Of a stretch of DNA of 51,425 nt, positions 1 through 51,425 are shown piece by piece (the stretch's first letter is position 1; each line of letters begins with the position of its first letter). Source of the DNA: a virus; IMG/VR virus record IMGVR_UViG_3300037297_000175, positions 1 through 51,425 of that record. One strand, written 5' to 3'. A program made the translations under genes and the position numbers. Under the pieces are notes generated by a model. That model was not told where the DNA came from, did not search any database, and was given only the letters and a program-made list of their open reading frames with translations.

Positions 1-25
1 GCTCCTGAAATCAATAGAGGAATGC

Positions 26-361
26 ATGCCGCTCTTCGAGCATTTCAGAGAGCAGGGCTCGTCGTATAGTGAAATAAACGCATGGGACGCGGTGGCAGGC
101 CGGATGGTTAAAAATATCATCGTTACAGGTATGGCCTGCAAGAGAAGATACAATAGAATCAAAGACAAAAAGAAAGATAGTTGGAAGCTTGCCACTGAAA
201 AGATTAATGCCTACGAGCGCGACATTTCAGAGGCAACGTTCGACAATACCTCAGAGATGCTCAAAAAAATGGAAGCGTTGTTACAGGTGGTGAATCAAAA
301 CACCCTGAAGCTCCAGGGAATAGATCGAGATCTCGAAGAGATCATGAAGATGTGGGAGTAA
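26..361 (+). CDS. Hypothetical 111-aa protein
   Basis: Not recognised. It is a charged protein with a basic middle (many Lys/Arg near residues 38-55) and a heptad-like C-terminal half (residues about 75-108) that could form a coiled coil. An AGAGG ribosome site lies 5 bases before the ATG. The frame is open to the window edge, so a longer N-terminus cannot be excluded. It lies in the lead-in (1-624) that seems not to belong to the main circle, so its neighbour in the actual phage may differ. Confidence 0.55.
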   Translation: MPLFEHFREQGSSYSEINAWDAVAGRMVKNIIVTGMACKRRYNRIKDKKKDSWKLATEKINAYERDISEATFDNTSEMLKKMEALLQVVNQNTLKLQGIDRDLEEIMKMWE

Positions 362-363
362 GG

Positions 364-519
364 ATGTGGCACTTCATGTATTGCGGCCACTGCCCAATAT
401 ACAACTGTACCCACTGCCGTTGCTCTTGGACGTGGGAGCGGCGATGGATGACGGACCTTTGTAATCGAGAGGTAGGTGAGAAAAGAAGAACTGCCGGGCC
501 TACGAATGGGGCGCTGTGA
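364..519 (+). CDS. Small Cys/His-rich protein, 51 aa
   Basis: A short frame begins three bases after the stop of the preceding gene. It encodes a cluster of Cys and His (residues 7-20 read CGHC, then CTHC and RC), which looks like a small zinc-binding knuckle. The rest is Trp/Arg-rich. The preceding GGGAGTAAGG could serve as ribosome site. Function unknown. It lies in the alternative lead-in segment. Confidence 0.45.
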   Translation: MWHFMYCGHCPIYNCTHCRCSWTWERRWMTDLCNREVGEKRRTAGPTNGAL

Positions 520-558
520 TTTATGGGCAGTTGGAATTGAACTTTAAGAGGAGGAACG

Positions 559-1239
559 ATGAAATACCTAACCTTCAAACGGGAGATGGCGCGCGCCTAT
601 GCAGATGGTCGGAAGCGGATGACACGAAGAGTCCTAAAGGTTCGGAAGCAAGGTGGAAAGATGGGACATCCTGAGCCTCCATGGCAAGTCGAAGAGGATG
701 GAAAGCTATACTATCAGGACGAATACGGTGATTATCATCCAGCCGATGATTTCTGTCCCTACGGTCAACCCGGAGATCAGCTCATACTCGGGACGACTTG
801 GGCTGTTCCAAGGGAATTTGATCACTTAAAGCCAAGTGAGTTGCCATTTTCAGTCAATGGTCTTCTAAATGGTGTTATGCCCATCCCTATATGGTCGTAC
901 TTCGAGTCGTACTTCGATTCGGACGAGAAGCCGGATTGGTTCGGAAAGCTGAGACCAGGTCGATTTCTTCCAAGCAAATTCCGAAATCGGATGCCGCGCG
1001 AGACGTTGAAGATCGTACGCGCTGAACGGGTGCAGGACATCACGAATGAAGAGGCGATCTTGGAGGGGATATTCGAGACACCCCGTGAACCAGGGTTTGA
1101 TTGCTGGTCAACGTACGGCATGCGTGACTACTACCCAACGCCACGAGATGCATTCAGGGCGCTTTGGGATTCGATTAACGATAAGAGACATGGATGCTCT
1201 TATTCGGAGAATCCTTGGATTTTCGTTATTGGCTGGTGA
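559..1239 (+). CDS. ASCH-domain phage protein
   Basis: Resembles phage ASCH-fold proteins (PUA-like beta barrel, probable nucleic-acid or modified-base binding). The N-terminus has TFKREMARA and a basic GRKRMTRR segment. The middle has GDQLILGTTW, and the C-terminal half has RFLPSKFRNRMPRETLKI followed by ERVQDITNEEAILEGI, the typical order in this family. It ends in NPWIFVIGW. A GAGGAGG ribosome site precedes the ATG. Bases 625-751 recur at the right end of the window, where a second N-terminus of the same gene starts at 51227. An HNH gene follows immediately and seems to have displaced the original 3' end. Confidence 0.7.
   Translation: MKYLTFKREMARAYADGRKRMTRRVLKVRKQGGKMGHPEPPWQVEEDGKLYYQDEYGDYHPADDFCPYGQPGDQLILGTTWAVPREFDHLKPSELPFSVNGLLNGVMPIPIWSYFESYFDSDEKPDWFGKLRPGRFLPSKFRNRMPRETLKIVRAERVQDITNEEAILEGIFETPREPGFDCWSTYGMRDYYPTPRDAFRALWDSINDKRHGCSYSENPWIFVIGW
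625..751 (+). repeat. 127-bp exact repeat, left copy
   Basis: Identical to 51299-51425. The first mismatch on the left is base 624 (A) against 51298 (G); farther left the two copies diverge. It lies inside the ASCH gene. The length equals a common assembly k-mer, so it probably marks where the assembly path re-enters itself. Confidence 0.9.
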
Positions 1240-1242
1240 ATT

Positions 1243-1743
1243 TTGGGTAACTATAAACACGGCATGTCTGGTACTAGAGTGCACAATATATGGATGGGAA
1301 TGCATGATAGATGCAAAAATAAAAGACTAGATCGCCATACATATAAAAAGATAACTGTTTGCGAGAGATGGAATAAGTTTGAGAATTTCTTTGAAGACAT
1401 GGGGAATCCACCAACAAACAAGCACTCAATAGATAGAATCGACAATGACGGTAACTATTGCCCTGAAAACTGTAGATGGGCAACGTATACAGAACAGGCG
1501 CGGAATAAAAGCAACAATACTATACTAGAGTACGATGGCAAAAGAATGACCATTGCCGAATGGTCTGAGTATAATGGCATTAAAGCAGCGACTATCTGCC
1601 GAAGGATATATGTTCAGAGGTGGCCATTGTCAGAGGCTCTTACCAGGGAGCCAATAAAAAAATTACCAGAGATAAAGCCATGGGTAGAAGCCAGAATGAG
1701 TCGAACAACATGGTATAGAAGAAAGAAAAATGGACAAATTTAA
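1243..1743 (+). CDS. HNH homing-type endonuclease
   Basis: An HNH nuclease of the kind found as free-standing homing genes in phages. The core is HSIDRIDNDGNYCPENCRWA (residues 61-80), with His61, the Asp/Asn cluster and Asn76 as likely metal and catalytic residues, followed by the usual EQARNKSNN. The N-terminus carries the family KHGMSGTR...IW segment, and the C-terminal third looks like a helix-turn-helix DNA-binding module (AEWSEYNGIKAATICRRI). The start is a TTG just after the ASCH stop; ATG 1264 is an alternative. It is clearly more A+T-rich than its neighbours, which fits recent transfer. Confidence 0.75.
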   Translation: MGNYKHGMSGTRVHNIWMGMHDRCKNKRLDRHTYKKITVCERWNKFENFFEDMGNPPTNKHSIDRIDNDGNYCPENCRWATYTEQARNKSNNTILEYDGKRMTIAEWSEYNGIKAATICRRIYVQRWPLSEALTREPIKKLPEIKPWVEARMSRTTWYRRKKNGQI

Positions 1744-1744
1744 A

Positions 1745-1777
1745 AGTAACCCGTGGAATTGGGCTTTAGGATGGTGA
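1745..1777 (+). pseudogene. Residual second 3' end of the ASCH gene
   Basis: Directly after the HNH stop, another frame reads SNPWNWALGW and then TGA. This matches the C-terminus of the ASCH protein upstream (SENPWIFVIGW, then TGA) at N, P, W, G and W. It looks like the original 3' end of that gene, left behind when the HNH gene entered with its own copy of the end. Short, so the homology is suggestive only. Confidence 0.5.
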
Positions 1778-1778
1778 G

Positions 1779-1982
1779 ATGAAAACCGTGAAAATAACGA
1801 TTGAGGTAGAGGTGCCGGATGATGCAACACAGGCAGCTGTAGACGACATTGGTCAACCGTGGTCATTTAGTGGTAATGCAGAAATTTTTGATTGCGACAG
1901 TTTCGGTCAAATTTGGACCGGAAAAAACTGCACCCAATGTCGTGTAATCAACTGGCGCGAAACACTCACGGAGGTGAAGTGA
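1779..1982 (+). CDS. Hypothetical 67-aa protein
   Basis: A small protein beginning with alternating hydrophobic/charged residues (VKITIEVEVP), a probable beta strand, and carrying Cys at about 40, 51 and 54. The AGGATGGTGAG before the ATG is an acceptable ribosome site. Its stop overlaps the next ATG (TGATG). Function unknown. Confidence 0.5.
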   Translation: MKTVKITIEVEVPDDATQAAVDDIGQPWSFSGNAEIFDCDSFGQIWTGKNCTQCRVINWRETLTEVK

Positions 1983-2206
1983 TGATCATACCGGATCCAA
2001 TTGAGATAATGAAACAAAGACAAGAGGAATCCATGGACAGAATCGTAATCATAAATGATGTAGAATGCTACCCATGCGATGATTGCGGGAAAGCGACGCC
2101 ACTCGATGACATCGTATGCATGGACCCATTAGGTGTGTCAGGCGGCATCTATGGAGATTGCTTGGATAGATGGATAGAAGAAAGGGAAAAAAATGAGACC
2201 GGATAA
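1982..2206 (+). CDS. Small protein with CxxC-type cluster
   Basis: Start chosen at ATG 1982, overlapping the previous stop; a longer frame to 1892 lies inside the upstream gene. The 74-aa product has CYPCDDC in the middle and further Cys later, suggesting a metal-binding site. The end overlaps the next gene by 14 bases. Function unknown. Confidence 0.5.
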   Translation: MIIPDPIEIMKQRQEESMDRIVIINDVECYPCDDCGKATPLDDIVCMDPLGVSGGIYGDCLDRWIEEREKNETG

Positions 2207-2537
2207 GCCAGGGTATTGGTGGTACAAAACGTCTGATGGCAGGGAAAGAATCGCTGATATTGCGAGCGGGTTTTCTTTCGAATTGTGCGTCATTAATAAC
2301 CATCGTCCAGTTTGTGTTTCGGTGTTCGAATGTTCGTCAGAATTTGATAAATGGCTCGGCCAGGTGCGCCCGCCGAAGAAGGTGAGGCGAATTAAAGTTG
2401 ATGTTGTGAAAGAGTTGCTGTCTGGATACAGAAATGCTGTAGAGGTTTATTACGGCACAGAAGAAGACGATCACGGTGATTTGGTAAAATACGACGACGT
2501 CAAAGAGTACTTGATTGGAGAAGATGATGGAGAATAG
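2193..2537 (+). CDS. RPDKPG-family small protein, copy 1
   Basis: A 114-aa protein opening with RPDKPGYWWYK and containing WLGQVRPPKK near residue 55-65. The next gene has the same two blocks in the same order, so the two are tandem paralogues. The A-rich GAAAGGGAAAAAA stretch supplies the ribosome site. The Trp-rich opening is common in small phage proteins of unknown role; no function can be given. Confidence 0.6.
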   Translation: MRPDKPGYWWYKTSDGRERIADIASGFSFELCVINNHRPVCVSVFECSSEFDKWLGQVRPPKKVRRIKVDVVKELLSGYRNAVEVYYGTEEDDHGDLVKYDDVKEYLIGEDDGE

Positions 2538-2940
2538 ACCGGACAAACCAGGATGCTACTGGTGGGAAGACGACTGCGGACGATATCACGTCGCAGAGTT
2601 TGACGAGGAAATGAAGACCCTTGATTCTTGCGATACTGGTTTTGTTAGTCCAGAAAAGTTTGAAGACTCGGTCTGTTTTATTCGATGGGTAGGCCCGGCG
2701 CACCCGCCGAAGTTGGAACCAACAACCGTACACGAAATGGTGAGCCAATGGCTCGTAAGAAATGGGGCCGATGGGCTCTGGAACGAAGAAGGGCCTTGCG
2801 GTTGTGATGGAACTGCACCGTGCGGCGACGGTCCATATACGGAGTGTAAAGCGGCGGTAGCTGTAGATGAGGATGGTAATGGTGTTGACTTTATATACTA
2901 TCCTGTAACTATACTACCTTATTGGGACTCCAATGGCTGA
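2527..2940 (+). CDS. RPDKPG-family small protein, copy 2
   Basis: Second paralogue: it opens with RPDKPGCYWWED and has WVGPAHPPKL about 45 residues later. The C-terminal half is unrelated to copy 1 and is Cys-rich (CGCDGTAPCGDGPYTEC). I placed the start at ATG 2527, six bases after GGAG; ATG 2524 or TTG 2515 are possible. The end overlaps the DUF5131 gene by eight bases. Function unknown. Confidence 0.6.
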   Translation: MENRPDKPGCYWWEDDCGRYHVAEFDEEMKTLDSCDTGFVSPEKFEDSVCFIRWVGPAHPPKLEPTTVHEMVSQWLVRNGADGLWNEEGPCGCDGTAPCGDGPYTECKAAVAVDEDGNGVDFIYYPVTILPYWDSNG

Positions 2941-3883
2941 CAAATCGAATATAGAGTGGTGTGATGCCACGTGGAACCCGGTGGTTGGTTGCTCGAAGGT
3001 GTCGGATGGGTGCGCGAATTGCTACGCAGAGCAGATGGTGAACAGGTTTACTCATTTAACGGGAGTTCACAGATATTCAGACCAGACGGGCGAAAGATAT
3101 TGTGATGGCCTTGGATGGGACGGAAGCGCCCACTTCATGCCGCACAAACTTGAGCAACCGTTTCATTGGCGGAAACCTCGCAAGATCTTTGTCTGCAGCA
3201 TGGGGGACCTGTTCCACGAGAGCCTCACCAACGAGCAGATCGCGGCCGTGTTCGGCGTGATGGCCGCTACGCCGCAGCATCAGTACGTGGTTCTGACGAA
3301 GCGGCTACAGCGGGCGATGAAGTGGTTCAACTGGGTAGATAGTATTCGGCATCCACGATACGGGGAAATAGAACCGTCTGTCGAGTGTGCTTTTCAACTT
3401 CTTAGGCAAGCGGAGCCTGATGGGGATGGACCTATTCACTGCAAGTACGGGCCGAATCCAGATGCTAAATGGCCCCTTGAAAATGTCATCATGTGCGCCA
3501 GCGTGGAAAATCAGCCGACAGTAGATGAGCGGGCACCACTCCTCTTTCAGATTCCTGCGAAATGGCACGGGGTGAGCGTTGAGCCGATGCTTGAGTCGAT
3601 CGATTTATACATGGATATGTATGAGAGCGAGACAGGATATTGGCACGCTCATGACTGTCCAAATTATTGTGATTATGCGTGTGACGGCTTTACCTCAGAA
3701 GGCGGAATAGATCTCGTCATCTGCGGTGCCGAGACCGGGCCTGGTAAACGGCCGTTCAAAGACGAGTGGGCACTGGACTTGAGAGACCAGTGTCGAGAGG
3801 CAGACACTCCCTTCTTCTTTAAAAAGGACGGAAACGGAAATGGGACGCTCTGCGGTGTCGAATATCATGAGTGGGTGAAGTAA
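2933..3883 (+). CDS. DUF5131 (phage Gp37/Gp68) family protein
   Basis: Matches the phage Gp37/Gp68 family, whose members open with IEWCDATWNPVVGC. Cys20, Cys27 and Cys30 form a C-x6-C-x2-C set, and the body has KIFVCSMGDLFHE, VVLTKR, and late VICGAETGPGKRPF and PFFFKKDG blocks in the expected order. The family is thought to be radical-SAM-like, with an unknown substrate, and is often found in phage early regions. Length (316 aa) is close to normal. No defect is visible. Confidence 0.85.
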   Translation: MADKSNIEWCDATWNPVVGCSKVSDGCANCYAEQMVNRFTHLTGVHRYSDQTGERYCDGLGWDGSAHFMPHKLEQPFHWRKPRKIFVCSMGDLFHESLTNEQIAAVFGVMAATPQHQYVVLTKRLQRAMKWFNWVDSIRHPRYGEIEPSVECAFQLLRQAEPDGDGPIHCKYGPNPDAKWPLENVIMCASVENQPTVDERAPLLFQIPAKWHGVSVEPMLESIDLYMDMYESETGYWHAHDCPNYCDYACDGFTSEGGIDLVICGAETGPGKRPFKDEWALDLRDQCREADTPFFFKKDGNGNGTLCGVEYHEWVK

Positions 3884-3957
3884 TGGACGATTATTGTGAT
3901 ATTTGTAAATGGAGATACTCAAGATATTGCTGGCTGCTTGGTTGTGTTTACAGTTAA
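3883..3957 (+). CDS. Possible 24-aa Cys-rich micropeptide
   Basis: An ATG overlapping the stop of the previous gene (TAATG) opens a 24-codon frame with four Cys and several aromatic residues. Translational coupling and the Cys pattern make it plausible, but there is no independent support and it could be chance. Confidence 0.25.
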   Translation: MDDYCDICKWRYSRYCWLLGCVYS

Positions 3958-3974
3958 GTGGCCGACTGAATAAC

Positions 3975-4120
3975 AAATAGGCCGAACCCCTATTTGCCCA
4001 ATGGTGGGTGGCTCTTTATGCCGCGCCGCGAAACAACATGCAGCAAACCATGAGTTTGATGCCAGCAAAAAAGCGACGATATCGTTTGTTCGATTTTAAT
4101 CAGCGGCGCGGCATTTTTTA
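3975..4120 (+). ncRNA. Candidate structured RNA ending in a terminator
   Basis: Between the DUF5131 and the 4139 gene. A perfect 7-bp hairpin with a 7-base loop lies at 3975-3995. A perfect 12-bp inverted repeat (ATGCCGCGCCGC at 4018-4029, its complement at 4103-4114) encloses 73 bases, including the palindrome ACGATATCGT near 4075-4084. The second arm runs into six T. This could be a small RNA closed by a long-range stem and a terminator, or a regulatory leader and terminator for the following gene. No known RNA family recognised. Confidence 0.45.
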
Positions 4121-4138
4121 AACGAAAGGAAAATCGTC

Positions 4139-4393
4139 ATGAACAATCCTGTATCAAAAAATCATAGACACTTGCTTGAGCACACCCTTGGTGGACCAGA
4201 CCCCGCAAAATGGTACCGAAATCATTTCGTGGCTGGCGACGGACACACTGATTTGCCAGCACTGAGAGAGATGGAAGACCTCGGGTTTATGAAAGAGGTT
4301 CCCGCTCCTACTTTTTGTCCGGACAGTATCGTCTTTGTGGTGACCGAAAAGGGCAAAGAAGAGTTGAGAAAGGAACCATCGAGTAAGCCCTAA
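4139..4393 (+). CDS. Small phage protein, winged-helix-like
   Basis: 84 aa. It has RHLLEHTLGG, then RNHFVAGDGHTDLPALREMEDLG, and ends with VFVVTEKGKEEL. This layout (an aromatic/His-rich core ending in a V-T-x-x-G-x-x strand-helix) occurs in short phage proteins that resemble a winged-helix half. An AAAGGAAAA ribosome site precedes the ATG. It is the last plus-strand gene before the convergent tail-fibre gene, whose stop lies eight bases away. Function not known. Confidence 0.6.
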   Translation: MNNPVSKNHRHLLEHTLGGPDPAKWYRNHFVAGDGHTDLPALREMEDLGFMKEVPAPTFCPDSIVFVVTEKGKEELRKEPSSKP

Positions 4394-4400
4394 ACCACAC

Positions 4401-5864
4401 CTATCTCATCCCGGGATTGGTGATACGGCAGAGAAAACCGCTCCGTGAAACAAACCACATATCCATGCCGTCAAAGAGCAATCGGCCTGGTTCGTCTCCT
4501 GTGACGATGCCTGTCGGTATATTGGTCAACACCATGCTGGCCGTATAATCCTGTTGCGATGTCGACGTGTTTGATTTCATAAATTGTGTCAACGGAATTT
4601 TTGCAAACGCAAGTCTTGCCTCGTCATACACTTCGCTCTGTTGATGTATTTGCAACCACAGGTTGTATCCGTCGCATCCGGATACAACATTATAATCTTG
4701 GACATCAGAATACCATTCATGATTATCGATTGTTATACAATACTTTATCTCATCTTCAGATTTTACTAGAAGATGAAAAGATCCAGTTGGACCAGCACAC
4801 ACCACGGTTCCATATGACCCGCCGAAATTGCAAATCGCCTTGGGAAGATAGTTATAAAAAGCAGAAAGAGCGGAATATATAACGCCGCCAGTGTAATCAC
4901 TTACCGTTGGATCTACTATTTTTGCCGAACAAAGACGAACATCATGATTTGTTCCATTGATGACTCGTGACAACCAATAGACATGGCTTCCATCGGAAAC
5001 GATCCTACCATTAGATGAAGAAACAGGCGATGAAACACCATTTCCGCTCCCTTTTGCCACGGATCCTGTACCTGCACGGGGTACAATAGCGACGCCGCAT
5101 TTGCCTGAGATATTGTCGCTCGATACAGCCAGATGCAAAGAACTTGCAATGATAATCTTGGAGTACTCCTCGTCCGTCGAGTAATCCATATTAAGATTAT
5201 AATTCCATTGTGGCACATATCCGCTGGAGCTCTGGGTGTAGAAACTTGTTACCCAATAGGTATTGCTTGTCGCCCTCCAGAGGACATAAAGACTCTCTCC
5301 GTCACAGCAGATACTCCTGATACTCTCCACTGTTCCAGCCGAAAATTCTAAATCCAACGCTGATCCTACGCCTGGGAAATTATCGTACCGGAATGGACCT
5401 ATAATTGGCAGTACACTGTCTGAATCTGTAAGCACATACAGGATGGGGAGTTGTGTTGTGCGACTGACACCGACACATGAATCTCGAATTACTACTCCAG
5501 GTATAACCGCAGTCAGATCCAGGAAATTGGGATATACGTCTGGCCTGGAAATGGATGTATAGGACTTAAATAAGCCTTCACAGACATCTTGCATCGACCA
5601 CATAGGGGGCTTGGTATTTCTGTTGAGTTGATATTGGAGCGCCTGCAGGTATTGGCTCGAAAGTGCTGTATCATCGCTACCCAACCAGCTCATGCCGGCA
5701 TCCGCCATGAGCTTTTGAAAATATCCATCGATGTTCCGTGCCCAGGCATGCTCGAGCGGTGTACCAGGATTGATTCCGTCTTTGTTCAGAAAAGTCCCAC
5801 CTGGATATTCCGGACTGGGGATTGTCGCCTGTGAGCCGTATGCCTGTGTTAATGACTTTGCCAT
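4401..5864 (-). CDS. Tail-associated protein, propeller-like repeats
   Basis: 487 aa, last gene of the late operon. The N-terminal 90 residues (GGTFLNKDGINPGTPLEHAWARNIDGYFQKLM) look like a virion-attachment segment. Afterwards a pattern recurs every 60-100 residues: CDGESLYVLWR, SDGSHVYWLSR, CDGYNLWLQ, FDGMDMWFVSR. Aspartate-Gly followed by an aromatic strand of this type is typical of beta-propeller blades. Position after the fibre genes suggests a distal fibre or receptor-binding protein. GAGGTAGAG gives the ribosome site. Assignment is from context and repeat pattern, not from a recognised family. Confidence 0.55.
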   Translation of the reverse strand: MAKSLTQAYGSQATIPSPEYPGGTFLNKDGINPGTPLEHAWARNIDGYFQKLMADAGMSWLGSDDTALSSQYLQALQYQLNRNTKPPMWSMQDVCEGLFKSYTSISRPDVYPNFLDLTAVIPGVVIRDSCVGVSRTTQLPILYVLTDSDSVLPIIGPFRYDNFPGVGSALDLEFSAGTVESIRSICCDGESLYVLWRATSNTYWVTSFYTQSSSGYVPQWNYNLNMDYSTDEEYSKIIIASSLHLAVSSDNISGKCGVAIVPRAGTGSVAKGSGNGVSSPVSSSNGRIVSDGSHVYWLSRVINGTNHDVRLCSAKIVDPTVSDYTGGVIYSALSAFYNYLPKAICNFGGSYGTVVCAGPTGSFHLLVKSEDEIKYCITIDNHEWYSDVQDYNVVSGCDGYNLWLQIHQQSEVYDEARLAFAKIPLTQFMKSNTSTSQQDYTASMVLTNIPTGIVTGDEPGRLLFDGMDMWFVSRSGFLCRITNPGMR

Positions 5865-5868
5865 ATCT

Positions 5869-6111
5869 CTACCTCATATGAGCAGCAATAGCCGAAGCAG
5901 CTGCTACGATAGGACCAATGATGGAGATCCATGTTCCGATGTTCCAACGTCGACGCTGTTCGTGCCGGAGCTGGCACGCCTCGAGCTTCTCATCAACCCT
6001 TGTGTTGACGCTGTGCTCGAGGCTGTGTATGGCCTCGGTGAATTTGAGATCTAGCGTCGTCATGGCGAGCTCAACGATCAGTTCAATCTCTCTGCGTCGT
6101 TCGTCGGTCAT
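5869..6111 (-). CDS. Small membrane protein, C-terminal TM segment
   Basis: 80 aa from ATG 6111, which lies four bases after the stop of the previous gene. The first 55 residues are charged and helical (ELIVELAMTTLDLKFTEAI...), the last 20 are hydrophobic (WISIIGPIVAAASAIAA). A coiled coil with one C-terminal membrane span resembles small holin-like or haemolysin-XhlA-type phage proteins, but the family is not certain. Confidence 0.5.
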   Translation of the reverse strand: MTDERRREIELIVELAMTTLDLKFTEAIHSLEHSVNTRVDEKLEACQLRHEQRRRWNIGTWISIIGPIVAAASAIAAHMR

Positions 6112-6115
6112 TGAT

Positions 6116-6388
6116 TTATCCGGTTTCCTCGTCGTCGACGGCCGCATCAGACTCCGCGATCAGCTCTTCCAGGATCTTGATGGCACCGCTGATATACAGG
6201 ATCTGCTGGTCGGCGCTTCGGAGTTGCTGATCCAGGGTGGCCCGCTGTTGCCGGCCCTTATCGAGCTCACCCTGAAGCTTTTTCAGTTCGCCTTTCAACA
6301 ACGACACTTTGATGACGCGTGATTCGTCCGTAACCATGTTTTTCTTGAGCTCTTGAAGAGCCGCTTCTCTCTGCTCGTTTGCTTTCAT
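6116..6388 (-). CDS. Small coiled-coil protein
   Basis: 90 aa. Start at ATG 6388, seven bases downstream of TAGGAGAAGG; a longer frame to 6430 would run into the glycosyltransferase gene. Residues 20-75 are almost entirely charged heptads (LKGELKKLQGELDKG...LDQQLRSADQQI), so a coiled coil is likely. It lies between the glycosyltransferase and the small membrane protein in the fibre region. Function unknown. Confidence 0.5.
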   Translation of the reverse strand: MKANEQREAALQELKKNMVTDESRVIKVSLLKGELKKLQGELDKGRQQRATLDQQLRSADQQILYISGAIKILEELIAESDAAVDDEETG

Positions 6389-6402
6389 TTGCTTACCTTC
6401 TC

Positions 6403-7116
6403 CTAACAAAGCATCGACTCGGAAATCCATGGCTTCCGTCCGTCGATGGTAAACGTCGACACGGATGCGTGCGCACTGTGCCGGATGATTGATTCCTTCT
6501 GTCCATATGCCTTGATCCGATAGGGTAACTCCTGCCAGTCTGGAATTACCCAGTTGCCTCGCAATGTGGATTCAAAACATCTCAATGGAATTTGATGGTC
6601 CGTTTGAAAATACTGAATCGGCTGCATCGCTAGAATGGCGAGCTCGGTAGAACGCCGAGAAAGCGCGTAAGCGCCCAGTGTCCTGGCCGACCATATCTGC
6701 CCGTCTGGATACAGAGAAAGGCGGCAGCCAGGGTGTGAGGAGCCGATGAGATAGTACCAGTCGCAGTCGTCGGGCACCTCGATTTCTGACAGATCTCCAA
6801 CGGGTTCGGTGTCGTCCTCGATGATGATAGTCCACTGTTCATCGGTGGCGAGGAAGTGCTCCATCGCCCGGAGATGAGAGCAATTGCATCCGTACGTCGT
6901 CGGGAACATTTTGAAGTGCCTGGATAACGGATCTATATCCTCGGGGACGTCTCCCCAGCGCGGTCGCCCCTCCTCGTCAAACGCACCATCGGACCACTGC
7001 ATGCCATCGACTGCAGGGATCCGTGTCAGGTCACAAAACGCCGATGACACGTGTTCCCATCGGTCCGTAGACCGGTCGAGGTTTATGCATCGAATTTTCA
7101 TGTCTTGTAAGATCAT
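6403..7116 (-). CDS. Family 25-like glycosyltransferase
   Basis: Resembles GT25 (LPS-type) glycosyltransferases: INLDRSTDRW at residues 11-20, IPAVDG at 33-38, GCNCSHLRAMEHF at 76-88 and IIIEDD at 97-102, where the acidic triplet binds the metal and nucleotide sugar. The C-terminal part has a typical tail (LGAYALSRRS, DHQIPLRCF). About 237 aa, near family length. It sits inside the tail-fibre block, so it may decorate a fibre or alter host surface sugar. The ATG directly follows the stop of the fibre gene; Met6 (7101) is an alternative start. Biochemical role is inferred from motifs. Confidence 0.7.
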   Translation of the reverse strand: MILQDMKIRCINLDRSTDRWEHVSSAFCDLTRIPAVDGMQWSDGAFDEEGRPRWGDVPEDIDPLSRHFKMFPTTYGCNCSHLRAMEHFLATDEQWTIIIEDDTEPVGDLSEIEVPDDCDWYYLIGSSHPGCRLSLYPDGQIWSARTLGAYALSRRSTELAILAMQPIQYFQTDHQIPLRCFESTLRGNWVIPDWQELPYRIKAYGQKESIIRHSAHASVSTFTIDGRKPWISESMLC

Positions 7117-8865
7117 CTAGCTGCTCTTAATCATAGACGTTTGAGATGTGAATCCTCTCAGGCGCGCCACATGCGTCAAGACCTCTGAACCGGACAAGTC
7201 AGTCACGATCACTCGAACGTTAAATCCAGTATTCCCATTATTGGTCATAGTAATCGTGGATGTCCATGTTGCACTGTCTGATTTAATCTCAATCTGATTT
7301 GCCGTTTCATAGTCCCATGCCATATATCCAGCATTGTTCCAACAAATTATTCTACGGGAACAAATACTATATCCATTATCGACGTGGTCAGCAGCAAATA
7401 TAGACGATATCAGTTCTATCTCAAAGATCGCCATAACTCCATCTGGAAGAAGTATCGATATCCCGCTCCCTCCAAATGTGTCGTGTAAATTAATAGACTC
7501 ATTTCCTGTGGTTACGCCAACCTGAATCAGACCATCAATCCCCTGTGCAGTACCATCTATACTATTGTGTCGATCCATTCCCCAGTGTCTAGCGCCGGCG
7601 GCCATGGTCGTCACATAGCGACCTCTCGCCATCGCGTAGTCATGAGTCACCGTCAAATCTGCTCCAACCGCGCTGGAGTACTGACTCTCTGCATCGATTG
7701 TGCTCCCTATGAAGAAGCCACCAGAAGCATCGAGAACAAGATCTTCACCAATTGCAACCAATTTATCGCCTAATGAAGAGCCATGACCAGAACCTTGTCC
7801 TATAGTTAGGCTATCGCCAACCACAAGACTGTTGTCTGCGTCTACGGTCGACCCGCTCCCCATGATGAGCGAATCGCTCATGTCGCCATTCAACGCCAAG
7901 CTGGCCCCCATGGCGATTACTCTTTGAGTTGTCGGAACAGCGGTGACCGTGTTTCCTCCTACGATACGATCCCAGGATAAGAGCAAGCCTTTGGTGTTGA
8001 CCTGATCGGCGGCCATAATAGCAATAGTTGGGTCATCTCGAGCTGGTATAGCAAAATTGTGTGGAGTAGGAGAAACAGCGCCTATGTCAGCAATTATTAG
8101 TGTCCTAGATGTCGTATCAGTCCCAATCACAAGAGCGCCTTGCGTCTGAGTAGAATCATACTCGATTCTGGCATCGCTTGAATTGCCTAAACAAATCTGT
8201 AGGTCATCTTTAATAAATATTCCTGCATTAATATTTACCCATCCATCAAATTCAGCATTTTCGTCTACCTCCAGCTTGCCACCCACGAAAAGACTATTCT
8301 CGGTCACGCCGATCTTGTCTGGACCAGTACCAATGAGTAGTTGACTATTGCTGTTAAAAGTCAAAGCGCTGCTTTGCTCAAACGTCCCTGATCCTCCACG
8401 ATTTCCGAATAGCACCTGCTCGGCAGCCAATCCGGCCAGTGCGCTATTGTCATAGAGCCAGCTAATAGCCGACATCAAAGAGACGTTGCCAAAGTCACTC
8501 AAGAAATCCGATGCCTCAGAAGCGTCATCGGCGAACCTGGCTTTGATGCCGCCGGCGCTCAATAGATCATCGCTGAACTCAAGCTTGCCATCACTCGTGA
8601 CGCTGTTTGAAACCGACAGGGTCGCGACATCGAACATCTCATCGAAATGCCATGAAAATTGACCATCGAGGATGCGAAATGCCTTTACGCGTGCCGGTTC
8701 ATCCTTGGCGAGCAGTTTTGTGATATATCCGTTTTGATCCCTGGCACACACCATGATGTGCCCAAGATCGGCATCAGCACTGCCATCAAAGCCAATTTGC
8801 TTGTTCTGGTACGTTGTTGGCGCGTCCGCGATATGAAAAATCCTTCGTTCAACTAAGTCGCCCAT
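7117..8865 (-). CDS. Tail fibre protein
   Basis: 582 aa. The N-terminus is a virion-binding type domain (residues 1-100), followed by a Gly/Ser/Asp-rich shaft. Residues about 320-430 contain repeats such as MGSGSTVDADNSLVVGDSLT, AIGEDLVLDASGGFFIGS and SAVGADLTVT, which resemble the left-handed beta rolls of YadA-like heads and of other trimeric fibres. The end (from about 460) is a compact beta domain. A GAGGTGATG ribosome site precedes the ATG. It lies right after the gp48-like gene, where Mu-type phages carry their fibre gene. Receptor unknown. Confidence 0.7.
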   Translation of the reverse strand: MGDLVERRIFHIADAPTTYQNKQIGFDGSADADLGHIMVCARDQNGYITKLLAKDEPARVKAFRILDGQFSWHFDEMFDVATLSVSNSVTSDGKLEFSDDLLSAGGIKARFADDASEASDFLSDFGNVSLMSAISWLYDNSALAGLAAEQVLFGNRGGSGTFEQSSALTFNSNSQLLIGTGPDKIGVTENSLFVGGKLEVDENAEFDGWVNINAGIFIKDDLQICLGNSSDARIEYDSTQTQGALVIGTDTTSRTLIIADIGAVSPTPHNFAIPARDDPTIAIMAADQVNTKGLLLSWDRIVGGNTVTAVPTTQRVIAMGASLALNGDMSDSLIMGSGSTVDADNSLVVGDSLTIGQGSGHGSSLGDKLVAIGEDLVLDASGGFFIGSTIDAESQYSSAVGADLTVTHDYAMARGRYVTTMAAGARHWGMDRHNSIDGTAQGIDGLIQVGVTTGNESINLHDTFGGSGISILLPDGVMAIFEIELISSIFAADHVDNGYSICSRRIICWNNAGYMAWDYETANQIEIKSDSATWTSTITMTNNGNTGFNVRVIVTDLSGSEVLTHVARLRGFTSQTSMIKSS

Positions 8866-8873
8866 GCATCACC

Positions 8874-9677
8874 TCATGAATAGTCCTGAATCTCCTCGTC
8901 CGTGGGCGTGACCACGTCCTGGAATTCAAACTCTGTCGGATACGTCACGTCTTGAATGTCGTAATCCTCGCCATCCGGATACGAAATCACCCTCAGAATG
9001 CACCTGGTATGAGCCGGCTTGAGCTTGAAGATAATCCGCATCAGGGGCCGAAGCTTCGACTCCGGAATGTAGGCGTACTCCGGCCAAGTCTCCCCGCACA
9101 CGTACCAGTAGACCGAGTACTCCTCCTCGACATTCGGACACGGATAGCGCTTGAGCCGGCGCACGTATCCGTCATAGTCGCCGAACTGAACGGAGTTATC
9201 GCCCACGAACTCGGTCCCGTCTCCGAACTGGTACAGGTAGTTCTTCACAATCTCGTACAGGTCGTTGACCAGCACGTAGGATGTATCAATAAGGTTGTTC
9301 GGAGAAAACGGATTTCGCGCCTCAACCGGGTCGCTCCCGGGCACCCACCATTCGTGGACATAGCAGTTGTCACAGATGGACTGGATTGCATCCTGGATAT
9401 AAGCAGGGTCCTGCCCGCCGAAAGCCCGCCACTCGAGCTCTAGATTAGGAGGGGACAAATCGTTTGGACTCCCGAATTGCTCCGACCAGTCGTGGAGATA
9501 GCTGGTCTGGAGCGGGAGCATCTCCAGGAAGACACTGGCGATGTGGTTGCGAGCGTTCAGGGGAAGGATGGACAGGCCGTGAAAGAACTTCTTCAGCGTC
9601 TTATCCGGAATCAGGTTCCACGCCCTCGACCGAGGGAGGAGCCTGTCAAACACCCTTACCCAGTCGTTCAGCTCCAT
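8874..9677 (-). CDS. Mu gp48-like baseplate/tail protein (DUF2313, YmfQ)
   Basis: 267 aa with the family opening WVRVFDRLLPRSRAWN, then LPLQTSYLHDWSEQFG and late RPLMRIIFKLKPAHTRCI. These proteins link the baseplate to the fibre in Mu-type tails. It follows the baseplate J-like gene with a 10-base overlap, in the order 47-48-fibre. The middle (residues 95-200) is longer and more acidic/aromatic than in Mu, so it may be an insertion. Confidence 0.8.
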   Translation of the reverse strand: MELNDWVRVFDRLLPRSRAWNLIPDKTLKKFFHGLSILPLNARNHIASVFLEMLPLQTSYLHDWSEQFGSPNDLSPPNLELEWRAFGGQDPAYIQDAIQSICDNCYVHEWWVPGSDPVEARNPFSPNNLIDTSYVLVNDLYEIVKNYLYQFGDGTEFVGDNSVQFGDYDGYVRRLKRYPCPNVEEEYSVYWYVCGETWPEYAYIPESKLRPLMRIIFKLKPAHTRCILRVISYPDGEDYDIQDVTYPTEFEFQDVVTPTDEEIQDYS

Positions 9678-10864
9678 GTCAGTGTCCCAAGCTTTGCTTT
9701 CTCGCCTTCCTGAAGTGGGTAGACTTCCACGTCGACTCCGCCCGTACTGATTGAGATACTGCCGATGGATCCATTGTACCCTGCCGCGATACGGCTCACG
9801 ATGCCACCTATTTCCATTTTGGAAACAACATCCTTCTTCGGTGGGAGTACCGTGTAGCCCACTTGCCCGCCCGGTTCGCGGTCGTAGAAGAATTCGGTGA
9901 GGCCGTCTTCGATGGCGGTTTTGGCGGCTTCGGTTGTCTCATCACTATCGGTGGTGATTTGAGATATTTCTACGTCGAAAGCAGTGCGAGTGATTGGCCA
10001 CACAGTGACCTCAGCGTTGATGTTCCGACGGTTTGAAAGGCCGGCGCCATCGCCCTCAATATGGTCTTCCACTTCCAATATTAGAGCTGGCGTGGGTGCG
10101 CCATCAGGGGTGCTGTCGCCTTCGATAAAAACAAAAACTTGGCCGGCTCGACTATTTGGTATACCCGGATGCTCCCACGCTGAATAAGGATAGGCATTCC
10201 GGACCCCGGTGACCTCCTCTGCCCAGTTCTTGTAATCGGCGTATGCCCCACCCTGTGGTCGAGCCAACCAGCGCTCGAGAACGCGCTCACGGTAAGCCTC
10301 CGTTGTCTCCGGGTCTACGCCTGCCGTTCCATCGGCGGAGACCGTTACCTCCTTCTCAACGGCATCAGGTGGGCTCACGAAGTAAAGCTCGGTCCCTAGG
10401 TCAACATTCCCGAGCACCCCAGGCCGTGTCGCCCTTATCGTCGCGTAAACCGTCGGCGCGTTGAGGGACACATTCCCTACGACCACATAAATCATCTGGG
10501 TATCCGGGTTGGCGATACGCTCACCGCTCACAAGGGTGCCCCCTTGGGTGAGCACGGTGATCTTTACCGTGCGCTCAGCCCGCTGCCCGGTCTTCTGGTA
10601 GATCCCCACCAACTCCCCGTGGGCCTGGAGGGGGTTGATGGTCTTTCCGTTGAAGTTCACGGGCTTGTTGCTCGCAGTCTTCACGAACATCTGGAGCAGG
10701 TTCCATCCGGCGAACTCGTACAGGAGGACAAATACACCACCCAAGGCTTTCGCGAGCACACGACAAAAGCTCTTGGGGAGCAGTGGGATAGTGGTGTTCA
10801 AACTCGTTTCCATCTGGGCGATGATTTCATCAGCGATTTCGTTTGCCTTTTTTTGGGAAATCAT
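9668..10864 (-). CDS. Baseplate J-like (Mu gp47 family) protein
   Basis: 398 aa. Baseplate wedge subunit: PVNFNGKTINPLQAHGELVG, GTLVSGERI, RATRPGVLGNVDLGTEL, GTAGVDPETTEAYRERVLERW and RPQGGAYADYKNWAEEVTGV are the expected blocks of the J/gp47 family, in order. The start overlaps the stop of gp46 (ATGA). Together with gp46 and gp48 it would build the wedge that connects sheath and fibres. Confidence 0.9.
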   Translation of the reverse strand: MISQKKANEIADEIIAQMETSLNTTIPLLPKSFCRVLAKALGGVFVLLYEFAGWNLLQMFVKTASNKPVNFNGKTINPLQAHGELVGIYQKTGQRAERTVKITVLTQGGTLVSGERIANPDTQMIYVVVGNVSLNAPTVYATIRATRPGVLGNVDLGTELYFVSPPDAVEKEVTVSADGTAGVDPETTEAYRERVLERWLARPQGGAYADYKNWAEEVTGVRNAYPYSAWEHPGIPNSRAGQVFVFIEGDSTPDGAPTPALILEVEDHIEGDGAGLSNRRNINAEVTVWPITRTAFDVEISQITTDSDETTEAAKTAIEDGLTEFFYDREPGGQVGYTVLPPKKDVVSKMEIGGIVSRIAAGYNGSIGSISISTGGVDVEVYPLQEGEKAKLGTLTWS

Positions 10865-11352
10865 AGTTCAACTCCTACGTTGATGGTGTACGGGGTGCCC
10901 CACTTCGCCATGACATCGGCTCGCAGGTTTACCCTCTTGGGGGACGGCGCCGTTGCCGATACGGATACGGATGCGAGCACCTCTTTCGGCATACCATCCT
11001 TGATGTCATCGGTCGCGGCCTTCTCTATCTGGGGCAGTAGAGCACTCGTGACGGGCCTGCCATCCAAGAGCGATTGGAGTTTCCCACGATACTGACGCTC
11101 CTTGGGCTCCCCCTCGTTCCCCCACCACTGCTTGTGCGCCGTGGCCTGGCTGCCGTCGTCGTCCTCGTTGCCACCGAACCAGCAATGATAGACAGCCGTC
11201 TCGATGAACTTGGTCATCACGATAAAGCTGCTGACTATGGGTTCACTGCCAGACAAATAGGAGCGCCTCTCCTCCTTGATATCCCCGCCGTTTGGCCCGT
11301 CGAAGTGATAGACATCGCCTTGTTGAATTGCATTGGTGCCGTAGTCTATCAT
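10861..11352 (-). CDS. Mu gp46-like baseplate protein
   Basis: 163 aa, in the position and size of phage GP46. It has the late WWGNE and AVYHCWFGG...D motifs and the DGRPVTSALLPQIEKAATDDI block common to this family. Starts with ATG overlapping the previous stop (TAATG) and ends overlapping the J-like gene. Predicted baseplate wedge component. Confidence 0.8.
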   Translation of the reverse strand: MIDYGTNAIQQGDVYHFDGPNGGDIKEERRSYLSGSEPIVSSFIVMTKFIETAVYHCWFGGNEDDDGSQATAHKQWWGNEGEPKERQYRGKLQSLLDGRPVTSALLPQIEKAATDDIKDGMPKEVLASVSVSATAPSPKRVNLRADVMAKWGTPYTINVGVEL

Positions 11353-11729
11353 TACACTGCCTTCACCTTCGTTTGACCTGAATCAATCACCTCGACTGGT
11401 CCTGATACAGATCCCGTGCCACCGCCAGAGAGTGTTCCTGATGCGCTCATGGTGCCTGAATCGCCAAGTCTGATAACGAGTGCTCCGCCGGCTTTCACTT
11501 TTTTGGCAGTCGCATTGATAACGCCACCGCCAGCTATTGTCCCATCGACAAATCCCGGAGAGCTGCCGCCACTGAAGGTGTACCCCAGTGGGGTGACAAA
11601 GATACCCTCTCCTTCGGCCCTTGCCTTGGCATCTGGCGTACTGGTGATGATGAATTCCCCGCCAGAGATTGGCGAACTACTGCCATGTCCAATCACACCA
11701 TTGGCGTTCATGATCAGCTCCAGGCTCAT
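11352..11729 (-). CDS. PAAR-like spike-tip candidate
   Basis: 125 aa, Gly-rich, with short beta repeats (GGGVINATAKKVKAGGALVIRLGDSG, then SGTLSGGGTGSVSGPVEVIDSGQTKVKAV), consistent with a small beta-stacked spike or spike tip. It lies between gp45- and gp46-like genes, where many phages encode the PAAR-type tip. No Cys/His metal site is visible, so the name rests on context and repeat style. Confidence 0.5.
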   Translation of the reverse strand: MSLELIMNANGVIGHGSSSPISGGEFIITSTPDAKARAEGEGIFVTPLGYTFSGGSSPGFVDGTIAGGGVINATAKKVKAGGALVIRLGDSGTMSASGTLSGGGTGSVSGPVEVIDSGQTKVKAV

Positions 11730-12103
11730 GGGTCCACCGTGAAATGGCCGTTTACATCAAACTGCCCATTTGCTTTGAGTCCGAACACGCCATTGTCGTT
11801 TTCGGCTACGATGTCACCATCCGGATACAACCAAATCTTTGCCACGATCTCTCCCAATTTGTTGCGGGCGAAGATGACCCCCTCCCCGCGCTCCGTGGAC
11901 GCATCTCCATGGAGAACCGCCGAAACGACCACCTCTTGGCCGACCCTATGGCAAAGGACAGAATCCTCAGGCAATGGGTAGAACTCCGCTCCGGAGGCGG
12001 ACATCACCCGGGCTGTCACCGCCTGCCCGGTCCCCGTCTCCACGATGGCCGTGATCTGCCCGTCTTCGATGGCGACCTCCTTGATGTGCCCGATCATTGC
12101 CAT
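11726..12103 (-). CDS. Mu gp45-like spike / membrane-puncturing protein
   Basis: 125 aa. The N-terminal half is an OB-fold-like region (GHIKEVAIEDGQITAIVETGTGQAV), followed by VIFARNKLGEIVAKIWLYPDGDI and a short beta-helical ending (NDNGVFGLKANGQFDVNGHFTV). This is the gp45/gpV layout: OB fold, then a tapering needle. It follows the hub gene with a ten-base overlap. Shorter than Mu gp45, so the tip may depend on the neighbouring 11352 gene. Confidence 0.75.
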   Translation of the reverse strand: MAMIGHIKEVAIEDGQITAIVETGTGQAVTARVMSASGAEFYPLPEDSVLCHRVGQEVVVSAVLHGDASTERGEGVIFARNKLGEIVAKIWLYPDGDIVAENDNGVFGLKANGQFDVNGHFTVDP

Positions 12104-13308
12104 GGCATGCGCTCCGGTATCGTCCCGCTGTACACTCCCGGCAGGACAAGGTTCAGAGAGGCCGAGTGAACGCCAGCGCTACGCTTCAGGGTGACCATCG
12201 CGACCAGGAGCTCAAACGGCTCTGGGATGAAATCCTCTTCGCTCTTGAGCGAAACGAGCTGCCCCGGTTGGTACGTTTGCCCGAGGTCATTCTGCCACGT
12301 CGCGACTTCGGCGTTGCATGACACCAACTCGGCGAACATGCGTCCAGCAACTGAGTTCGTCGCCTTCTCCAACTCCCCCTTGTCGATGTCTTCGGCATCG
12401 AAGGAGTATGCTCTCACCACATCTGTGGCGTGGGGATTCTTTACGGTGAACTTCGCCCCGAGTGCCCACTTCCGGCTCTTTGCGGGCACGATACCCGTCA
12501 CCGAAGAGTAGTACTTTGACTCGTCGAAGGAGACCGTCATCGCCTCGGTGGGGTGCTTTCCCTTCTCAAGGAACGATACCACCTCGCCACCGTTCTCTTC
12601 CCTGTGGAGGACAAGCTCTCCTGAAGCGCTACTCGAGATGACAAGCCCCCTCTGGCTGGCTAACCCGGAGAGGAATGGGAGAATACCTTGTCCCGGCTCG
12701 ATGTCGACTCTTTTGAACCGTGCCGATGTCGGCGTGTCAAAACGAACGGAGATGCCGTGCTCTCCGCAGAGGTCTTCTGTGATCTGCTCGAGCAAAGCAT
12801 CCTTCCACTCAAGGGGGAACTTCTCAATAGAGGGCGTGCAGAGCTCGAGAACCCCCGGGTTCGAATAGCACGATATGTCCAGAATCTTGACCGATGGATC
12901 GTTGTTCAACCGCGGTGACTCACACCGACCGGTGAAGAGTCGCTCACCGAGGTGGTCAACAGTGATTCGTTGGCTGCCGAGGGGCATGAAAATCTCCCGG
13001 GTCTCCGACTCGTTCGGGACGGAGAATGCGCATTTCGATATCGCGTCAATCGCAAGAGCGAGCTCGAAGTTGTCGAAGGTCCCAATCCTGGTCCCCTCCA
13101 CGCGGATGTCGAGCGCTTCGGTGCTGGTGACTTCCGAGGGCCCGCGCGCCATCGGGACTTGAATCACCGTGCCGGCGGCAATCGGCTCCTGAACCGCTGG
13201 ATTGGCGCGCTTGATGGCGGCTGCATCGGTGTCATTGCCGGTGGTCTGCCTGGCAACCAGGTCCCATGACTCCCCGCCTCGGGCTTTATACGTGCCAGAC
13301 AATCTCAC
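12094..13308 (-). CDS. Baseplate hub protein, Mu gpP-like
   Basis: 404 aa. The N-terminal 55 residues form a LysM-like module (ESWDLVARQTTGND...KRANPAV...GTVIQVP), then the hub fold with TRIGTFDNFELALAIDA and RITVDHLGERLFTGRCE. Late IPEPFELLVAMVTLKRSAG is typical of the D/gpP family. It starts at GTG 13308 within the end of the N-like gene, after AAAGGAC. Forms the hub that carries the spike. Confidence 0.8.
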   Translation of the reverse strand: MRLSGTYKARGGESWDLVARQTTGNDTDAAAIKRANPAVQEPIAAGTVIQVPMARGPSEVTSTEALDIRVEGTRIGTFDNFELALAIDAISKCAFSVPNESETREIFMPLGSQRITVDHLGERLFTGRCESPRLNNDPSVKILDISCYSNPGVLELCTPSIEKFPLEWKDALLEQITEDLCGEHGISVRFDTPTSARFKRVDIEPGQGILPFLSGLASQRGLVISSSASGELVLHREENGGEVVSFLEKGKHPTEAMTVSFDESKYYSSVTGIVPAKSRKWALGAKFTVKNPHATDVVRAYSFDAEDIDKGELEKATNSVAGRMFAELVSCNAEVATWQNDLGQTYQPGQLVSLKSEEDFIPEPFELLVAMVTLKRSAGVHSASLNLVLPGVYSGTIPERMPWQ

Positions 13309-14536
13309 GTCCTTTCGGTATTAGAAAAAACTCGTCTCCGACCAGGTCATTCAGGTTGACGAAATGGTCGAGCACGTCGAACGCGGTGGTCCCGTAGAGC
13401 TCGTAGCAAAGGTCAAGCGGTGTCCGGTCCGAGGCGAGCGGTTCCCGCATCTCCGTCTTTGCCTCGAATGACCGCGCGATTAGTCCGGATGCCACCGAGG
13501 AGAGGAGCTGGTTCAACTCGGCGAGCCCATCCCCGGTGTCGGTATTCGCCTCGGATATGGTGGTGAGCTCCAAGCTATCGAAGTTGTCGTCATGCCACGC
13601 CTGGTAATCCTCGCGCAACGCCAGCAGCTTCTCTGCGGCGTTGATGTAGTCGGCCTTGGTCAGATACTCGGTGGACTCAGCAAGCAGCATTGCCGTGTTG
13701 CCGAGGTAGCTCTGGGCCATCATCTTGTTCAGATGGAAGAGGTTGATCGTCTCTTTCGCGTACTTGCTCGGCTCGGCGAGGGTGCCGGTAAAGATGTCCT
13801 GGGCAAGGTTCTGATAGGCCAGCGCCTTGGAGTTGGTCAAGCTGGCCTGCCGGCGCGGCTCACCGATGAGGAGCTGGGTCTGCCTCGCCAGCGCGAGGGG
13901 TTCACCGAGGAGCGTGTCCATGCCGCGGTTGATGGAGTCACCGGTATCCTCGATGGCCTCGTTGACCTTGGCCACGGCACCGCTGGCCTTCTTGATCGCG
14001 TCAGACATCTTCTTCAAGGCGCTTTTCAGCTTGTTTCTGAAAGACGCCTTGTCAACCGGATCGGTGAGCTGTATGTTGTTGGAGAAGTCTACCGCCGATG
14101 CTTCCATGAGCGAATCGAATACCTGGGCGTTGCCCCCGGTCTCCCCGATCTGCAAGCCCACGGTCTCGTAAAACTCCACATCGTAGACGACCTGCCCGGC
14201 CCCGCTCTTCAATGGGTCGAGGCGCGTCACCTGGCCAACGGGAACGACCGTGATGTCCCCGAAGACCGGATGGGTTAGCACTCCCTCTCCGTCCTCGAGA
14301 ACGGCCGACAGGAACGCCTCTGCTTTCGCCTCGTAGTTCCTGCCGCTGAGATAGCATCTCATCGGGAAGCGTCCCGAGGTGCGACCGTTGCTCTGAACGT
14401 AGGTACCGTTTCCAACTGCGGATTCGAAGACGGACGTCTTCTTGTCTACCGATGATTCGATATCCTCGTAGTCAAACGTGACTATCTGGCCGCTTGGGCT
14501 TTTGTAGGAGCCCTGCTGGAGGTCATCAAGGCTCAC
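13286..14536 (-). CDS. Mu gpN-like (DNA circularisation N-terminal) tail protein
   Basis: 416 aa. The first 130 residues hold the DNA-circularisation-protein domain: FDYEDIESSVDKKTSVFESA, SGRFPMRCYLSG, EGVLTHPVFGDITVVPVG. The rest is helical, ending in a LysM-like segment (CYELYGTTAFDVLDHFVNLN). In Mu-type phages this gene lies between tape measure and hub, as here. The GTG start overlaps the tape-measure stop (GTGA). Despite the family name it is a baseplate/tail component. Confidence 0.8.
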   Translation of the reverse strand: MSLDDLQQGSYKSPSGQIVTFDYEDIESSVDKKTSVFESAVGNGTYVQSNGRTSGRFPMRCYLSGRNYEAKAEAFLSAVLEDGEGVLTHPVFGDITVVPVGQVTRLDPLKSGAGQVVYDVEFYETVGLQIGETGGNAQVFDSLMEASAVDFSNNIQLTDPVDKASFRNKLKSALKKMSDAIKKASGAVAKVNEAIEDTGDSINRGMDTLLGEPLALARQTQLLIGEPRRQASLTNSKALAYQNLAQDIFTGTLAEPSKYAKETINLFHLNKMMAQSYLGNTAMLLAESTEYLTKADYINAAEKLLALREDYQAWHDDNFDSLELTTISEANTDTGDGLAELNQLLSSVASGLIARSFEAKTEMREPLASDRTPLDLCYELYGTTAFDVLDHFVNLNDLVGDEFFLIPKGREIVWHV

Positions 14537-16242
14537 GGCATGGCCCCGGTGTGGACGAGTTTCAGACGGCCGCTAGAGCCCTTGGTGACGGTGGCGCGTT
14601 TTCCGGTTGTTTCATCCTTGATTGTGATTTCGACCTCTTCTTTGTGGGAAGAAACAGATTTCGTCACATATGGCGATTGAGTCGACATGCTCCATTCATC
14701 AGAAACCGGTGCGTCACCAGAATATCGTTCAATATTTTCTTGTTGCTGCCTGAAGTACTTGGCGCTCTGTAGCGCCGCCTTACCCTCTCTGGCCCTTGTT
14801 ATTGCTTCCACCATTTGTATTTGACTAATCGCACCAGCACCATAATGCGATAGGGATGCGACATGAAAAGGAGTTGGCATTTTCTTTTCAAGATCAATCG
14901 CCTTGTCTGCCTTTTCTATATCGGATTGAAGCATGGCAGTATTTCGCTTGGACAAATCTTTTGACAGGGTGTCTTCTAGCTCGTCACGGAGTCTCAACGC
15001 TTCACCGCGTGCCGCTATTAATGGATCTACGAGTTTTTCATACAGAATTGTCCCTATCGCCCATCCCGCAACAAACGCACCGAGTCCTACTAGAGCAGTT
15101 TGAAAAACGCCAACTGCAGCCGTTGATGTACCGATCTTCATCGGCAGGGTCTTACCCATGAATGCGCCAACCGCCTTGAGCGGACCAAGGTTGATGTTGG
15201 CAAGCGTATTGAATAGTGTCATCGCGCCATTGGCAATTTTAACAGCACCAGTTATCGCGTAGAAAGTGCCCACGAGATATGCGATCTTTGGCCCCCAGTA
15301 GACAATTTTTTCAAGATAGTCTGGTATCTTTTTAATGAATTCATCAAGCTTGGTTTTTATGATCGCCTTATTCTGAATGATCCATTGTCTGGCCTGCCTT
15401 GATACGTCGATGAGATAATCCGTTGTATCTTTCAGGATAGGTGCCAAAACCGTACCGAGCTCGGCAGCTGCTAGCCCAACGTTGTCTTTCAGCGTCGAGA
15501 CTTTTCCGGACAGAGTCTCTGAGGCAATCTTCATCCCTTCAAAGAAGATGCCGCCCTTTCCGGTCATTTTCTTAAATGCTTTTGTTAGGTCCTCTGTGGA
15601 TATTTTCCCGGCAGAAATCGCTTTGAATAACTTCGTGCCGCTTTTTCCGACAACCGAGCCCAGATCATTGAAAATAGGAACACCAGCCTCAGCAATCATA
15701 TTGAGGCTTTCCATATCGACCTTTCCTTTCAGGAGAGCCTTGTTGTATCCTCGAACGATGGAGTCCATCTTCTGGGCGTTCCCTCCGGCTGTGTCACCGA
15801 GCATTCGGATGGTCTCAATCGTTTTTTGTATATCTCCACCCATGTTGGGCAAGAGCTGCTTTGCCGCGCCGGCGAGATTCTCAAATTGAAAAGGCGTCGT
15901 CGCGGCTGTCTCATTTAGGGCCTTAACCATCTCGGTGGCCTTCTTTGCGCCTCCTAATAGTGGCGTGAAAGCCGCCTCAGCATCCTCGATTTTCGAGAAC
16001 TGCTGCATGACCTTCCATGTTGCGCCAGCAAGCGCCGTGATGCCAGCTGCCGCAAGGAAAGCCCCTCGCCGTATTCCCGTGGTTAAAGTTTTGGACACAC
16101 GAGACATCGTTCTGTCAAGTCGACGCATCGCCATTGATCCACGTGCCGTTAACTTCATTAGCCTGTTTTGGATCTTGCTAATCGCCTGAGTGGACTTATC
16201 AACCGCTCGAAACGTCGTCTTGATGTCGAAATTCTGCGGCAT
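14533..16242 (-). CDS. Tail tape measure protein
   Basis: 569 aa. N-terminal coiled-coil/amphipathic part, then the tape-measure core with FTPLLGGAKKATEMVKAL, TPFQFENLAGAAKQLL and MDSIVRGYNKALLKGKVDMESLN, and hydrophobic segments around residues 320-400 (IAYLVGTFYAITGAVKIANGA). A length of 569 aa predicts a fairly short tail, of the order of 80-90 nm at about 1.5 angstrom per residue. ATG overlaps the chaperone frame stop (TAATG). Confidence 0.9.
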   Translation of the reverse strand: MPQNFDIKTTFRAVDKSTQAISKIQNRLMKLTARGSMAMRRLDRTMSRVSKTLTTGIRRGAFLAAAGITALAGATWKVMQQFSKIEDAEAAFTPLLGGAKKATEMVKALNETAATTPFQFENLAGAAKQLLPNMGGDIQKTIETIRMLGDTAGGNAQKMDSIVRGYNKALLKGKVDMESLNMIAEAGVPIFNDLGSVVGKSGTKLFKAISAGKISTEDLTKAFKKMTGKGGIFFEGMKIASETLSGKVSTLKDNVGLAAAELGTVLAPILKDTTDYLIDVSRQARQWIIQNKAIIKTKLDEFIKKIPDYLEKIVYWGPKIAYLVGTFYAITGAVKIANGAMTLFNTLANINLGPLKAVGAFMGKTLPMKIGTSTAAVGVFQTALVGLGAFVAGWAIGTILYEKLVDPLIAARGEALRLRDELEDTLSKDLSKRNTAMLQSDIEKADKAIDLEKKMPTPFHVASLSHYGAGAISQIQMVEAITRAREGKAALQSAKYFRQQQENIERYSGDAPVSDEWSMSTQSPYVTKSVSSHKEEVEITIKDETTGKRATVTKGSSGRLKLVHTGAMP

Positions 16243-16454
16243 TACTTCCTCGGCTTCGTATCCTCGATCAGTTGAGCACGGATCCCATCATAGAAGAACT
16301 CAATCTCATCCAGGTCCAATGTCCTGGGGTCCGGAAGGCCCGGATAGCTCATGCAGATCTGGAGAAACATTTCGGTCACGACGTTTGCCCGCGTGTGCCT
16401 TGGAATTCCATCTCTGCCTGGTGCCAATATCACTTCTTGTCCTCTCCTGACCAA
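16242..16454 (-). CDS. Tail chaperone extension frame (gp42-like)
   Basis: 70-aa frame between the gp41-like gene and tape measure, starting at a TTG with no ribosome site. It is open upstream to overlap the last nine codons of gp41 in the +1/-2 frame, so it is probably translated as a frameshifted extension, the usual arrangement for tail chaperones. It includes TRANVVTEMFLQICMSYPGLPDPRTLDLDEIEFFY, which resembles the T-domain of such fusions (PD-rich with an acidic tail). Confidence 0.6.
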   Translation of the reverse strand: MVRRGQEVILAPGRDGIPRHTRANVVTEMFLQICMSYPGLPDPRTLDLDEIEFFYDGIRAQLIEDTKPRK

Positions 16455-16473
16455 TGTCGGCCCGGTTATCTGT

Positions 16474-16878
16474 TCAAGCCAGAAACAAACTGAAAACCAA
16501 ACTCACAGTCTCGAAATCGGCATAGTCCAGGCTGTTCAGTCTTACGGGGGCGATTCCGAGAGTGTCCCCCATCATGGCCAGCGTTTTTGCGCTTGCATCG
16601 CCCTGCTTGTACTTGTCCATTGCCCTCAAAGCGGTGACCTTTGGACGCTTCGTGAACTCAATGCGTGGTAGATCCTCTGATTGCGTCAGCACCGTTGGCC
16701 AACCCTCTTCGTTCACTTCGATGTCGCCACGTTTCACATGGTAGATGAACAAATCGCGACTGCTGCTTACATCCGTGCGATCGGAAAAGTCCCTTGGCTT
16801 CTCCATGTCCAACCGTGCAACGGTTGCAAACCGATTGAAATCTTGCTCTGCGATTTCTTTGCAAATTTTTTCAGTCAT
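16474..16878 (-). CDS. Tail assembly chaperone, Mu gp41-like
   Basis: 134 aa. Typical order: EVNEEGWPTVLTQSEDLPRIEFTKRPKVTALRAMD, then MMGDTLGIAPVRLNSLDYADFETVSLVFSLFL. Proteins of this kind bind the tape measure before the tube polymerises. The last codons overlap an open +1/-2 frame that continues as the 70-aa extension. The ATG has AAAGGCATTGAG upstream. About 77 bases separate it from the tube gene, with a hairpin between. Confidence 0.85.
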   Translation of the reverse strand: MTEKICKEIAEQDFNRFATVARLDMEKPRDFSDRTDVSSSRDLFIYHVKRGDIEVNEEGWPTVLTQSEDLPRIEFTKRPKVTALRAMDKYKQGDASAKTLAMMGDTLGIAPVRLNSLDYADFETVSLVFSLFLA

Positions 16879-16897
16879 CTCAATGCCTTTCTAAAAG

Positions 16898-16945
16898 GTG
16901 CCCCGGCATACGGCGAGAAAGGCAAGTAAAACGCCACCGGGACAC
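16898..16945 (-). terminator. Possible attenuator hairpin between tube and chaperone
   Basis: On the minus strand GTGTCCCGG (16945-16937) can pair with CCGGGGCAC (16906-16898), nine pairs with one G-U, enclosing a second GGCG/CGCC pair, and is followed by CTTTTAG. It sits between the tube and chaperone genes. It could lower expression of the chaperone relative to the tube. The T-run is short, so it would be a weak terminator. Confidence 0.35.
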
Positions 16946-16955
16946 ATGATGCCTT

Positions 16956-17336
16956 TCACAGTTTCTTGATCATGCCACTTCCACCGGCGCTCAGCGTGAC
17001 TGAGGCCGTCGCTGGGTTTGCCTCGATTGTTCCCGTAATGTTCCCATTGCCGATGTAGTTGATACCGCCCGCATAGGTGATCACAACCTCGCCGCCTCCC
17101 TTCTTTTGGAAGTCAACTAGGTACTCATGATCTCCATTCTCGATGTCGAACGTAAGCTTTACCGAAGAAATTGACCACGGGACAGGTGTCCGAAGTTCGC
17201 GGTGAGTAAAATTGCCGTTCATCTCGTGGGTAATCTCGATCCCGCCCATGACCACGGTAGGGTCCGAATCGACAGTTACCGGCAGCTCACGGCCGCCAAA
17301 GGAAACACTTTCAAGGGGTCCACCTGTTGCCGTCAT
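16956..17336 (-). CDS. Tail tube protein, Mu gpM-like
   Basis: 126 aa. Small beta protein directly after the sheath gene: PVTVDSDPTVVMGGIEITHEMNGNFTHRELRTPVPWSISSVKLTFDI, typical of the gpM tube family. The stop of the sheath overlaps the ATG, preceded by GGAGG. It would form the inner tube inside the sheath. Confidence 0.85.
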   Translation of the reverse strand: MTATGGPLESVSFGGRELPVTVDSDPTVVMGGIEITHEMNGNFTHRELRTPVPWSISSVKLTFDIENGDHEYLVDFQKKGGGEVVITYAGGINYIGNGNITGTIEANPATASVTLSAGGSGMIKKL

Positions 17337-18823
17337 GATTGACCTCCGTAATTAAATCCAGACGCGAAATCGATTGAAATCACGTTGGCGTTGCCGGCCA
17401 GTTTGGCCACCATCTTGACATCGAGCCGTTTTGGATTTGTAAGGCCGATATCGGCGCTGCTGTTTTCTTTTGCGAAATCCGGATCGGCTATGATGGCGTC
17501 CAACGCCAGTACGTCGATGATTCGATAGAGAGCTGCCACCGCGTGCTTCGGTTTTCTTGCCTCGGGATTGGTTGATACCTGGTTGTTCGGAATCAACGGT
17601 TTCCCATCCCACTTGGAACCGTTGAACTCCAGGTCCAGCTCGTTGATGACCGTGCTCCGCTTCGCGAAGTCGACCACGTAGCGGAATCCCGGGGGCTCCT
17701 CCCCGGTCGGATGGTAGCAGGTCACGACATCGCCGATCTGCACCACCCCGTCTTTCACCTGGACCGTGGAGCAGCCCATCTTGACCGCGGCATCGCGCTG
17801 TGCACTCGTCCACTGGTCGCCATCGGCCGCTGGGGTAAGCCCGGTGCACGGCAATGATCCATAGTCGTGAGCCGGGTTCTGGTTGTCCATCTTGGCGATC
17901 TCTCGCACCTGATCCGCAGCGATGACAAACGGCAGGTCATGAGATCCTGAGTTTGTCAAAATAGCGTTGGTACGGTCCGTTTTTCTGGCGTCGGTGACGG
18001 CCGTGACCGCGCTCCATGATGCGTTGCAGCCGGTGAACACGCACAGTGGCTTGTGCACCTCGGGGTCGCGGCGGCCCTCGCCGAATAGCGCGAACTCGTC
18101 CAACTCGTCGCTGTCGGTGTAGTCGAGGGAGTTGATGGCGTGCGTCTCCCACGTATTGCCGACTTGCGCGAGCGCTGCCGAGATGTCCGGAGTTCCAGCG
18201 CCATTCGCTGGCTGAACAATGGTGAAAGAGGTCTCGGTGTCAATTGGAGACACCACCTCGACATAAACATTGTTCCCGCTGGCGCCCTCCCATTTGACCT
18301 CCAGGTTGCAAACTCCGGTTCCATCTGTTGCGGCAGCCGGCATACCAAGGATGGCGTTGATTGCAGCCACGATCTTTGTAGCTATCGTGGCATCGGTATC
18401 CGTGGACACGACAGAGAACTTGTCAGACAGAATGTTCCCAATCTTTACTTGATGCTCCTGTGTCTTCGTGAGCGTGCCAGGAACAGGCGTGATTGACCCT
18501 GTGGCCTGAACCCCGCCCGTGGCAGGCTGAGCTAGAGGATATAGGGTTACCTCTATAGAACCAACTCCACCGCCATACTTAGGGAATAGCGATTGTACCA
18601 TCAGATGGGCGGGCGACCCCCATCCCTCGACCTCGCCGACTTCTTCGGCGGAGAATACCCTCCGCTTTGTCGTCGAATAAGTATTGGCCTCGTTCCCTTG
18701 GGCAAAAACGGGTATTCTTGTCGGTCGGTATCGCGTACCGGCGGCGCCGAGGACCTGGTGATACGATCTGATCGCAACCCCTCGGGCAACTCTGTCGGGC
18801 GGATATGCATAGGTTACTGGCAT
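17333..18823 (-). CDS. Contractile tail sheath, Mu gpL-like
   Basis: 496 aa. It opens with YPPDRVARGVAIRSYHQVLG, followed by an inserted beta domain (residues about 110-205) common in this family, then ALAQVGNTWETHAINSLDYTDSD and late YRIIDVLALDAIIADPDFAK. The sheath makes the tail contractile, so this is a myovirus-type virion. GAGGTGTAAGA precedes the ATG. Its length is typical. Confidence 0.9.
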   Translation of the reverse strand: MPVTYAYPPDRVARGVAIRSYHQVLGAAGTRYRPTRIPVFAQGNEANTYSTTKRRVFSAEEVGEVEGWGSPAHLMVQSLFPKYGGGVGSIEVTLYPLAQPATGGVQATGSITPVPGTLTKTQEHQVKIGNILSDKFSVVSTDTDATIATKIVAAINAILGMPAAATDGTGVCNLEVKWEGASGNNVYVEVVSPIDTETSFTIVQPANGAGTPDISAALAQVGNTWETHAINSLDYTDSDELDEFALFGEGRRDPEVHKPLCVFTGCNASWSAVTAVTDARKTDRTNAILTNSGSHDLPFVIAADQVREIAKMDNQNPAHDYGSLPCTGLTPAADGDQWTSAQRDAAVKMGCSTVQVKDGVVQIGDVVTCYHPTGEEPPGFRYVVDFAKRSTVINELDLEFNGSKWDGKPLIPNNQVSTNPEARKPKHAVAALYRIIDVLALDAIIADPDFAKENSSADIGLTNPKRLDVKMVAKLAGNANVISIDFASGFNYGGQS

Positions 18824-18825
18824 TC

Positions 18826-20895
18826 TTACACCTCGCGTCTTAGCTCTGCACGGACAAGGCCGTCAGGCTCATGATAAACTTTGATATTGATGAGCTCCAG
18901 AGTCGGTGGCTCCTCAAGGTCGATTGTTTCATTGTGATGCACTTCAAGCGCAACCCGAAGCCCCATTACGTTCTGGACCGCAGGATTCCCCGATTGGGGC
19001 TGGAATGGGGTTAAGTCCGATACCCAACGACTCCATACCGGTTCTCCATCATTTGAAAAACCGAGTCGTCTATATTTGGGATGCATCAGGAATCGGCGGA
19101 TGAGTCTACCAACCTTATGCACACCCTTGGCTGAAGATTCATCCCCGGGAGCGTGGCCGTCGACTGTCGCCCTAGATGGTGCCCAAGTGTAGCAGTCAAC
19201 ATTATACTGACTTTTCGCCGCCTGCCTCGTAATACTGTTGGACGTTGGCTTGTCGAACGTGCTTGAGTCGTACCAAACGTTGACGATTGGTGTCTTGTCC
19301 GCGCCGTCTCGGTAGAGCTCCCACGGGTCGATACGTTCGGCGTAGACCAGAAACTTCCAGTCATCCGGATCATATCCAGCAGCGGCCGCAAGGGCCTGTT
19401 GAGACGCCGTCTCGAGCGCCAAGATCTCGGCAATCCTGTCTCTGACAATCTCGAATCCATCCATGTCTGTCACCAATGGGATTATCCACTCTCGCGTAAA
19501 TGGATACTCGGAAGCGTTCATTACCGATGCAGGCGACCATATCGCGGCACTCGCTTTGTTTTCTTGGGTCGCGATGGCATTAATCATCGACGCCGGCGAG
19601 TAGATGACTGCGGAAGCGTAGTTGAGGATTGCGTTGATGGCCACCGCGTGCGCGACGGACGCAGGGGAGCTGAAATCGGCCGTTGCGATGTTTTGCTGGG
19701 TCGCCGATGCGGATGCTTGCGAGGCTGGCGACGAGATGTTCGCCGATGCAATGTTGACTGCGGCATTGGTCGCCGTAGCGCTGGCCTCGGATGCCGGCGA
19801 GAAAAAAGATGCTGACGCATCGTTTGCCTGAGTAGCGTTGGCGCTATATTCTGGTGCTGGCGAATAGGCATTGCCTGATGCGATGTTAGCGCTCGACGCC
19901 GTTGCCGCTACCTTAGATGCCGGCGACAGGAAATCTGCTGACGCCTCATTTGCTTGGGTGGCGCCTGCACTGTGCTCCGATGCTGGTGAATAGGCTTCAC
20001 CAGATGCGCTATTGACGCTCGTCGTCGAAGCCTCCGCCTCCGAGGCCGGAGAGAACGCCGATGCTGATGCTTGGTTTGACTGTGTGCCGGTAGACGCCGA
20101 TATCGACGCGGGGGATTGGATATTGCCCGTGCATGCATTTGTGGACGCGGACAGCGTGACCGAAAATCCTACAGAGTTTCTCTGGCCGCTATCTGTCGTT
20201 ACAAAAGCATAGACGGTTCCTGCCGATAGACCGCCCTGGACGACGGTGCCGGTGATGGTGTCGTCTACCCATGTGGATACCGTCTGCTCTACCTTGATCG
20301 TGGCGGAATCGTAGTTGATGTTGTCACAGAGCTCGAACTTCCCGCCACCTTGTGCCGTTTCAAAGTCCGATCCGGTACCTGATAGCGATCCTCCAGGTGT
20401 GATGGGGTTGCCCGAGTTGACGCCGCTGATCGATGGGGGAATATACCCCCATGCCTGCATTCCAACAGTATGCCCATAGGTGCTCGGAAGATTAATCGAA
20501 GGATCAGACGCCGCCCACGTGGAGTATGTCGCAGCGACATACCTCAGAGTGCCGCCAGCGCTAGAAGACAATGTACCGTTGGTATCGCAGTTGCCACCGA
20601 GCCAAACCTCGTCGTTCTGCGTGACGGCAAAGTCGTCTATTGGAACTTCATTCCAAGATGAACCTGCACATGCATACCCGTCGTCATTGGATGCCAGAAG
20701 GTCGCCGGGGTGATCGGATCCGTTGTCGAGATGGGCGGCTACTTTGAGATTTCCGGATGAGATTGAATAATTTCGAATGTACTTTACAACGCCTGTGTAC
20801 AGAACCGTGTACTTGTTCGCCCCATAGTAATTGGGTAGCCTCGATGCGGTCGGCACCAAAGACCACTCGTTCCCTATGAGGCGTCGTAGCGGCAT
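18826..20895 (-). CDS. Repeat-extended minor tail protein
   Basis: 689 aa. I start it at ATG 20895, sharing one base with the previous stop (TAATG). Residues about 1-250 are a beta-rich, Gly/Ser/Thr-rich domain. Residues about 260-455 hold ten copies of a roughly 20-residue unit with SPAS (once SPAP) followed by alternating Ala/Ser/Thr. The last ~225 residues (from MDGFEIVRDRIAEILALE) look like a complete minor tail/completion protein of the sort encoded before the sheath in Mu-type phages. It may be a fusion of a terminator-like domain with a long surface fibre. Exact function unknown. Confidence 0.6.
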   Translation of the reverse strand: MPLRRLIGNEWSLVPTASRLPNYYGANKYTVLYTGVVKYIRNYSISSGNLKVAAHLDNGSDHPGDLLASNDDGYACAGSSWNEVPIDDFAVTQNDEVWLGGNCDTNGTLSSSAGGTLRYVAATYSTWAASDPSINLPSTYGHTVGMQAWGYIPPSISGVNSGNPITPGGSLSGTGSDFETAQGGGKFELCDNINYDSATIKVEQTVSTWVDDTITGTVVQGGLSAGTVYAFVTTDSGQRNSVGFSVTLSASTNACTGNIQSPASISASTGTQSNQASASAFSPASEAEASTTSVNSASGEAYSPASEHSAGATQANEASADFLSPASKVAATASSANIASGNAYSPAPEYSANATQANDASASFFSPASEASATATNAAVNIASANISSPASQASASATQQNIATADFSSPASVAHAVAINAILNYASAVIYSPASMINAIATQENKASAAIWSPASVMNASEYPFTREWIIPLVTDMDGFEIVRDRIAEILALETASQQALAAAAGYDPDDWKFLVYAERIDPWELYRDGADKTPIVNVWYDSSTFDKPTSNSITRQAAKSQYNVDCYTWAPSRATVDGHAPGDESSAKGVHKVGRLIRRFLMHPKYRRLGFSNDGEPVWSRWVSDLTPFQPQSGNPAVQNVMGLRVALEVHHNETIDLEEPPTLELINIKVYHEPDGLVRAELRREV

Positions 20896-21227
20896 TACCC
20901 AAGCATCGCTTTCAGTTGATTGATTTGGGTGACATTGTTCTGGCACCCAGAGCAGAGCTCTTCGTATGTCGTGTATCCAGCAGCCGCGCAGGTCTCGCAC
21001 CGATTAAAGTTGCGATTGGACAAATCCAGGATGCGGGCGATCTCGTCGGCGAAGCGGGAGTCACTTGGATTCACCCAGATACCGCCCGTCTCCTCGCGCG
21101 AGCTCTCGTTGTTCTCGCTGCAAAGCTGGATACAGATTTTTCCACGCCACTTCTCCCGGACATACCATGGGACACTGGTCAGCTCGAATGTGTGTCCGAC
21201 ATCGAGCTTTTGGTAGATGGATTTCAT
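20895..21227 (-). CDS. Hypothetical Cys-rich protein
   Basis: 110 aa with a C-terminal CETCAAAGYTTYEELCSGC (C-x2-C, C-x2-C), a possible zinc ribbon. The rest is beta-like (GHTFELTSVPWYVREKWRGK). GGAGG precedes the ATG. It lies between a head-tail-region gene and the repeat protein. It was not recognised as a known family. Confidence 0.55.
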   Translation of the reverse strand: MKSIYQKLDVGHTFELTSVPWYVREKWRGKICIQLCSENNESSREETGGIWVNPSDSRFADEIARILDLSNRNFNRCETCAAAGYTTYEELCSGCQNNVTQINQLKAMLG

Positions 21228-21236
21228 CGAACCTCC

Positions 21237-21662
21237 TTACGGTGTCGGATCGTAGGTTTCGCGCTGGGTGACCGTTGGTGCCGCGCTGAACGTCACCGGA
21301 ATGTCCGTGGCGAGGGTCAACGAGGTCAATTCGAATTCCTCACCAGAGCCCGTTGCTCCAACGGATCCTGTCTCTCGCACGTTGCCGTCCTTGTCGCATA
21401 TGGCGACCTTCGCGACAGTGCCTGCGGCCGATGGCAACTGCTGATAGCCAACCCATGACGCCTCGCCATCCGGTGGATTGAACGTGCTCACGGCATCAAC
21501 AGCATCAGCGACGGCCTTGGTCGTGTCGAGATTGATGACCAATAGATCGGCGTCACCTGATGTCCGGTATCTCAGGGTTGGGTAGGTGCCCGATCCTGCA
21601 TCAAAAAGCGCATTGCCGGCATTTCTCATGGCGTTGCGCATTGGCATGCTTAATGTACTCAT
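21237..21662 (-). CDS. Phage structural protein, head-tail region
   Basis: 141 aa, beta-rich. N-terminus RNAMRNAGNALFDAGSGTYPTLRYRTSG, a form common in short virion proteins of this genome region. It sits between the joining-type gene and tail genes. Probably a minor virion component; the family is not certain. The start ATG is close to the previous stop (about three bases). Confidence 0.55.
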   Translation of the reverse strand: MSTLSMPMRNAMRNAGNALFDAGSGTYPTLRYRTSGDADLLVINLDTTKAVADAVDAVSTFNPPDGEASWVGYQQLPSAAGTVAKVAICDKDGNVRETGSVGATGSGEEFELTSLTLATDIPVTFSAAPTVTQRETYDPTP

Positions 21663-21665
21663 ACT

Positions 21666-22049
21666 TTATTCACTTTCATACAACTCAAGAAAGAGCGTGT
21701 TCAGTCCGGCCCCGTTGTCCGGGTTGGATTCCGAGACCTTGAATTTCCCTGGAATGCCGTTGACATCGACGGTGTCCACCACCCATGGCCTGGAATCCTT
21801 GTCGGCAATACCTCGTATCCCCTCAAAGCCCACGACCAGCAGTTCGGAGATGAGCACGGAGATGGAGGATTGCCTCCCGGTCACGTACTGACCGGTCCCC
21901 GGGTCTATGGCGAGGTGGATGTCGTTTCCGAAAACTCGAAACGCATGGAAGGCGCCAGCGGGGCTCGTGATGGTACACAGATCCCCGCCTGTTTCTTCGT
22001 CGTTCATGATCTCGATCAGGTCGAGATGCGCTTCATCTCGAAGGGACAT
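21666..22049 (-). CDS. Putative head-tail joining protein
   Basis: 127 aa. The blocks SLRDEAHLDLIEIMNDEETGGDLCTITSP, DPGTGQYVTGRQSSISVLI and RGIADKDSRPWVV, then VSESNPDN, are characteristic of a widespread small phage protein placed right after the capsid genes, generally taken as a head-tail joining/completion (FII-like) protein. Order and size agree with that. Ribosome site not obvious; the start abuts the upstream stop. Confidence 0.65.
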   Translation of the reverse strand: MSLRDEAHLDLIEIMNDEETGGDLCTITSPAGAFHAFRVFGNDIHLAIDPGTGQYVTGRQSSISVLISELLVVGFEGIRGIADKDSRPWVVDTVDVNGIPGKFKVSESNPDNGAGLNTLFLELYESE

Positions 22050-22358
22050 CTACTTCTTGGCCGCCTCCTTGAGCTTCAATTCGTAGTCGGCCTTAGTGAC
22101 GACATCGCCCCGTTCAACAAGATCTAGAAAAATCGCATTGGAATCGCCACGGAAGCATTTTGGAGTAACTGCGCAACCAGCGTCTATGATACCTTTGAGG
22201 GTTCCACAAATCGAACGCCCCGGCGCGACCACGTACTCGCTTTGTTTCGCGTCCGTCTTGTCATCTGGGTTTCGCATTACGTCGTCCTTCGACGCATCAA
22301 TACCCGTGGCGGTATCGGTGACAGATTCAGGCGATGGCATATGTTTTGATTTACCCAT
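22050..22358 (-). CDS. Small head-region protein
   Basis: 102 aa, highly charged N-terminal 40 residues, then EYVVAPGRSICGTLKGIIDAGCAVTP and a charged C-terminus ending in AAKK. Placed right after the major capsid gene, where lambda-type genomes carry FI or similar head-accessory genes. Sequence family not recognised; role inferred only from location. Confidence 0.5.
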   Translation of the reverse strand: MGKSKHMPSPESVTDTATGIDASKDDVMRNPDDKTDAKQSEYVVAPGRSICGTLKGIIDAGCAVTPKCFRGDSNAIFLDLVERGDVVTKADYELKLKEAAKK

Positions 22359-22360
22359 GG

Positions 22361-23464
22361 CTAGAATCCTTTCGTGGTTAGGGTCCCGAATCGGTCAATC
22401 GTGATCGGTGCCAAAGCAATGCGGGTTCCTACACCGAAATTGAACACCTCATAATCCTCAGAGAACCACATGTTGTAAGAAAGATCGGCAAGCTTATTTG
22501 GATCTGCCATTCGTCCGCCCTGTACCAGTCGAGCCGCCTCCTGGTTGATACCGAACTTGTTCAGTTTCCCGAACGTCGCATCAAGCCTCGGCTCGGCTTC
22601 ACTGATCACCTTGTTGTCGGGCACGTATTTGGTAGCGGCTCCTGTCGACGGATCGTCATAGTACCCATCGTATGTGTACAGATCCACCTCGTGTCCACGC
22701 ACCTTGAGTACACCCTTGAAGATGAAATCCGCGGGCAATCTCGGATGGATTGGATCTCGACTATCGTCCAGACGGTAGATTTCACCCGTGTACGAGCTGG
22801 ACGCGCCGGCTTTGAATTGGTCCGTGTTTTTCATATCGTCAAAACACTTTGAATTCATAACGGAGCGCATGACCCTCTTTTTGCCATTGGTGGAAATCAC
22901 ATCATAGTGGTCCGCCATGTCAGTGAACGGAACCGCAGATCCAGTAGTCGTCCATGCCACCGATGCATTCGGAAAGTGCGTCGTTCTTGGCCCGAAGTCC
23001 TCAGTGAAAACCACCCCGTTCTCATCTGATAAGGACACCGTGGCAGATAGAAGCACCTGAGAGCCGTAGAGCTCGATTGCCAGCTTGATCATTTGCTGGA
23101 GCTCCATCACTGTAGGGGCAACCTTTGTTCGGATTTGCTCCATGATCGCTGGATTTTCATAGATTGTTTTGCCGATAGTGCGCCCCTGCATCACTTCATC
23201 AGCTCCGATTGTGAGCGCCTCCTTGTAGACTGTCGGGACAATCTCCTTGATAGTGAAGCTCTTCAGCGAATTCTTTCGATATCCCACACTGGGATCTCGA
23301 ACGGGAAGCGCGATCTTGCGGGATGTCCGCATCACATGGAACTCCACCTTCGTTTTGTTGTGGATTCCACCAACTGGAACCTTGAACAAGCTGGAAAGAC
23401 CAGCCGGCCCTTCATCTGCCTCGATGAACGGTTCCAGCAATTGAATCGTATCAGAAACGGCCAT
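22361..23464 (-). CDS. Major capsid protein, lambda gpE-like
   Basis: 367 aa. Recognised by its size, its place after the decoration protein and family features: residues 20-75 (KTKVEFHVMRTSRKIALPV, then GYRKNSLKSFTIKEIVP), the E-loop and the C-terminal domain (DMADHYDVISTNGKKRVMRSVMNSKCFDDM, and IALAPITIDRFGTLTTKGF). HK97 fold expected. It would form the shell of hexamers and pentamers. A GAGGG ribosome site precedes ATG. Confidence 0.9.
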   Translation of the reverse strand: MAVSDTIQLLEPFIEADEGPAGLSSLFKVPVGGIHNKTKVEFHVMRTSRKIALPVRDPSVGYRKNSLKSFTIKEIVPTVYKEALTIGADEVMQGRTIGKTIYENPAIMEQIRTKVAPTVMELQQMIKLAIELYGSQVLLSATVSLSDENGVVFTEDFGPRTTHFPNASVAWTTTGSAVPFTDMADHYDVISTNGKKRVMRSVMNSKCFDDMKNTDQFKAGASSSYTGEIYRLDDSRDPIHPRLPADFIFKGVLKVRGHEVDLYTYDGYYDDPSTGAATKYVPDNKVISEAEPRLDATFGKLNKFGINQEAARLVQGGRMADPNKLADLSYNMWFSEDYEVFNFGVGTRIALAPITIDRFGTLTTKGF

Positions 23465-23473
23465 TTTGCCCTC

Positions 23474-24160
23474 CTACCAGCTCTCTGTCCCGCCGAGGTC
23501 TCTTACTGCCTCGAACGTGATACCGCTGTTTTTGATGAGTTTGTCGAAGACGAGCGTATCAATTGCCGTGCTGTCATCGAGTTTCGAAAGTTTTGTCTTG
23601 TTCAAGTGACCACCTTTGATCACCCGGACACTGAGATCGCCGCTTGCCGCGAATGTCAGCGAATGCGGCAGAACCGCTGTTGGCTCGTTCAATCCGTTTG
23701 AGCCAGAGTCACTGTATGGCCCCATCTTCTTGGTGCTCGTGTTCCTGGCCAAAAGAGTTCCCTTTGGCCAAGTGGCGCTTTGGCCCGTTCCAGCAACGGC
23801 CGCATCCCATGTGAGTGTTGCGGTACTGGAGGCGTCGATAGCGATGGAGCTGCCCAATCCAGTGGAGTCGGATGTGATCTTCACATGTCCGGTGTCGACC
23901 TCTACAGAGCATCCGTCGAGCTGCGCATTGGCCTGTGCGGCAATAAGCGCGGCCGTGTTTGTCGTCCCATCGAACGTGACCGTCTGGTTGGCGCCACCAT
24001 CCACCGAGACAACAAGGGTCTTGGTGTCCTGATCCACCGTCTCGTTCGTTGCGGACGTGATACTCCCCGCTGTTCCTGTCAGGTCTGCTGTGATGAGCTC
24101 TGGCTCATAGTCGCATTTCCCCAGGACGAGATCGTCTCTTGTTTCGTGAGTCGTAATCAT
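23474..24160 (-). CDS. Head decoration protein with inserted domain
   Basis: 228 aa, start at ATG 24160 overlapping the protease stop (ATGA). The outer parts match gpD-type decoration proteins: MITTHETRDDLVLGKC at the start, and WPKGTLLARNTSTKKMGPYSDSG, SLTFAASGDLSVRVIKGGHL, LIKNSGITFEAVRDLGG at the end. Between them (residues about 25-115) is an extra beta domain with TLVVSVDGGANQTVTFDGTTN and HVKITSDSTGLGSSIAI, which looks like the insertion domains of tail sheath proteins. About twice the size of the usual decoration protein. Confidence 0.75.
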   Translation of the reverse strand: MITTHETRDDLVLGKCDYEPELITADLTGTAGSITSATNETVDQDTKTLVVSVDGGANQTVTFDGTTNTAALIAAQANAQLDGCSVEVDTGHVKITSDSTGLGSSIAIDASSTATLTWDAAVAGTGQSATWPKGTLLARNTSTKKMGPYSDSGSNGLNEPTAVLPHSLTFAASGDLSVRVIKGGHLNKTKLSKLDDSTAIDTLVFDKLIKNSGITFEAVRDLGGTESW

Positions 24161-24516
24161 TCCACCACCCATCCTTTGTGTTTGGCCAAAAAGGCTTGTC
24201 GGTCCTTCTCGTCCTGGCTGGCTGTCAATGCAGCGGCATCGCCAGCGGTATTGATCTCGGGCGGGCTGTCGTCCTGTCGAGCCTGGATCATGTTGCGCTT
24301 CATGGCGGCTGACATGTGCTGCGCCTTCACCATTTCGGTGATGCCCTCTCCGTCCTTGATCGCCTTGTGAGCCGCCTCGACATCGCCGCTTCCTTCCGCG
24401 AGGATAAGGTGAGCACAGGCGCGCTCGTGCTCCTCTTTTGAGCCCGCCTCTTTGCCCGCGTTGAAAACAGCGTCATACGTGGCCCGGTGCTCTTCCTTCA
24501 GTGTTTTCGGGTCCAT
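24157..24516 (-). CDS. Nested capsid scaffold, Nu3-like
   Basis: Internal in-frame ATG 24516 of the protease, six bases after a good GGAG ribosome site, would give a 119-aa protein with MDPKTLKEEHRATYDAVF, a helical, charged scaffold-type sequence. Lambda makes its scaffold Nu3 from the same place in gene C, so this is most likely the scaffold. Not proven for this phage. Confidence 0.65.
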   Translation of the reverse strand: MDPKTLKEEHRATYDAVFNAGKEAGSKEEHERACAHLILAEGSGDVEAAHKAIKDGEGITEMVKAQHMSAAMKRNMIQARQDDSPPEINTAGDAAALTASQDEKDRQAFLAKHKGWVVE

Positions 24517-25269
24517 CTTGTCTCCTATCTTTGCCGCCTTGGATTCGGCGGGCTGGTTGTTCATGATTCCGTCAATCATCTTCTTCTGGAGGGCGGTCCT
24601 GGCGGTCATTACGGCCCCTTGGCCGTAGTCTCGCTTGACTTTGTCGACAGTGGTCTTGCGGCCAGCTGCAATCATCTCTGCATACACCTCATAAAAGTCG
24701 TCGAGCTCCTCCTCGACAACCTTCTTCCCCTCTTCGGTGGTCACATCCGGCCGTTTGTTCCGACTGTCACTATTGGTGATGTCGATGATTCTGTCGGACA
24801 CGTACATCGCTGTTGCGATGCCGACACTTCCAACTGCCGAGACTTCGCTTTCAGCGACGATTTCACCTGTTTGAGACGCCAGCATGTAGGCTGCGGAGGC
24901 CAAGGTGTCGCCGGCAATCGTCCTTGTCGGGACGCTCGCCGAAGCAATCGCCTTCATCGCGTCATACAGTCCGTCGACGTACCCACCAGGGCTGTCGATT
25001 TCAAAATCAATTTGTTTGGCGCCCTTGTACTGGGCCTCGGCGACGTCGGAAATGATCTCCGAGTAGACCGCATAGTCCTCATCCCAGTAATCAAGCCAAG
25101 AGTTGCGCTTGGGATATAGCGGCCCCTTTATCTTGATGGTCGCGACACCATTCTTGACCTGCACCGGATCGCGGTCTTTCGATTTTGCCTCGGGCAAGGG
25201 CTGTCCGACAACACTGGCGAACAGGTATGCAAGTCTCTCGACTTCGTCTTGGAGCATCAGTAGCTTCAT
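24157..25269 (-). CDS. Prohead protease, S49 (lambda gpC type)
   Basis: 370 aa from ATG 25269, overlapping the portal stop. Ser-Lys protease of the SppA/S49 family: IDFEIDSPGGYVDGL (89-103), the nucleophile in GDTLASAAYMLAS (Ser125) and GSVGIATAMYVSD with a downstream Lys (about 172). The protease trims scaffold and capsid and matures the prohead. The C-terminal ~120 residues are a scaffold-like helical/coiled region, with an internal start that would release them as a separate protein. Confidence 0.85.
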   Translation of the reverse strand: MKLLMLQDEVERLAYLFASVVGQPLPEAKSKDRDPVQVKNGVATIKIKGPLYPKRNSWLDYWDEDYAVYSEIISDVAEAQYKGAKQIDFEIDSPGGYVDGLYDAMKAIASASVPTRTIAGDTLASAAYMLASQTGEIVAESEVSAVGSVGIATAMYVSDRIIDITNSDSRNKRPDVTTEEGKKVVEEELDDFYEVYAEMIAAGRKTTVDKVKRDYGQGAVMTARTALQKKMIDGIMNNQPAESKAAKIGDKMDPKTLKEEHRATYDAVFNAGKEAGSKEEHERACAHLILAEGSGDVEAAHKAIKDGEGITEMVKAQHMSAAMKRNMIQARQDDSPPEINTAGDAAALTASQDEKDRQAFLAKHKGWVVE

Positions 25270-26924
25270 GCCGCGGCCTCCTCCTCGACCATGTCCGTTG
25301 GATCGAAGACTCCCATGCCGAGCGCTTTCATCGCATCGGTGACGTTTTTCTCGCCAAACTCGCGCTGTGCCTCGAGGATGGGACGCATCGCCTTTACCTT
25401 CATGCGGTTTTCCTTCTCCAGTTTGCGGATCGTCTTGTCGAACTTGGAACCAGTGAGCGCCCTCGAGGCGTGGCTGTTTGTCTCCCATCCCTCGGAGACC
25501 ATTGCCTTGTGAGCATTGACCTCTTTGAGAATGTCGACTGATGGCTTGATAGATCCAATCCAATCGATTGACAGCCAAGCCTGTTTGACGTCGTATTTCA
25601 TCGGGTCGGACAGCGCCTCGAGGAACCCTGGCGCCTCGATTTTTCCAAGCAGTAGCTCGGATATAAACCACTCCTCGACGAGATTCTGGCAGTGCTGAGA
25701 AGCAAACCGTGCCCGCTTCTCGTCGAGCACCATAATGAATTCGCGTAGAGCAGCTTGGGATGCAGAGTAGTTGCTGCTGAAGCTAAGCAATAAGATCTCA
25801 GGAGGAATTTCCATTGCCCATGAGAGGCCAGCTACAATGGCCGACTCGAACGACGCGAAATTCACATCCGTTCCATGGACAGAATACGGGACTGGTTCCT
25901 CGCCCGGTTGCAGTGAGCCAAACCATACCCCTGGCAGGATCCTGTTGACCTCCACGGGCCTCGTTTCGCCCGTCGTGTCATCTGTGACGCTGTCCTTGCG
26001 CACGGCGCCGTTGCCGATGTGAGGAATCATCTTGGCTTCTTGGGCGCGTTTGATGAACCCAATGATCATCGCATTGATCGATGATTTGAGCTGGGCGCTG
26101 TCCCTATTTTTTTGAATTTCATTTAGCGGCTGGATCGCCATGCCAAGCCCCGGCATTCCGCGCACATCATCCTCGCGCTTGTTCGGACCGTAGACAAGCC
26201 AAGCGGTGTGGCGACCCGACTTCGGCCCGTGCGCAGGCACGTAGACATAGCTGTTGTTGAAAATGTGATCGGTTCCCTGATAGACCCAGAACCCGAGGTG
26301 CTTGCCGTTCTTGTCTAGCTTCACACCGTCGATGACATCCTTGTCTAAGGCGTGCTCGGGTGGGGTCTGCACACGGTTGCCAGAGACAATCTGAATCTGC
26401 GGGAGCCCCGTTGGTTTGTGCTGTCGATTGATAACGAGGCAATCACCGTCAATAAACGCCTCTTGGTAGATCTGGGCTTGTTGCTCACCGTCGATTCTGT
26501 ATCCTTTGCAATCGATAATTTCTTTCGACTTGCAATAGAGCCTGTATCGATTCTCCATTTTGTCTGCCCAGTCGACAAGGGAGTCTTCTGGCGCGCCGAT
26601 AACAGATTCTTCTGGCGTAAAATCCGGCTCCAATCCTTTGTGGATCACATTAGTTACGAGGCGATTTACAATTCCGATAGCATAGGTGTTCGTCCGGAAT
26701 AGGGCTCCACTTCGGGCTCGAAGTGTCCAGTAGTCGAGTGACGCGATCTCATCGATTTGGCCGGAAACACCTCCCCAGAAATTCGCCCCATCGTACGTGC
26801 CTGTCGGTGGAGAAATGAATTGAGATTGGGCTTGAATCGGAACCGGTTCGGGTTCTTCAGCTGCTGGCGAATCGGGCCAGATCCAGGGGAGCTCCTCTTC
26901 CTCGATGCGACGGCCCCAGCTCAT
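25266..26924 (-). CDS. Portal protein, lambda gpB-like
   Basis: 552 aa from ATG 26924, overlapping the previous stop (GCATGA). Family features: RSGALFRTNTYAIGIVNRLV, GDCLVINRQHKP, VSGNRVQTP, SGLSWAMEIPPEILLLSFSSNYSASQAALREF, and late LEALSDPMKYDVKQAWLSIDWIG. Makes the twelve-fold portal ring at the head vertex, through which the terminase packages DNA. An Ala/Glu/Pro-rich N-terminus (SPAAEEPEPVPIQ) is peculiar to this protein. Confidence 0.9.
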   Translation of the reverse strand: MSWGRRIEEEELPWIWPDSPAAEEPEPVPIQAQSQFISPPTGTYDGANFWGGVSGQIDEIASLDYWTLRARSGALFRTNTYAIGIVNRLVTNVIHKGLEPDFTPEESVIGAPEDSLVDWADKMENRYRLYCKSKEIIDCKGYRIDGEQQAQIYQEAFIDGDCLVINRQHKPTGLPQIQIVSGNRVQTPPEHALDKDVIDGVKLDKNGKHLGFWVYQGTDHIFNNSYVYVPAHGPKSGRHTAWLVYGPNKREDDVRGMPGLGMAIQPLNEIQKNRDSAQLKSSINAMIIGFIKRAQEAKMIPHIGNGAVRKDSVTDDTTGETRPVEVNRILPGVWFGSLQPGEEPVPYSVHGTDVNFASFESAIVAGLSWAMEIPPEILLLSFSSNYSASQAALREFIMVLDEKRARFASQHCQNLVEEWFISELLLGKIEAPGFLEALSDPMKYDVKQAWLSIDWIGSIKPSVDILKEVNAHKAMVSEGWETNSHASRALTGSKFDKTIRKLEKENRMKVKAMRPILEAQREFGEKNVTDAMKALGMGVFDPTDMVEEEAAA

Positions 26925-27184
26925 GCGGACCTCACCAGGGTTGTACCGCTGCCGTTGAGACGAGCATCGAGCCAATCCAAGCGGAGATAGAGCTTGTCCA
27001 GCTCGGCGCTTAGCCGCGATATATCCTTCTTGGTTACCGTCTGTCGAGTCTGGCCGGTGTCAATCGTATAGCTCTGGAATTTTCCAGTAGACAGCGCAAG
27101 AATAGCGTCCTCGATGGCCTCGATGGCCGTTTTGGTTTTATCGATCCGAGATTGGAGCCATGTTGCGGTTATTGCTGATGCCAT
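26921..27184 (-). CDS. gpW-like small head-tail protein (DUF6148 type)
   Basis: 87 aa. Helical with TAIEAIEDAILALSTGKFQSYTIDTGQTRQTVTKKDISRL, the standard form of the small gene placed between terminase and portal in lambda-type phages (gpW/DUF6148). Its ATG lies within the first TGAGACA-type motif (27184-27190). The stop overlaps the portal start. Confidence 0.75.
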   Translation of the reverse strand: MASAITATWLQSRIDKTKTAIEAIEDAILALSTGKFQSYTIDTGQTRQTVTKKDISRLSAELDKLYLRLDWLDARLNGSGTTLVRSA

Positions 27185-27249
27185 GTCTCATAGCCCAAAA
27201 TTGAGACAAAAATGTCTCTCTGAGACAAGTATGTCTCATTAGTGTCTCA
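27184..27249. promoter_or_regulatory. Array of TGAGACA operators
   Basis: Motif TGAGACA/TGTCTCA at 27184-27190, 27202-27208, 27213-27219 (last base changed), 27221-27227, 27232-27238 and 27243-27249. Two copies form dyads with a 4-base spacer: 27202-27219 (one mismatch) and 27221-27238 (perfect), 19 bases apart. A further copy is at 27318-27324. Most likely binding sites for a dimeric regulator, in the leader of the head operon. Confidence 0.65.
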
Positions 27250-27289
27250 CTGGTCAAGCGGGAATGCATAAAAATGTATCACTTGCATA

Positions 27290-27323
27290 ATTATATAATA
27301 AATACAGCTATTTAGATTGTCTC
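27290..27323 (-). promoter_or_regulatory. Possible minus-strand promoter for the head operon
   Basis: On the minus strand TTGAGA (27323-27318-side, overlapping a TGAGACA motif) is followed by an A+T-rich stretch with TATTAT and TATAAT (27295-27290). Spacing is 19 or 24 bases, not ideal. It would drive the gpW-portal operon, which is cut off from the terminase genes by the plus-strand cassette. Confidence 0.35.
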
Positions 27324-27356
27324 AAAAAAAGATTTTGCCTGATTCACTTTTTTTGC

Positions 27357-27385
27357 TGGACACATCCGGATGTGTCCGATATAGT
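27357..27385 (+). promoter_or_regulatory. Palindrome-covered promoter of the plus-strand cassette
   Basis: TGGACA (27357-27362), a 17-base spacer and TATAGT (27380-27385) form a good sigma-70-like promoter. A perfect 20-bp palindrome (GGACACATCC and its complement, 27358-27377) covers the -35 and most of the spacer, the classic place for an operator. The 55-aa gene starts 48 bases downstream. Confidence 0.6.
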
Positions 27386-27393
27386 AGGTACAG

Positions 27394-27415
27394 ATGGTCG
27401 CAATGAAGCGACCAT
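27394..27415 (+). promoter_or_regulatory. Leader hairpin
   Basis: ATGGTCGC and its complement GCGACCAT form a perfect 8-bp stem with a 6-base loop AATGAA. It lies just after the proposed promoter and ends ten or so bases before the AAAGGAGAG ribosome site. It could stabilise or regulate the transcript; it has no T-run, so is not a terminator. Confidence 0.4.
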
Positions 27416-27432
27416 GAGCAAAGGAGAGAAAG

Positions 27433-27600
27433 ATGAAAAACTTGATAGGGTATGAGGCAATCGAAGCAAAAAAGAACAATGATAGCGTAGTCCTCAACAA
27501 GCATGCAGACCCCATAGAAGACGCGCGTTATGACATCTCAGTAGCAGATGCTGAGGAAATCGCCAGCGAAGACCCCAGTCTCATCTACGTTGCAGACTGA
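27433..27600 (+). CDS. Small conserved-type phage protein, 55 aa
   Basis: First gene of the plus cassette, missed by common length cut-offs. AAAGGAGAG ribosome site, ATG, then LIGYEAIEAKKNNDSVVLNKHADPIEDARYDISVADAEEIASEDPSLIYV. The D-P-x-E-x-A-R and E-D-P-S-L-I-Y blocks look like those in other short phage proteins, but function is unknown. Acidic, soluble. Confidence 0.65.
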   Translation: MKNLIGYEAIEAKKNNDSVVLNKHADPIEDARYDISVADAEEIASEDPSLIYVAD

Positions 27601-27602
27601 AC

Positions 27603-27673
27603 CGACCCCCATCCCGCCCGCCAACCATGGCGGACGGGAGTGGAGGCCGATTCGGCCAGAAAAGGAGCAAAAA
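27603..27673 (+). promoter_or_regulatory. Repeated translational leader, copy A
   Basis: CGACCCCCATCC (27603-27614) starts it; the 22-base block 27635-27656 is identical to 28076-28097. Between them the left half can pair with the right: a near-perfect hairpin of about 14 bp (CCGCCA with TGGCGG at the tip, TCCCG with CGGGA below). The smaller GGCCG/CGGCC hairpin follows, then AAAAGGAGC and the ATG. Confidence 0.6.
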
Positions 27674-28042
27674 ATGCATTATTGTGTCAATAGATACGGG
27701 TGTCCCGTTCACCATCACGGGAGAGATGACCGACGATGCTCGTGTCGACCTTATTGGGTCGACGAACCAGGCTGTCGAGAGTTGCTCGATGGCGTTGAGT
27801 CCTCTAAAGCATGGAGGGAAGATCATGATCCTTGCGAATGTGCCATACACGGTGGTGATTGTATAGGAATATCCTCATCAATCGAGGCGCATCATCGCGC
27901 CGAGAGAGACTGGTGGCGAGATGCCGTAGATAAAGCCATCCGTAATGGGTGGCTCGGCGACGAAAATTGTCTATATTGGCATGTATCGTGGGAAACAGAA
28001 AACCGATACTGCAAAGAAGAAATTAAGCGTAGAGGGTTGTAA
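27674..28042 (+). CDS. Cys/His/Trp-rich protein, 122 aa
   Basis: Start at ATG 27674, after AAAAGGAGCAAAAA; the longer frame to 27548 overlaps the preceding gene. The N-terminal half is rich in Cys and His (CVNRYGCPVHHHGRDDRRCSC, then CECAIHGGDC), suggesting metal binding; the C-terminal half is helical with many Trp/Arg (HRAERDWWRDAVDKAI). Not recognised. Confidence 0.55.
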   Translation: MHYCVNRYGCPVHHHGRDDRRCSCRPYWVDEPGCRELLDGVESSKAWREDHDPCECAIHGGDCIGISSSIEAHHRAERDWWRDAVDKAIRNGWLGDENCLYWHVSWETENRYCKEEIKRRGL

Positions 28043-28043
28043 T

Positions 28044-28113
28044 CGACCCCCACCCTGTCTCAGATACCTCTGGGGCGGGAGTGGAGGCCGATTCGGCAAA
28101 AAAGGAGTAGAAA
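28044..28113 (+). promoter_or_regulatory. Repeated translational leader, copy B
   Basis: Same layout as copy A: CGACCCCCACCC at 28044-28055 and the 22-base block at 28076-28097, separated by exactly the same distance (32 bases start to start), with a different middle. CCCCA (28048-28052) can pair with TGGGG (28071-28075). It ends in AAAAGGAGTAG and the ATG. Confidence 0.6.
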
Positions 28114-28296
28114 ATGGATTTTTTCTATAAGACAGACGGAGAAAGCGGGATAATTCAGGCATCCTCGATTGAGGATGCTCGTGACAAAATGATTATCGAG
28201 GCCGGCCTTACGCCGGCAGCAATCAAGAATGGAGCATGGGGCTGGGTGGAGGATTGCGATGGCGTCCGAATCTACGTCGCCGAAGAAAACATATAG
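28114..28296 (+). CDS. Small protein, 60 aa
   Basis: Preceded by leader copy B and AAAGGAGTAG. It has a compact alpha/beta look: FYKTDGESGIIQASSIEDARDKMI, then NGAWGWVEDCDGVRIYV. A beta-alpha-beta arrangement is plausible. Function unknown. Same cassette as its neighbours. Confidence 0.55.
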   Translation: MDFFYKTDGESGIIQASSIEDARDKMIIEAGLTPAAIKNGAWGWVEDCDGVRIYVAEENI

Positions 28297-28330
28297 TGGC
28301 CGATTATCAGCCAAGCAAAGGAGTGTAAAG

Positions 28331-28819
28331 ATGGGAGAATTCTTAGATCAAGTGATGGCCGGAGGGCCGTCGCTGATGGATTTGAATGAAAAACAACAGC
28401 GTGTCGTAAGTTGCTTGAAAGAAGATCCGTCAGGCTGGGCTTGGCAATTGTCCAGAGAGAAAATATTAAATCCATTACGAGAGGCGGTGAAAGAAGAACT
28501 TCTTTCAGATTCCTCTTGTAAACTGGATTGTGCATTTCTAACCTACGATATGTTGATTGAGTCGTGCGCCAGCGAAGACGACTCGGAGTCCTGGGCCCGA
28601 AAATTAATTGCATGGATGAGTCCAGCCCTTCCTCAATTACATTTCGGGCCAAGGGGATGGCATGCGGCTTTCCGACATGCTGTGGTATCTGAAGCTAAGT
28701 GGTTGCGAGAGCATGAAAAAAACCAAAAAGATGTTAGGATTAACAGTCCAAGCCTTCCTCCTTGGGAAAACAAGGCATGCCTTGTACTGGCGGAGTTGGT
28801 GGAGGCGGAGACAATATGA
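28331..28819 (+). CDS. Hypothetical 162-aa protein
   Basis: Start chosen at ATG 28331, after AAAGGAGTGTAAAG; the leader also keeps GGCCGATT (28300-28307) from the repeated leader. The protein is helical with Trp/Leu (GWAWQLSREKILNPLREAVKEE, WARKLIAWMSPALPQLHFGPRGWHAAFRHAVVSE). Not recognised. Confidence 0.5.
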   Translation: MGEFLDQVMAGGPSLMDLNEKQQRVVSCLKEDPSGWAWQLSREKILNPLREAVKEELLSDSSCKLDCAFLTYDMLIESCASEDDSESWARKLIAWMSPALPQLHFGPRGWHAAFRHAVVSEAKWLREHEKNQKDVRINSPSLPPWENKACLVLAELVEAETI

Positions 28820-28893
28820 CAGACTACGTCCGAATGGAGAATCATCACAGGAATCACAGGTTGCCGTGGTCGCGGCCAAGGGGTGAGAGATGA
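28816..28893 (+). CDS. Possible 25-aa coupling ORF
   Basis: The stop of the previous gene overlaps an ATG (ATATGA) that opens 25 codons ending in an ATGA overlap with the next gene. The basic, His/Arg-rich peptide may be real or a translational bridge. No other support. Confidence 0.3.
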   Translation: MTDYVRMENHHRNHRLPWSRPRGER

Positions 28894-29168
28894 GCACCGA
28901 CGCGGCCGTCACGGCCGCTCGCCTACTACTCGAAGCGAACGTCCCGAGCGGCATCACCCAAGAGCGGATCGACCGGCTCGCCGAGGTGATAAAGGGAATC
29001 ACCGAAGATGAGCTTTCACGGCTCAGAATCGAGACATGTGCCCACGGGGGAGGGGACCCGGAGCGATACGGGAAACGGAGGAAGCGCGCCGGGCGGGCTG
29101 TCAAGATAGGGACCGCTGGCGTACATCCTGGTGAGAAAGGCGTCCAGATCTGGGCGGTATGGGCTTAG
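28890..29168 (+). CDS. Small 92-aa protein
   Basis: Helical start (AAVTAARLLLEANVPSGITQERIDRLAEVIKGITED), then a basic part (KRRKRAGRAVK). Last gene of the plus cassette; it converges on the terminase gene and overlaps its stop by four bases. Function unknown. Confidence 0.5.
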   Translation: MSTDAAVTAARLLLEANVPSGITQERIDRLAEVIKGITEDELSRLRIETCAHGGGDPERYGKRRKRAGRAVKIGTAGVHPGEKGVQIWAVWA

Positions 29169-31150
29169 GCCGCCTCACGCCAGAACACCCCATTCTTGCA
29201 GTATTCCCAGAACTGGTACCAATCCACGCCATCCTCGAGCTCGTATACTTTTACACACACAAGATAGGCGAGTATCTCCACCGAGGCGTGCCCGTACACG
29301 AGGAGGTCCCAGAGCTCATTATCAGCGCCACTCGGCCGGTGCCATACATACCCTTTCCGGCCGTTCTGGAGATCAACCTCTTTTTTGTATTCACGGGTGA
29401 GCTCCTTGATCTCATCATCGGTAGCATCTACCGGCAAATTGAGGACATATGGGCGTTGGGTGCCGTGCTCTGGTCGCCACCTACGGCGCAGCGCTGGTCC
29501 GCATCGGTCTTTGTATTCGTCGACGGTAATCAAATAGTACAGCGCACCAGATTTCGTTTTTGATTCCTTGAACGGCTGGATGGTACTGGACTTCGGCGAT
29601 TTGTCAGTCCCCATAATGGGATAAACCATGTGATCCCATTGAGAGCAAAAATCAACCACCACGTCGGTATTGTACCGAGCATCAATTAGACTCAATGCCA
29701 ACCGGTATTCTCGCCCTCGGTCATCTACCCATGTCTCTGCGTCAATGACATCTCTGAGTTGATCCCATCCCTCCGCGTCGATGCTTTCAAACCCGGTCTC
29801 TGTCTCGTCGATAATTTGGTAGTAGTCGATCTGCCACGGATTAAAACCAAACCCGTCGCCCTGTGTCCACCCCCAAATCGCAACATTGAGATGCGATTTG
29901 TGAACATCCACGGTCATGGTCAGAAACAGTACGCCAGATACGCAGTATTCTTCGATTTTCTTATTTGGTATCTGTCCCTTGGTGTAGAACTGCCGTCGGT
30001 GACCGGATACGACGCGGAATGTGATCTTGTCCCCTTCCTCCTCGAATGTCTGCGCGAGAAAGTTGTTGTAAAGCCTGCGAAGAGCCTTCCTACTCTTCGT
30101 GCGTCCCGTCTTGATGTCCATGGCCTCGAGGTACATCGATACGCCTTTTGACCACCTTGTTCGGCGAGACATGAGGCCGGTGATATGGTAGCTCCTGATT
30201 CCTGGCTCAACCGGAACGGCAGTAGGCTCCCAAAAGGCATTATCCTTCGCGATAAACCTGATTTTGTCGTGCTCTGTATGTGGATTATCGCAGTATTTAC
30301 AGTGGTACCGAACGCTGTTTATGTCGAGCTGGTCACCATTCATATCCCATTTCAGACCATACTTCTTTCCTGTGTCCTTGTTCGTTCCGGAGAACCGCAG
30401 CTCCTGTGCCTCTCCGCACCTCAGACACCGAACCTTGTATTTCCTCCGGTCACCTCTGTTGTATTGCTCTTCAATCCGTGATGCCCCCCTCGTTGTAGGC
30501 GTGCACCCAATGAAAATCTTTCTGACATCATCAAATGCAGTTGTCCTATCACGAAAAAGCTGGATTGGGTCGCCGTCCGGGTTGTCCGGATAGGCGTCTA
30601 CCTCGTCGAGCAGTAGCCCTAAAGCAGGGATCTCTCTCATCATGTGGGCTTTCTGCCCGCCTCTCGGGATCATGTGGCCGCCGCCGACCCACTGCATGTG
30701 ATCCTTGGTGACACCGCGTTTTCTACTGTTCCCGATGTCATGACTTTGAAAGATGCCTCCGAGCCCGGATAACTGAAACATCGGTATGAACGATGAATCA
30801 ATAATCTCCCTGGCAGCGTCGATTGTGACGTTCGAGTAAATGACGGGAGCGGTCCGGATATGAACAGCGAAATAAAAAACGATTGCCCTCAAGATTGTCG
30901 AGTAAGCGGATTGCACACACTTCAGGACAGATACTTCACGGACATCCTCTCGAACATCAAAGCAGTTCAGGGGCTCAATCCAGTACGGAGTACGGTCAAA
31001 TCGGATGTAGCCCGGGTCTTTCGTCTCTGACGACGGCAGGAAGCGCATGCTCTCGTTGCACTCAACCGGTGTCATCTGCTGAATATGGTCCGTGAGGTCC
31101 AACGCCGTCTCGGACGCCCACTGCCTTCCAATTGTGTCGATATTACACAT
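29165..31150 (-). CDS. Terminase large subunit, GpA-like
   Basis: 661 aa from ATG 31150 (a longer frame to 31177 lies inside the small subunit gene). GpA-type ATPase: SVLKCVQSAYSTILRAIVFYF at the Walker A place, and ALGLLLDEVDAYP with the Asp-Glu pair of Walker B. The CRYHCKYCDN and RCLRCGEA metal-binding pairs follow, then the C-terminal nuclease (LTMTVDVHKSHLNVAIWGW, LSLIDARYNTDVVVDF). This type usually cuts at cos sites. It pumps DNA into the prohead. Confidence 0.9.
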   Translation of the reverse strand: MCNIDTIGRQWASETALDLTDHIQQMTPVECNESMRFLPSSETKDPGYIRFDRTPYWIEPLNCFDVREDVREVSVLKCVQSAYSTILRAIVFYFAVHIRTAPVIYSNVTIDAAREIIDSSFIPMFQLSGLGGIFQSHDIGNSRKRGVTKDHMQWVGGGHMIPRGGQKAHMMREIPALGLLLDEVDAYPDNPDGDPIQLFRDRTTAFDDVRKIFIGCTPTTRGASRIEEQYNRGDRRKYKVRCLRCGEAQELRFSGTNKDTGKKYGLKWDMNGDQLDINSVRYHCKYCDNPHTEHDKIRFIAKDNAFWEPTAVPVEPGIRSYHITGLMSRRTRWSKGVSMYLEAMDIKTGRTKSRKALRRLYNNFLAQTFEEEGDKITFRVVSGHRRQFYTKGQIPNKKIEEYCVSGVLFLTMTVDVHKSHLNVAIWGWTQGDGFGFNPWQIDYYQIIDETETGFESIDAEGWDQLRDVIDAETWVDDRGREYRLALSLIDARYNTDVVVDFCSQWDHMVYPIMGTDKSPKSSTIQPFKESKTKSGALYYLITVDEYKDRCGPALRRRWRPEHGTQRPYVLNLPVDATDDEIKELTREYKKEVDLQNGRKGYVWHRPSGADNELWDLLVYGHASVEILAYLVCVKVYELEDGVDWYQFWEYCKNGVFWREAA

Positions 31151-31772
31151 CTTCGAACAGCGCCCTTTTGATGTCACGCTTCAGCGGTTTAACAAGGGAG
31201 GAGATCTCTTCCCGGATGGCCACCTCTACTTCTTCGCGGGCGACACCCTTCTCTCCTCTCTCCTCCGCCTCGAGACCGGACCGAACAAGGGAGAACGCCG
31301 TTGAGGTGATCGTCTTGGCTCCATCTGTGAGTAGCCGTACAAGGAATGTTTCTAGTGGGTTCCATACGCCACGGATCATAATCTCCCTTGCAACTAGGCG
31401 CCCCTCAATCTGGGCATTCTTGAGTTCAAGTTGCTGGGCCTGTGCTGCCAGTTTTCGTCGCTCAAGGACGAGCTTGTCCATAGCACCTGAGATGTCGTCT
31501 TCGCTTGGGAGGGGAAAAGGTGGACGGTCAATAGATGGGCGCCCCCGCGGCGCTGACTTCTTTTTCGGACCTGGCTTCTTATTAGCTTTGCTTGGCTTCT
31601 TCTTTTTTGACCGCTCCTTCTTAGCGGCAATGTAGGCGCCACACTCCGGCGCTTCTGCGTCAATCGTGCCGTCTGGCAATACAGGGATCCGGTTCTCCCG
31701 TATCGCCTTCGAGACGGCCGCTTTCGAGACGCCAGCCAGATCCGCGAAGTCCTTTTTCGAAACACGGCCCAT
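31143..31772 (-). CDS. Terminase small subunit, Nu1-like
   Basis: 209 aa. The N-terminus is a helix-turn-helix (SKKDFADLAGVSKAAVSKAIRENRIPVLPDGTID), followed by a Lys-rich linker (residues 52-80) and a coiled-coil C-terminus. In lambda the Nu1 HTH binds cosB repeats to position terminase. First gene of the late operon. It overlaps the large subunit by eight bases. Confidence 0.8.
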   Translation of the reverse strand: MGRVSKKDFADLAGVSKAAVSKAIRENRIPVLPDGTIDAEAPECGAYIAAKKERSKKKKPSKANKKPGPKKKSAPRGRPSIDRPPFPLPSEDDISGAMDKLVLERRKLAAQAQQLELKNAQIEGRLVAREIMIRGVWNPLETFLVRLLTDGAKTITSTAFSLVRSGLEAEERGEKGVAREEVEVAIREEISSLVKPLKRDIKRALFEDV

Positions 31773-31790
31773 ATCCCCATTGTCTGCATG

Positions 31791-31983
31791 GTTAACCGGG
31801 TTGTCAATTGGTTAACTGACAGGTTAACTAACCGTCAACTCTCAGTTTCTTGTCTTGTAAATAAGATAAGGCTGCGTGAAATTTCACGGGAAGTTAACTG
31901 TATTTTAGGTTAACTGGATTTTTTTCATGGGACAGCGCGAGACCCGACGTACGCATATAAACACGGCAGGGGGGTGGGGGGGG
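31791..31983. promoter_or_regulatory. Candidate cos/cosB region or late promoter
   Basis: Gene-free 213 bp upstream of the terminase small subunit. Five GTTAAC sites start at 31791, 31811, 31823, 31893 and 31909. Between the third and fourth is the perfect palindrome CGTGAAATTTCACG (31875-31888). At 31969-31983 there is a run of six G, one T, eight G. Such an ordered repeat set before a Nu1/GpA pair fits terminase binding sites, or operators of the late promoter. Confidence 0.5.
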
Positions 31984-31985
31984 TG

Positions 31986-32183
31986 TCACAGGACCCGCTC
32001 GAAAAAGCGTGGTAGCTGCTTGCGCTTAACGGCCAGCTGAATATCCTCCATCGTGACTTTGCCCGCTACAATGGCGGATACGACGCGCTGTACCGCTTCC
32101 CTTGGTTCCTCACTGGCGCGATACTCTTGGGGTTCTCGAAACTGCTCAAACATGGTGTACTCGGTTGGTCTAGTCATTATCAT
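31986..32183 (-). CDS. Small 65-aa protein
   Basis: Start at ATG 32183, eight bases after AGGAAGG. It has FREPQEYRASEEPREAVQRVVSAIVAGKVTMEDIQLAVKRKQLPRFFERVL, an amphipathic helical pattern. Last gene before the terminase region. Function unknown. Confidence 0.5.
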   Translation of the reverse strand: MIMTRPTEYTMFEQFREPQEYRASEEPREAVQRVVSAIVAGKVTMEDIQLAVKRKQLPRFFERVL

Positions 32184-32218
32184 CTGTCGAACCTTCCTGC
32201 TGCGCAGGTCGCCCGCCC

Positions 32219-32404
32219 TCAGCACCCCACAGTGTATATGAGGTTCACGGGTTCGACAAGAATTCCTAGGGCGGTGTCGGTATCAGTGCGTTTCAGAGGG
32301 GGATGCCACACGCTCTCGAAAGTGCTACATGCTGTCATTATCCATCGATTTGGCGATTTGTTCGTTATACATGGCCGGCGCCTTAATCGTCGCTTGCGCA
32401 TCAT
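32219..32404 (-). CDS. Small basic protein, 61 aa
   Basis: The ATG overlaps the previous stop (ATGA). It opens with MMRKRRLRRRP, much like the upstream gene (MRKRLRKK), which suggests a shared origin or a basic leader. The rest has no recognisable feature. Modest confidence. Confidence 0.4.
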   Translation of the reverse strand: MMRKRRLRRRPCITNKSPNRWIMTACSTFESVWHPPLKRTDTDTALGILVEPVNLIYTVGC

Positions 32405-32592
32405 CTCTGACTAAACGTTATTTCGTCGAGCATCGCAGTCGCCTTCCTGGATAGTGAAAAGTACGGGCGGTTCACTGTGCGCTCCACTCGTTTTATCCTG
32501 CACCACGGCATTATGCCAAACTCAGCTGCGTAAAACTCCACGAAGAGAGGGTGGTTTCGGCAAAGCAGTTTTTTTCTCAGTCGCTTGCGCAT
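32401..32592 (-). CDS. Small basic protein, 63 aa
   Basis: Start at ATG 32592, four bases after the previous stop; the frame extends to 32646 but inside its neighbour. It opens with a run of Lys/Arg (MRKRLRKKLLCRN) and contains WCRIKRVERTVNRPYFSL. Unknown function; possibly nucleic-acid binding from charge alone. Confidence 0.45.
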   Translation of the reverse strand: MRKRLRKKLLCRNHPLFVEFYAAEFGIMPWCRIKRVERTVNRPYFSLSRKATAMLDEITFSQR

Positions 32593-32596
32593 TCGC

Positions 32597-32860
32597 CTAC
32601 CAAATCTCCCAGCTATCCGGATCCGCAATCCTCTGCAGGGCTGCAATGGCCTCCTCGTCTAACGGCTCGTCAATCCACGGGTCATAGTCACCATCGTCAT
32701 CGATGAGCCCGTCAGTATACTCTATGGACAGCAGTAATGGACACTGACGAGTCAGCAGCAGCGTAGAAAAGCCAACCGAACAGCCCTTGAGAATTGGTGG
32801 CGTCAGTCGTTTCACCGGTGGGGCTGGTGGGAGCGGAGGATTGGGTTGCTTTCTGCTCAT
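32597..32860 (-). CDS. Small protein with acidic C-terminus
   Basis: 87 aa. Pro-rich N-terminus (QPNPPLPPAPPVKRLTPP) and a strongly acidic C-terminus (TDGLIDDDGDYDPWIDEPLDEE). GAGAAAGGCAAACC gives a ribosome site. Not recognised. Confidence 0.5.
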   Translation of the reverse strand: MSRKQPNPPLPPAPPVKRLTPPILKGCSVGFSTLLLTRQCPLLLSIEYTDGLIDDDGDYDPWIDEPLDEEAIAALQRIADPDSWEIW

Positions 32861-32878
32861 GGTTTGCCTTTCTCGCCG

Positions 32879-33100
32879 TCAGGGTGTAGGGCAACTCTCC
32901 GGTTCTCTCAAGCGGTGATACGGGCAATACGGGCAGCCCGGCCCCACCGAGGCGCTCTCCTCACAGAGAAACCCATGGACAGCCCTGCGAGCGGAGAGCA
33001 GGTCCGTATACGACCCCTTGAGCCGCTCCTTGACCACGTCGATAACTCGGTAAATAGACTCGATTTCGACAATTATGTACCTTTTTGTCCTGTTGTGCAT
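32879..33100 (-). CDS. Small protein, 73 aa, CxxC motif
   Basis: Contains an N-terminal helix (RYIIVEIESIYRVIDVVKERLKGSYTDLLSARRAVHGFLCEESA) and a C-terminal CPYCPYH that could bind metal. It starts 41 bases after the previous stop, without a strong ribosome site. Unknown function. Confidence 0.5.
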   Translation of the reverse strand: MHNRTKRYIIVEIESIYRVIDVVKERLKGSYTDLLSARRAVHGFLCEESASVGPGCPYCPYHRLREPESCPTP

Positions 33101-33140
33101 GTTTTCATTTTCTTTCTCTGCCTTTCTGGTTTGGTATCTG

Positions 33141-33512
33141 CTATCTCCTGTCGCTTATGGCGGTCACTATTCCGTCGTCGCAAGTGATCTGGTACGCAAT
33201 ACGTCGCTTGCCTTCTGCTCGCCACTTGAACACTTCACGGCTGCACTTTACCAGTTGCTTCTGATCGACCATATCTGGCTGACCAAGAGCATCCAAGACC
33301 TGCTCACTGGTCATTCCTATCCACATTTCACCTTCGGCCAGTCGCTCACCGTCTTCTTTGCCGTACTTTTCGATGAGCATTTTCTTTTTTTCTTCATCTT
33401 TCTTGAGGCTCATTTTTACGGCAATGATAACCCAGAGGATTACGCCTCCAATGATGAGTCCCAAGAACAATAAAAAATTGCTAAAGATCCATCCTATTGC
33501 GTCCCATATCAT
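33141..33512 (-). CDS. Membrane protein with BamE/SmpA-like domain
   Basis: 123 aa from ATG 33512. N-terminal membrane segment (WIFSNFLLFLGLIIGGVILWVII), a charged linker (KKDEEKKKMLIEKYGKEDGERLA) and a C-terminal MWIGMTSEQVLDALGQPDMVD ... RIAYQITCDDGIVTAI resembling the small SmpA/OmlA (BamE) fold. Lies in the accessory region with lipoproteins. Possible role in envelope or superinfection exclusion is only a guess. Confidence 0.6.
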   Translation of the reverse strand: MIWDAIGWIFSNFLLFLGLIIGGVILWVIIAVKMSLKKDEEKKKMLIEKYGKEDGERLAEGEMWIGMTSEQVLDALGQPDMVDQKQLVKCSREVFKWRAEGKRRIAYQITCDDGIVTAISDRR

Positions 33513-33514
33513 GA

Positions 33515-34102
33515 CTATTCTATCCCGCCGCAGCACTCGCCAATCTTCATGAGTACTTCACCTATGCCGATATCGGTCAGGTAACCGCATAGGTAGCCGC
33601 TTTTAATAATACCGCCCTTTTTCTGGCATTGTTCGGCGACTATAAACTCATTGTTGCCATCTATACACTCATAAGCCGGGTTATCCGTCGGACAAAGTGG
33701 AGGCATTTGACAACAACCACCATGTTCGCAGTCTGGTGATATGAAAGTATCACCGTTATAATCGACGCAATACTGATACCAGAGTCCACTCATTGAACTA
33801 CTGTCATCATTGCAATACCGCCCATCCTCCTCGTTGCACGAATCCCCATCCGTAGGAACGTCTGCGTCCGTATCGGTGTCCGCATCAGAATCAGTGTCAG
33901 AATCAGTGTCGGTATCGCTATCGGTGTCGCTGTCCGAGTCAGTATCAGTATCAGAATCCGTGTCCGTATCCGTGTCGGTGTCGGTGTCCCCATCACCCCC
34001 CGGATCGCTCTCCGTCTCGCTGTCGTCAAACTCCTTGTTCGGCTCGGTGTCGCACCCCGTAACCACCCAAAAAATCACCAAAATCCATGTTTTTACTTTC
34101 AT
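33515..34102 (-). CDS. Lipoprotein with long D/T/S repeat
   Basis: 195 aa. A signal peptide ends in a lipobox (WVVTGC, Cys22), followed by a 45-residue run of Asp/Thr/Ser repeats (residues about 40-85) of the type (TD)n(SD)n, then a Cys-rich globular end (C92 onward, with pairs such as CGGCC). This architecture is common in outer-membrane lipoproteins of Myxococcota and relatives. A surface lipoprotein in a phage may be for superinfection exclusion. The upstream AAGAAAATG context is weak. Confidence 0.7.
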   Translation of the reverse strand: MKVKTWILVIFWVVTGCDTEPNKEFDDSETESDPGGDGDTDTDTDTDTDSDTDTDSDSDTDSDTDTDSDTDSDADTDTDADVPTDGDSCNEEDGRYCNDDSSSMSGLWYQYCVDYNGDTFISPDCEHGGCCQMPPLCPTDNPAYECIDGNNEFIVAEQCQKKGGIIKSGYLCGYLTDIGIGEVLMKIGECCGGIE

Positions 34103-34159
34103 TTTCTTGCCTTTTTCTCAATGCTTCCCCGTGTTAAGATCGACGTGGAGGTGAAGCTT

Positions 34160-34906
34160 TTGTTCAAAATTGTACTGGATATGAGACCGATTGAACAGCT
34201 CGAAAATGACCTGGACAAATTCGGGAAGCACGCCCTTCCCTATGCCGTCCGGGACACGCTGAACAATGCGGCCTACAAGACCCACAGCTTGGCTCAACGG
34301 AATGTTGGCCGAAAGTTCACAGAACGGAACACATTTACCCGACGATCCGTTAAATTCAAAAAAACCCGTGCCAGGCACATTGACCAGATGGAAACTATAG
34401 TGGGCTCTACCCAGGAGTACATGGCCAAGCAAGAGCAAGGGTTTATTCAGACCAGTCGTGGTCGCCACGGGGTCGCCATCCCCACCAGCGCGGCCGCAGA
34501 CCAGGGACAGGCCCGGAAGCGCACCCGGAAAATCAAGGAGCGAAACTGGCTGAACAAAATACGACCGCCATCTGTGCGAGTAAGGGGTAAAGGACGGACT
34601 ATTGTGGCCGTCAGAAAGGCGATGGATAGTGGCAGCCGGGTTGTCTTCATCACCAAGCGCCATGATCCATGGGGGCGCCCAACGGGATTCTATCGGGTTC
34701 TCGGCAAAAAGAAAAAAGGCTCCGGATGGCCGAAGGGGGCCAAACTCCAGATGATCTACTCTGCCGAGCGCCCCACTGTGCGGACCTCGCCTCATCGCTG
34801 GCTCGAACCGGCCGTGGCGGTCATCGTTAAAAAGCTCGACACGATCTATCGAGATGCCGTGATTCGGCAGATCAAAATCAATCGCTCGTTCCGGGATAGG
34901 GGCTGA
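34160..34906 (+). CDS. Virion-like minor tail or morphogenesis protein
   Basis: 248 aa from TTG 34160, placed seven bases after GGAGGTGA; ATG 34121 and ATG 34181 are alternatives. It looks like phage minor-tail or virion-morphogenesis proteins of the Z type: LENDLDKFGKHALPYAVRDTLNNAAYKTHSLAQRNV...RKFTERNTFTRRSV near the start, and TSPHRWLEPAVAV near the end. It is very basic in its middle. It lies alone on the plus strand between leftward genes. Confidence 0.6.
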   Translation: MFKIVLDMRPIEQLENDLDKFGKHALPYAVRDTLNNAAYKTHSLAQRNVGRKFTERNTFTRRSVKFKKTRARHIDQMETIVGSTQEYMAKQEQGFIQTSRGRHGVAIPTSAAADQGQARKRTRKIKERNWLNKIRPPSVRVRGKGRTIVAVRKAMDSGSRVVFITKRHDPWGRPTGFYRVLGKKKKGSGWPKGAKLQMIYSAERPTVRTSPHRWLEPAVAVIVKKLDTIYRDAVIRQIKINRSFRDRG

Positions 34907-35060
34907 TGTCGCTACGGTACCGGGACGACATTTAGGTATCGCCATGAGCTCCGGACGACGTCGGCGCCGAGCGACACACGAGGACCTTGGCGACACCGCC
35001 ATCACCGGGCGACACTCCCGCAAGCTGCTCTGGACGACACCCCGTCCAGGTCCTCGACGA
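34907..35060. repeat. Cluster of TGTCG(T/C)C motifs
   Basis: Between the 34906 stop and the methyltransferase end, and running into its last codons, the minus strand carries TGTCGTC or TGTCGCC/T at least six times in about 150 bases, irregularly spaced (10-30 bases apart). The cluster may reflect expansion of a short word or protein-binding sites. No clear hairpin or T-run. Confidence 0.3.
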
Positions 35061-35691
35061 CAGTGTCGTCTTCGGCCGGAGACGACGCAAACTCTCGCCA
35101 AGCCGCCGACACAACCCCAGTGCCAGGAAACAAATCGTCAAACATGTCGTTCGGCGCCGCGGCAAGCGCCTGGAACAGGAATGCACAGAATGCGATCGGT
35201 TTTCGCCCCATGAGCGTCCCACCAAACCTGGCCGGTTGAGCTGAGATCCAGTCGCGGATCCCGGAGTGAACGACGCGAGCCTGTTTCACGACCAGTGGCT
35301 CCCATGTCGAGTGTAGACCTCGAGTCCTCGGCGACGCTCCAATTGGCTTCACCCACGCGCACACCCTGACTTCAGGCGGGCAGAGGGGGAGTATGTCGCG
35401 CAAGGCCTTCGACGACGTTGACAGCGCCCACCCATCGTATGTCGCTAGATCCCGGACGAGACGCACATGGTCTACCTCGCCCCGGTAGGTGTCCTCGTAC
35501 TGGTAGTACTTCTTTGCCAGACCTGGGTATGGCGGGTCGGCGTAGGCCAGCCGCTTCGGTTCCCGGGCTGTCGCCTCGAGGTGTGAGAGACGCCGAAACC
35601 GATATGCAGCCTGCCTGCACCGTTTGGAACAGTAAGTTTGGTGTTTCTTGACGGGAACTTTATCGCACCATTTGCAGAGCTGTTGAGTCAT
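35002..35691 (-). CDS. DNA methyltransferase-like, N-terminal zinc finger
   Basis: 229 aa from ATG 35691 (overlaps the previous stop by one base; TTG 35694 also possible). N-terminal metal site: Cys6, Cys9, Cys21, Cys25. The MTase motif is DPPYPG at 52-57, and the late FPGTG (in DLFPGTGVVSAAWREF) looks like the AdoMet-binding motif, in beta-class order. The RLAYADPPYPGLAKKYYQYED block and WVKPIGASPR are typical of phage adenine methyltransferases. Probably protects phage DNA or modifies it. Its C-terminus is unusually Ser/Ala-rich. Confidence 0.65.
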   Translation of the reverse strand: MTQQLCKWCDKVPVKKHQTYCSKRCRQAAYRFRRLSHLEATAREPKRLAYADPPYPGLAKKYYQYEDTYRGEVDHVRLVRDLATYDGWALSTSSKALRDILPLCPPEVRVCAWVKPIGASPRTRGLHSTWEPLVVKQARVVHSGIRDWISAQPARFGGTLMGRKPIAFCAFLFQALAAAPNDMFDDLFPGTGVVSAAWREFASSPAEDDTVVEDLDGVSSRAACGSVAR

Positions 35692-36038
35692 CAATTGGTG
35701 CCTCGACCGGTCACATGTTCAGGATAGACGTAAGTTATCTCGTCTTCCCCTACCAATGCAACCCGGTTGCCAGTCTCGTTGGCCACCCACTGCGCGTGCT
35801 CTTGCACTTGCAATTGTACCGTCCTGTCGCGCTCCCAGAGGTCATCAAACGGCTCCAGGGTAACAGGGAGAAGATAGTCAACCACATTGACAATCGGGGT
35901 GCCCAGATCAAAGCCGGTGACTATCCCTTCCATGCCCTCTTTGATGTCGGCTATCTTTTTACCTCTGCCAATCTTCCAATAGACCGGGAAGTCCCTTTTC
36001 GCCCGAACGTGCATGCCGAGCTCAATCTTCGTCGTCAT
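35691..36038 (-). CDS. Small protein, 115 aa
   Basis: Start at ATG 36038, eight bases after GGAGG; the frame is open upstream to 36338 and contains the ATG of the lipoprotein gene (see 36022-36206). Beta-rich: IELGMHVRAKRDFPVYWKIGRGKKIADIKEGMEGIVTGF, then LGTPIVNVVDYLLPVTLEPFDDLW, an SH3-like or KOW-like look. Function unknown. Confidence 0.55.
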   Translation of the reverse strand: MTTKIELGMHVRAKRDFPVYWKIGRGKKIADIKEGMEGIVTGFDLGTPIVNVVDYLLPVTLEPFDDLWERDRTVQLQVQEHAQWVANETGNRVALVGEDEITYVYPEHVTGRGTN

Positions 36039-36206
36039 CGTAGAAATCCTCCATATTGCCGTGTATCGGTAAAAAGCCATCACAAGACCGATCTTGATGA
36101 ATCCGGTCTGCGTAGTGCTCACTCTCTGGGTTCTCGCAATCTCCCTCATTGCCTGAGCCGCATAGAAGAAGTAGGAGCATTCCCAGCAAGACTTTTTTCT
36201 CTTCAT
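36022..36206 (-). CDS. Lipoprotein frame with possible -1 frameshift
   Basis: GGGAG, seven bases, then ATG 36206: MKRKK in the initial frame. The codons AGA AAA AAG contain the heptamer A AAA AAG, the strong bacterial -1 slippery site. After a -1 shift the frame reads VLLGMLLLLLCGSGNEGD, a good signal peptide with lipobox at Cys16, and ends after an acidic tail (GNMEDFYDDDED). Unshifted, the frame runs into the 35691 gene. It could be a real frameshift, slippage or an A-run length error. No other ATG gives the full signal peptide (only MLLLLL at 36173). Confidence 0.5.
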
Positions 36207-36261
36207 GATGTCTCCCTTGAAAAACACCAGGAGGGGCCATCCCCTCCCAGCGCAGTCAAAC

Positions 36262-36615
36262 CTACAGAGCCGAAGCCCTCTCCGCACGGTCCAACTGTCC
36301 ACTCCAGTCCCGAACACATTTAAGAATCCCCGGGACATCCACAGCCTTCATGACGCAGTCAACCGGTAGCAATCCCGACATCAGCGCGATGTCGCAGTAG
36401 GGCTCAAACTCCACTCCTTCAGGTATGCGGCTCGTGATATGTTCCTTGACGATCTGCTTCACGAATCCAGCGCACTGCTCGTTGTTGAAGCAGCCGACCT
36501 CCACCAGGTGGGCCTCCACTGCGTCACACTTCGGCGCTGCAAGATCGGGGGTGATCCTCGCGCCGCTGCATCCCAGAAATACAAACATCAGTCCAATTAT
36601 AAATAGCACTTTCAT
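36262..36615 (-). CDS. Cys-rich lipoprotein
   Basis: 117 aa. Signal peptide MKVLFIIGLMFVFLGC with lipobox Cys16, then KCDAVEAHLVEVGCFNNEQCAGFVKQIVKEHI and more Cys (YCDIALMSGLLPVDC, LKCV), so at least two disulphides are likely. GGAGGAAGC precedes the ATG; a small GCCCC/GGGGC hairpin lies just upstream. In the lysis-associated region; could be a spanin-type outer subunit, but the family is not established. Confidence 0.6.
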   Translation of the reverse strand: MKVLFIIGLMFVFLGCSGARITPDLAAPKCDAVEAHLVEVGCFNNEQCAGFVKQIVKEHITSRIPEGVEFEPYCDIALMSGLLPVDCVMKAVDVPGILKCVRDWSGQLDRAERASAL

Positions 36616-36661
36616 GCTTCCTCCTTGCCCCGTTGGGGCGGTTGATTAATTGTTGAGTATT

Positions 36662-37306
36662 TCACACCGCAAGCACTCCTTGCGCAAGACGCTGAATAGC
36701 TGACCGACAATACGTCTCTTCTATTTCAACACCAACAGCTCGATACCCAAGCGCCTTTGCCGCAACCAGTGTTGTCCCAGATCCAGCAAACGGATCCAGG
36801 ATTACACCGCGATGGCAACAGGATATTAAGTCCATCATTAGAGACACGGGCTTTTCCATTGGATGCCATCTTGATTTTCTTCGTCCTACGCAGCCCGCTA
36901 CAGCCAAATGTCGCAACACGGATCCTCTTCGCCTTCCAAAGAAACCTCTTCCGATTACATATATCTCCTCATGGTTTGGCTTCCATGGCAACGAAAGATC
37001 CCCCATGCCAACATGTTCACCTTTCTCCCATATAAGTAAGTGTCGAGTATTTATCGGGCGAGCAATTCTCCATGTTCCAAACACAAGAGCAGGGCGTTCA
37101 CCCCATGCGTCAAGCAGTGTGTCGCGGGCAACGGTATCCAGATCGCCATTTATTGAGCAGTCACCTAACCGTCCTTTCTTTCCACTGCTAAACCCTATCC
37201 CATATGGCGGGTCGGTAACCAGTACATCAGCGTATATCGAGTCAAACACATCCCGGAAATCGCAATTAAAAATTGTAATCCCTGATTCCTCGTAATAGGG
37301 TTTCAC
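36662..37306 (-). CDS. DNA methyltransferase, beta class
   Basis: 214 aa from GTG 37306, whose GTGA overlaps the previous stop, after GGAGATAG. Motif IV is DPPYG (32-36) and the AdoMet motif DPFAGSGTTLVAAK lies near residue 180, so motif order is beta class. GISWEKPVSLMMDLIS (WHPMEKPVSLM) is also typical. Probably an N6-adenine or N4-cytosine methyltransferase protecting phage DNA. No cognate endonuclease is encoded nearby. Confidence 0.85.
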   Translation of the reverse strand: MKPYYEESGITIFNCDFRDVFDSIYADVLVTDPPYGIGFSSGKKGRLGDCSINGDLDTVARDTLLDAWGERPALVFGTWRIARPINTRHLLIWEKGEHVGMGDLSLPWKPNHEEIYVIGRGFFGRRRGSVLRHLAVAGCVGRRKSRWHPMEKPVSLMMDLISCCHRGVILDPFAGSGTTLVAAKALGYRAVGVEIEETYCRSAIQRLAQGVLAV

Positions 37307-37488
37307 TTTTCTATCTCCTCTCCGTGCGCATTCCAGCACGCTTTAATATTTCCGACATACCAATGACAGCATGATGCATCCGTATTGAACGGCCTGATCT
37401 CGCATCCTGTAAAGTCGTTGAGAGTGCAACGGCAATGAATCCAGTTGTACCAAGCGCACTGTCCACAGAATATTGAGATACGACTCAT
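37303..37488 (-). CDS. Cys-rich small protein, 61 aa
   Basis: Nine Cys and four Trp in 61 residues (CGQCAWYNWIHCRCTLNDFTGCEIRPF, then CCHWYVGNIKACWN), arranged as likely metal or disulphide pairs. The ATG overlaps the previous gene's stop (ATGA). Function unknown. Confidence 0.55.
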   Translation of the reverse strand: MSRISIFCGQCAWYNWIHCRCTLNDFTGCEIRPFNTDASCCHWYVGNIKACWNAHGEEIEK

Positions 37489-37751
37489 GTTGACCCTCGC
37501 TGTATGATTGTTTCAATCGCCAGAATCAGCCGGGCCACCGCGTGCGCCCAGTGGGGCTCACCGGTCTCTTCATCGTCTCCATGTTGCGCCAGATGAGCAA
37601 GTGCATGTTTGATGTGTTCTTGCGCGCTGGCTTCGTCTTCGGCGTGCTTCTCGTCTCCATGAATCAGTAATTGAAGGACACTTGTGCAGGCCTTCCAGTT
37701 ATGTTCTAGGTAGTGATAAATTCTCCCCCACTGGTGATTGGTGATAATCAT
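37485..37751 (-). CDS. DUF5664-like small protein
   Basis: 88 aa from ATG 37751, overlapping the upstream stop. NHQWGRIYHYLEHNWKAC and the His-rich HALAHLAQHGDDEETGEPHWAHAVARLILAIETI correspond to the DUF5664 domain (dATP/dGTP diphosphohydrolase N-terminal-like). Might act in nucleotide metabolism, but the fragment is only the short domain, so the role is tentative. Confidence 0.55.
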   Translation of the reverse strand: MIITNHQWGRIYHYLEHNWKACTSVLQLLIHGDEKHAEDEASAQEHIKHALAHLAQHGDDEETGEPHWAHAVARLILAIETIIQRGST

Positions 37752-38200
37752 TGGAATGAACCCCCCTTCGCAATACTCCCCCATCCCATGGCGTACTCAA
37801 TGGTCGGTTGATCTTCCTCTTCGTCGTATCCAAGAAAACACTTTAGACAGAGCTTCTTCCCCTTCCATTTTTCGAGCTTCCCCTTCGCTCCGCACTCGTC
37901 GCATCGGCCGTTCCCAGTTCTCTTATATTCGTGGATGTAGCCCTCGACTATCGCGCGCTTTATTCCGAGCTCTCTGGCAATCTCCATCGGTGTCGAACCT
38001 AGATCGGCAAGTCTTCCTACGGCAATTACATTGTCTCTGTGGTTTGTCTTCGGGGAGTACCCGCTGTTGTGCAGGTAAACGTTCACCGTGCTCTTGGCGA
38101 TGCCGAGTATCTCCATGATCTCTTCGCGGCTCTTGCCCTCTCGGAACAGCCTTATCGTTTCTTTCATGCGATAGTGCTTCATCTCTTTTGACCCACTCAT
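37748..38200 (-). CDS. HTH plus zinc-ribbon protein
   Basis: 150 aa. First HTH: KETIRLFREGKSREEIMEILGIAKSTVNVYL; second: GSTPMEIARELGIKRAIVEGYI. C-terminal CDECGAKGKLEKWKGKKLCLKC is a zinc-ribbon-type cluster. A DNA-binding regulator or a transposon-resolvase-like binder; target unknown. TAATG overlap with the upstream gene. Confidence 0.6.
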   Translation of the reverse strand: MSGSKEMKHYRMKETIRLFREGKSREEIMEILGIAKSTVNVYLHNSGYSPKTNHRDNVIAVGRLADLGSTPMEIARELGIKRAIVEGYIHEYKRTGNGRCDECGAKGKLEKWKGKKLCLKCFLGYDEEEDQPTIEYAMGWGSIAKGGSFQ

Positions 38201-38595
38201 TATGGTTTACTCCTCTGGCATTTGTTGATATTCCAGTATTCCACCGCTTCATCTGGCGTCGGAAATGCAGGTGAGCACAATCCACAGGAACCACATTTAA
38301 TGAAGTACTCCTTTTTGCCGGGCACCTTGTATGGCCTGGATGATCCATCACAGTATTTGCAATGTTCTGCTCGATTTGATACATCTGGTACATCTTCTTC
38401 TATCAATTGGCCAAGCATCTCATATAGTGTTTCTTTGTTGTCGAAGATGAATGAAATTGGGGAATCCTTCCACGATCCACGCTTCGACATCAGCAGTTCC
38501 ATGTCACGCCAAATGACATTGGAAAGTTTTTCATCGCCGTGACCACATCCATCAATCGAACTAACCCATACTTCTTTTCTTTTCGCTGTTGCCAT
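38200..38595 (-). CDS. Lar-like restriction-alleviation protein
   Basis: 131 aa from ATG 38595. The C-terminal part HCKYCDGSSRPYKVPGKKEYFIKCGSCGLCSPAFPTPDEAVEYWN has the two CxxC pairs and the EAVxxWN ending of Lar proteins, which modulate type I restriction. The N-terminal ~70 residues (VWVSSIDGCGHGDEKL...WRDMELLMSKRGSW) are extra. Its place next to two methyltransferases fits anti-restriction. The overlap with the upstream gene is 35 bases. Confidence 0.6.
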   Translation of the reverse strand: MATAKRKEVWVSSIDGCGHGDEKLSNVIWRDMELLMSKRGSWKDSPISFIFDNKETLYEMLGQLIEEDVPDVSNRAEHCKYCDGSSRPYKVPGKKEYFIKCGSCGLCSPAFPTPDEAVEYWNINKCQRSKP

Positions 38596-38797
38596 CTTCC
38601 TGCCTTTCAAAGTCGTACCCATCAATTTTTCTAACTATCCCCCACACCTCTCGCTTGCTCACGTTCGGCCACCGCAACTTGCATTCCTCGTGAATCCATT
38701 GAAGTAGAAACCTCAGTTCGTGACGGTTGTTCGGTTTCCCAGTGCGGGATTCTTGGAGCTCAACGAGACGATGTATATGTTTATCAACCGACATCAT
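38561..38797 (-). CDS. Small 78-aa protein
   Basis: Helical and basic: HRLVELQESRTGKPNNRHELRFLLQWIHEECKLRWPNVSKREVWGIV. Overlaps the Lar-like gene by 35 bases and the upstream stop by a few. Not recognised. The start could be ATG 38797 or 38794. Confidence 0.45.
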   Translation of the reverse strand: MMSVDKHIHRLVELQESRTGKPNNRHELRFLLQWIHEECKLRWPNVSKREVWGIVRKIDGYDFERQEDGNSEKKRSMG

Positions 38798-39197
38798 TCA
38801 AGCTGAACACGATCCCACGACAGAAAATTTCGCCGTCTTCAATCACGTCAAACGTCGCATGGGGAATGTCGGTTTCGAACGTCCAAGCGATGTCTCCATC
38901 ACACCATTTCACGTGTATCTTTGTTGCCTGTTCTTTCTTTTTCGCATAGTACGGACATCTATCGTCATCACATTCGTTGGTGACAATCCCGTCCTTGTTT
39001 AGTGGAACGGTAGCTCCTTCCCATGCGCCAAACTCGTCATTGATTGCGCCCCGGAATTCGCAGAGGTCATCGGACGCGCCAAAGACGATCACGAGACCGT
39101 TCTCTGCGGCAATCCTCCCCATGTCATTTGGGACTTCATGTCGATACTCTCGATTGTTCAACAGTGTAGCCAATTCTTCTTTTGTAAAATCTTTCAT
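38784..39197 (-). CDS. Conserved-type phage protein, 137 aa
   Basis: Contains NGLVIVFGASDDLCEFRGAINDEFGAWEG and a Cys-rich piece CDDDRCPYYAKKK, followed by WTFETDIPHATFDVIEDGEIFCRGIVF. This FGASDD...EFRGAI opening with the late D-x-x-F-C-R-G-I end is seen in small proteins of many phages. Function unknown. AAAGGCAAACAAATG start. Confidence 0.55.
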   Translation of the reverse strand: MKDFTKEELATLLNNREYRHEVPNDMGRIAAENGLVIVFGASDDLCEFRGAINDEFGAWEGATVPLNKDGIVTNECDDDRCPYYAKKKEQATKIHVKWCDGDIAWTFETDIPHATFDVIEDGEIFCRGIVFSLNDVG

Positions 39198-39224
39198 TTG
39201 TTTGCCTTTCTTGTTAAATATTTT

Positions 39225-39587
39225 TCATATACTCCCACTACCCATCGTGAAATCCGGAAGCGGATCGCCATCCAAACAACAGAACAGATGCAGACACCTC
39301 GGGTGAATGTTGACGTGCTCCTTCGCTTCTGGAAGCACCATGATCGCTTTCCTGTCGTCTCCTATCCAGTGGCGCTTAAGGTAGGTCAATTCGTCGTATG
39401 TCGGCATTCTGCGCCTGTGAGATATCGACAGGTGCAGCCAGAATTTCCCGTCACCGTATTGCGCGAATGAGGCGATCACCGCAAGGTTCTTTTTATTGTT
39501 GCGCCATACTCCATGATAGTTGCGCGATGAAATTTTAGCCCAGCCAGGTGGCAGATTCCTTCCAGTCAATGGTAATCCTTGATCCAT
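39225..39587 (-). CDS. DUF7694-like phage protein
   Basis: 120 aa from ATG 39587 (GTG 39590 is another start). PGWAKISSRNYHGVWRNNKKNLAVIASFAQYGDGKFWLHLSISHRRRMPTYDELTYLKRHWIG, then HPRCLHLFCCLDGDPLPDF, resemble a family of short phage proteins with unknown function. It lies between the lysis gene pair and the small 137-aa gene. Confidence 0.6.
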   Translation of the reverse strand: MDQGLPLTGRNLPPGWAKISSRNYHGVWRNNKKNLAVIASFAQYGDGKFWLHLSISHRRRMPTYDELTYLKRHWIGDDRKAIMVLPEAKEHVNIHPRCLHLFCCLDGDPLPDFTMGSGSI

Positions 39588-39594
39588 CACTGCC

Positions 39595-39795
39595 TCACTG
39601 TTCCTCTTGAGGAGCGAACATGTGCACCGCGACCATGCCAGCTACTGCTGTCGCAGTCTTGAACGCTTCAAATTTCAATTGCGCAATGGCGTTTATCTTC
39701 TCAAGAAAATCCATTTCTTCGTTCAGAATCTGCTCGATTTCCGGTTTTATCTTCTCCAGGATTGCGCCGTAGTAGTAATCAATCCCCTTTTCCAT
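39595..39795 (-). CDS. Small helical protein, possible C-terminal membrane helix
   Basis: 66 aa. IEQILNEEMDFLEKINAIAQLKFEAFKTATAVAGMVAVHMF: one hydrophobic segment (TAVAGMVAVHMF). The start ATG overlaps the transglycosylase stop. Close position to the lysis enzyme suggests, but does not show, a lysis role. Confidence 0.5.
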   Translation of the reverse strand: MEKGIDYYYGAILEKIKPEIEQILNEEMDFLEKINAIAQLKFEAFKTATAVAGMVAVHMFAPQEEQ

Positions 39796-40258
39796 TTTCT
39801 TTCTCTTTCTGGACTCTTCCTCTGAGCCTTTCCAGCCGCCGCAGTCTAAACGCCGTTATCCGTCTCGCCCTCGGTGTCCCCATGCACCGACCAGATGCAT
39901 ATCTCCACAGACCACGCTCAAGGCTCCCACAGAAACGCCTATCCATATCGATGAGCATCGCCCCGCACATTACCTGCCCCCGCGCTGTGGACAAATCGTG
40001 CTCGCCCTCACAGGCTTTCAGGTGCTTGCCGTGAACCTGAAAGAGACCGACCTCTCCTAGTGCCCCCTCGGCGTCCACCCGAAATGATGACTCGTAGAAC
40101 GACCAGGTGACGAGTAGAGACGGTTCGATGTTGTATCGTTCGCCCGCGTCGACAAAGTGACGTGACATCGTATCCCGCGCATTGGCGTCACGGTACAGGA
40201 GACGATTGGGAGTAGTGGATAACAGGATGAATATTATTGCCGATACCGAGGTCATCAT
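39779..40258 (-). CDS. Lytic transglycosylase (endolysin candidate)
   Basis: 159 aa. N-terminal hydrophobic signal (TSVSAIIFILLSTTP), then an SLT-type catalytic domain: YNIEPSLLVTWSFYESSF with catalytic Glu56, GLFQVHGKHL, then ARGQVMCGAMLIDMDR and RYASGRC. Cleaves peptidoglycan between MurNAc and GlcNAc in the periplasm. The strongly basic C-terminus (RARRITAFRLRRLERLRGRVQ) is unusual. AGGAGG precedes ATG. The probable lysis enzyme of this phage. Confidence 0.75.
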   Translation of the reverse strand: MMTSVSAIIFILLSTTPNRLLYRDANARDTMSRHFVDAGERYNIEPSLLVTWSFYESSFRVDAEGALGEVGLFQVHGKHLKACEGEHDLSTARGQVMCGAMLIDMDRRFCGSLERGLWRYASGRCMGTPRARRITAFRLRRLERLRGRVQKEKENGKGD

Positions 40259-40268
40259 GCAGCACCTC

Positions 40269-40535
40269 CTAAAACTTCGGATCCTTCATTGGACCACCGG
40301 GTGACTTGGATTCCGCTTTCTTATTTGCTTTAGGCGGGGGTGCTACGGCCTCCACCTGCTGCTCGTCAAACCACTCTGGCTCCAACGGCTTCCCGTCCTT
40401 GAGTGTTTTGGATTGGACACTGACTCGAATACAACCGTTAAGCCAAAAGGTGAGGCCGATCACCACCCCTTCATATCCGGTGATCGTATCTCGAACTTCC
40501 TGTCTTAGTGCGAATCTGCTTTTCAAAGTTGCCAT
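40269..40535 (-). CDS. Small phage protein (NGC motif)
   Basis: 88 aa from ATG 40535 (AAAGGATATAAG upstream); ATG 40571 with GGAGGG is the alternative. FALRQEVRDTITGYEGVVIGLTFWLNGCIRVSVQSKTLKDGKPLEPEWFDEQQVE is a common short phage protein (lengthy LNGC-I-R...WFDE pattern). Beta-rich; function unknown. Confidence 0.6.
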   Translation of the reverse strand: MATLKSRFALRQEVRDTITGYEGVVIGLTFWLNGCIRVSVQSKTLKDGKPLEPEWFDEQQVEAVAPPPKANKKAESKSPGGPMKDPKF

Positions 40536-40567
40536 CTTATATCCTTTCTTTTTGGTGTCTGGAATAA

Positions 40568-40699
40568 TCATAGCGCCCTCCAGATCTGTTCGATTAGAGC
40601 TGTTATCGATGCCAGAGCCCCGAAGCCAAACAGGAACACCAGCATCCAGAACATGATTTCAATTCTCGACTTTTTGGTTTTTGTTTTTATTAGTCGCAT
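40568..40699 (-). CDS. 43-aa single-span membrane protein
   Basis: Too short for usual cut-offs. ATG 40699 overlaps the previous stop (TAATG); AGGAG lies about nine bases upstream. A basic start (MRLIKTKTKKSRIE), then one hydrophobic helix (MFWMLVFLFGFGALASITA). Two genes from the transglycosylase: a possible holin or pinholin-like protein, by position and topology. Confidence 0.5.
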   Translation of the reverse strand: MRLIKTKTKKSRIEIMFWMLVFLFGFGALASITALIEQIWRAL

Positions 40700-41328
40700 T
40701 ATTGCTGCATCTCCTTTCTTCGCACGTATCCATCCAAGATACTGCCGATCTCTTCTGGAGTGCCTCGATGCGCAACAGACTGTGGCAACACGCCCGTGGT
40801 TCTCTTCTCTGGCAACGCAGGCGCCGTCAGATTAGCCGCTCTCGCGACAGCCGGCATGGTAACCGCCCTCCGCTTTTCATCCTGGCAGAGCGCCTTATAG
40901 TGGCTCAGGAAAACATGCCGTGTTGATTCGATACTCGAAGCGGTATTGATCGCCCAAGTACCGCCAGCGACATTTAGAGATCTCTTTTCTTTCGCACTGA
41001 GATCTACGTGATCCCTTCTGGCAAAGGCGCAAACCCTCTCCCAAGCTTCTGTGGGCGATATTGGGCTCAGTTCTCCACGAGCGATGTCAATAGCCCTGTC
41101 ACGCACCTGGCCGGGAGTGGGTGGCCACTCACGAGGCTCTGCAAGCAGATCCATTGCCGCTGCGAGCACGGATGTCTCGTTGATGTCCTTCAGCAGTAAA
41201 AACCAGGTTTCCCTTGTCACGTCCGATGGTGCCTTTATCCGTTCACCACCGAACGCAGCTATCATCCTAGAAAAAATCATCTCTATCGTTTCTGGTGATA
41301 CCCTCTGATTCCCTCTTGAGTCTTTCAT
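40699..41328 (-). CDS. Helicase-loader-like replication protein
   Basis: 209 aa. The pattern EREWPPTPGQVRDRAIDIARG (AEPREWPPTPGQVRDRAI) is typical of phage replicative helicase loader/inhibitor proteins, and the gene follows the initiator with a 62-base overlap, like P after O in lambda. N-terminal helices (PETIEMIFSRMIAAFGGERI) and a basic C-terminus agree. AGAGG precedes ATG. Would hand DnaB to the origin. Confidence 0.55.
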   Translation of the reverse strand: MKDSRGNQRVSPETIEMIFSRMIAAFGGERIKAPSDVTRETWFLLLKDINETSVLAAAMDLLAEPREWPPTPGQVRDRAIDIARGELSPISPTEAWERVCAFARRDHVDLSAKEKRSLNVAGGTWAINTASSIESTRHVFLSHYKALCQDEKRRAVTMPAVARAANLTAPALPEKRTTGVLPQSVAHRGTPEEIGSILDGYVRRKEMQQ

Positions 41329-42238
41329 CTCTGGACCTCTTTAATTTTTCGAGCTCTTGCTCTGTTTTGTTCAGTTTTGGTTTTGACTGTTCGGCCTGTT
41401 TCCGGATCGTGTTCTTCAGGCAGTTCATCAACCACTGGTGCAGCTTGTTTCGGCCGTTGATGTCATACACCGGGTCGTTGGGTGATTTGCTCGTTGAGAT
41501 GTCTTCGAGCCATCGCATCTGATCACCGTCGAGCTGCACAAGGTAGATTTTCGCTTGCTGCACCCATGCGATGGCGTCCTGGGTTGAGCAATCGGGCCAC
41601 GCGGTCAAAATGAATCTTGCGATATTTTGGTCTTCCAAGCTCGGAAGAAACTTCAATGCTTCATCGATTGGCTGTAGATCGACTTTCGATGTCTCCTCAA
41701 CTTGATCCTTCGATGTATTATATATATTTTTTCTTCCCTCTGTATCTGTATCTGTATCTGTAGTGTGTAACGCCTGGTAACAACCGGTAACATCATGTAA
41801 CGCGTTACCAGCGTTACGTAACGCGTTACCAGCGTTACCATCATTACATGGTGTATTACCGGCTTTCTGTTCCTTTAGGCGCTCCCGGTATCGCTTTTGC
41901 TTCTCTGCATTCTTTCGATTGCGGTCTTCTGGGGAATCTTTTTCCTGATAGATCTCATGATTCAAGATCTCCCATCCGCCTGGAACATCAGAAATCCTGC
42001 GCCCCTCATTGTTGGGTGTCCGACTGTACGGATCTGGCGAAGAAAGTCGTAACAGTGCTTCTTCGCACTGTGGAATTCCGACGCGGGCAGCATCGGCGAG
42101 CCCAGGGATGGAAGCCTCGACCATGCCGTCGCGGTCCTTCATGGCGAGCATTGTTATCCAGACAAGCCGTACGTGATCTGGCTCACGCCAAATAGTCGAA
42201 TGGATAATAGACGAGAACAGCTTGGAGTATCCACTCAT
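41267..42238 (-). CDS. Replication initiator with embedded origin
   Basis: 323 aa. N-terminal winged-helix domain: SKLFSSIIHSTIWREPDHVRLVWITMLAMKD, GLADAARVGIPQCEEALLRL. The middle (residues about 120-165) is low-complexity, read from the iteron DNA, and includes NAGNALRNAGNALHD and DTDTDTD. The C-terminus (helical, DNA-binding) includes HQWLMNCLKNTIRKQAEQ. A lambda-O-like arrangement: origin within the initiator gene. GGAAGG ribosome site. Confidence 0.7.
   Translation of the reverse strand: MSGYSKLFSSIIHSTIWREPDHVRLVWITMLAMKDRDGMVEASIPGLADAARVGIPQCEEALLRLSSPDPYSRTPNNEGRRISDVPGGWEILNHEIYQEKDSPEDRNRKNAEKQKRYRERLKEQKAGNTPCNDGNAGNALRNAGNALHDVTGCYQALHTTDTDTDTEGRKNIYNTSKDQVEETSKVDLQPIDEALKFLPSLEDQNIARFILTAWPDCSTQDAIAWVQQAKIYLVQLDGDQMRWLEDISTSKSPNDPVYDINGRNKLHQWLMNCLKNTIRKQAEQSKPKLNKTEQELEKLKRSRDERLKRESEGITRNDRDDFF
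41713..41839. other. Candidate replication origin (iterons)
   Basis: Two perfect tandem 21-base copies of an iteron at 41797-41817 and 41818-41838, each with the palindrome GTAACGCGTTAC. Additional GTAAC words lie at 41767, 41777 and 41787. On the other side there are TGTATC repeats (41741-41760) and an A+T-rich tract (41713-41735) that could serve as unwinding element. All lie inside the initiator gene. Confidence 0.65.
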
Positions 42239-42255
42239 GGTCGATGCCTTCCCAG

Positions 42256-42474
42256 CTACACCATTGAGGTGTCACTTGGCTGTTCGGTTTCGATTGGAAA
42301 CGTGCTCGCGTCTATCCATTCCTCGATGTCAGATTCTCTATATCGAACCGTGCATCGAATGCCGCTTCCGAGTTTGCGACCCTTGAGCCTTCCTTCTCGT
42401 GTCCATTTACGAATTGTTTCAATATGGACCGATAATTTATCGGCCACTTCTTGTGCGGTGAGCAGTTTTGACAT
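42256..42474 (-). CDS. Excisionase-like HTH protein
   Basis: 72 aa from ATG 42474 (AGGAGG about nine bases upstream). SKLLTAQEVADKLSVHIETIRKWTREGRLKGRKLGSGIRCTVRYRESDIEEWI is the MerR/excisionase-type winged helix. Placed beside attP and divergent from integrase, it is the best candidate for Xis or a small regulator. Confidence 0.7.
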   Translation of the reverse strand: MSKLLTAQEVADKLSVHIETIRKWTREGRLKGRKLGSGIRCTVRYRESDIEEWIDASTFPIETEQPSDTSMV

Positions 42475-42652
42475 ATCGGCATACCTCCTGCGCAATAGCG
42501 CAAATTAACTGCTCAAAACATATCGCCGGCGGGTTGGAAAATATCCTTTTGATTTCTGGGGCGAATTCAAAAGCAAAAAACTGGTGGCATTGCTGCTCCA
42601 AATATATAAAACAAATGGCGGCCAAAAAATGCATTGGCCACCCATAAAATGT

Positions 42653-42681
42653 TTGACAGCCGGATTTTCGGTGAGTAGGGT
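42653..42681 (+). promoter_or_regulatory. Possible promoter before attP
   Basis: TTGACA (42653-42658), 17-base spacer, TAGGGT (42676-42681). The -10 is poor (3 of 6). It would transcribe attP and integrase. An imperfect inverted repeat TGGCGGCCA/TGGCCACC (42616-42642) lies just upstream. In the 433 bp from 42475 to 42908 only this, attP and the palindrome at 42809 were found. Confidence 0.3.
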
Positions 42682-42732
42682 TAGGATATGCTCAGGAATG
42701 GCGCAAATCAGGAATTTTTAGCGGCCCGAGTC

Positions 42733-42777
42733 CTACGGAACCGAGGGTCAGGTGTTCGAATCGCCTCGGGCGCGCCA
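42733..42777 (+). other. attP core: 3' end of a tRNA-Arg gene
   Basis: From the anticodon loop (CTACGGA) through stem ACCGA, variable loop GGGTC, T-arm AGGTG/TTCGAAT/CGCCT, acceptor CGGGCGC, discriminator G and CCA: 45 bases in correct order. The 5' half of a tRNA is absent. This is the usual attP of tRNA-targeting tyrosine integrases; integration would restore the host gene. The identity is Arg (CCG or ACG anticodon). Confidence 0.75.
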
Positions 42778-42808
42778 GTTTTTCTCTTAGAAATATCCAA
42801 CAATTACA

Positions 42809-42841
42809 GGACCATACTGAAAATATTTTCAGGGATGGTCC
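42809..42841 (+). repeat. 33-base inverted repeat before integrase
   Basis: The perfect 16-bp palindrome CTGAAAATATTTTCAG (42817-42832) is flanked by GGACCAT and its complement ATGGTCC, giving arms of 15 paired bases with only one and two unpaired bases between. It lies between attP and integrase; it may be an operator, an accessory protein site or part of a hairpin. Confidence 0.5.
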
Positions 42842-43037
42842 ATGGCCTCAGAACGTCAATCTCGCTCCAAAACTACACATTTTCTGTCGATTTTAATCGT
42901 TTACTGAAAATCTGGCAATTCCTGGAAATTTGCATGATTTTCGAAATGATACATGCTTATCATCTGCGAAACAAATCGAAGGCTTGGCGGGGAATTCAGG
43001 TGGCACTGGTGCGCCAAATCAACAGGAAAGGTGTGAG

Positions 43038-44147
43038 ATGAGCAAGCATATAAGACAGTCAAAACCCGCCAAGCGTGGTAAACGCTGGCAAATCCGATGG
43101 ATCGATGAAAACGGAAAAAGAAGAAGTCAAACGTGGGACAACTACGAGGATGCCGAGCACGCCTTGGCGACCCATAAGCTTCAAGTGATGGAGGTGCGTC
43201 GAGGCCTCCGGGTGCGTCCGCCAAAGGGCCGCAGCTTTGAGGAGCTTTGCCAGAGATGGCTGGAAGTCCGAACGACTCGGAAGCGCACCCGGAAAGACGA
43301 CACATCAATCATCGGGGTGCATCTGCGGCCGACTTTCGGTCGCTTAGATATCGCCCAGATCACTTCGGAGCACATTGACCTTTTTTCGGCAGCGCTGTCG
43401 GCAAAGCGCGCGCCACAGACTGTTCGGAACGTCCTGATATTGCTTGGCGCCATGCTTAGACAAGCCGTAGAATGGGGGTGGCTCCAGTTTGTACCCAGGA
43501 TACAACTGCCGAGGGTTCGACTGTTTGAGAGCGCCTACAGGTGGCTTCGTACAGAAGATGAGCGAGATCAATTTTTGCGCGCTGCGAAGCTGTATCACCT
43601 GCCGGTGGTCTATCACATGTACGCAACCGCAGTGCATACTGGAATGCGCGCCGGCGAGCTTGCGGGCTTGCGGTGGCAGGACGTAGACCTCAACCGTCGC
43701 ATAATCACCGTTCAGCGATCATACGATGGCCCAACGAAAGCCGGCGATATACGACATATCCCGATTGGCGACGGCCTGCTTCCTATTCTCAGGGAGTGGC
43801 GGCTGGCCTGTGGTAACCGGTTCGTGTTCCCCAATGCAGCCGGCCAGATGTGGGATCCGCGCGGTCGTATTTTCAAGACAATGTTCCATAAGGTGCTGCA
43901 ACTGGGCGGGTTCCCACCAAAGTACATCACTTTTCATTCCTTGCGGCACACATTCGCGAGTCATTTCGTGATGAACGGCGGCGACCTGGAGGGTCTCCAG
44001 CAAATCCTCGGCCACAAGGATTCGAAAATGACCCAGCGATACGCCCATTGGCGCCCCGATGCCTTTGACAAGTATCGAGGAATCATGGGGCCAGTAAAGT
44101 GCGGCGATGGCGAGGTGGTCGAGATGCGCAAGAAGGAGGAGGCATGA
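43038..44147 (+). CDS. int: Tyrosine-recombinase integrase
   Basis: 369 aa from ATG 43038 (after AAAGGTGTGAG; the longer frame to 42930 has no good site). An N-terminal AP2-type arm-binding part (RGKRWQIRWIDENGKRRSQTW) and core-binding part, then catalytic Arg204 (GMRAGELAGLRW), His300-x-x-Arg303 (HSLRH), His326 (LGHKD) and Tyr335. All five expected residues are present, so it is probably active. Catalyses recombination at attP/attB in tRNA-Arg. Next to attP and Xis-like gene. Confidence 0.9.
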   Translation: MSKHIRQSKPAKRGKRWQIRWIDENGKRRSQTWDNYEDAEHALATHKLQVMEVRRGLRVRPPKGRSFEELCQRWLEVRTTRKRTRKDDTSIIGVHLRPTFGRLDIAQITSEHIDLFSAALSAKRAPQTVRNVLILLGAMLRQAVEWGWLQFVPRIQLPRVRLFESAYRWLRTEDERDQFLRAAKLYHLPVVYHMYATAVHTGMRAGELAGLRWQDVDLNRRIITVQRSYDGPTKAGDIRHIPIGDGLLPILREWRLACGNRFVFPNAAGQMWDPRGRIFKTMFHKVLQLGGFPPKYITFHSLRHTFASHFVMNGGDLEGLQQILGHKDSKMTQRYAHWRPDAFDKYRGIMGPVKCGDGEVVEMRKKEEA

Positions 44148-44383
44148 AGATAGAAAGCATGCGGGCAATCATGGATGAACGCGAGCTCATTGCGAAATAC
44201 CTCAGTATGATCGCAGAAGATCACCGAACACAGGCTTCCGAAATTCGGACGTGTATCAAGCATGACTCAACCGAAATAGGATTTGATAGTTGGCACGCCC
44301 ACATGCACGAGATGCAGGCTGGCGAACTCGATCACATTGCATTCAAGATCCTATTCGGTCGCTACCTTGGGAGTGGCGAATGA
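44144..44383 (+). CDS. Small 79-aa protein
   Basis: ATG 44144 overlaps the integrase stop (ATGA). Helical with His: RAIMDERELIAKYLSMIAEDHRTQASEIRTCIKHD, then HAHMHEMQAGELDHIAFKILFG. Not recognised. Confidence 0.5.
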   Translation: MKIESMRAIMDERELIAKYLSMIAEDHRTQASEIRTCIKHDSTEIGFDSWHAHMHEMQAGELDHIAFKILFGRYLGSGE

Positions 44384-45072
44384 ACACCGCCACCGCCACG
44401 CGCCCCAGCGACGAGCTGCTCGACGACTTCGCCCTCGCAGCGATGGACTTCGACGGCCTCGATGAAGGTCCGGCAGCTAAGGCTCTCCGAAAAGCGTTCA
44501 GCGCAATCCGGGAAGCCGTCATGATTGCCCGCCAGGAAGAGCAGGCGGCAGCGTGGTGGACGAAGAAGGTAAACGACTGGGTAGCCTGGTCGCGAATAAA
44601 AAAGCAGAAGACACGGCGACGTGCTGCGTCTCTGATATGTAGAGACTTCGACGATATTCCCACCGCTATCGATTTCCTCACGTGCCCCCCATTGGACAGT
44701 CTTTCTCTCCTTTCCCTGTCCGATGGGGGGCGCATCCCCACCAACGCCTACGAAGCTTTCGCCGCACGTCGGCGAGGGGCACTGGCCGATGAGCTCGAAC
44801 TCGCTGAGAGGCGAGGCCCGGTGGAGCGATACACCTACCGGTTGCGCATGCTGCGCGGACTGGGTGAGTCGAGAACGAAGATATACCGATGGCGAAGCCT
44901 TGCAGCTCAATGCGGGTTCCGTCTTCTCAACAAGTCCGCTGATACACCCCAGGAGGCGCCCCTGGGGATTCAGATTGAACCACTCGTCCGCGTTCGTCGG
45001 ACGACAACACCGGGGGTGAACAATGACGCACTATCTAGTGACGGTATGGCGCGGGCCAGAGATGGTCCGTGA
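44380..45072 (+). CDS. Hypothetical 230-aa protein
   Basis: Start at ATG 44380, overlapping the previous stop. Helical (LRKAFSAIREAVMIARQEEQAAAWWTKKVNDWVAWSRIKKQ), then a basic region. In its middle RRRGALADELELAERRGPVERYTYRLRMLRGLGESRTKIYRWRSL could bind nucleic acid. It overlaps the next gene by 50 bases. Not recognised. Confidence 0.45.
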   Translation: MNTATATRPSDELLDDFALAAMDFDGLDEGPAAKALRKAFSAIREAVMIARQEEQAAAWWTKKVNDWVAWSRIKKQKTRRRAASLICRDFDDIPTAIDFLTCPPLDSLSLLSLSDGGRIPTNAYEAFAARRRGALADELELAERRGPVERYTYRLRMLRGLGESRTKIYRWRSLAAQCGFRLLNKSADTPQEAPLGIQIEPLVRVRRTTTPGVNNDALSSDGMARARDGP

Positions 45073-45217
45073 GCTTTGGAACGAAATCGAAAAACATGGC
45101 CAGTGTGAGACTTCTGCAAAAGTTTACGCACTGCAACTCGAGCGAGATTTCGATGATTTCGAATACACGGTCCGACCAGTAACGGATCAGGAGCTACAGG
45201 AGGCAATAACCGCATGA
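45023..45217 (+). CDS. Small 64-aa protein
   Basis: ATG 45023 follows GGGGGTGAAC. Contains LVTVWRGPEMVRELWNEIEKHGQC and a Cys/acidic end. The stop is read through by the next gene's ATGA. Function unknown. Confidence 0.5.
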   Translation: MTHYLVTVWRGPEMVRELWNEIEKHGQCETSAKVYALQLERDFDDFEYTVRPVTDQELQEAITA

Positions 45218-45396
45218 GGGATAGATATTACGTAATCACAGGAAGCGATGAATTTTGGTGCCCGACAAGGGCGTGCGCCAAGGAGACACAGCGAGTATTT
45301 GGCGGCGAGATCATCACTGCCGCAGAAAGGGATAGCAGATGGGCACAACAAGCAAGGAAGTTAAGGACAGCATTGCCATGCATCTCACAACGATAG
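45214..45396 (+). CDS. Small 60-aa protein
   Basis: ATG overlaps the previous stop. YYVITGSDEFWCPTRACAKETQRVFGGEI; two Cys. It overlaps the next gene by 58 bases in another frame, so one of the two may be shorter. Unknown. Confidence 0.4.
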   Translation: MRDRYYVITGSDEFWCPTRACAKETQRVFGGEIITAAERDSRWAQQARKLRTALPCISQR

Positions 45397-45602
45397 TTTC
45401 GGAGGCAATCGATTACTTCGAGGCCAGCGACGAAAGGATCGGGGAGGCAGTAGAGAAATTCAATCGAGCCAGGACAGGCATTCTAATGGCGATGCGGGAA
45501 TCGAACGAGATTACCCCCGGGAATCCTGTAGCGGTGAAGCTGTATGGGGCTTGCAACTTCATCGAGGAAGGTATCGAGCTGTTGACGGGGGTGAAGGCAT
45601 GA
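45339..45602 (+). CDS. Small helical 87-aa protein
   Basis: ATG 45339 after AAGGGATAG. Helical: AMHLTTIVSEAIDYFEASDERIGEAVEKFNRARTGILMAMR, then YGACNFIEEGIELLTGVKA. Not recognised. Confidence 0.5.
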   Translation: MGTTSKEVKDSIAMHLTTIVSEAIDYFEASDERIGEAVEKFNRARTGILMAMRESNEITPGNPVAVKLYGACNFIEEGIELLTGVKA

Positions 45603-45826
45603 AGACCATGAAGCGGCTCTACAAGAAGCACACGCGCGAGCTGGTTCGTATCGGATGGAAAGATGAAACAGGGCCAGATCGAACACCAATTCTAAAATGG
45701 AGACCACGTAAAGGCCCGCATCCATCGCTGAAGACCTTTATTCGTGGAATCAGTCAATCTGAACTATCCAAAAACAAAATCAGCCTTAGTCCAAAGGTAA
45801 AGAAAATACGTGAGGTCCACAAATGA
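45599..45826 (+). CDS. Small basic 75-aa protein
   Basis: ATG 45599 overlaps the previous stop (ATGA). Very basic (KRLYKKHTRELVRIGWKDE, KVKKIREVHK). May bind nucleic acid by charge. It overlaps the start of the RecE-like gene by four bases. Confidence 0.5.
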   Translation: MKTMKRLYKKHTRELVRIGWKDETGPDRTPILKWRPRKGPHPSLKTFIRGISQSELSKNKISLSPKVKKIREVHK

Positions 45827-46626
45827 ACCATCAGATATACGAAGAAATGGACGCCCTCAACTGGAGCACGCTAAAGCAAATGTCTACCTCGCCAGCGTTC
45901 ACAAAGCACCAGGCCGACCATCCCGAAGAAGCGAAAGACACGGACTCATTTCGTCTCGGGCGGGCAGTACACTGTGCGGTGTTGGAGCCGGAGAGGTTTC
46001 TGGATGAGTACATCGTGCAGCCCGACTTCGGAAACATGCGCACAAAGGCAGCCCGGGAGGCCAGAGATGGATGGCTGGCTGGCTTGCCCAAGGGTGCCGA
46101 GGTTATCAGTGGCGAAGAGTTCGAGGCGGCGACGAGGGCGGCCACGGCGGTTCATGCGCATCAGTACGCCATGGAATTACTGCGCGGCGCGAAGACAGAA
46201 CGCATTGTGCAGTGGACGCATCCAGGAACTGGAATTAAATGCAAGGGACGTCTGGACGCGATCACCGATAGGGTTGTGGACCTGAAGACAACTCGGCGTC
46301 CGACAGTGCGTGAGATCCTACGGGATGCCGCGAACTATGACTACCATGGCCAGCTCGCATGGTACCACGACGCAGCAATTCGAGCCGGGCTGATCGACGG
46401 ACACGTGCTCCCGGCAATGATTGCGATCCACATACAAAAGGGAAGCTCCTTCATTGACATCGCCGTTTTCAGTATGGGGTACGCCCCCGAGACACTGGAT
46501 GCCGGCCGCGCACTATACGAAGATCTGATCTCGCAATACGCGGGATGTCAATCAACAGAATGGTGGCCAGGTATGGCTCCGGAGGTGGTTCCATGGGAGC
46601 TCCCTTCATGGAAGATGGAGGGTTAG
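45823..46626 (+). CDS. PD-(D/E)xK nuclease, RecE-like (DUF3799)
   Basis: 267 aa. Typical of exodeoxyribonuclease VIII C-terminal domain-type phage nucleases: SFRLGRAVHCAVLEPERF with His50, and the active site CKGRLDAITDRVVDLKTTR with Asp145, Asp153 and Lys155. Gives single-strand overhangs for annealing. Close to the ERF gene, two genes downstream. A separate YqaJ nuclease follows later, so the module has two. Confidence 0.85.
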   Translation: MNHQIYEEMDALNWSTLKQMSTSPAFTKHQADHPEEAKDTDSFRLGRAVHCAVLEPERFLDEYIVQPDFGNMRTKAAREARDGWLAGLPKGAEVISGEEFEAATRAATAVHAHQYAMELLRGAKTERIVQWTHPGTGIKCKGRLDAITDRVVDLKTTRRPTVREILRDAANYDYHGQLAWYHDAAIRAGLIDGHVLPAMIAIHIQKGSSFIDIAVFSMGYAPETLDAGRALYEDLISQYAGCQSTEWWPGMAPEVVPWELPSWKMEG

Positions 46627-46830
46627 ATGGAACGAAAAAGGAATATCATGACGGCACCAATGGTTGCGCGCATCTGTGAGTGTGATCTGAAAACAATCCA
46701 CAATTGGGTGAACAGCGGGAAGATGAATGCCTTCCGGACACCGGGCAGGCATCTCCGGTTCACCAAGGCCGATGTCGTTTCGTTCTTGCGGAAATACGGC
46801 TTCGTCGTTCCCGGGGAGTTGCTGAAATGA
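46627..46830 (+). CDS. Excisionase-type HTH protein
   Basis: 67 aa. MTAPMVARICECDLKTIHNWVNSGKMNAFRTPGRHLRFTKADVVSFLRK, a MerR-like helix-turn-helix with wing. GGAGGG precedes the ATG. Located between nuclease and annealing gene; may regulate the module or be a second Xis-like protein. Confidence 0.65.
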   Translation: MERKRNIMTAPMVARICECDLKTIHNWVNSGKMNAFRTPGRHLRFTKADVVSFLRKYGFVVPGELLK

Positions 46831-47756
46831 CTGACTCGCACGCGATAACCACGACTGCGCCTGCGCAGATCGAGCAACAAACGAAAATGCATCCGCTGGC
46901 TATTGCCGCAATGCAAAATGATATCGACCCAGAGAGGCTGGAAAAACTCATGGCGCTTCAGGAGCGACATGAAGCACGGGAGGCGAAAAAAGCCTACACG
47001 GAATCAATGGCGCTGCTCAAGTCTGAGTTGCCAGCCGTCCTTGAACGGGATCAGAAGGTCGACTACGTCAATCGAAAAGGCATCAGGGTAACCTACACTC
47101 ACACCAGCGCAGCGTTGGCGGTGAGCGTTATTGTTCCAATCCTCTCCAAGTATGGTTTCTCGCATACCTGGATCCCCGCAACTGAAGGTGGTCTTGTCAG
47201 GGTTACCTGTCGAATAACACACCGCGATGGTCACAGCGAAGAAGCGCACCTGGAATCACCGCCAGACACCTCTGGGAACAAAGGGCCAGCGCAAGCCATA
47301 GCTTCGACGCAGACGTTGCTCAGCCGGTATACGTTATTGGGGCTGCTCGGCATCGCCACCGCAGACATGAAAGAGCCACGCCAATCAAGCGACGACAAAG
47401 TTGACGCCGCGAAAAACCTCCAGGCCGTCGCCACACTCAAACAATGCGACGTGACACTGGAGCAGGCGTGTAATCATGTCGGCAAGGACGTGCGGCAATG
47501 GACATTGGCGGATTTGGAAAAACTCAGAGAGCTCGTGAGGGCCAACCGAAAGCAACCAGCCGCCGAACCTGCCAAAACCGCAACCGACGAGTCGCGAGAG
47601 ATCGAACAGCTCCGCATAGAAGTAATCGACAAGGCCCGTGTAAAGTGGGGCGATGACGCCCTGACCAGTCTCGACAAACTCCTTCAGTCGAACGGGACAT
47701 CGTTTTCTGAGGCTGGATTGGATGCTCTCAACTGGGCGATGGAGGAAATGGAATGA
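46827..47756 (+). CDS. ERF-family single-strand annealing protein
   Basis: 309 aa from ATG 46827, overlapping the previous stop. ERF core: VPILSKYGFSHTWIP, GGLVRVTCRITHRDGHSEEAHLE, and SGNKGPAQAIASTQTLLSRYTLLGLLGIAT. Binds and pairs complementary strands in phage recombination. A C-terminal tail (residues 200-309) with acidic/helical character may recruit other proteins. Confidence 0.85.
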   Translation: MTDSHAITTTAPAQIEQQTKMHPLAIAAMQNDIDPERLEKLMALQERHEAREAKKAYTESMALLKSELPAVLERDQKVDYVNRKGIRVTYTHTSAALAVSVIVPILSKYGFSHTWIPATEGGLVRVTCRITHRDGHSEEAHLESPPDTSGNKGPAQAIASTQTLLSRYTLLGLLGIATADMKEPRQSSDDKVDAAKNLQAVATLKQCDVTLEQACNHVGKDVRQWTLADLEKLRELVRANRKQPAAEPAKTATDESREIEQLRIEVIDKARVKWGDDALTSLDKLLQSNGTSFSEAGLDALNWAMEEME

Positions 47757-48346
47757 ATACCGAACTGGCAACAATCGTAAAACAGTCCGGAATTGAACGG
47801 GCAAAACACGAAAAGCGTTTAGAAGAACAGCGCAAAGCAGAGGAGGAGCGCATTGCCCGGGAGAAAGCCGAGGCCGAAGAGCGCGCACGGATCGAGGCTG
47901 AGAATGCCCGCTTGCGGGCAGAGGCCAAAGAGCGGGAGCGTCAGCTTGCCGAAGAGCGGGAGAAGCGCGAAGCCGCAGAGAGAGCCGCGAGGGAAGCAAG
48001 GGAGGCCGCAGAGCGGGCGGAGCGGGAGAAGCGCGAAGAAGAAGCCAGGAAGGCTCGTGAAGAGGCAGAGGCGGCACAACGCGAGCTCAGGGAGAAACGG
48101 GAAGCTGAGGAGCGTGCCAAACGAGAAGAAGCGGCTCGCATTGAAGCACAGCGTAAGGCGGAGGAGGAAGAGAAGAAGCGCCTTGAGGCCGCTGGCGACA
48201 AAGAGAAACTGACTGCATTTTTCGAGCAGATCAGAGCGGTTCATACACCGTCTCTGAAGAGTGATACGGCAAATGAAATCATGGGGTTTTGGGACGAGTG
48301 TCTTGAGGCCTGCATCGAACTAACAAAAAACTTTCATAGGAGATAG
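47753..48346 (+). CDS. Long charged-helix protein
   Basis: 197 aa. Residues about 18-145 are almost wholly Glu/Arg/Lys/Ala in an i, i+4 salt-bridge pattern (EERIAREKAEAEERARIEAE and so on), i.e. a single-alpha-helix or coiled-coil rod of about 19 nm. The last 45 residues (KEKLTAFFEQIRAVHTPSLKSD...GFWDECLEAC) are globular. Lies between ERF and a DUF2303-like protein; may link recombination proteins. Confidence 0.6.
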   Translation: MNTELATIVKQSGIERAKHEKRLEEQRKAEEERIAREKAEAEERARIEAENARLRAEAKERERQLAEEREKREAAERAAREAREAAERAEREKREEEARKAREEAEAAQRELREKREAEERAKREEAARIEAQRKAEEEEKKRLEAAGDKEKLTAFFEQIRAVHTPSLKSDTANEIMGFWDECLEACIELTKNFHRR

Positions 48347-48351
48347 GTAAG

Positions 48352-48705
48352 ATGAGTTGGGAACCAGTAGATGTGAATCTCATCAATCATGGCGATGTGG
48401 TGGGCCAGGTGAATCACCACATCAATGAAGCCGTCAAGGACGCCCTCGACCCGAACAAGCCGGCAAACAAGGTCCGAAGGGTGACCTTGAAGATCGAGAT
48501 CTTGCCGACAGAAGATAGGCAACAGGCGGCAATCAAAGCCACCGTCGAAACGAAATTCCCGCCCGATGTTCCCGGTGTCGACATGTTGACGATCTACCGA
48601 GATGGGAAGCGCGGATTCATCAACACCGATGAACAGCTTGATATTTTTGACCCAAAAACGGGCGAAGTACCGAGCCTGATAAGAACGGAGAAAACCAATG
48701 ATTAG
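48352..48705 (+). CDS. Recombination-module hypothetical protein
   Basis: 117 aa. VDVNLINHGDVVGQVNHHINEAVKDALDP, then KVRRVTLKIEILPTEDRQQAAIKATVETKFPP; similar small beta proteins accompany phage recombination genes. The RBS AGGAGAT is good. Function unknown. Confidence 0.55.
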   Translation: MSWEPVDVNLINHGDVVGQVNHHINEAVKDALDPNKPANKVRRVTLKIEILPTEDRQQAAIKATVETKFPPDVPGVDMLTIYRDGKRGFINTDEQLDIFDPKTGEVPSLIRTEKTND

Positions 48706-49393
48706 AGAGGCAATAGATAGAATTTTGGACCTACAGCGACCACCGACATTTAAAGACTGTGAGGGTGTTGAGCGAAGCACCAATAACAAGGGTGTGATAT
48801 CGCCGACAGAGATTCCGCCTACTGAGGGCTCGACGCTTGATGGGGCCATTGCGGCAGCCGAGGATCATCACTATATACAGTGTTCAATGAACAAAGTCAT
48901 CGTCTTTGGCTTCGAGCATTACAACAACCGAATGTTCCGACGCGATGTGCACATCGCAAAGCCGATCCTGCCCGACAACTTTCGATTTGGCCATGCAATG
49001 GATATCGAGAGTTTCATTATCAACACCTCAGATTTCTTCATCCGAGATGACCCCTACAAGCAGATGATTGCCGCCATCTCCTGTATCACCGACGTGCAAG
49101 AGCAGGTCATCGATGATGACGGAATATCTCAGACCGTCTCATACAAGGCCAGGGTGGGGCGCAAAGGTGAAGGAAAGCTTGAACCATTCGTGACGCTTCG
49201 TGCCTATCGCACATTCCGGGAGGTTGAACAACAGCCCGAGGCGACTTATCTGATCCGAATCGGCAAAGGACGGGACGGCCCTACGATTACGCTCCATGAG
49301 GCAAGCGGCTACGACTGGAAGATCAAATGCACCAACGCTGTCTACCAATACATCCGGGGGCACGTAGGCGACGACGTGACGGTAATCAGGTGA
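48698..49393 (+). CDS. DUF2303-like protein
   Basis: 231 aa. Late blocks FVTLRAYRTFREVEQQPEATYLIRIGKGRDGPTITLHEASGYDWKIKCTNAVYQYI match the DUF2303 (YfdQ) pattern of phages and prophages. Accompanies Erf/Rec genes. Function unknown. The ATG overlaps the previous stop by eight bases. Confidence 0.6.
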   Translation: MIREAIDRILDLQRPPTFKDCEGVERSTNNKGVISPTEIPPTEGSTLDGAIAAAEDHHYIQCSMNKVIVFGFEHYNNRMFRRDVHIAKPILPDNFRFGHAMDIESFIINTSDFFIRDDPYKQMIAAISCITDVQEQVIDDDGISQTVSYKARVGRKGEGKLEPFVTLRAYRTFREVEQQPEATYLIRIGKGRDGPTITLHEASGYDWKIKCTNAVYQYIRGHVGDDVTVIR

Positions 49394-49397
49394 TGCT

Positions 49398-49622
49398 ATG
49401 CAGCAAGTGGAAGGATACATAGCTGAAATAAGAAGCGAAGTCAGGGAATGCCTCGGATGCGGAAACCTCGTCGTTGGCGGTTCAAGCTGGTGCATGAACT
49501 GCGTCAGGGCGGCTGAAGGCCCTCGAAAGATTTTCGGCATAACAGCTGTAGGTTGGATGGTCATCTTCGTTGCGAATATGATCTGCGCTGCCGCAGCCGT
49601 GGCAATCGCCCTGCTCGCATAG
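49398..49622 (+). CDS. Zinc-ribbon plus membrane-anchored small protein
   Basis: 74 aa: CLGCGNLVVGGSSWCMNC is a four-Cys zinc-binding cluster, then a C-terminal membrane helix (VGWMVIFVANMICAAAAVAIALLA). Function unknown. Confidence 0.55.
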   Translation: MQQVEGYIAEIRSEVRECLGCGNLVVGGSSWCMNCVRAAEGPRKIFGITAVGWMVIFVANMICAAAAVAIALLA

Positions 49623-49652
49623 AACTATTATCGGAAGTAAGGAGTAGATGAA

Positions 49653-49742
49653 ATGGATGATTTGACACTACCAATAATCGCGATAGTGGCTTCGGTTATA
49701 TCACTCGCGTACAGTATTTACAGAACATATAAACCATTTTAG
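49653..49742 (+). CDS. 29-aa single-span membrane micropeptide
   Basis: GGAGTAG and ATG 49653 open a 29-codon frame with one hydrophobic helix (LPIIAIVASVISLAYSIY) and a basic end. Plausible small membrane protein; below usual cut-offs. Confidence 0.4.
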   Translation: MDDLTLPIIAIVASVISLAYSIYRTYKPF

Positions 49743-49823
49743 CCGATAACTTCTGAACATTATCGGTAAAGGATCGATAGACACAAATTCTACGAACGGA
49801 TCGCAATCTGCCTCGACAGTCGC

Positions 49824-49982
49824 ATGTCGCAACGAGACTCCGAGGAGGTTGCGGCCCGTGAGTTTTTCGCATCGTGCAATCTGCCGACCATAGAGGACAA
49901 GGCCGATGCTGACCGGCTCGGGTGGTCGAAGTTGAAGATATTTCGCACGATGAATCAGGAAGGATTTACGAAATGGAGATAG
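49824..49982 (+). CDS. Small protein, perhaps truncated start
   Basis: 52 aa from ATG 49824: RMSQRDSEEVAAREFFASCNLPTIEDKADADRLGWSKLKIFRTM. The frame is open upstream to a stop at 49767-49769 and reads sensibly (KFYERIAICLDSR), but has no start codon there, so the original start seems lost. It overlaps the next gene by ten bases. Confidence 0.45.
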   Translation: MSQRDSEEVAAREFFASCNLPTIEDKADADRLGWSKLKIFRTMNQEGFTKWR

Positions 49983-50317
49983 CACACAAAGACTGGATAG
50001 AAGAAGCAAAGAAACGTTACGAAACATCAGACGATATTGCTTTCAAGTGTCCATCATGTGGACACATCGCCACGGTAAAAGAATGGAAAGACGCCGGGGC
50101 TGATGAGGGAGAGATCGGATTCTCGTGCATCGGTAGACGCATTGGCGCAAAGCGTGAGGCACTTGATTCGCAAAGCAAAAAAGGACCATGCAACTATGCC
50201 GGAGGAGGGCTGATTCGCCTTAATCCGGTCAAGATTGTTTTTGACGAAGGAAACGCGACGTCGGTTTTTGATTTTGCTGATGACCCGCTGTGTGTAGGCA
50301 ACCAAAGCCTACCGTGA
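49973..50317 (+). CDS. VVA0879-like phage protein
   Basis: 114 aa from ATG 49973, after GGAAGGA. Typical: DWIEEAKKRYETSDDIAFKCPSCGHIATVKEWKDAGADEGEIGFSCIGRRIG, followed by KGPCNYAGGGLIRLNPVKI. Cys pairs suggest zinc. Function unknown; common next to phage early genes. Confidence 0.65.
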   Translation: MEIAHKDWIEEAKKRYETSDDIAFKCPSCGHIATVKEWKDAGADEGEIGFSCIGRRIGAKREALDSQSKKGPCNYAGGGLIRLNPVKIVFDEGNATSVFDFADDPLCVGNQSLP

Positions 50318-50337
50318 TTACAAGGAGAGGCATCCCG

Positions 50338-51225
50338 ATGAAAACCCGTAAACAATGGCTGAAAGAACGGAAACGTTTCATCACCGCCTCGGACGTAGCC
50401 GCAGTGCTTGGAGTGGCGACCGCATTCAAAAACATCCTCGACGTTTACATGGACAAAACAACCGAGGACGTCAAGGAGAACGACAGCCCGATTCTGCGAT
50501 ACGGCCATTACATGGAGCCTTTCACGGCCGAGCTCTACGCCGAGCAGACAGGCCGTGAGGTGCGCGACCCGGGGGCAACGGAGATCGCCGTCCACCCAGA
50601 CATCCCTTGGCTTGGGGCCACATTGGATCGAGAGACGCTTGTGGACGGCCGCTGGATACCACTGGAGATAAAGCAGGTCAATGACCCTCGCTACATCTTT
50701 CGTGCGGCTGAGTGGGCAGAGGAGCCGCCCGAACAGTACTGGATACAGTGTCAGACACAGGCGGCCTGTAAACAAATGGACTTGTGCGCTATCACCGGTC
50801 AGTTCCCGGGGTGCATGCTCGCCAACGCCGATCTGGAGTTTGACGGGGAGTTTTTCGAACTGGCGTATCCGGTGCTCGATGAGTTTTGGAACTACAATGT
50901 AAAGAAGCGGATCCCTCCCGAGGTGCCCGACCATCCGAAGGCACTGGATTCTCTGAAGCGACTCTATCCAAAGGAGAACGGCTGGACCGTCACCCTCAAT
51001 GACAACGCGCTCCAGTTGGCCAACGATATGCGCGCCCTCAGAGCGGAAGCGCGCGAGAACGACAAAGAGGCAAAGCGGATCGAAGCGATACTGAGAGGGC
51101 AGATGGGAGAGGCTTCTTATGGCTCTTTGAGAGACGGAACAGTCCTTCAACTTACCACGGTCAATCGGAAGGGCTACACCGTTGAGCCCAAAAGTTTCCG
51201 TCAGATGACAAGAAAGAGATACTGA
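50338..51225 (+). CDS. YqaJ-type (lambda exonuclease-like) nuclease
   Basis: 295 aa from ATG 50338 (AAGGAGAGG seven bases before). ITASDVAAVLGVATAFKN, YGHYMEPFTAELYAEQTG (Glu60), WLGATLDRETL (Asp97) and WIPLEIKQV (Glu110, Lys112) form the YqaJ active site. Degrades the 5' strand to make 3' overhangs for ERF. The C-terminal ~90 residues form a helical tail. Confidence 0.85.
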   Translation: MKTRKQWLKERKRFITASDVAAVLGVATAFKNILDVYMDKTTEDVKENDSPILRYGHYMEPFTAELYAEQTGREVRDPGATEIAVHPDIPWLGATLDRETLVDGRWIPLEIKQVNDPRYIFRAAEWAEEPPEQYWIQCQTQAACKQMDLCAITGQFPGCMLANADLEFDGEFFELAYPVLDEFWNYNVKKRIPPEVPDHPKALDSLKRLYPKENGWTVTLNDNALQLANDMRALRAEARENDKEAKRIEAILRGQMGEASYGSLRDGTVLQLTTVNRKGYTVEPKSFRQMTRKRY

Positions 51226-51226
51226 G

Positions 51227-51425
51227 ATGAAAACAACATACATCACATTCAAACGGGAGATGGCGCGCGCCTATGCAAAGGGTCGGAAGCGGATGACGCG
51301 AAGAGTCCTAAAGGTTCGGAAGCAAGGTGGAAAGATGGGACATCCTGAGCCTCCATGGCAAGTCGAAGAGGATGGAAAGCTATACTATCAGGACGAATAC
51401 GGTGATTATCATCCAGCCGATGATT
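51227..51425 (+). CDS. ASCH-domain protein, right-end partial copy
   Basis: ATG 51227 follows the exonuclease stop by one base. The N-terminus (TTYITFKREMARAYAKGRKRMTRR) differs slightly from the copy at 559, then becomes identical. The gene is cut by the window end; after joining to 752 it would run to 1239. Confidence 0.7.
   Translation, partial: MKTTYITFKREMARAYAKGRKRMTRRVLKVRKQGGKMGHPEPPWQVEEDGKLYYQDEYGDYHPADD
51299..51425 (+). repeat. 127-bp exact repeat, right copy
   Basis: Identical to 625-751. The implied circle runs 625-51298, i.e. 50,674 bp, with the right end joined to position 752. Confidence 0.9.

Follow-up and report, generated by a model that had tools for sequence, protein, structure and literature searches.

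A putative lambda-type replication origin within a phage initiator gene, with iterons one helical turn apart and a hexamer array in register

Results

An initiator-like gene with a repeat-bearing linker

The window analysed here is the whole of a 51,425-b virus record. On its minus strand lies a gene (41267..42238) for a protein of 323 amino acids that is initiator-like by its open reading frame, AF2 model and relatives. The protein comprises a winged helix-turn-helix (wHTH) N-terminal domain (NTD), a basic stretch, a repeat linker and a C-terminal domain (CTD). On the coding strand the order is NTD, basic stretch, iteron words, hexamer array, A+T-rich stretch and CTD. The NTD (41894..42238, minus strand), delineated by alignments, AF2 and Foldseek, bears the signature WITMLAM...GGW and is predicted to bind the iterons. 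Its AF2 model (pLDDT 84) contains an HTH and a wing, and Foldseek matches to this model in BFVD include named replication initiators and replisome organizers; a fold search of the PDB returned generic winged-helix regulators only, with no match at E≤0.001. The CTD (41267..41712, minus strand) is found elsewhere fused to other NTDs with other repeats (relatives L005–L008). Its model was poor (pLDDT 63) and was left unused. The 323-residue protein belongs to no significant Pfam or NCBIfam family, and PHROGs leave it unclassified.

Overlapping the initiator gene is a minus-strand gene (40699..41328) for a candidate P-like helicase loader, so named from weak PHROG matches: phrog_109, a P-like helicase loader, at E 0.0019, alongside phrog_9804 (unknown) at E 3.3e-7. 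At the helicase-loader position, isolate phages that share this layout encode DnaC- or P-like proteins. Just upstream of the initiator gene, also on the minus strand, a small HTH_17/excisionase-like protein is encoded (42256..42477; Pfam HTH_17, 1.2e-12; PHROG excisionase). An Rfam search of 41–43.2 kb found nothing.

Repeats, array and A+T-rich stretch in the linker codons

In the DNA encoding the linker, repeats are denser than in any other 127 b of the genome, with 28–30 repeated 8-mer pairs against a genome mean of 0.53. Its centrepiece is a pair of perfect tandem 21-mers (41797..41838), 41797–41817 and 41818–41838 both reading GTAACGCGTTACCAGCGTTAC; no further copy exists in the whole genome with up to 3 mismatches allowed. 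Perfect 12-bp palindromes begin at 41797, 41812 and 41818, out of a genome total of 11. The words GTAAC and GTTAC occur 38 times in 51,425 b, and nine of these lie within the 72 bp of 41767–41838. Plus-strand GTAAC words begin at 41767, 41777, 41787, 41797 and 41818, in steps of 10, 10, 10 and 21 bp, and GTTAC words at 41804, 41813, 41825 and 41834. The direct 21-bp repeats belong to a longer ladder, whose words are spaced ~10 bp. Degenerate copies extend to 41861, and with the lag spectrum of the family they define a minus-strand iteron block at 41767..41861.

Beyond the iterons on the coding strand comes a hexamer array (41739..41760, minus strand), seen as TGTATC repeats on the plus strand. 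It consists of four CAGA units, where shuffling predicts 0, and reads (CAGATA)n, encoding DTDTDT; the family consensus is CAGANR. Beside it is an A+T-rich stretch (41713..41755), the presumed unwinding element: the 40-bp site that starts at 41716 ranks second lowest in stability in the 51-kb genome (0.06 percentile).

The initial annotation had described two perfect 21-base repeats with internal palindromes, further GTAAC words, TGTATC repeats and an A+T-rich tract in the middle of the initiator gene. All are present as listed above, and the iterons lie between the winged-helix NTD and the CTD, in the order of lambda. Its segment, 41713–41839, has been extended, and the functional segment is better stated as about 41713–41861. 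GC skew, which it had proposed as a check, proved uninformative. The cumulative minimum does fall at 41–43 kb, yet gene direction switches there. Plus-strand ORFs at 27.5–28.8 kb have positive skew, so that skew follows the coding strand, and we rejected it as independent evidence of an origin.

Iteron words recur once per helical turn in relatives

NTDs with the WITMLAM signature were found in at least 139 viral-contig stretches and a few bacterial genome contigs. The relatives analysed below are 79 distinct loci, the window included; some match the O-like phrog_345/678. Although common in environmental viral contigs (IMG/VR), the domain had no match by tblastn, with the window protein and the NTD of L011 as queries, in 50,697 isolate phage records (INPHARED). 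Hence the isolate examples given later come from other initiator families.

Most relatives have repeated words in the linker directly after the NTD, and the word varies by phage: GTAACG, TGTCAAC, GTCAATGACA, GTGGACA, GTCAGCA, GTCGACA, GTCACG, GTAGA and others. These words cluster on the NTD tree, requiring 28 changes compared with 43.7 when labels are shuffled. The NTD of L004 is 50% identical to that of the window, and GGTAACGCGTTA is kept twice. L006 combines the CTD seen in the window with CCCAGTGGG words and an NTD matching PHROG primosomal proteins, and L005, L007 and L008 have this CTD behind a third type of NTD. Natural domain shuffling is visible when L005–L008 are set against the window (41267–41720): the CTDs are 69–91% identical and the NTDs unrelated. 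The junction of this shuffling is the array and the A+T-rich stretch.

Across 69 non-redundant linkers, the lags between repeated 5-mers peak at 10 bp (z 36), 20, 30 and 40 bp; lags of 9 and 11 bp come close behind. Individual loci exemplify this: the words step by 11-10-11-10-11 bp in L025, L029 and L049, and by 10-10-10-10-10 bp in L018. Iteron words of 5–6 bp therefore recur every 10–11 bp, which is one helical turn and no multiple of a codon, and in-frame duplication cannot be the source of such steps. A period of 21 bp is the shortest at which helical phase (2 x 10.5) is preserved without loss of reading frame (7 codons), which is why this unit is favoured. The perfect 21-mers of the window and the NAGNALR peptide that they encode are accounted for by this coincidence of two turns with seven codons. 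The helix-turn spacing shows the DNA to lead and the protein repeat to follow.

The hexamer array is in helical register with the ladder

Runs of three or more CAGA units spaced exactly 6 bp apart are present in 41 of 74 linkers, as against 0/79 N-terminal regions and 2/48 C-terminal regions. In these units, which were selected for CAGA, the counts at positions five and six give the consensus CAGANR. About 10 relatives have no array by the detector applied. Most arrays read as (D/E)(T/A), and one frame is common to 38 of the 41; selection on the protein, favouring an acidic linker, may therefore play a part in them. Another frame is used by L101 and L034 (QIQK, QKQK), the reading in L004 is RDRD, and in L094 the array is the reverse complement and is read PLPLPL. 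The array in the linker of L061 has two inverted halves (GCATCTGCATCTGCAGATGCAGA), which suggests that array orientation may flip.

Measured from the last iteron word, the first CAGA lies preferentially at 10–12, 21–24 or 29–31 bp. At a 10.5-bp period the Rayleigh value of these distances is about 2e-7, and nothing is seen at codon phase. The start of the array is thus in helical register with the ladder, about one, two or three turns past the last iteron.

Linker DNA is conserved beyond the needs of the protein

We next compared linkers with synonymous alternatives, back-translating them with the gene's own codon usage (cut-off p≤0.05). The repeats exceed synonymous expectation in 67 of 77 relatives; the corresponding figures are 8/79 for N-terminal codons and 9/71 for C-terminal codons. 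With the array excluded, 45/79 linkers are still above expectation compared with 0/79 N-terminal controls. The 6-mer repeat count of the window's linker was reached in 0/200 resamplings, and hence the protein sequence alone does not force the repeats. Aligned with L003, its closest relative, the window has 0/150 substitutions across the iterons, array and A+T-rich stretch, against 40/345 in NTD codons and 12/432 in CTD codons, although the zero could partly stem from a recently exchanged block. These comparisons indicate that linker sequence and spacing are maintained beyond the protein's needs, with the repeats selected at the DNA level in dozens of relatives. The earlier suggestion that the origin shapes the encoded protein is borne out by both helix-turn spacing and the excess of repeats over synonymous expectation.

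The same layout in other initiator families

Scanning viral contigs for (CAGANR)4 alone returned at least 80 loci. Among the matches listed, 51 of 80 are ORFs linked to initiators by single-linkage BLAST, compared with 7 among 50 ORFs matched by the reversed pattern only. This control is imperfect in that GAGACA arrays fit both patterns, hence the restriction to reversed-only matches. In PHROG scans of the CAGANR set, primosomal and replication-initiation families dominate among the matches listed; in the reversed-pattern list the leading family is one for head scaffolding, and members of replication families are few.

The ladder accompanies the array in these other families. In the 120 b before the array, 48 non-redundant other-family initiators among the matches listed have a ladder of 10–11, 20–22 and 30–33 bp, and lag 11 is present at 37 of the 48 loci. 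The 21 ORFs among the matches listed that carry the same array and are unlinked to initiators have no 10–11-bp ladder. Isolate phages, whose hosts are known, follow the same plan. In Aeromonas phage pAEv1818 and Pseudomonas phage 5399, for instance, GTCACG recurs at intervals of about 10 bp, and TCGCG words lie at about 10–11 bp in Mycobacterium phage Brujita. In isolates the period of the purine-rich tract may be 5, 6, 7 or 8 bp, so that the hexamer is a common form of this tract, one among several, rather than the sole form.

Discussion

A proposed lambda-type origin with a one-turn ladder

We read the segment as a lambda-type theta origin lying inside the initiator gene, and put the probability of this at roughly 0.88 from sequence comparison. 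The features described above support its being a variant of that type, in which one-turn iterons would be combined with a phase-locked hexamer tract. In the mechanism we propose, ladder sites along one face of the helix would be bound by the NTDs of initiator monomers or dimers, and the bound initiator would wrap or bend the DNA. The adjoining A+T-rich stretch would melt in supercoiled DNA, the purine-rich (CAGANR)n strand being held as a single strand by the initiator or a partner, and the CTD and the product of the next gene would recruit the host helicase. The part given here to the array in opening we put at about even odds; initiator or partner is preferred as its binder by analogy with lambda O/P and with iteron plasmids.

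In-gene iteron origins have been known since lambda, where the ori in gene O consists of four 18-bp iterons followed by a purine-rich A+T tract on the coding strand. The inverted repeats that O dimers bind within gene O measure 19 bp; on O binding, a strand-asymmetric A+T region of 40 bp opens, its single strand being bound by O/P (PMC5043065, PMC7466680). The present segment shares with lambda, and with Stx phages 933W and P27, a position in the middle of the initiator gene and the succession of several symmetric iterons, purine-asymmetric A+T tract and C-terminal codons (PMC7466680). It differs in that lambda iterons are 18–19 bp long, lie about two turns apart and have another word, whereas here words are about one turn apart; comparison with lambda ori thus confirmed that the repeat unit is not that of lambda, as had been noted initially. 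The window iterons are not 18–19-bp inverted repeats but two palindromic 21-mers with 10-bp steps besides, and the asymmetric tract is, unlike lambda's, a CAGANR hexamer array. Homology of the window initiator to lambda O was considered and rejected, there being no O-like match in Pfam, NCBIfam or PHROG.

Plasmid iterons usually lie outside the rep coding sequence. The segment resembles the origins of iteron plasmids (RK2, F and P1), which have helically phased direct repeats and an adjacent A+T-rich element containing repeats that are bound single-stranded (PMC5043065). The initiator itself has no match to the plasmid Rep families (RepA/RepE/TrfA) in Pfam or NCBIfam, and none by a PDB profile search with the NTD. 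In mycobacteriophages Miko and Jeeves, a gene for a RepA-type HTH initiator of a different family suffices, with short flanks, for plasmid replication; the origin of these replicons is presumed to lie within or beside the initiator gene (PMC7157519).

A wider reading, for which the chances fall a little short of even, is that unrelated initiator families share an in-gene code of two parts. A phage-specific one-turn ladder would be followed by an in-register (CAGANR)n that is read single-stranded during opening, as a counterpart of the DnaA-trio, and the linker protein would be a by-product. Among openly licensed papers we found none whose title or abstract reports a one-turn ladder in phage initiators, a hexamer array phase-locked to it, or the recurrence of these across initiator families.

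Other explanations of the array and the words

Two alternatives, both unlikely, concern the array. It might consist of primase start sites, because the complement of CAGA, 5'-TCTG, contains CTG, the start trinucleotide of E. coli DnaG. CAG does recur as the core of array units, which were selected for CAGA, and relatives L043, L054 and L063 have TAGA, that is, CTA. Priming needs no helical register, however, a few arrays lie on the opposite strand, and the repeats at the array position in Salmonella phage SPN1S and E. coli phage mEp515, GAGAA and GAATTA, lack CTG.

A similarly improbable reading takes the array for a DnaA-trio-like element: once the DNA is open, host DnaA would assemble there in place of the phage initiator. 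The DnaA-trio has the form 5'-NA(G/A)-3', which (CAGAAG)n variants fit, but in the GATACA array of the window only every second triplet does. Double-strand sites followed by a short-period array of single-strand repeats do resemble the unwinding region of B. subtilis oriC (PMC10201434). Unlike oriC, the segment lies inside an initiator gene, its array has a six-base instead of a three-base period, and no DnaA box is near it, the one match with 1 mismatch within 41000–42600 being at 42154.

That the linker is simply a low-complexity, disordered protein spacer, its DNA repeats arising from protein repeats and microsatellite slippage, we regard as very unlikely. The linkers look disordered and are often acidic (TDTDTD, AEAEAE), the shared frame of 38/41 arrays fits such a spacer, and slippage yields perfect repeats. 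What decides against it is that the repeats exceed synonymous resampling, that the 10/11-bp iteron spacing is unobtainable by in-frame duplication, that the array begins in helical register with the iterons, and that the same array is read QKQK, RGRG, SASA, PLPL or RDRD in other phages. A microsatellite or protein-only origin of the repeats was rejected on this spacing and frame evidence. Least probable of all is that the words are operators through which the initiator or a repressor autoregulates the replication operon, no origin being present: wHTH proteins commonly act as regulators and the words are palindromic in places, but the sites are mid-gene, far from a promoter and usually beside an easily melted asymmetric tract, and the words follow the NTD type of the initiator itself and also occur in unrelated initiator families.

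If the segment is the lambda-type origin that we propose, the ladder and array would provide a sequence-only route to origins and cognate initiator sites in uncultured phages, and the composition of unwinding elements would become a testable question with dozens of natural variants. The loci also contain natural domain swaps, in which iteron words change along with the NTD, and they would illustrate how DNA geometry (10.5 bp) can be imposed on protein sequence via 21-bp, 7-codon units.

Other features of the record

A minus-strand, lipoprotein-like ORF (33515–34102) contains long DTDTDTDSD repeats, a peptide similar to the initiator linker in a different context; it may be a moron derived from a host that has secreted proteins of this kind. 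ARAGORN found no complete tRNA in the window. The 3' part of a tRNA gene is present at 42750–42777 (T arm, acceptor strand CGGGCGC, G, CCA), next to an integrase gene (43038–44147, plus strand), and this fragment is likely the attP/att core. The plus-strand ORF at 2933–3883 encodes a putative protein resembling phage Gp37/Gp68-type proteins. A plus-strand recombination cluster (45823–51225) has PHROG matches to an exonuclease VIII-like protein (45823–46626), an Erf-like annealing protein (46824–47756) and a RecE-like exonuclease (50290–51225).
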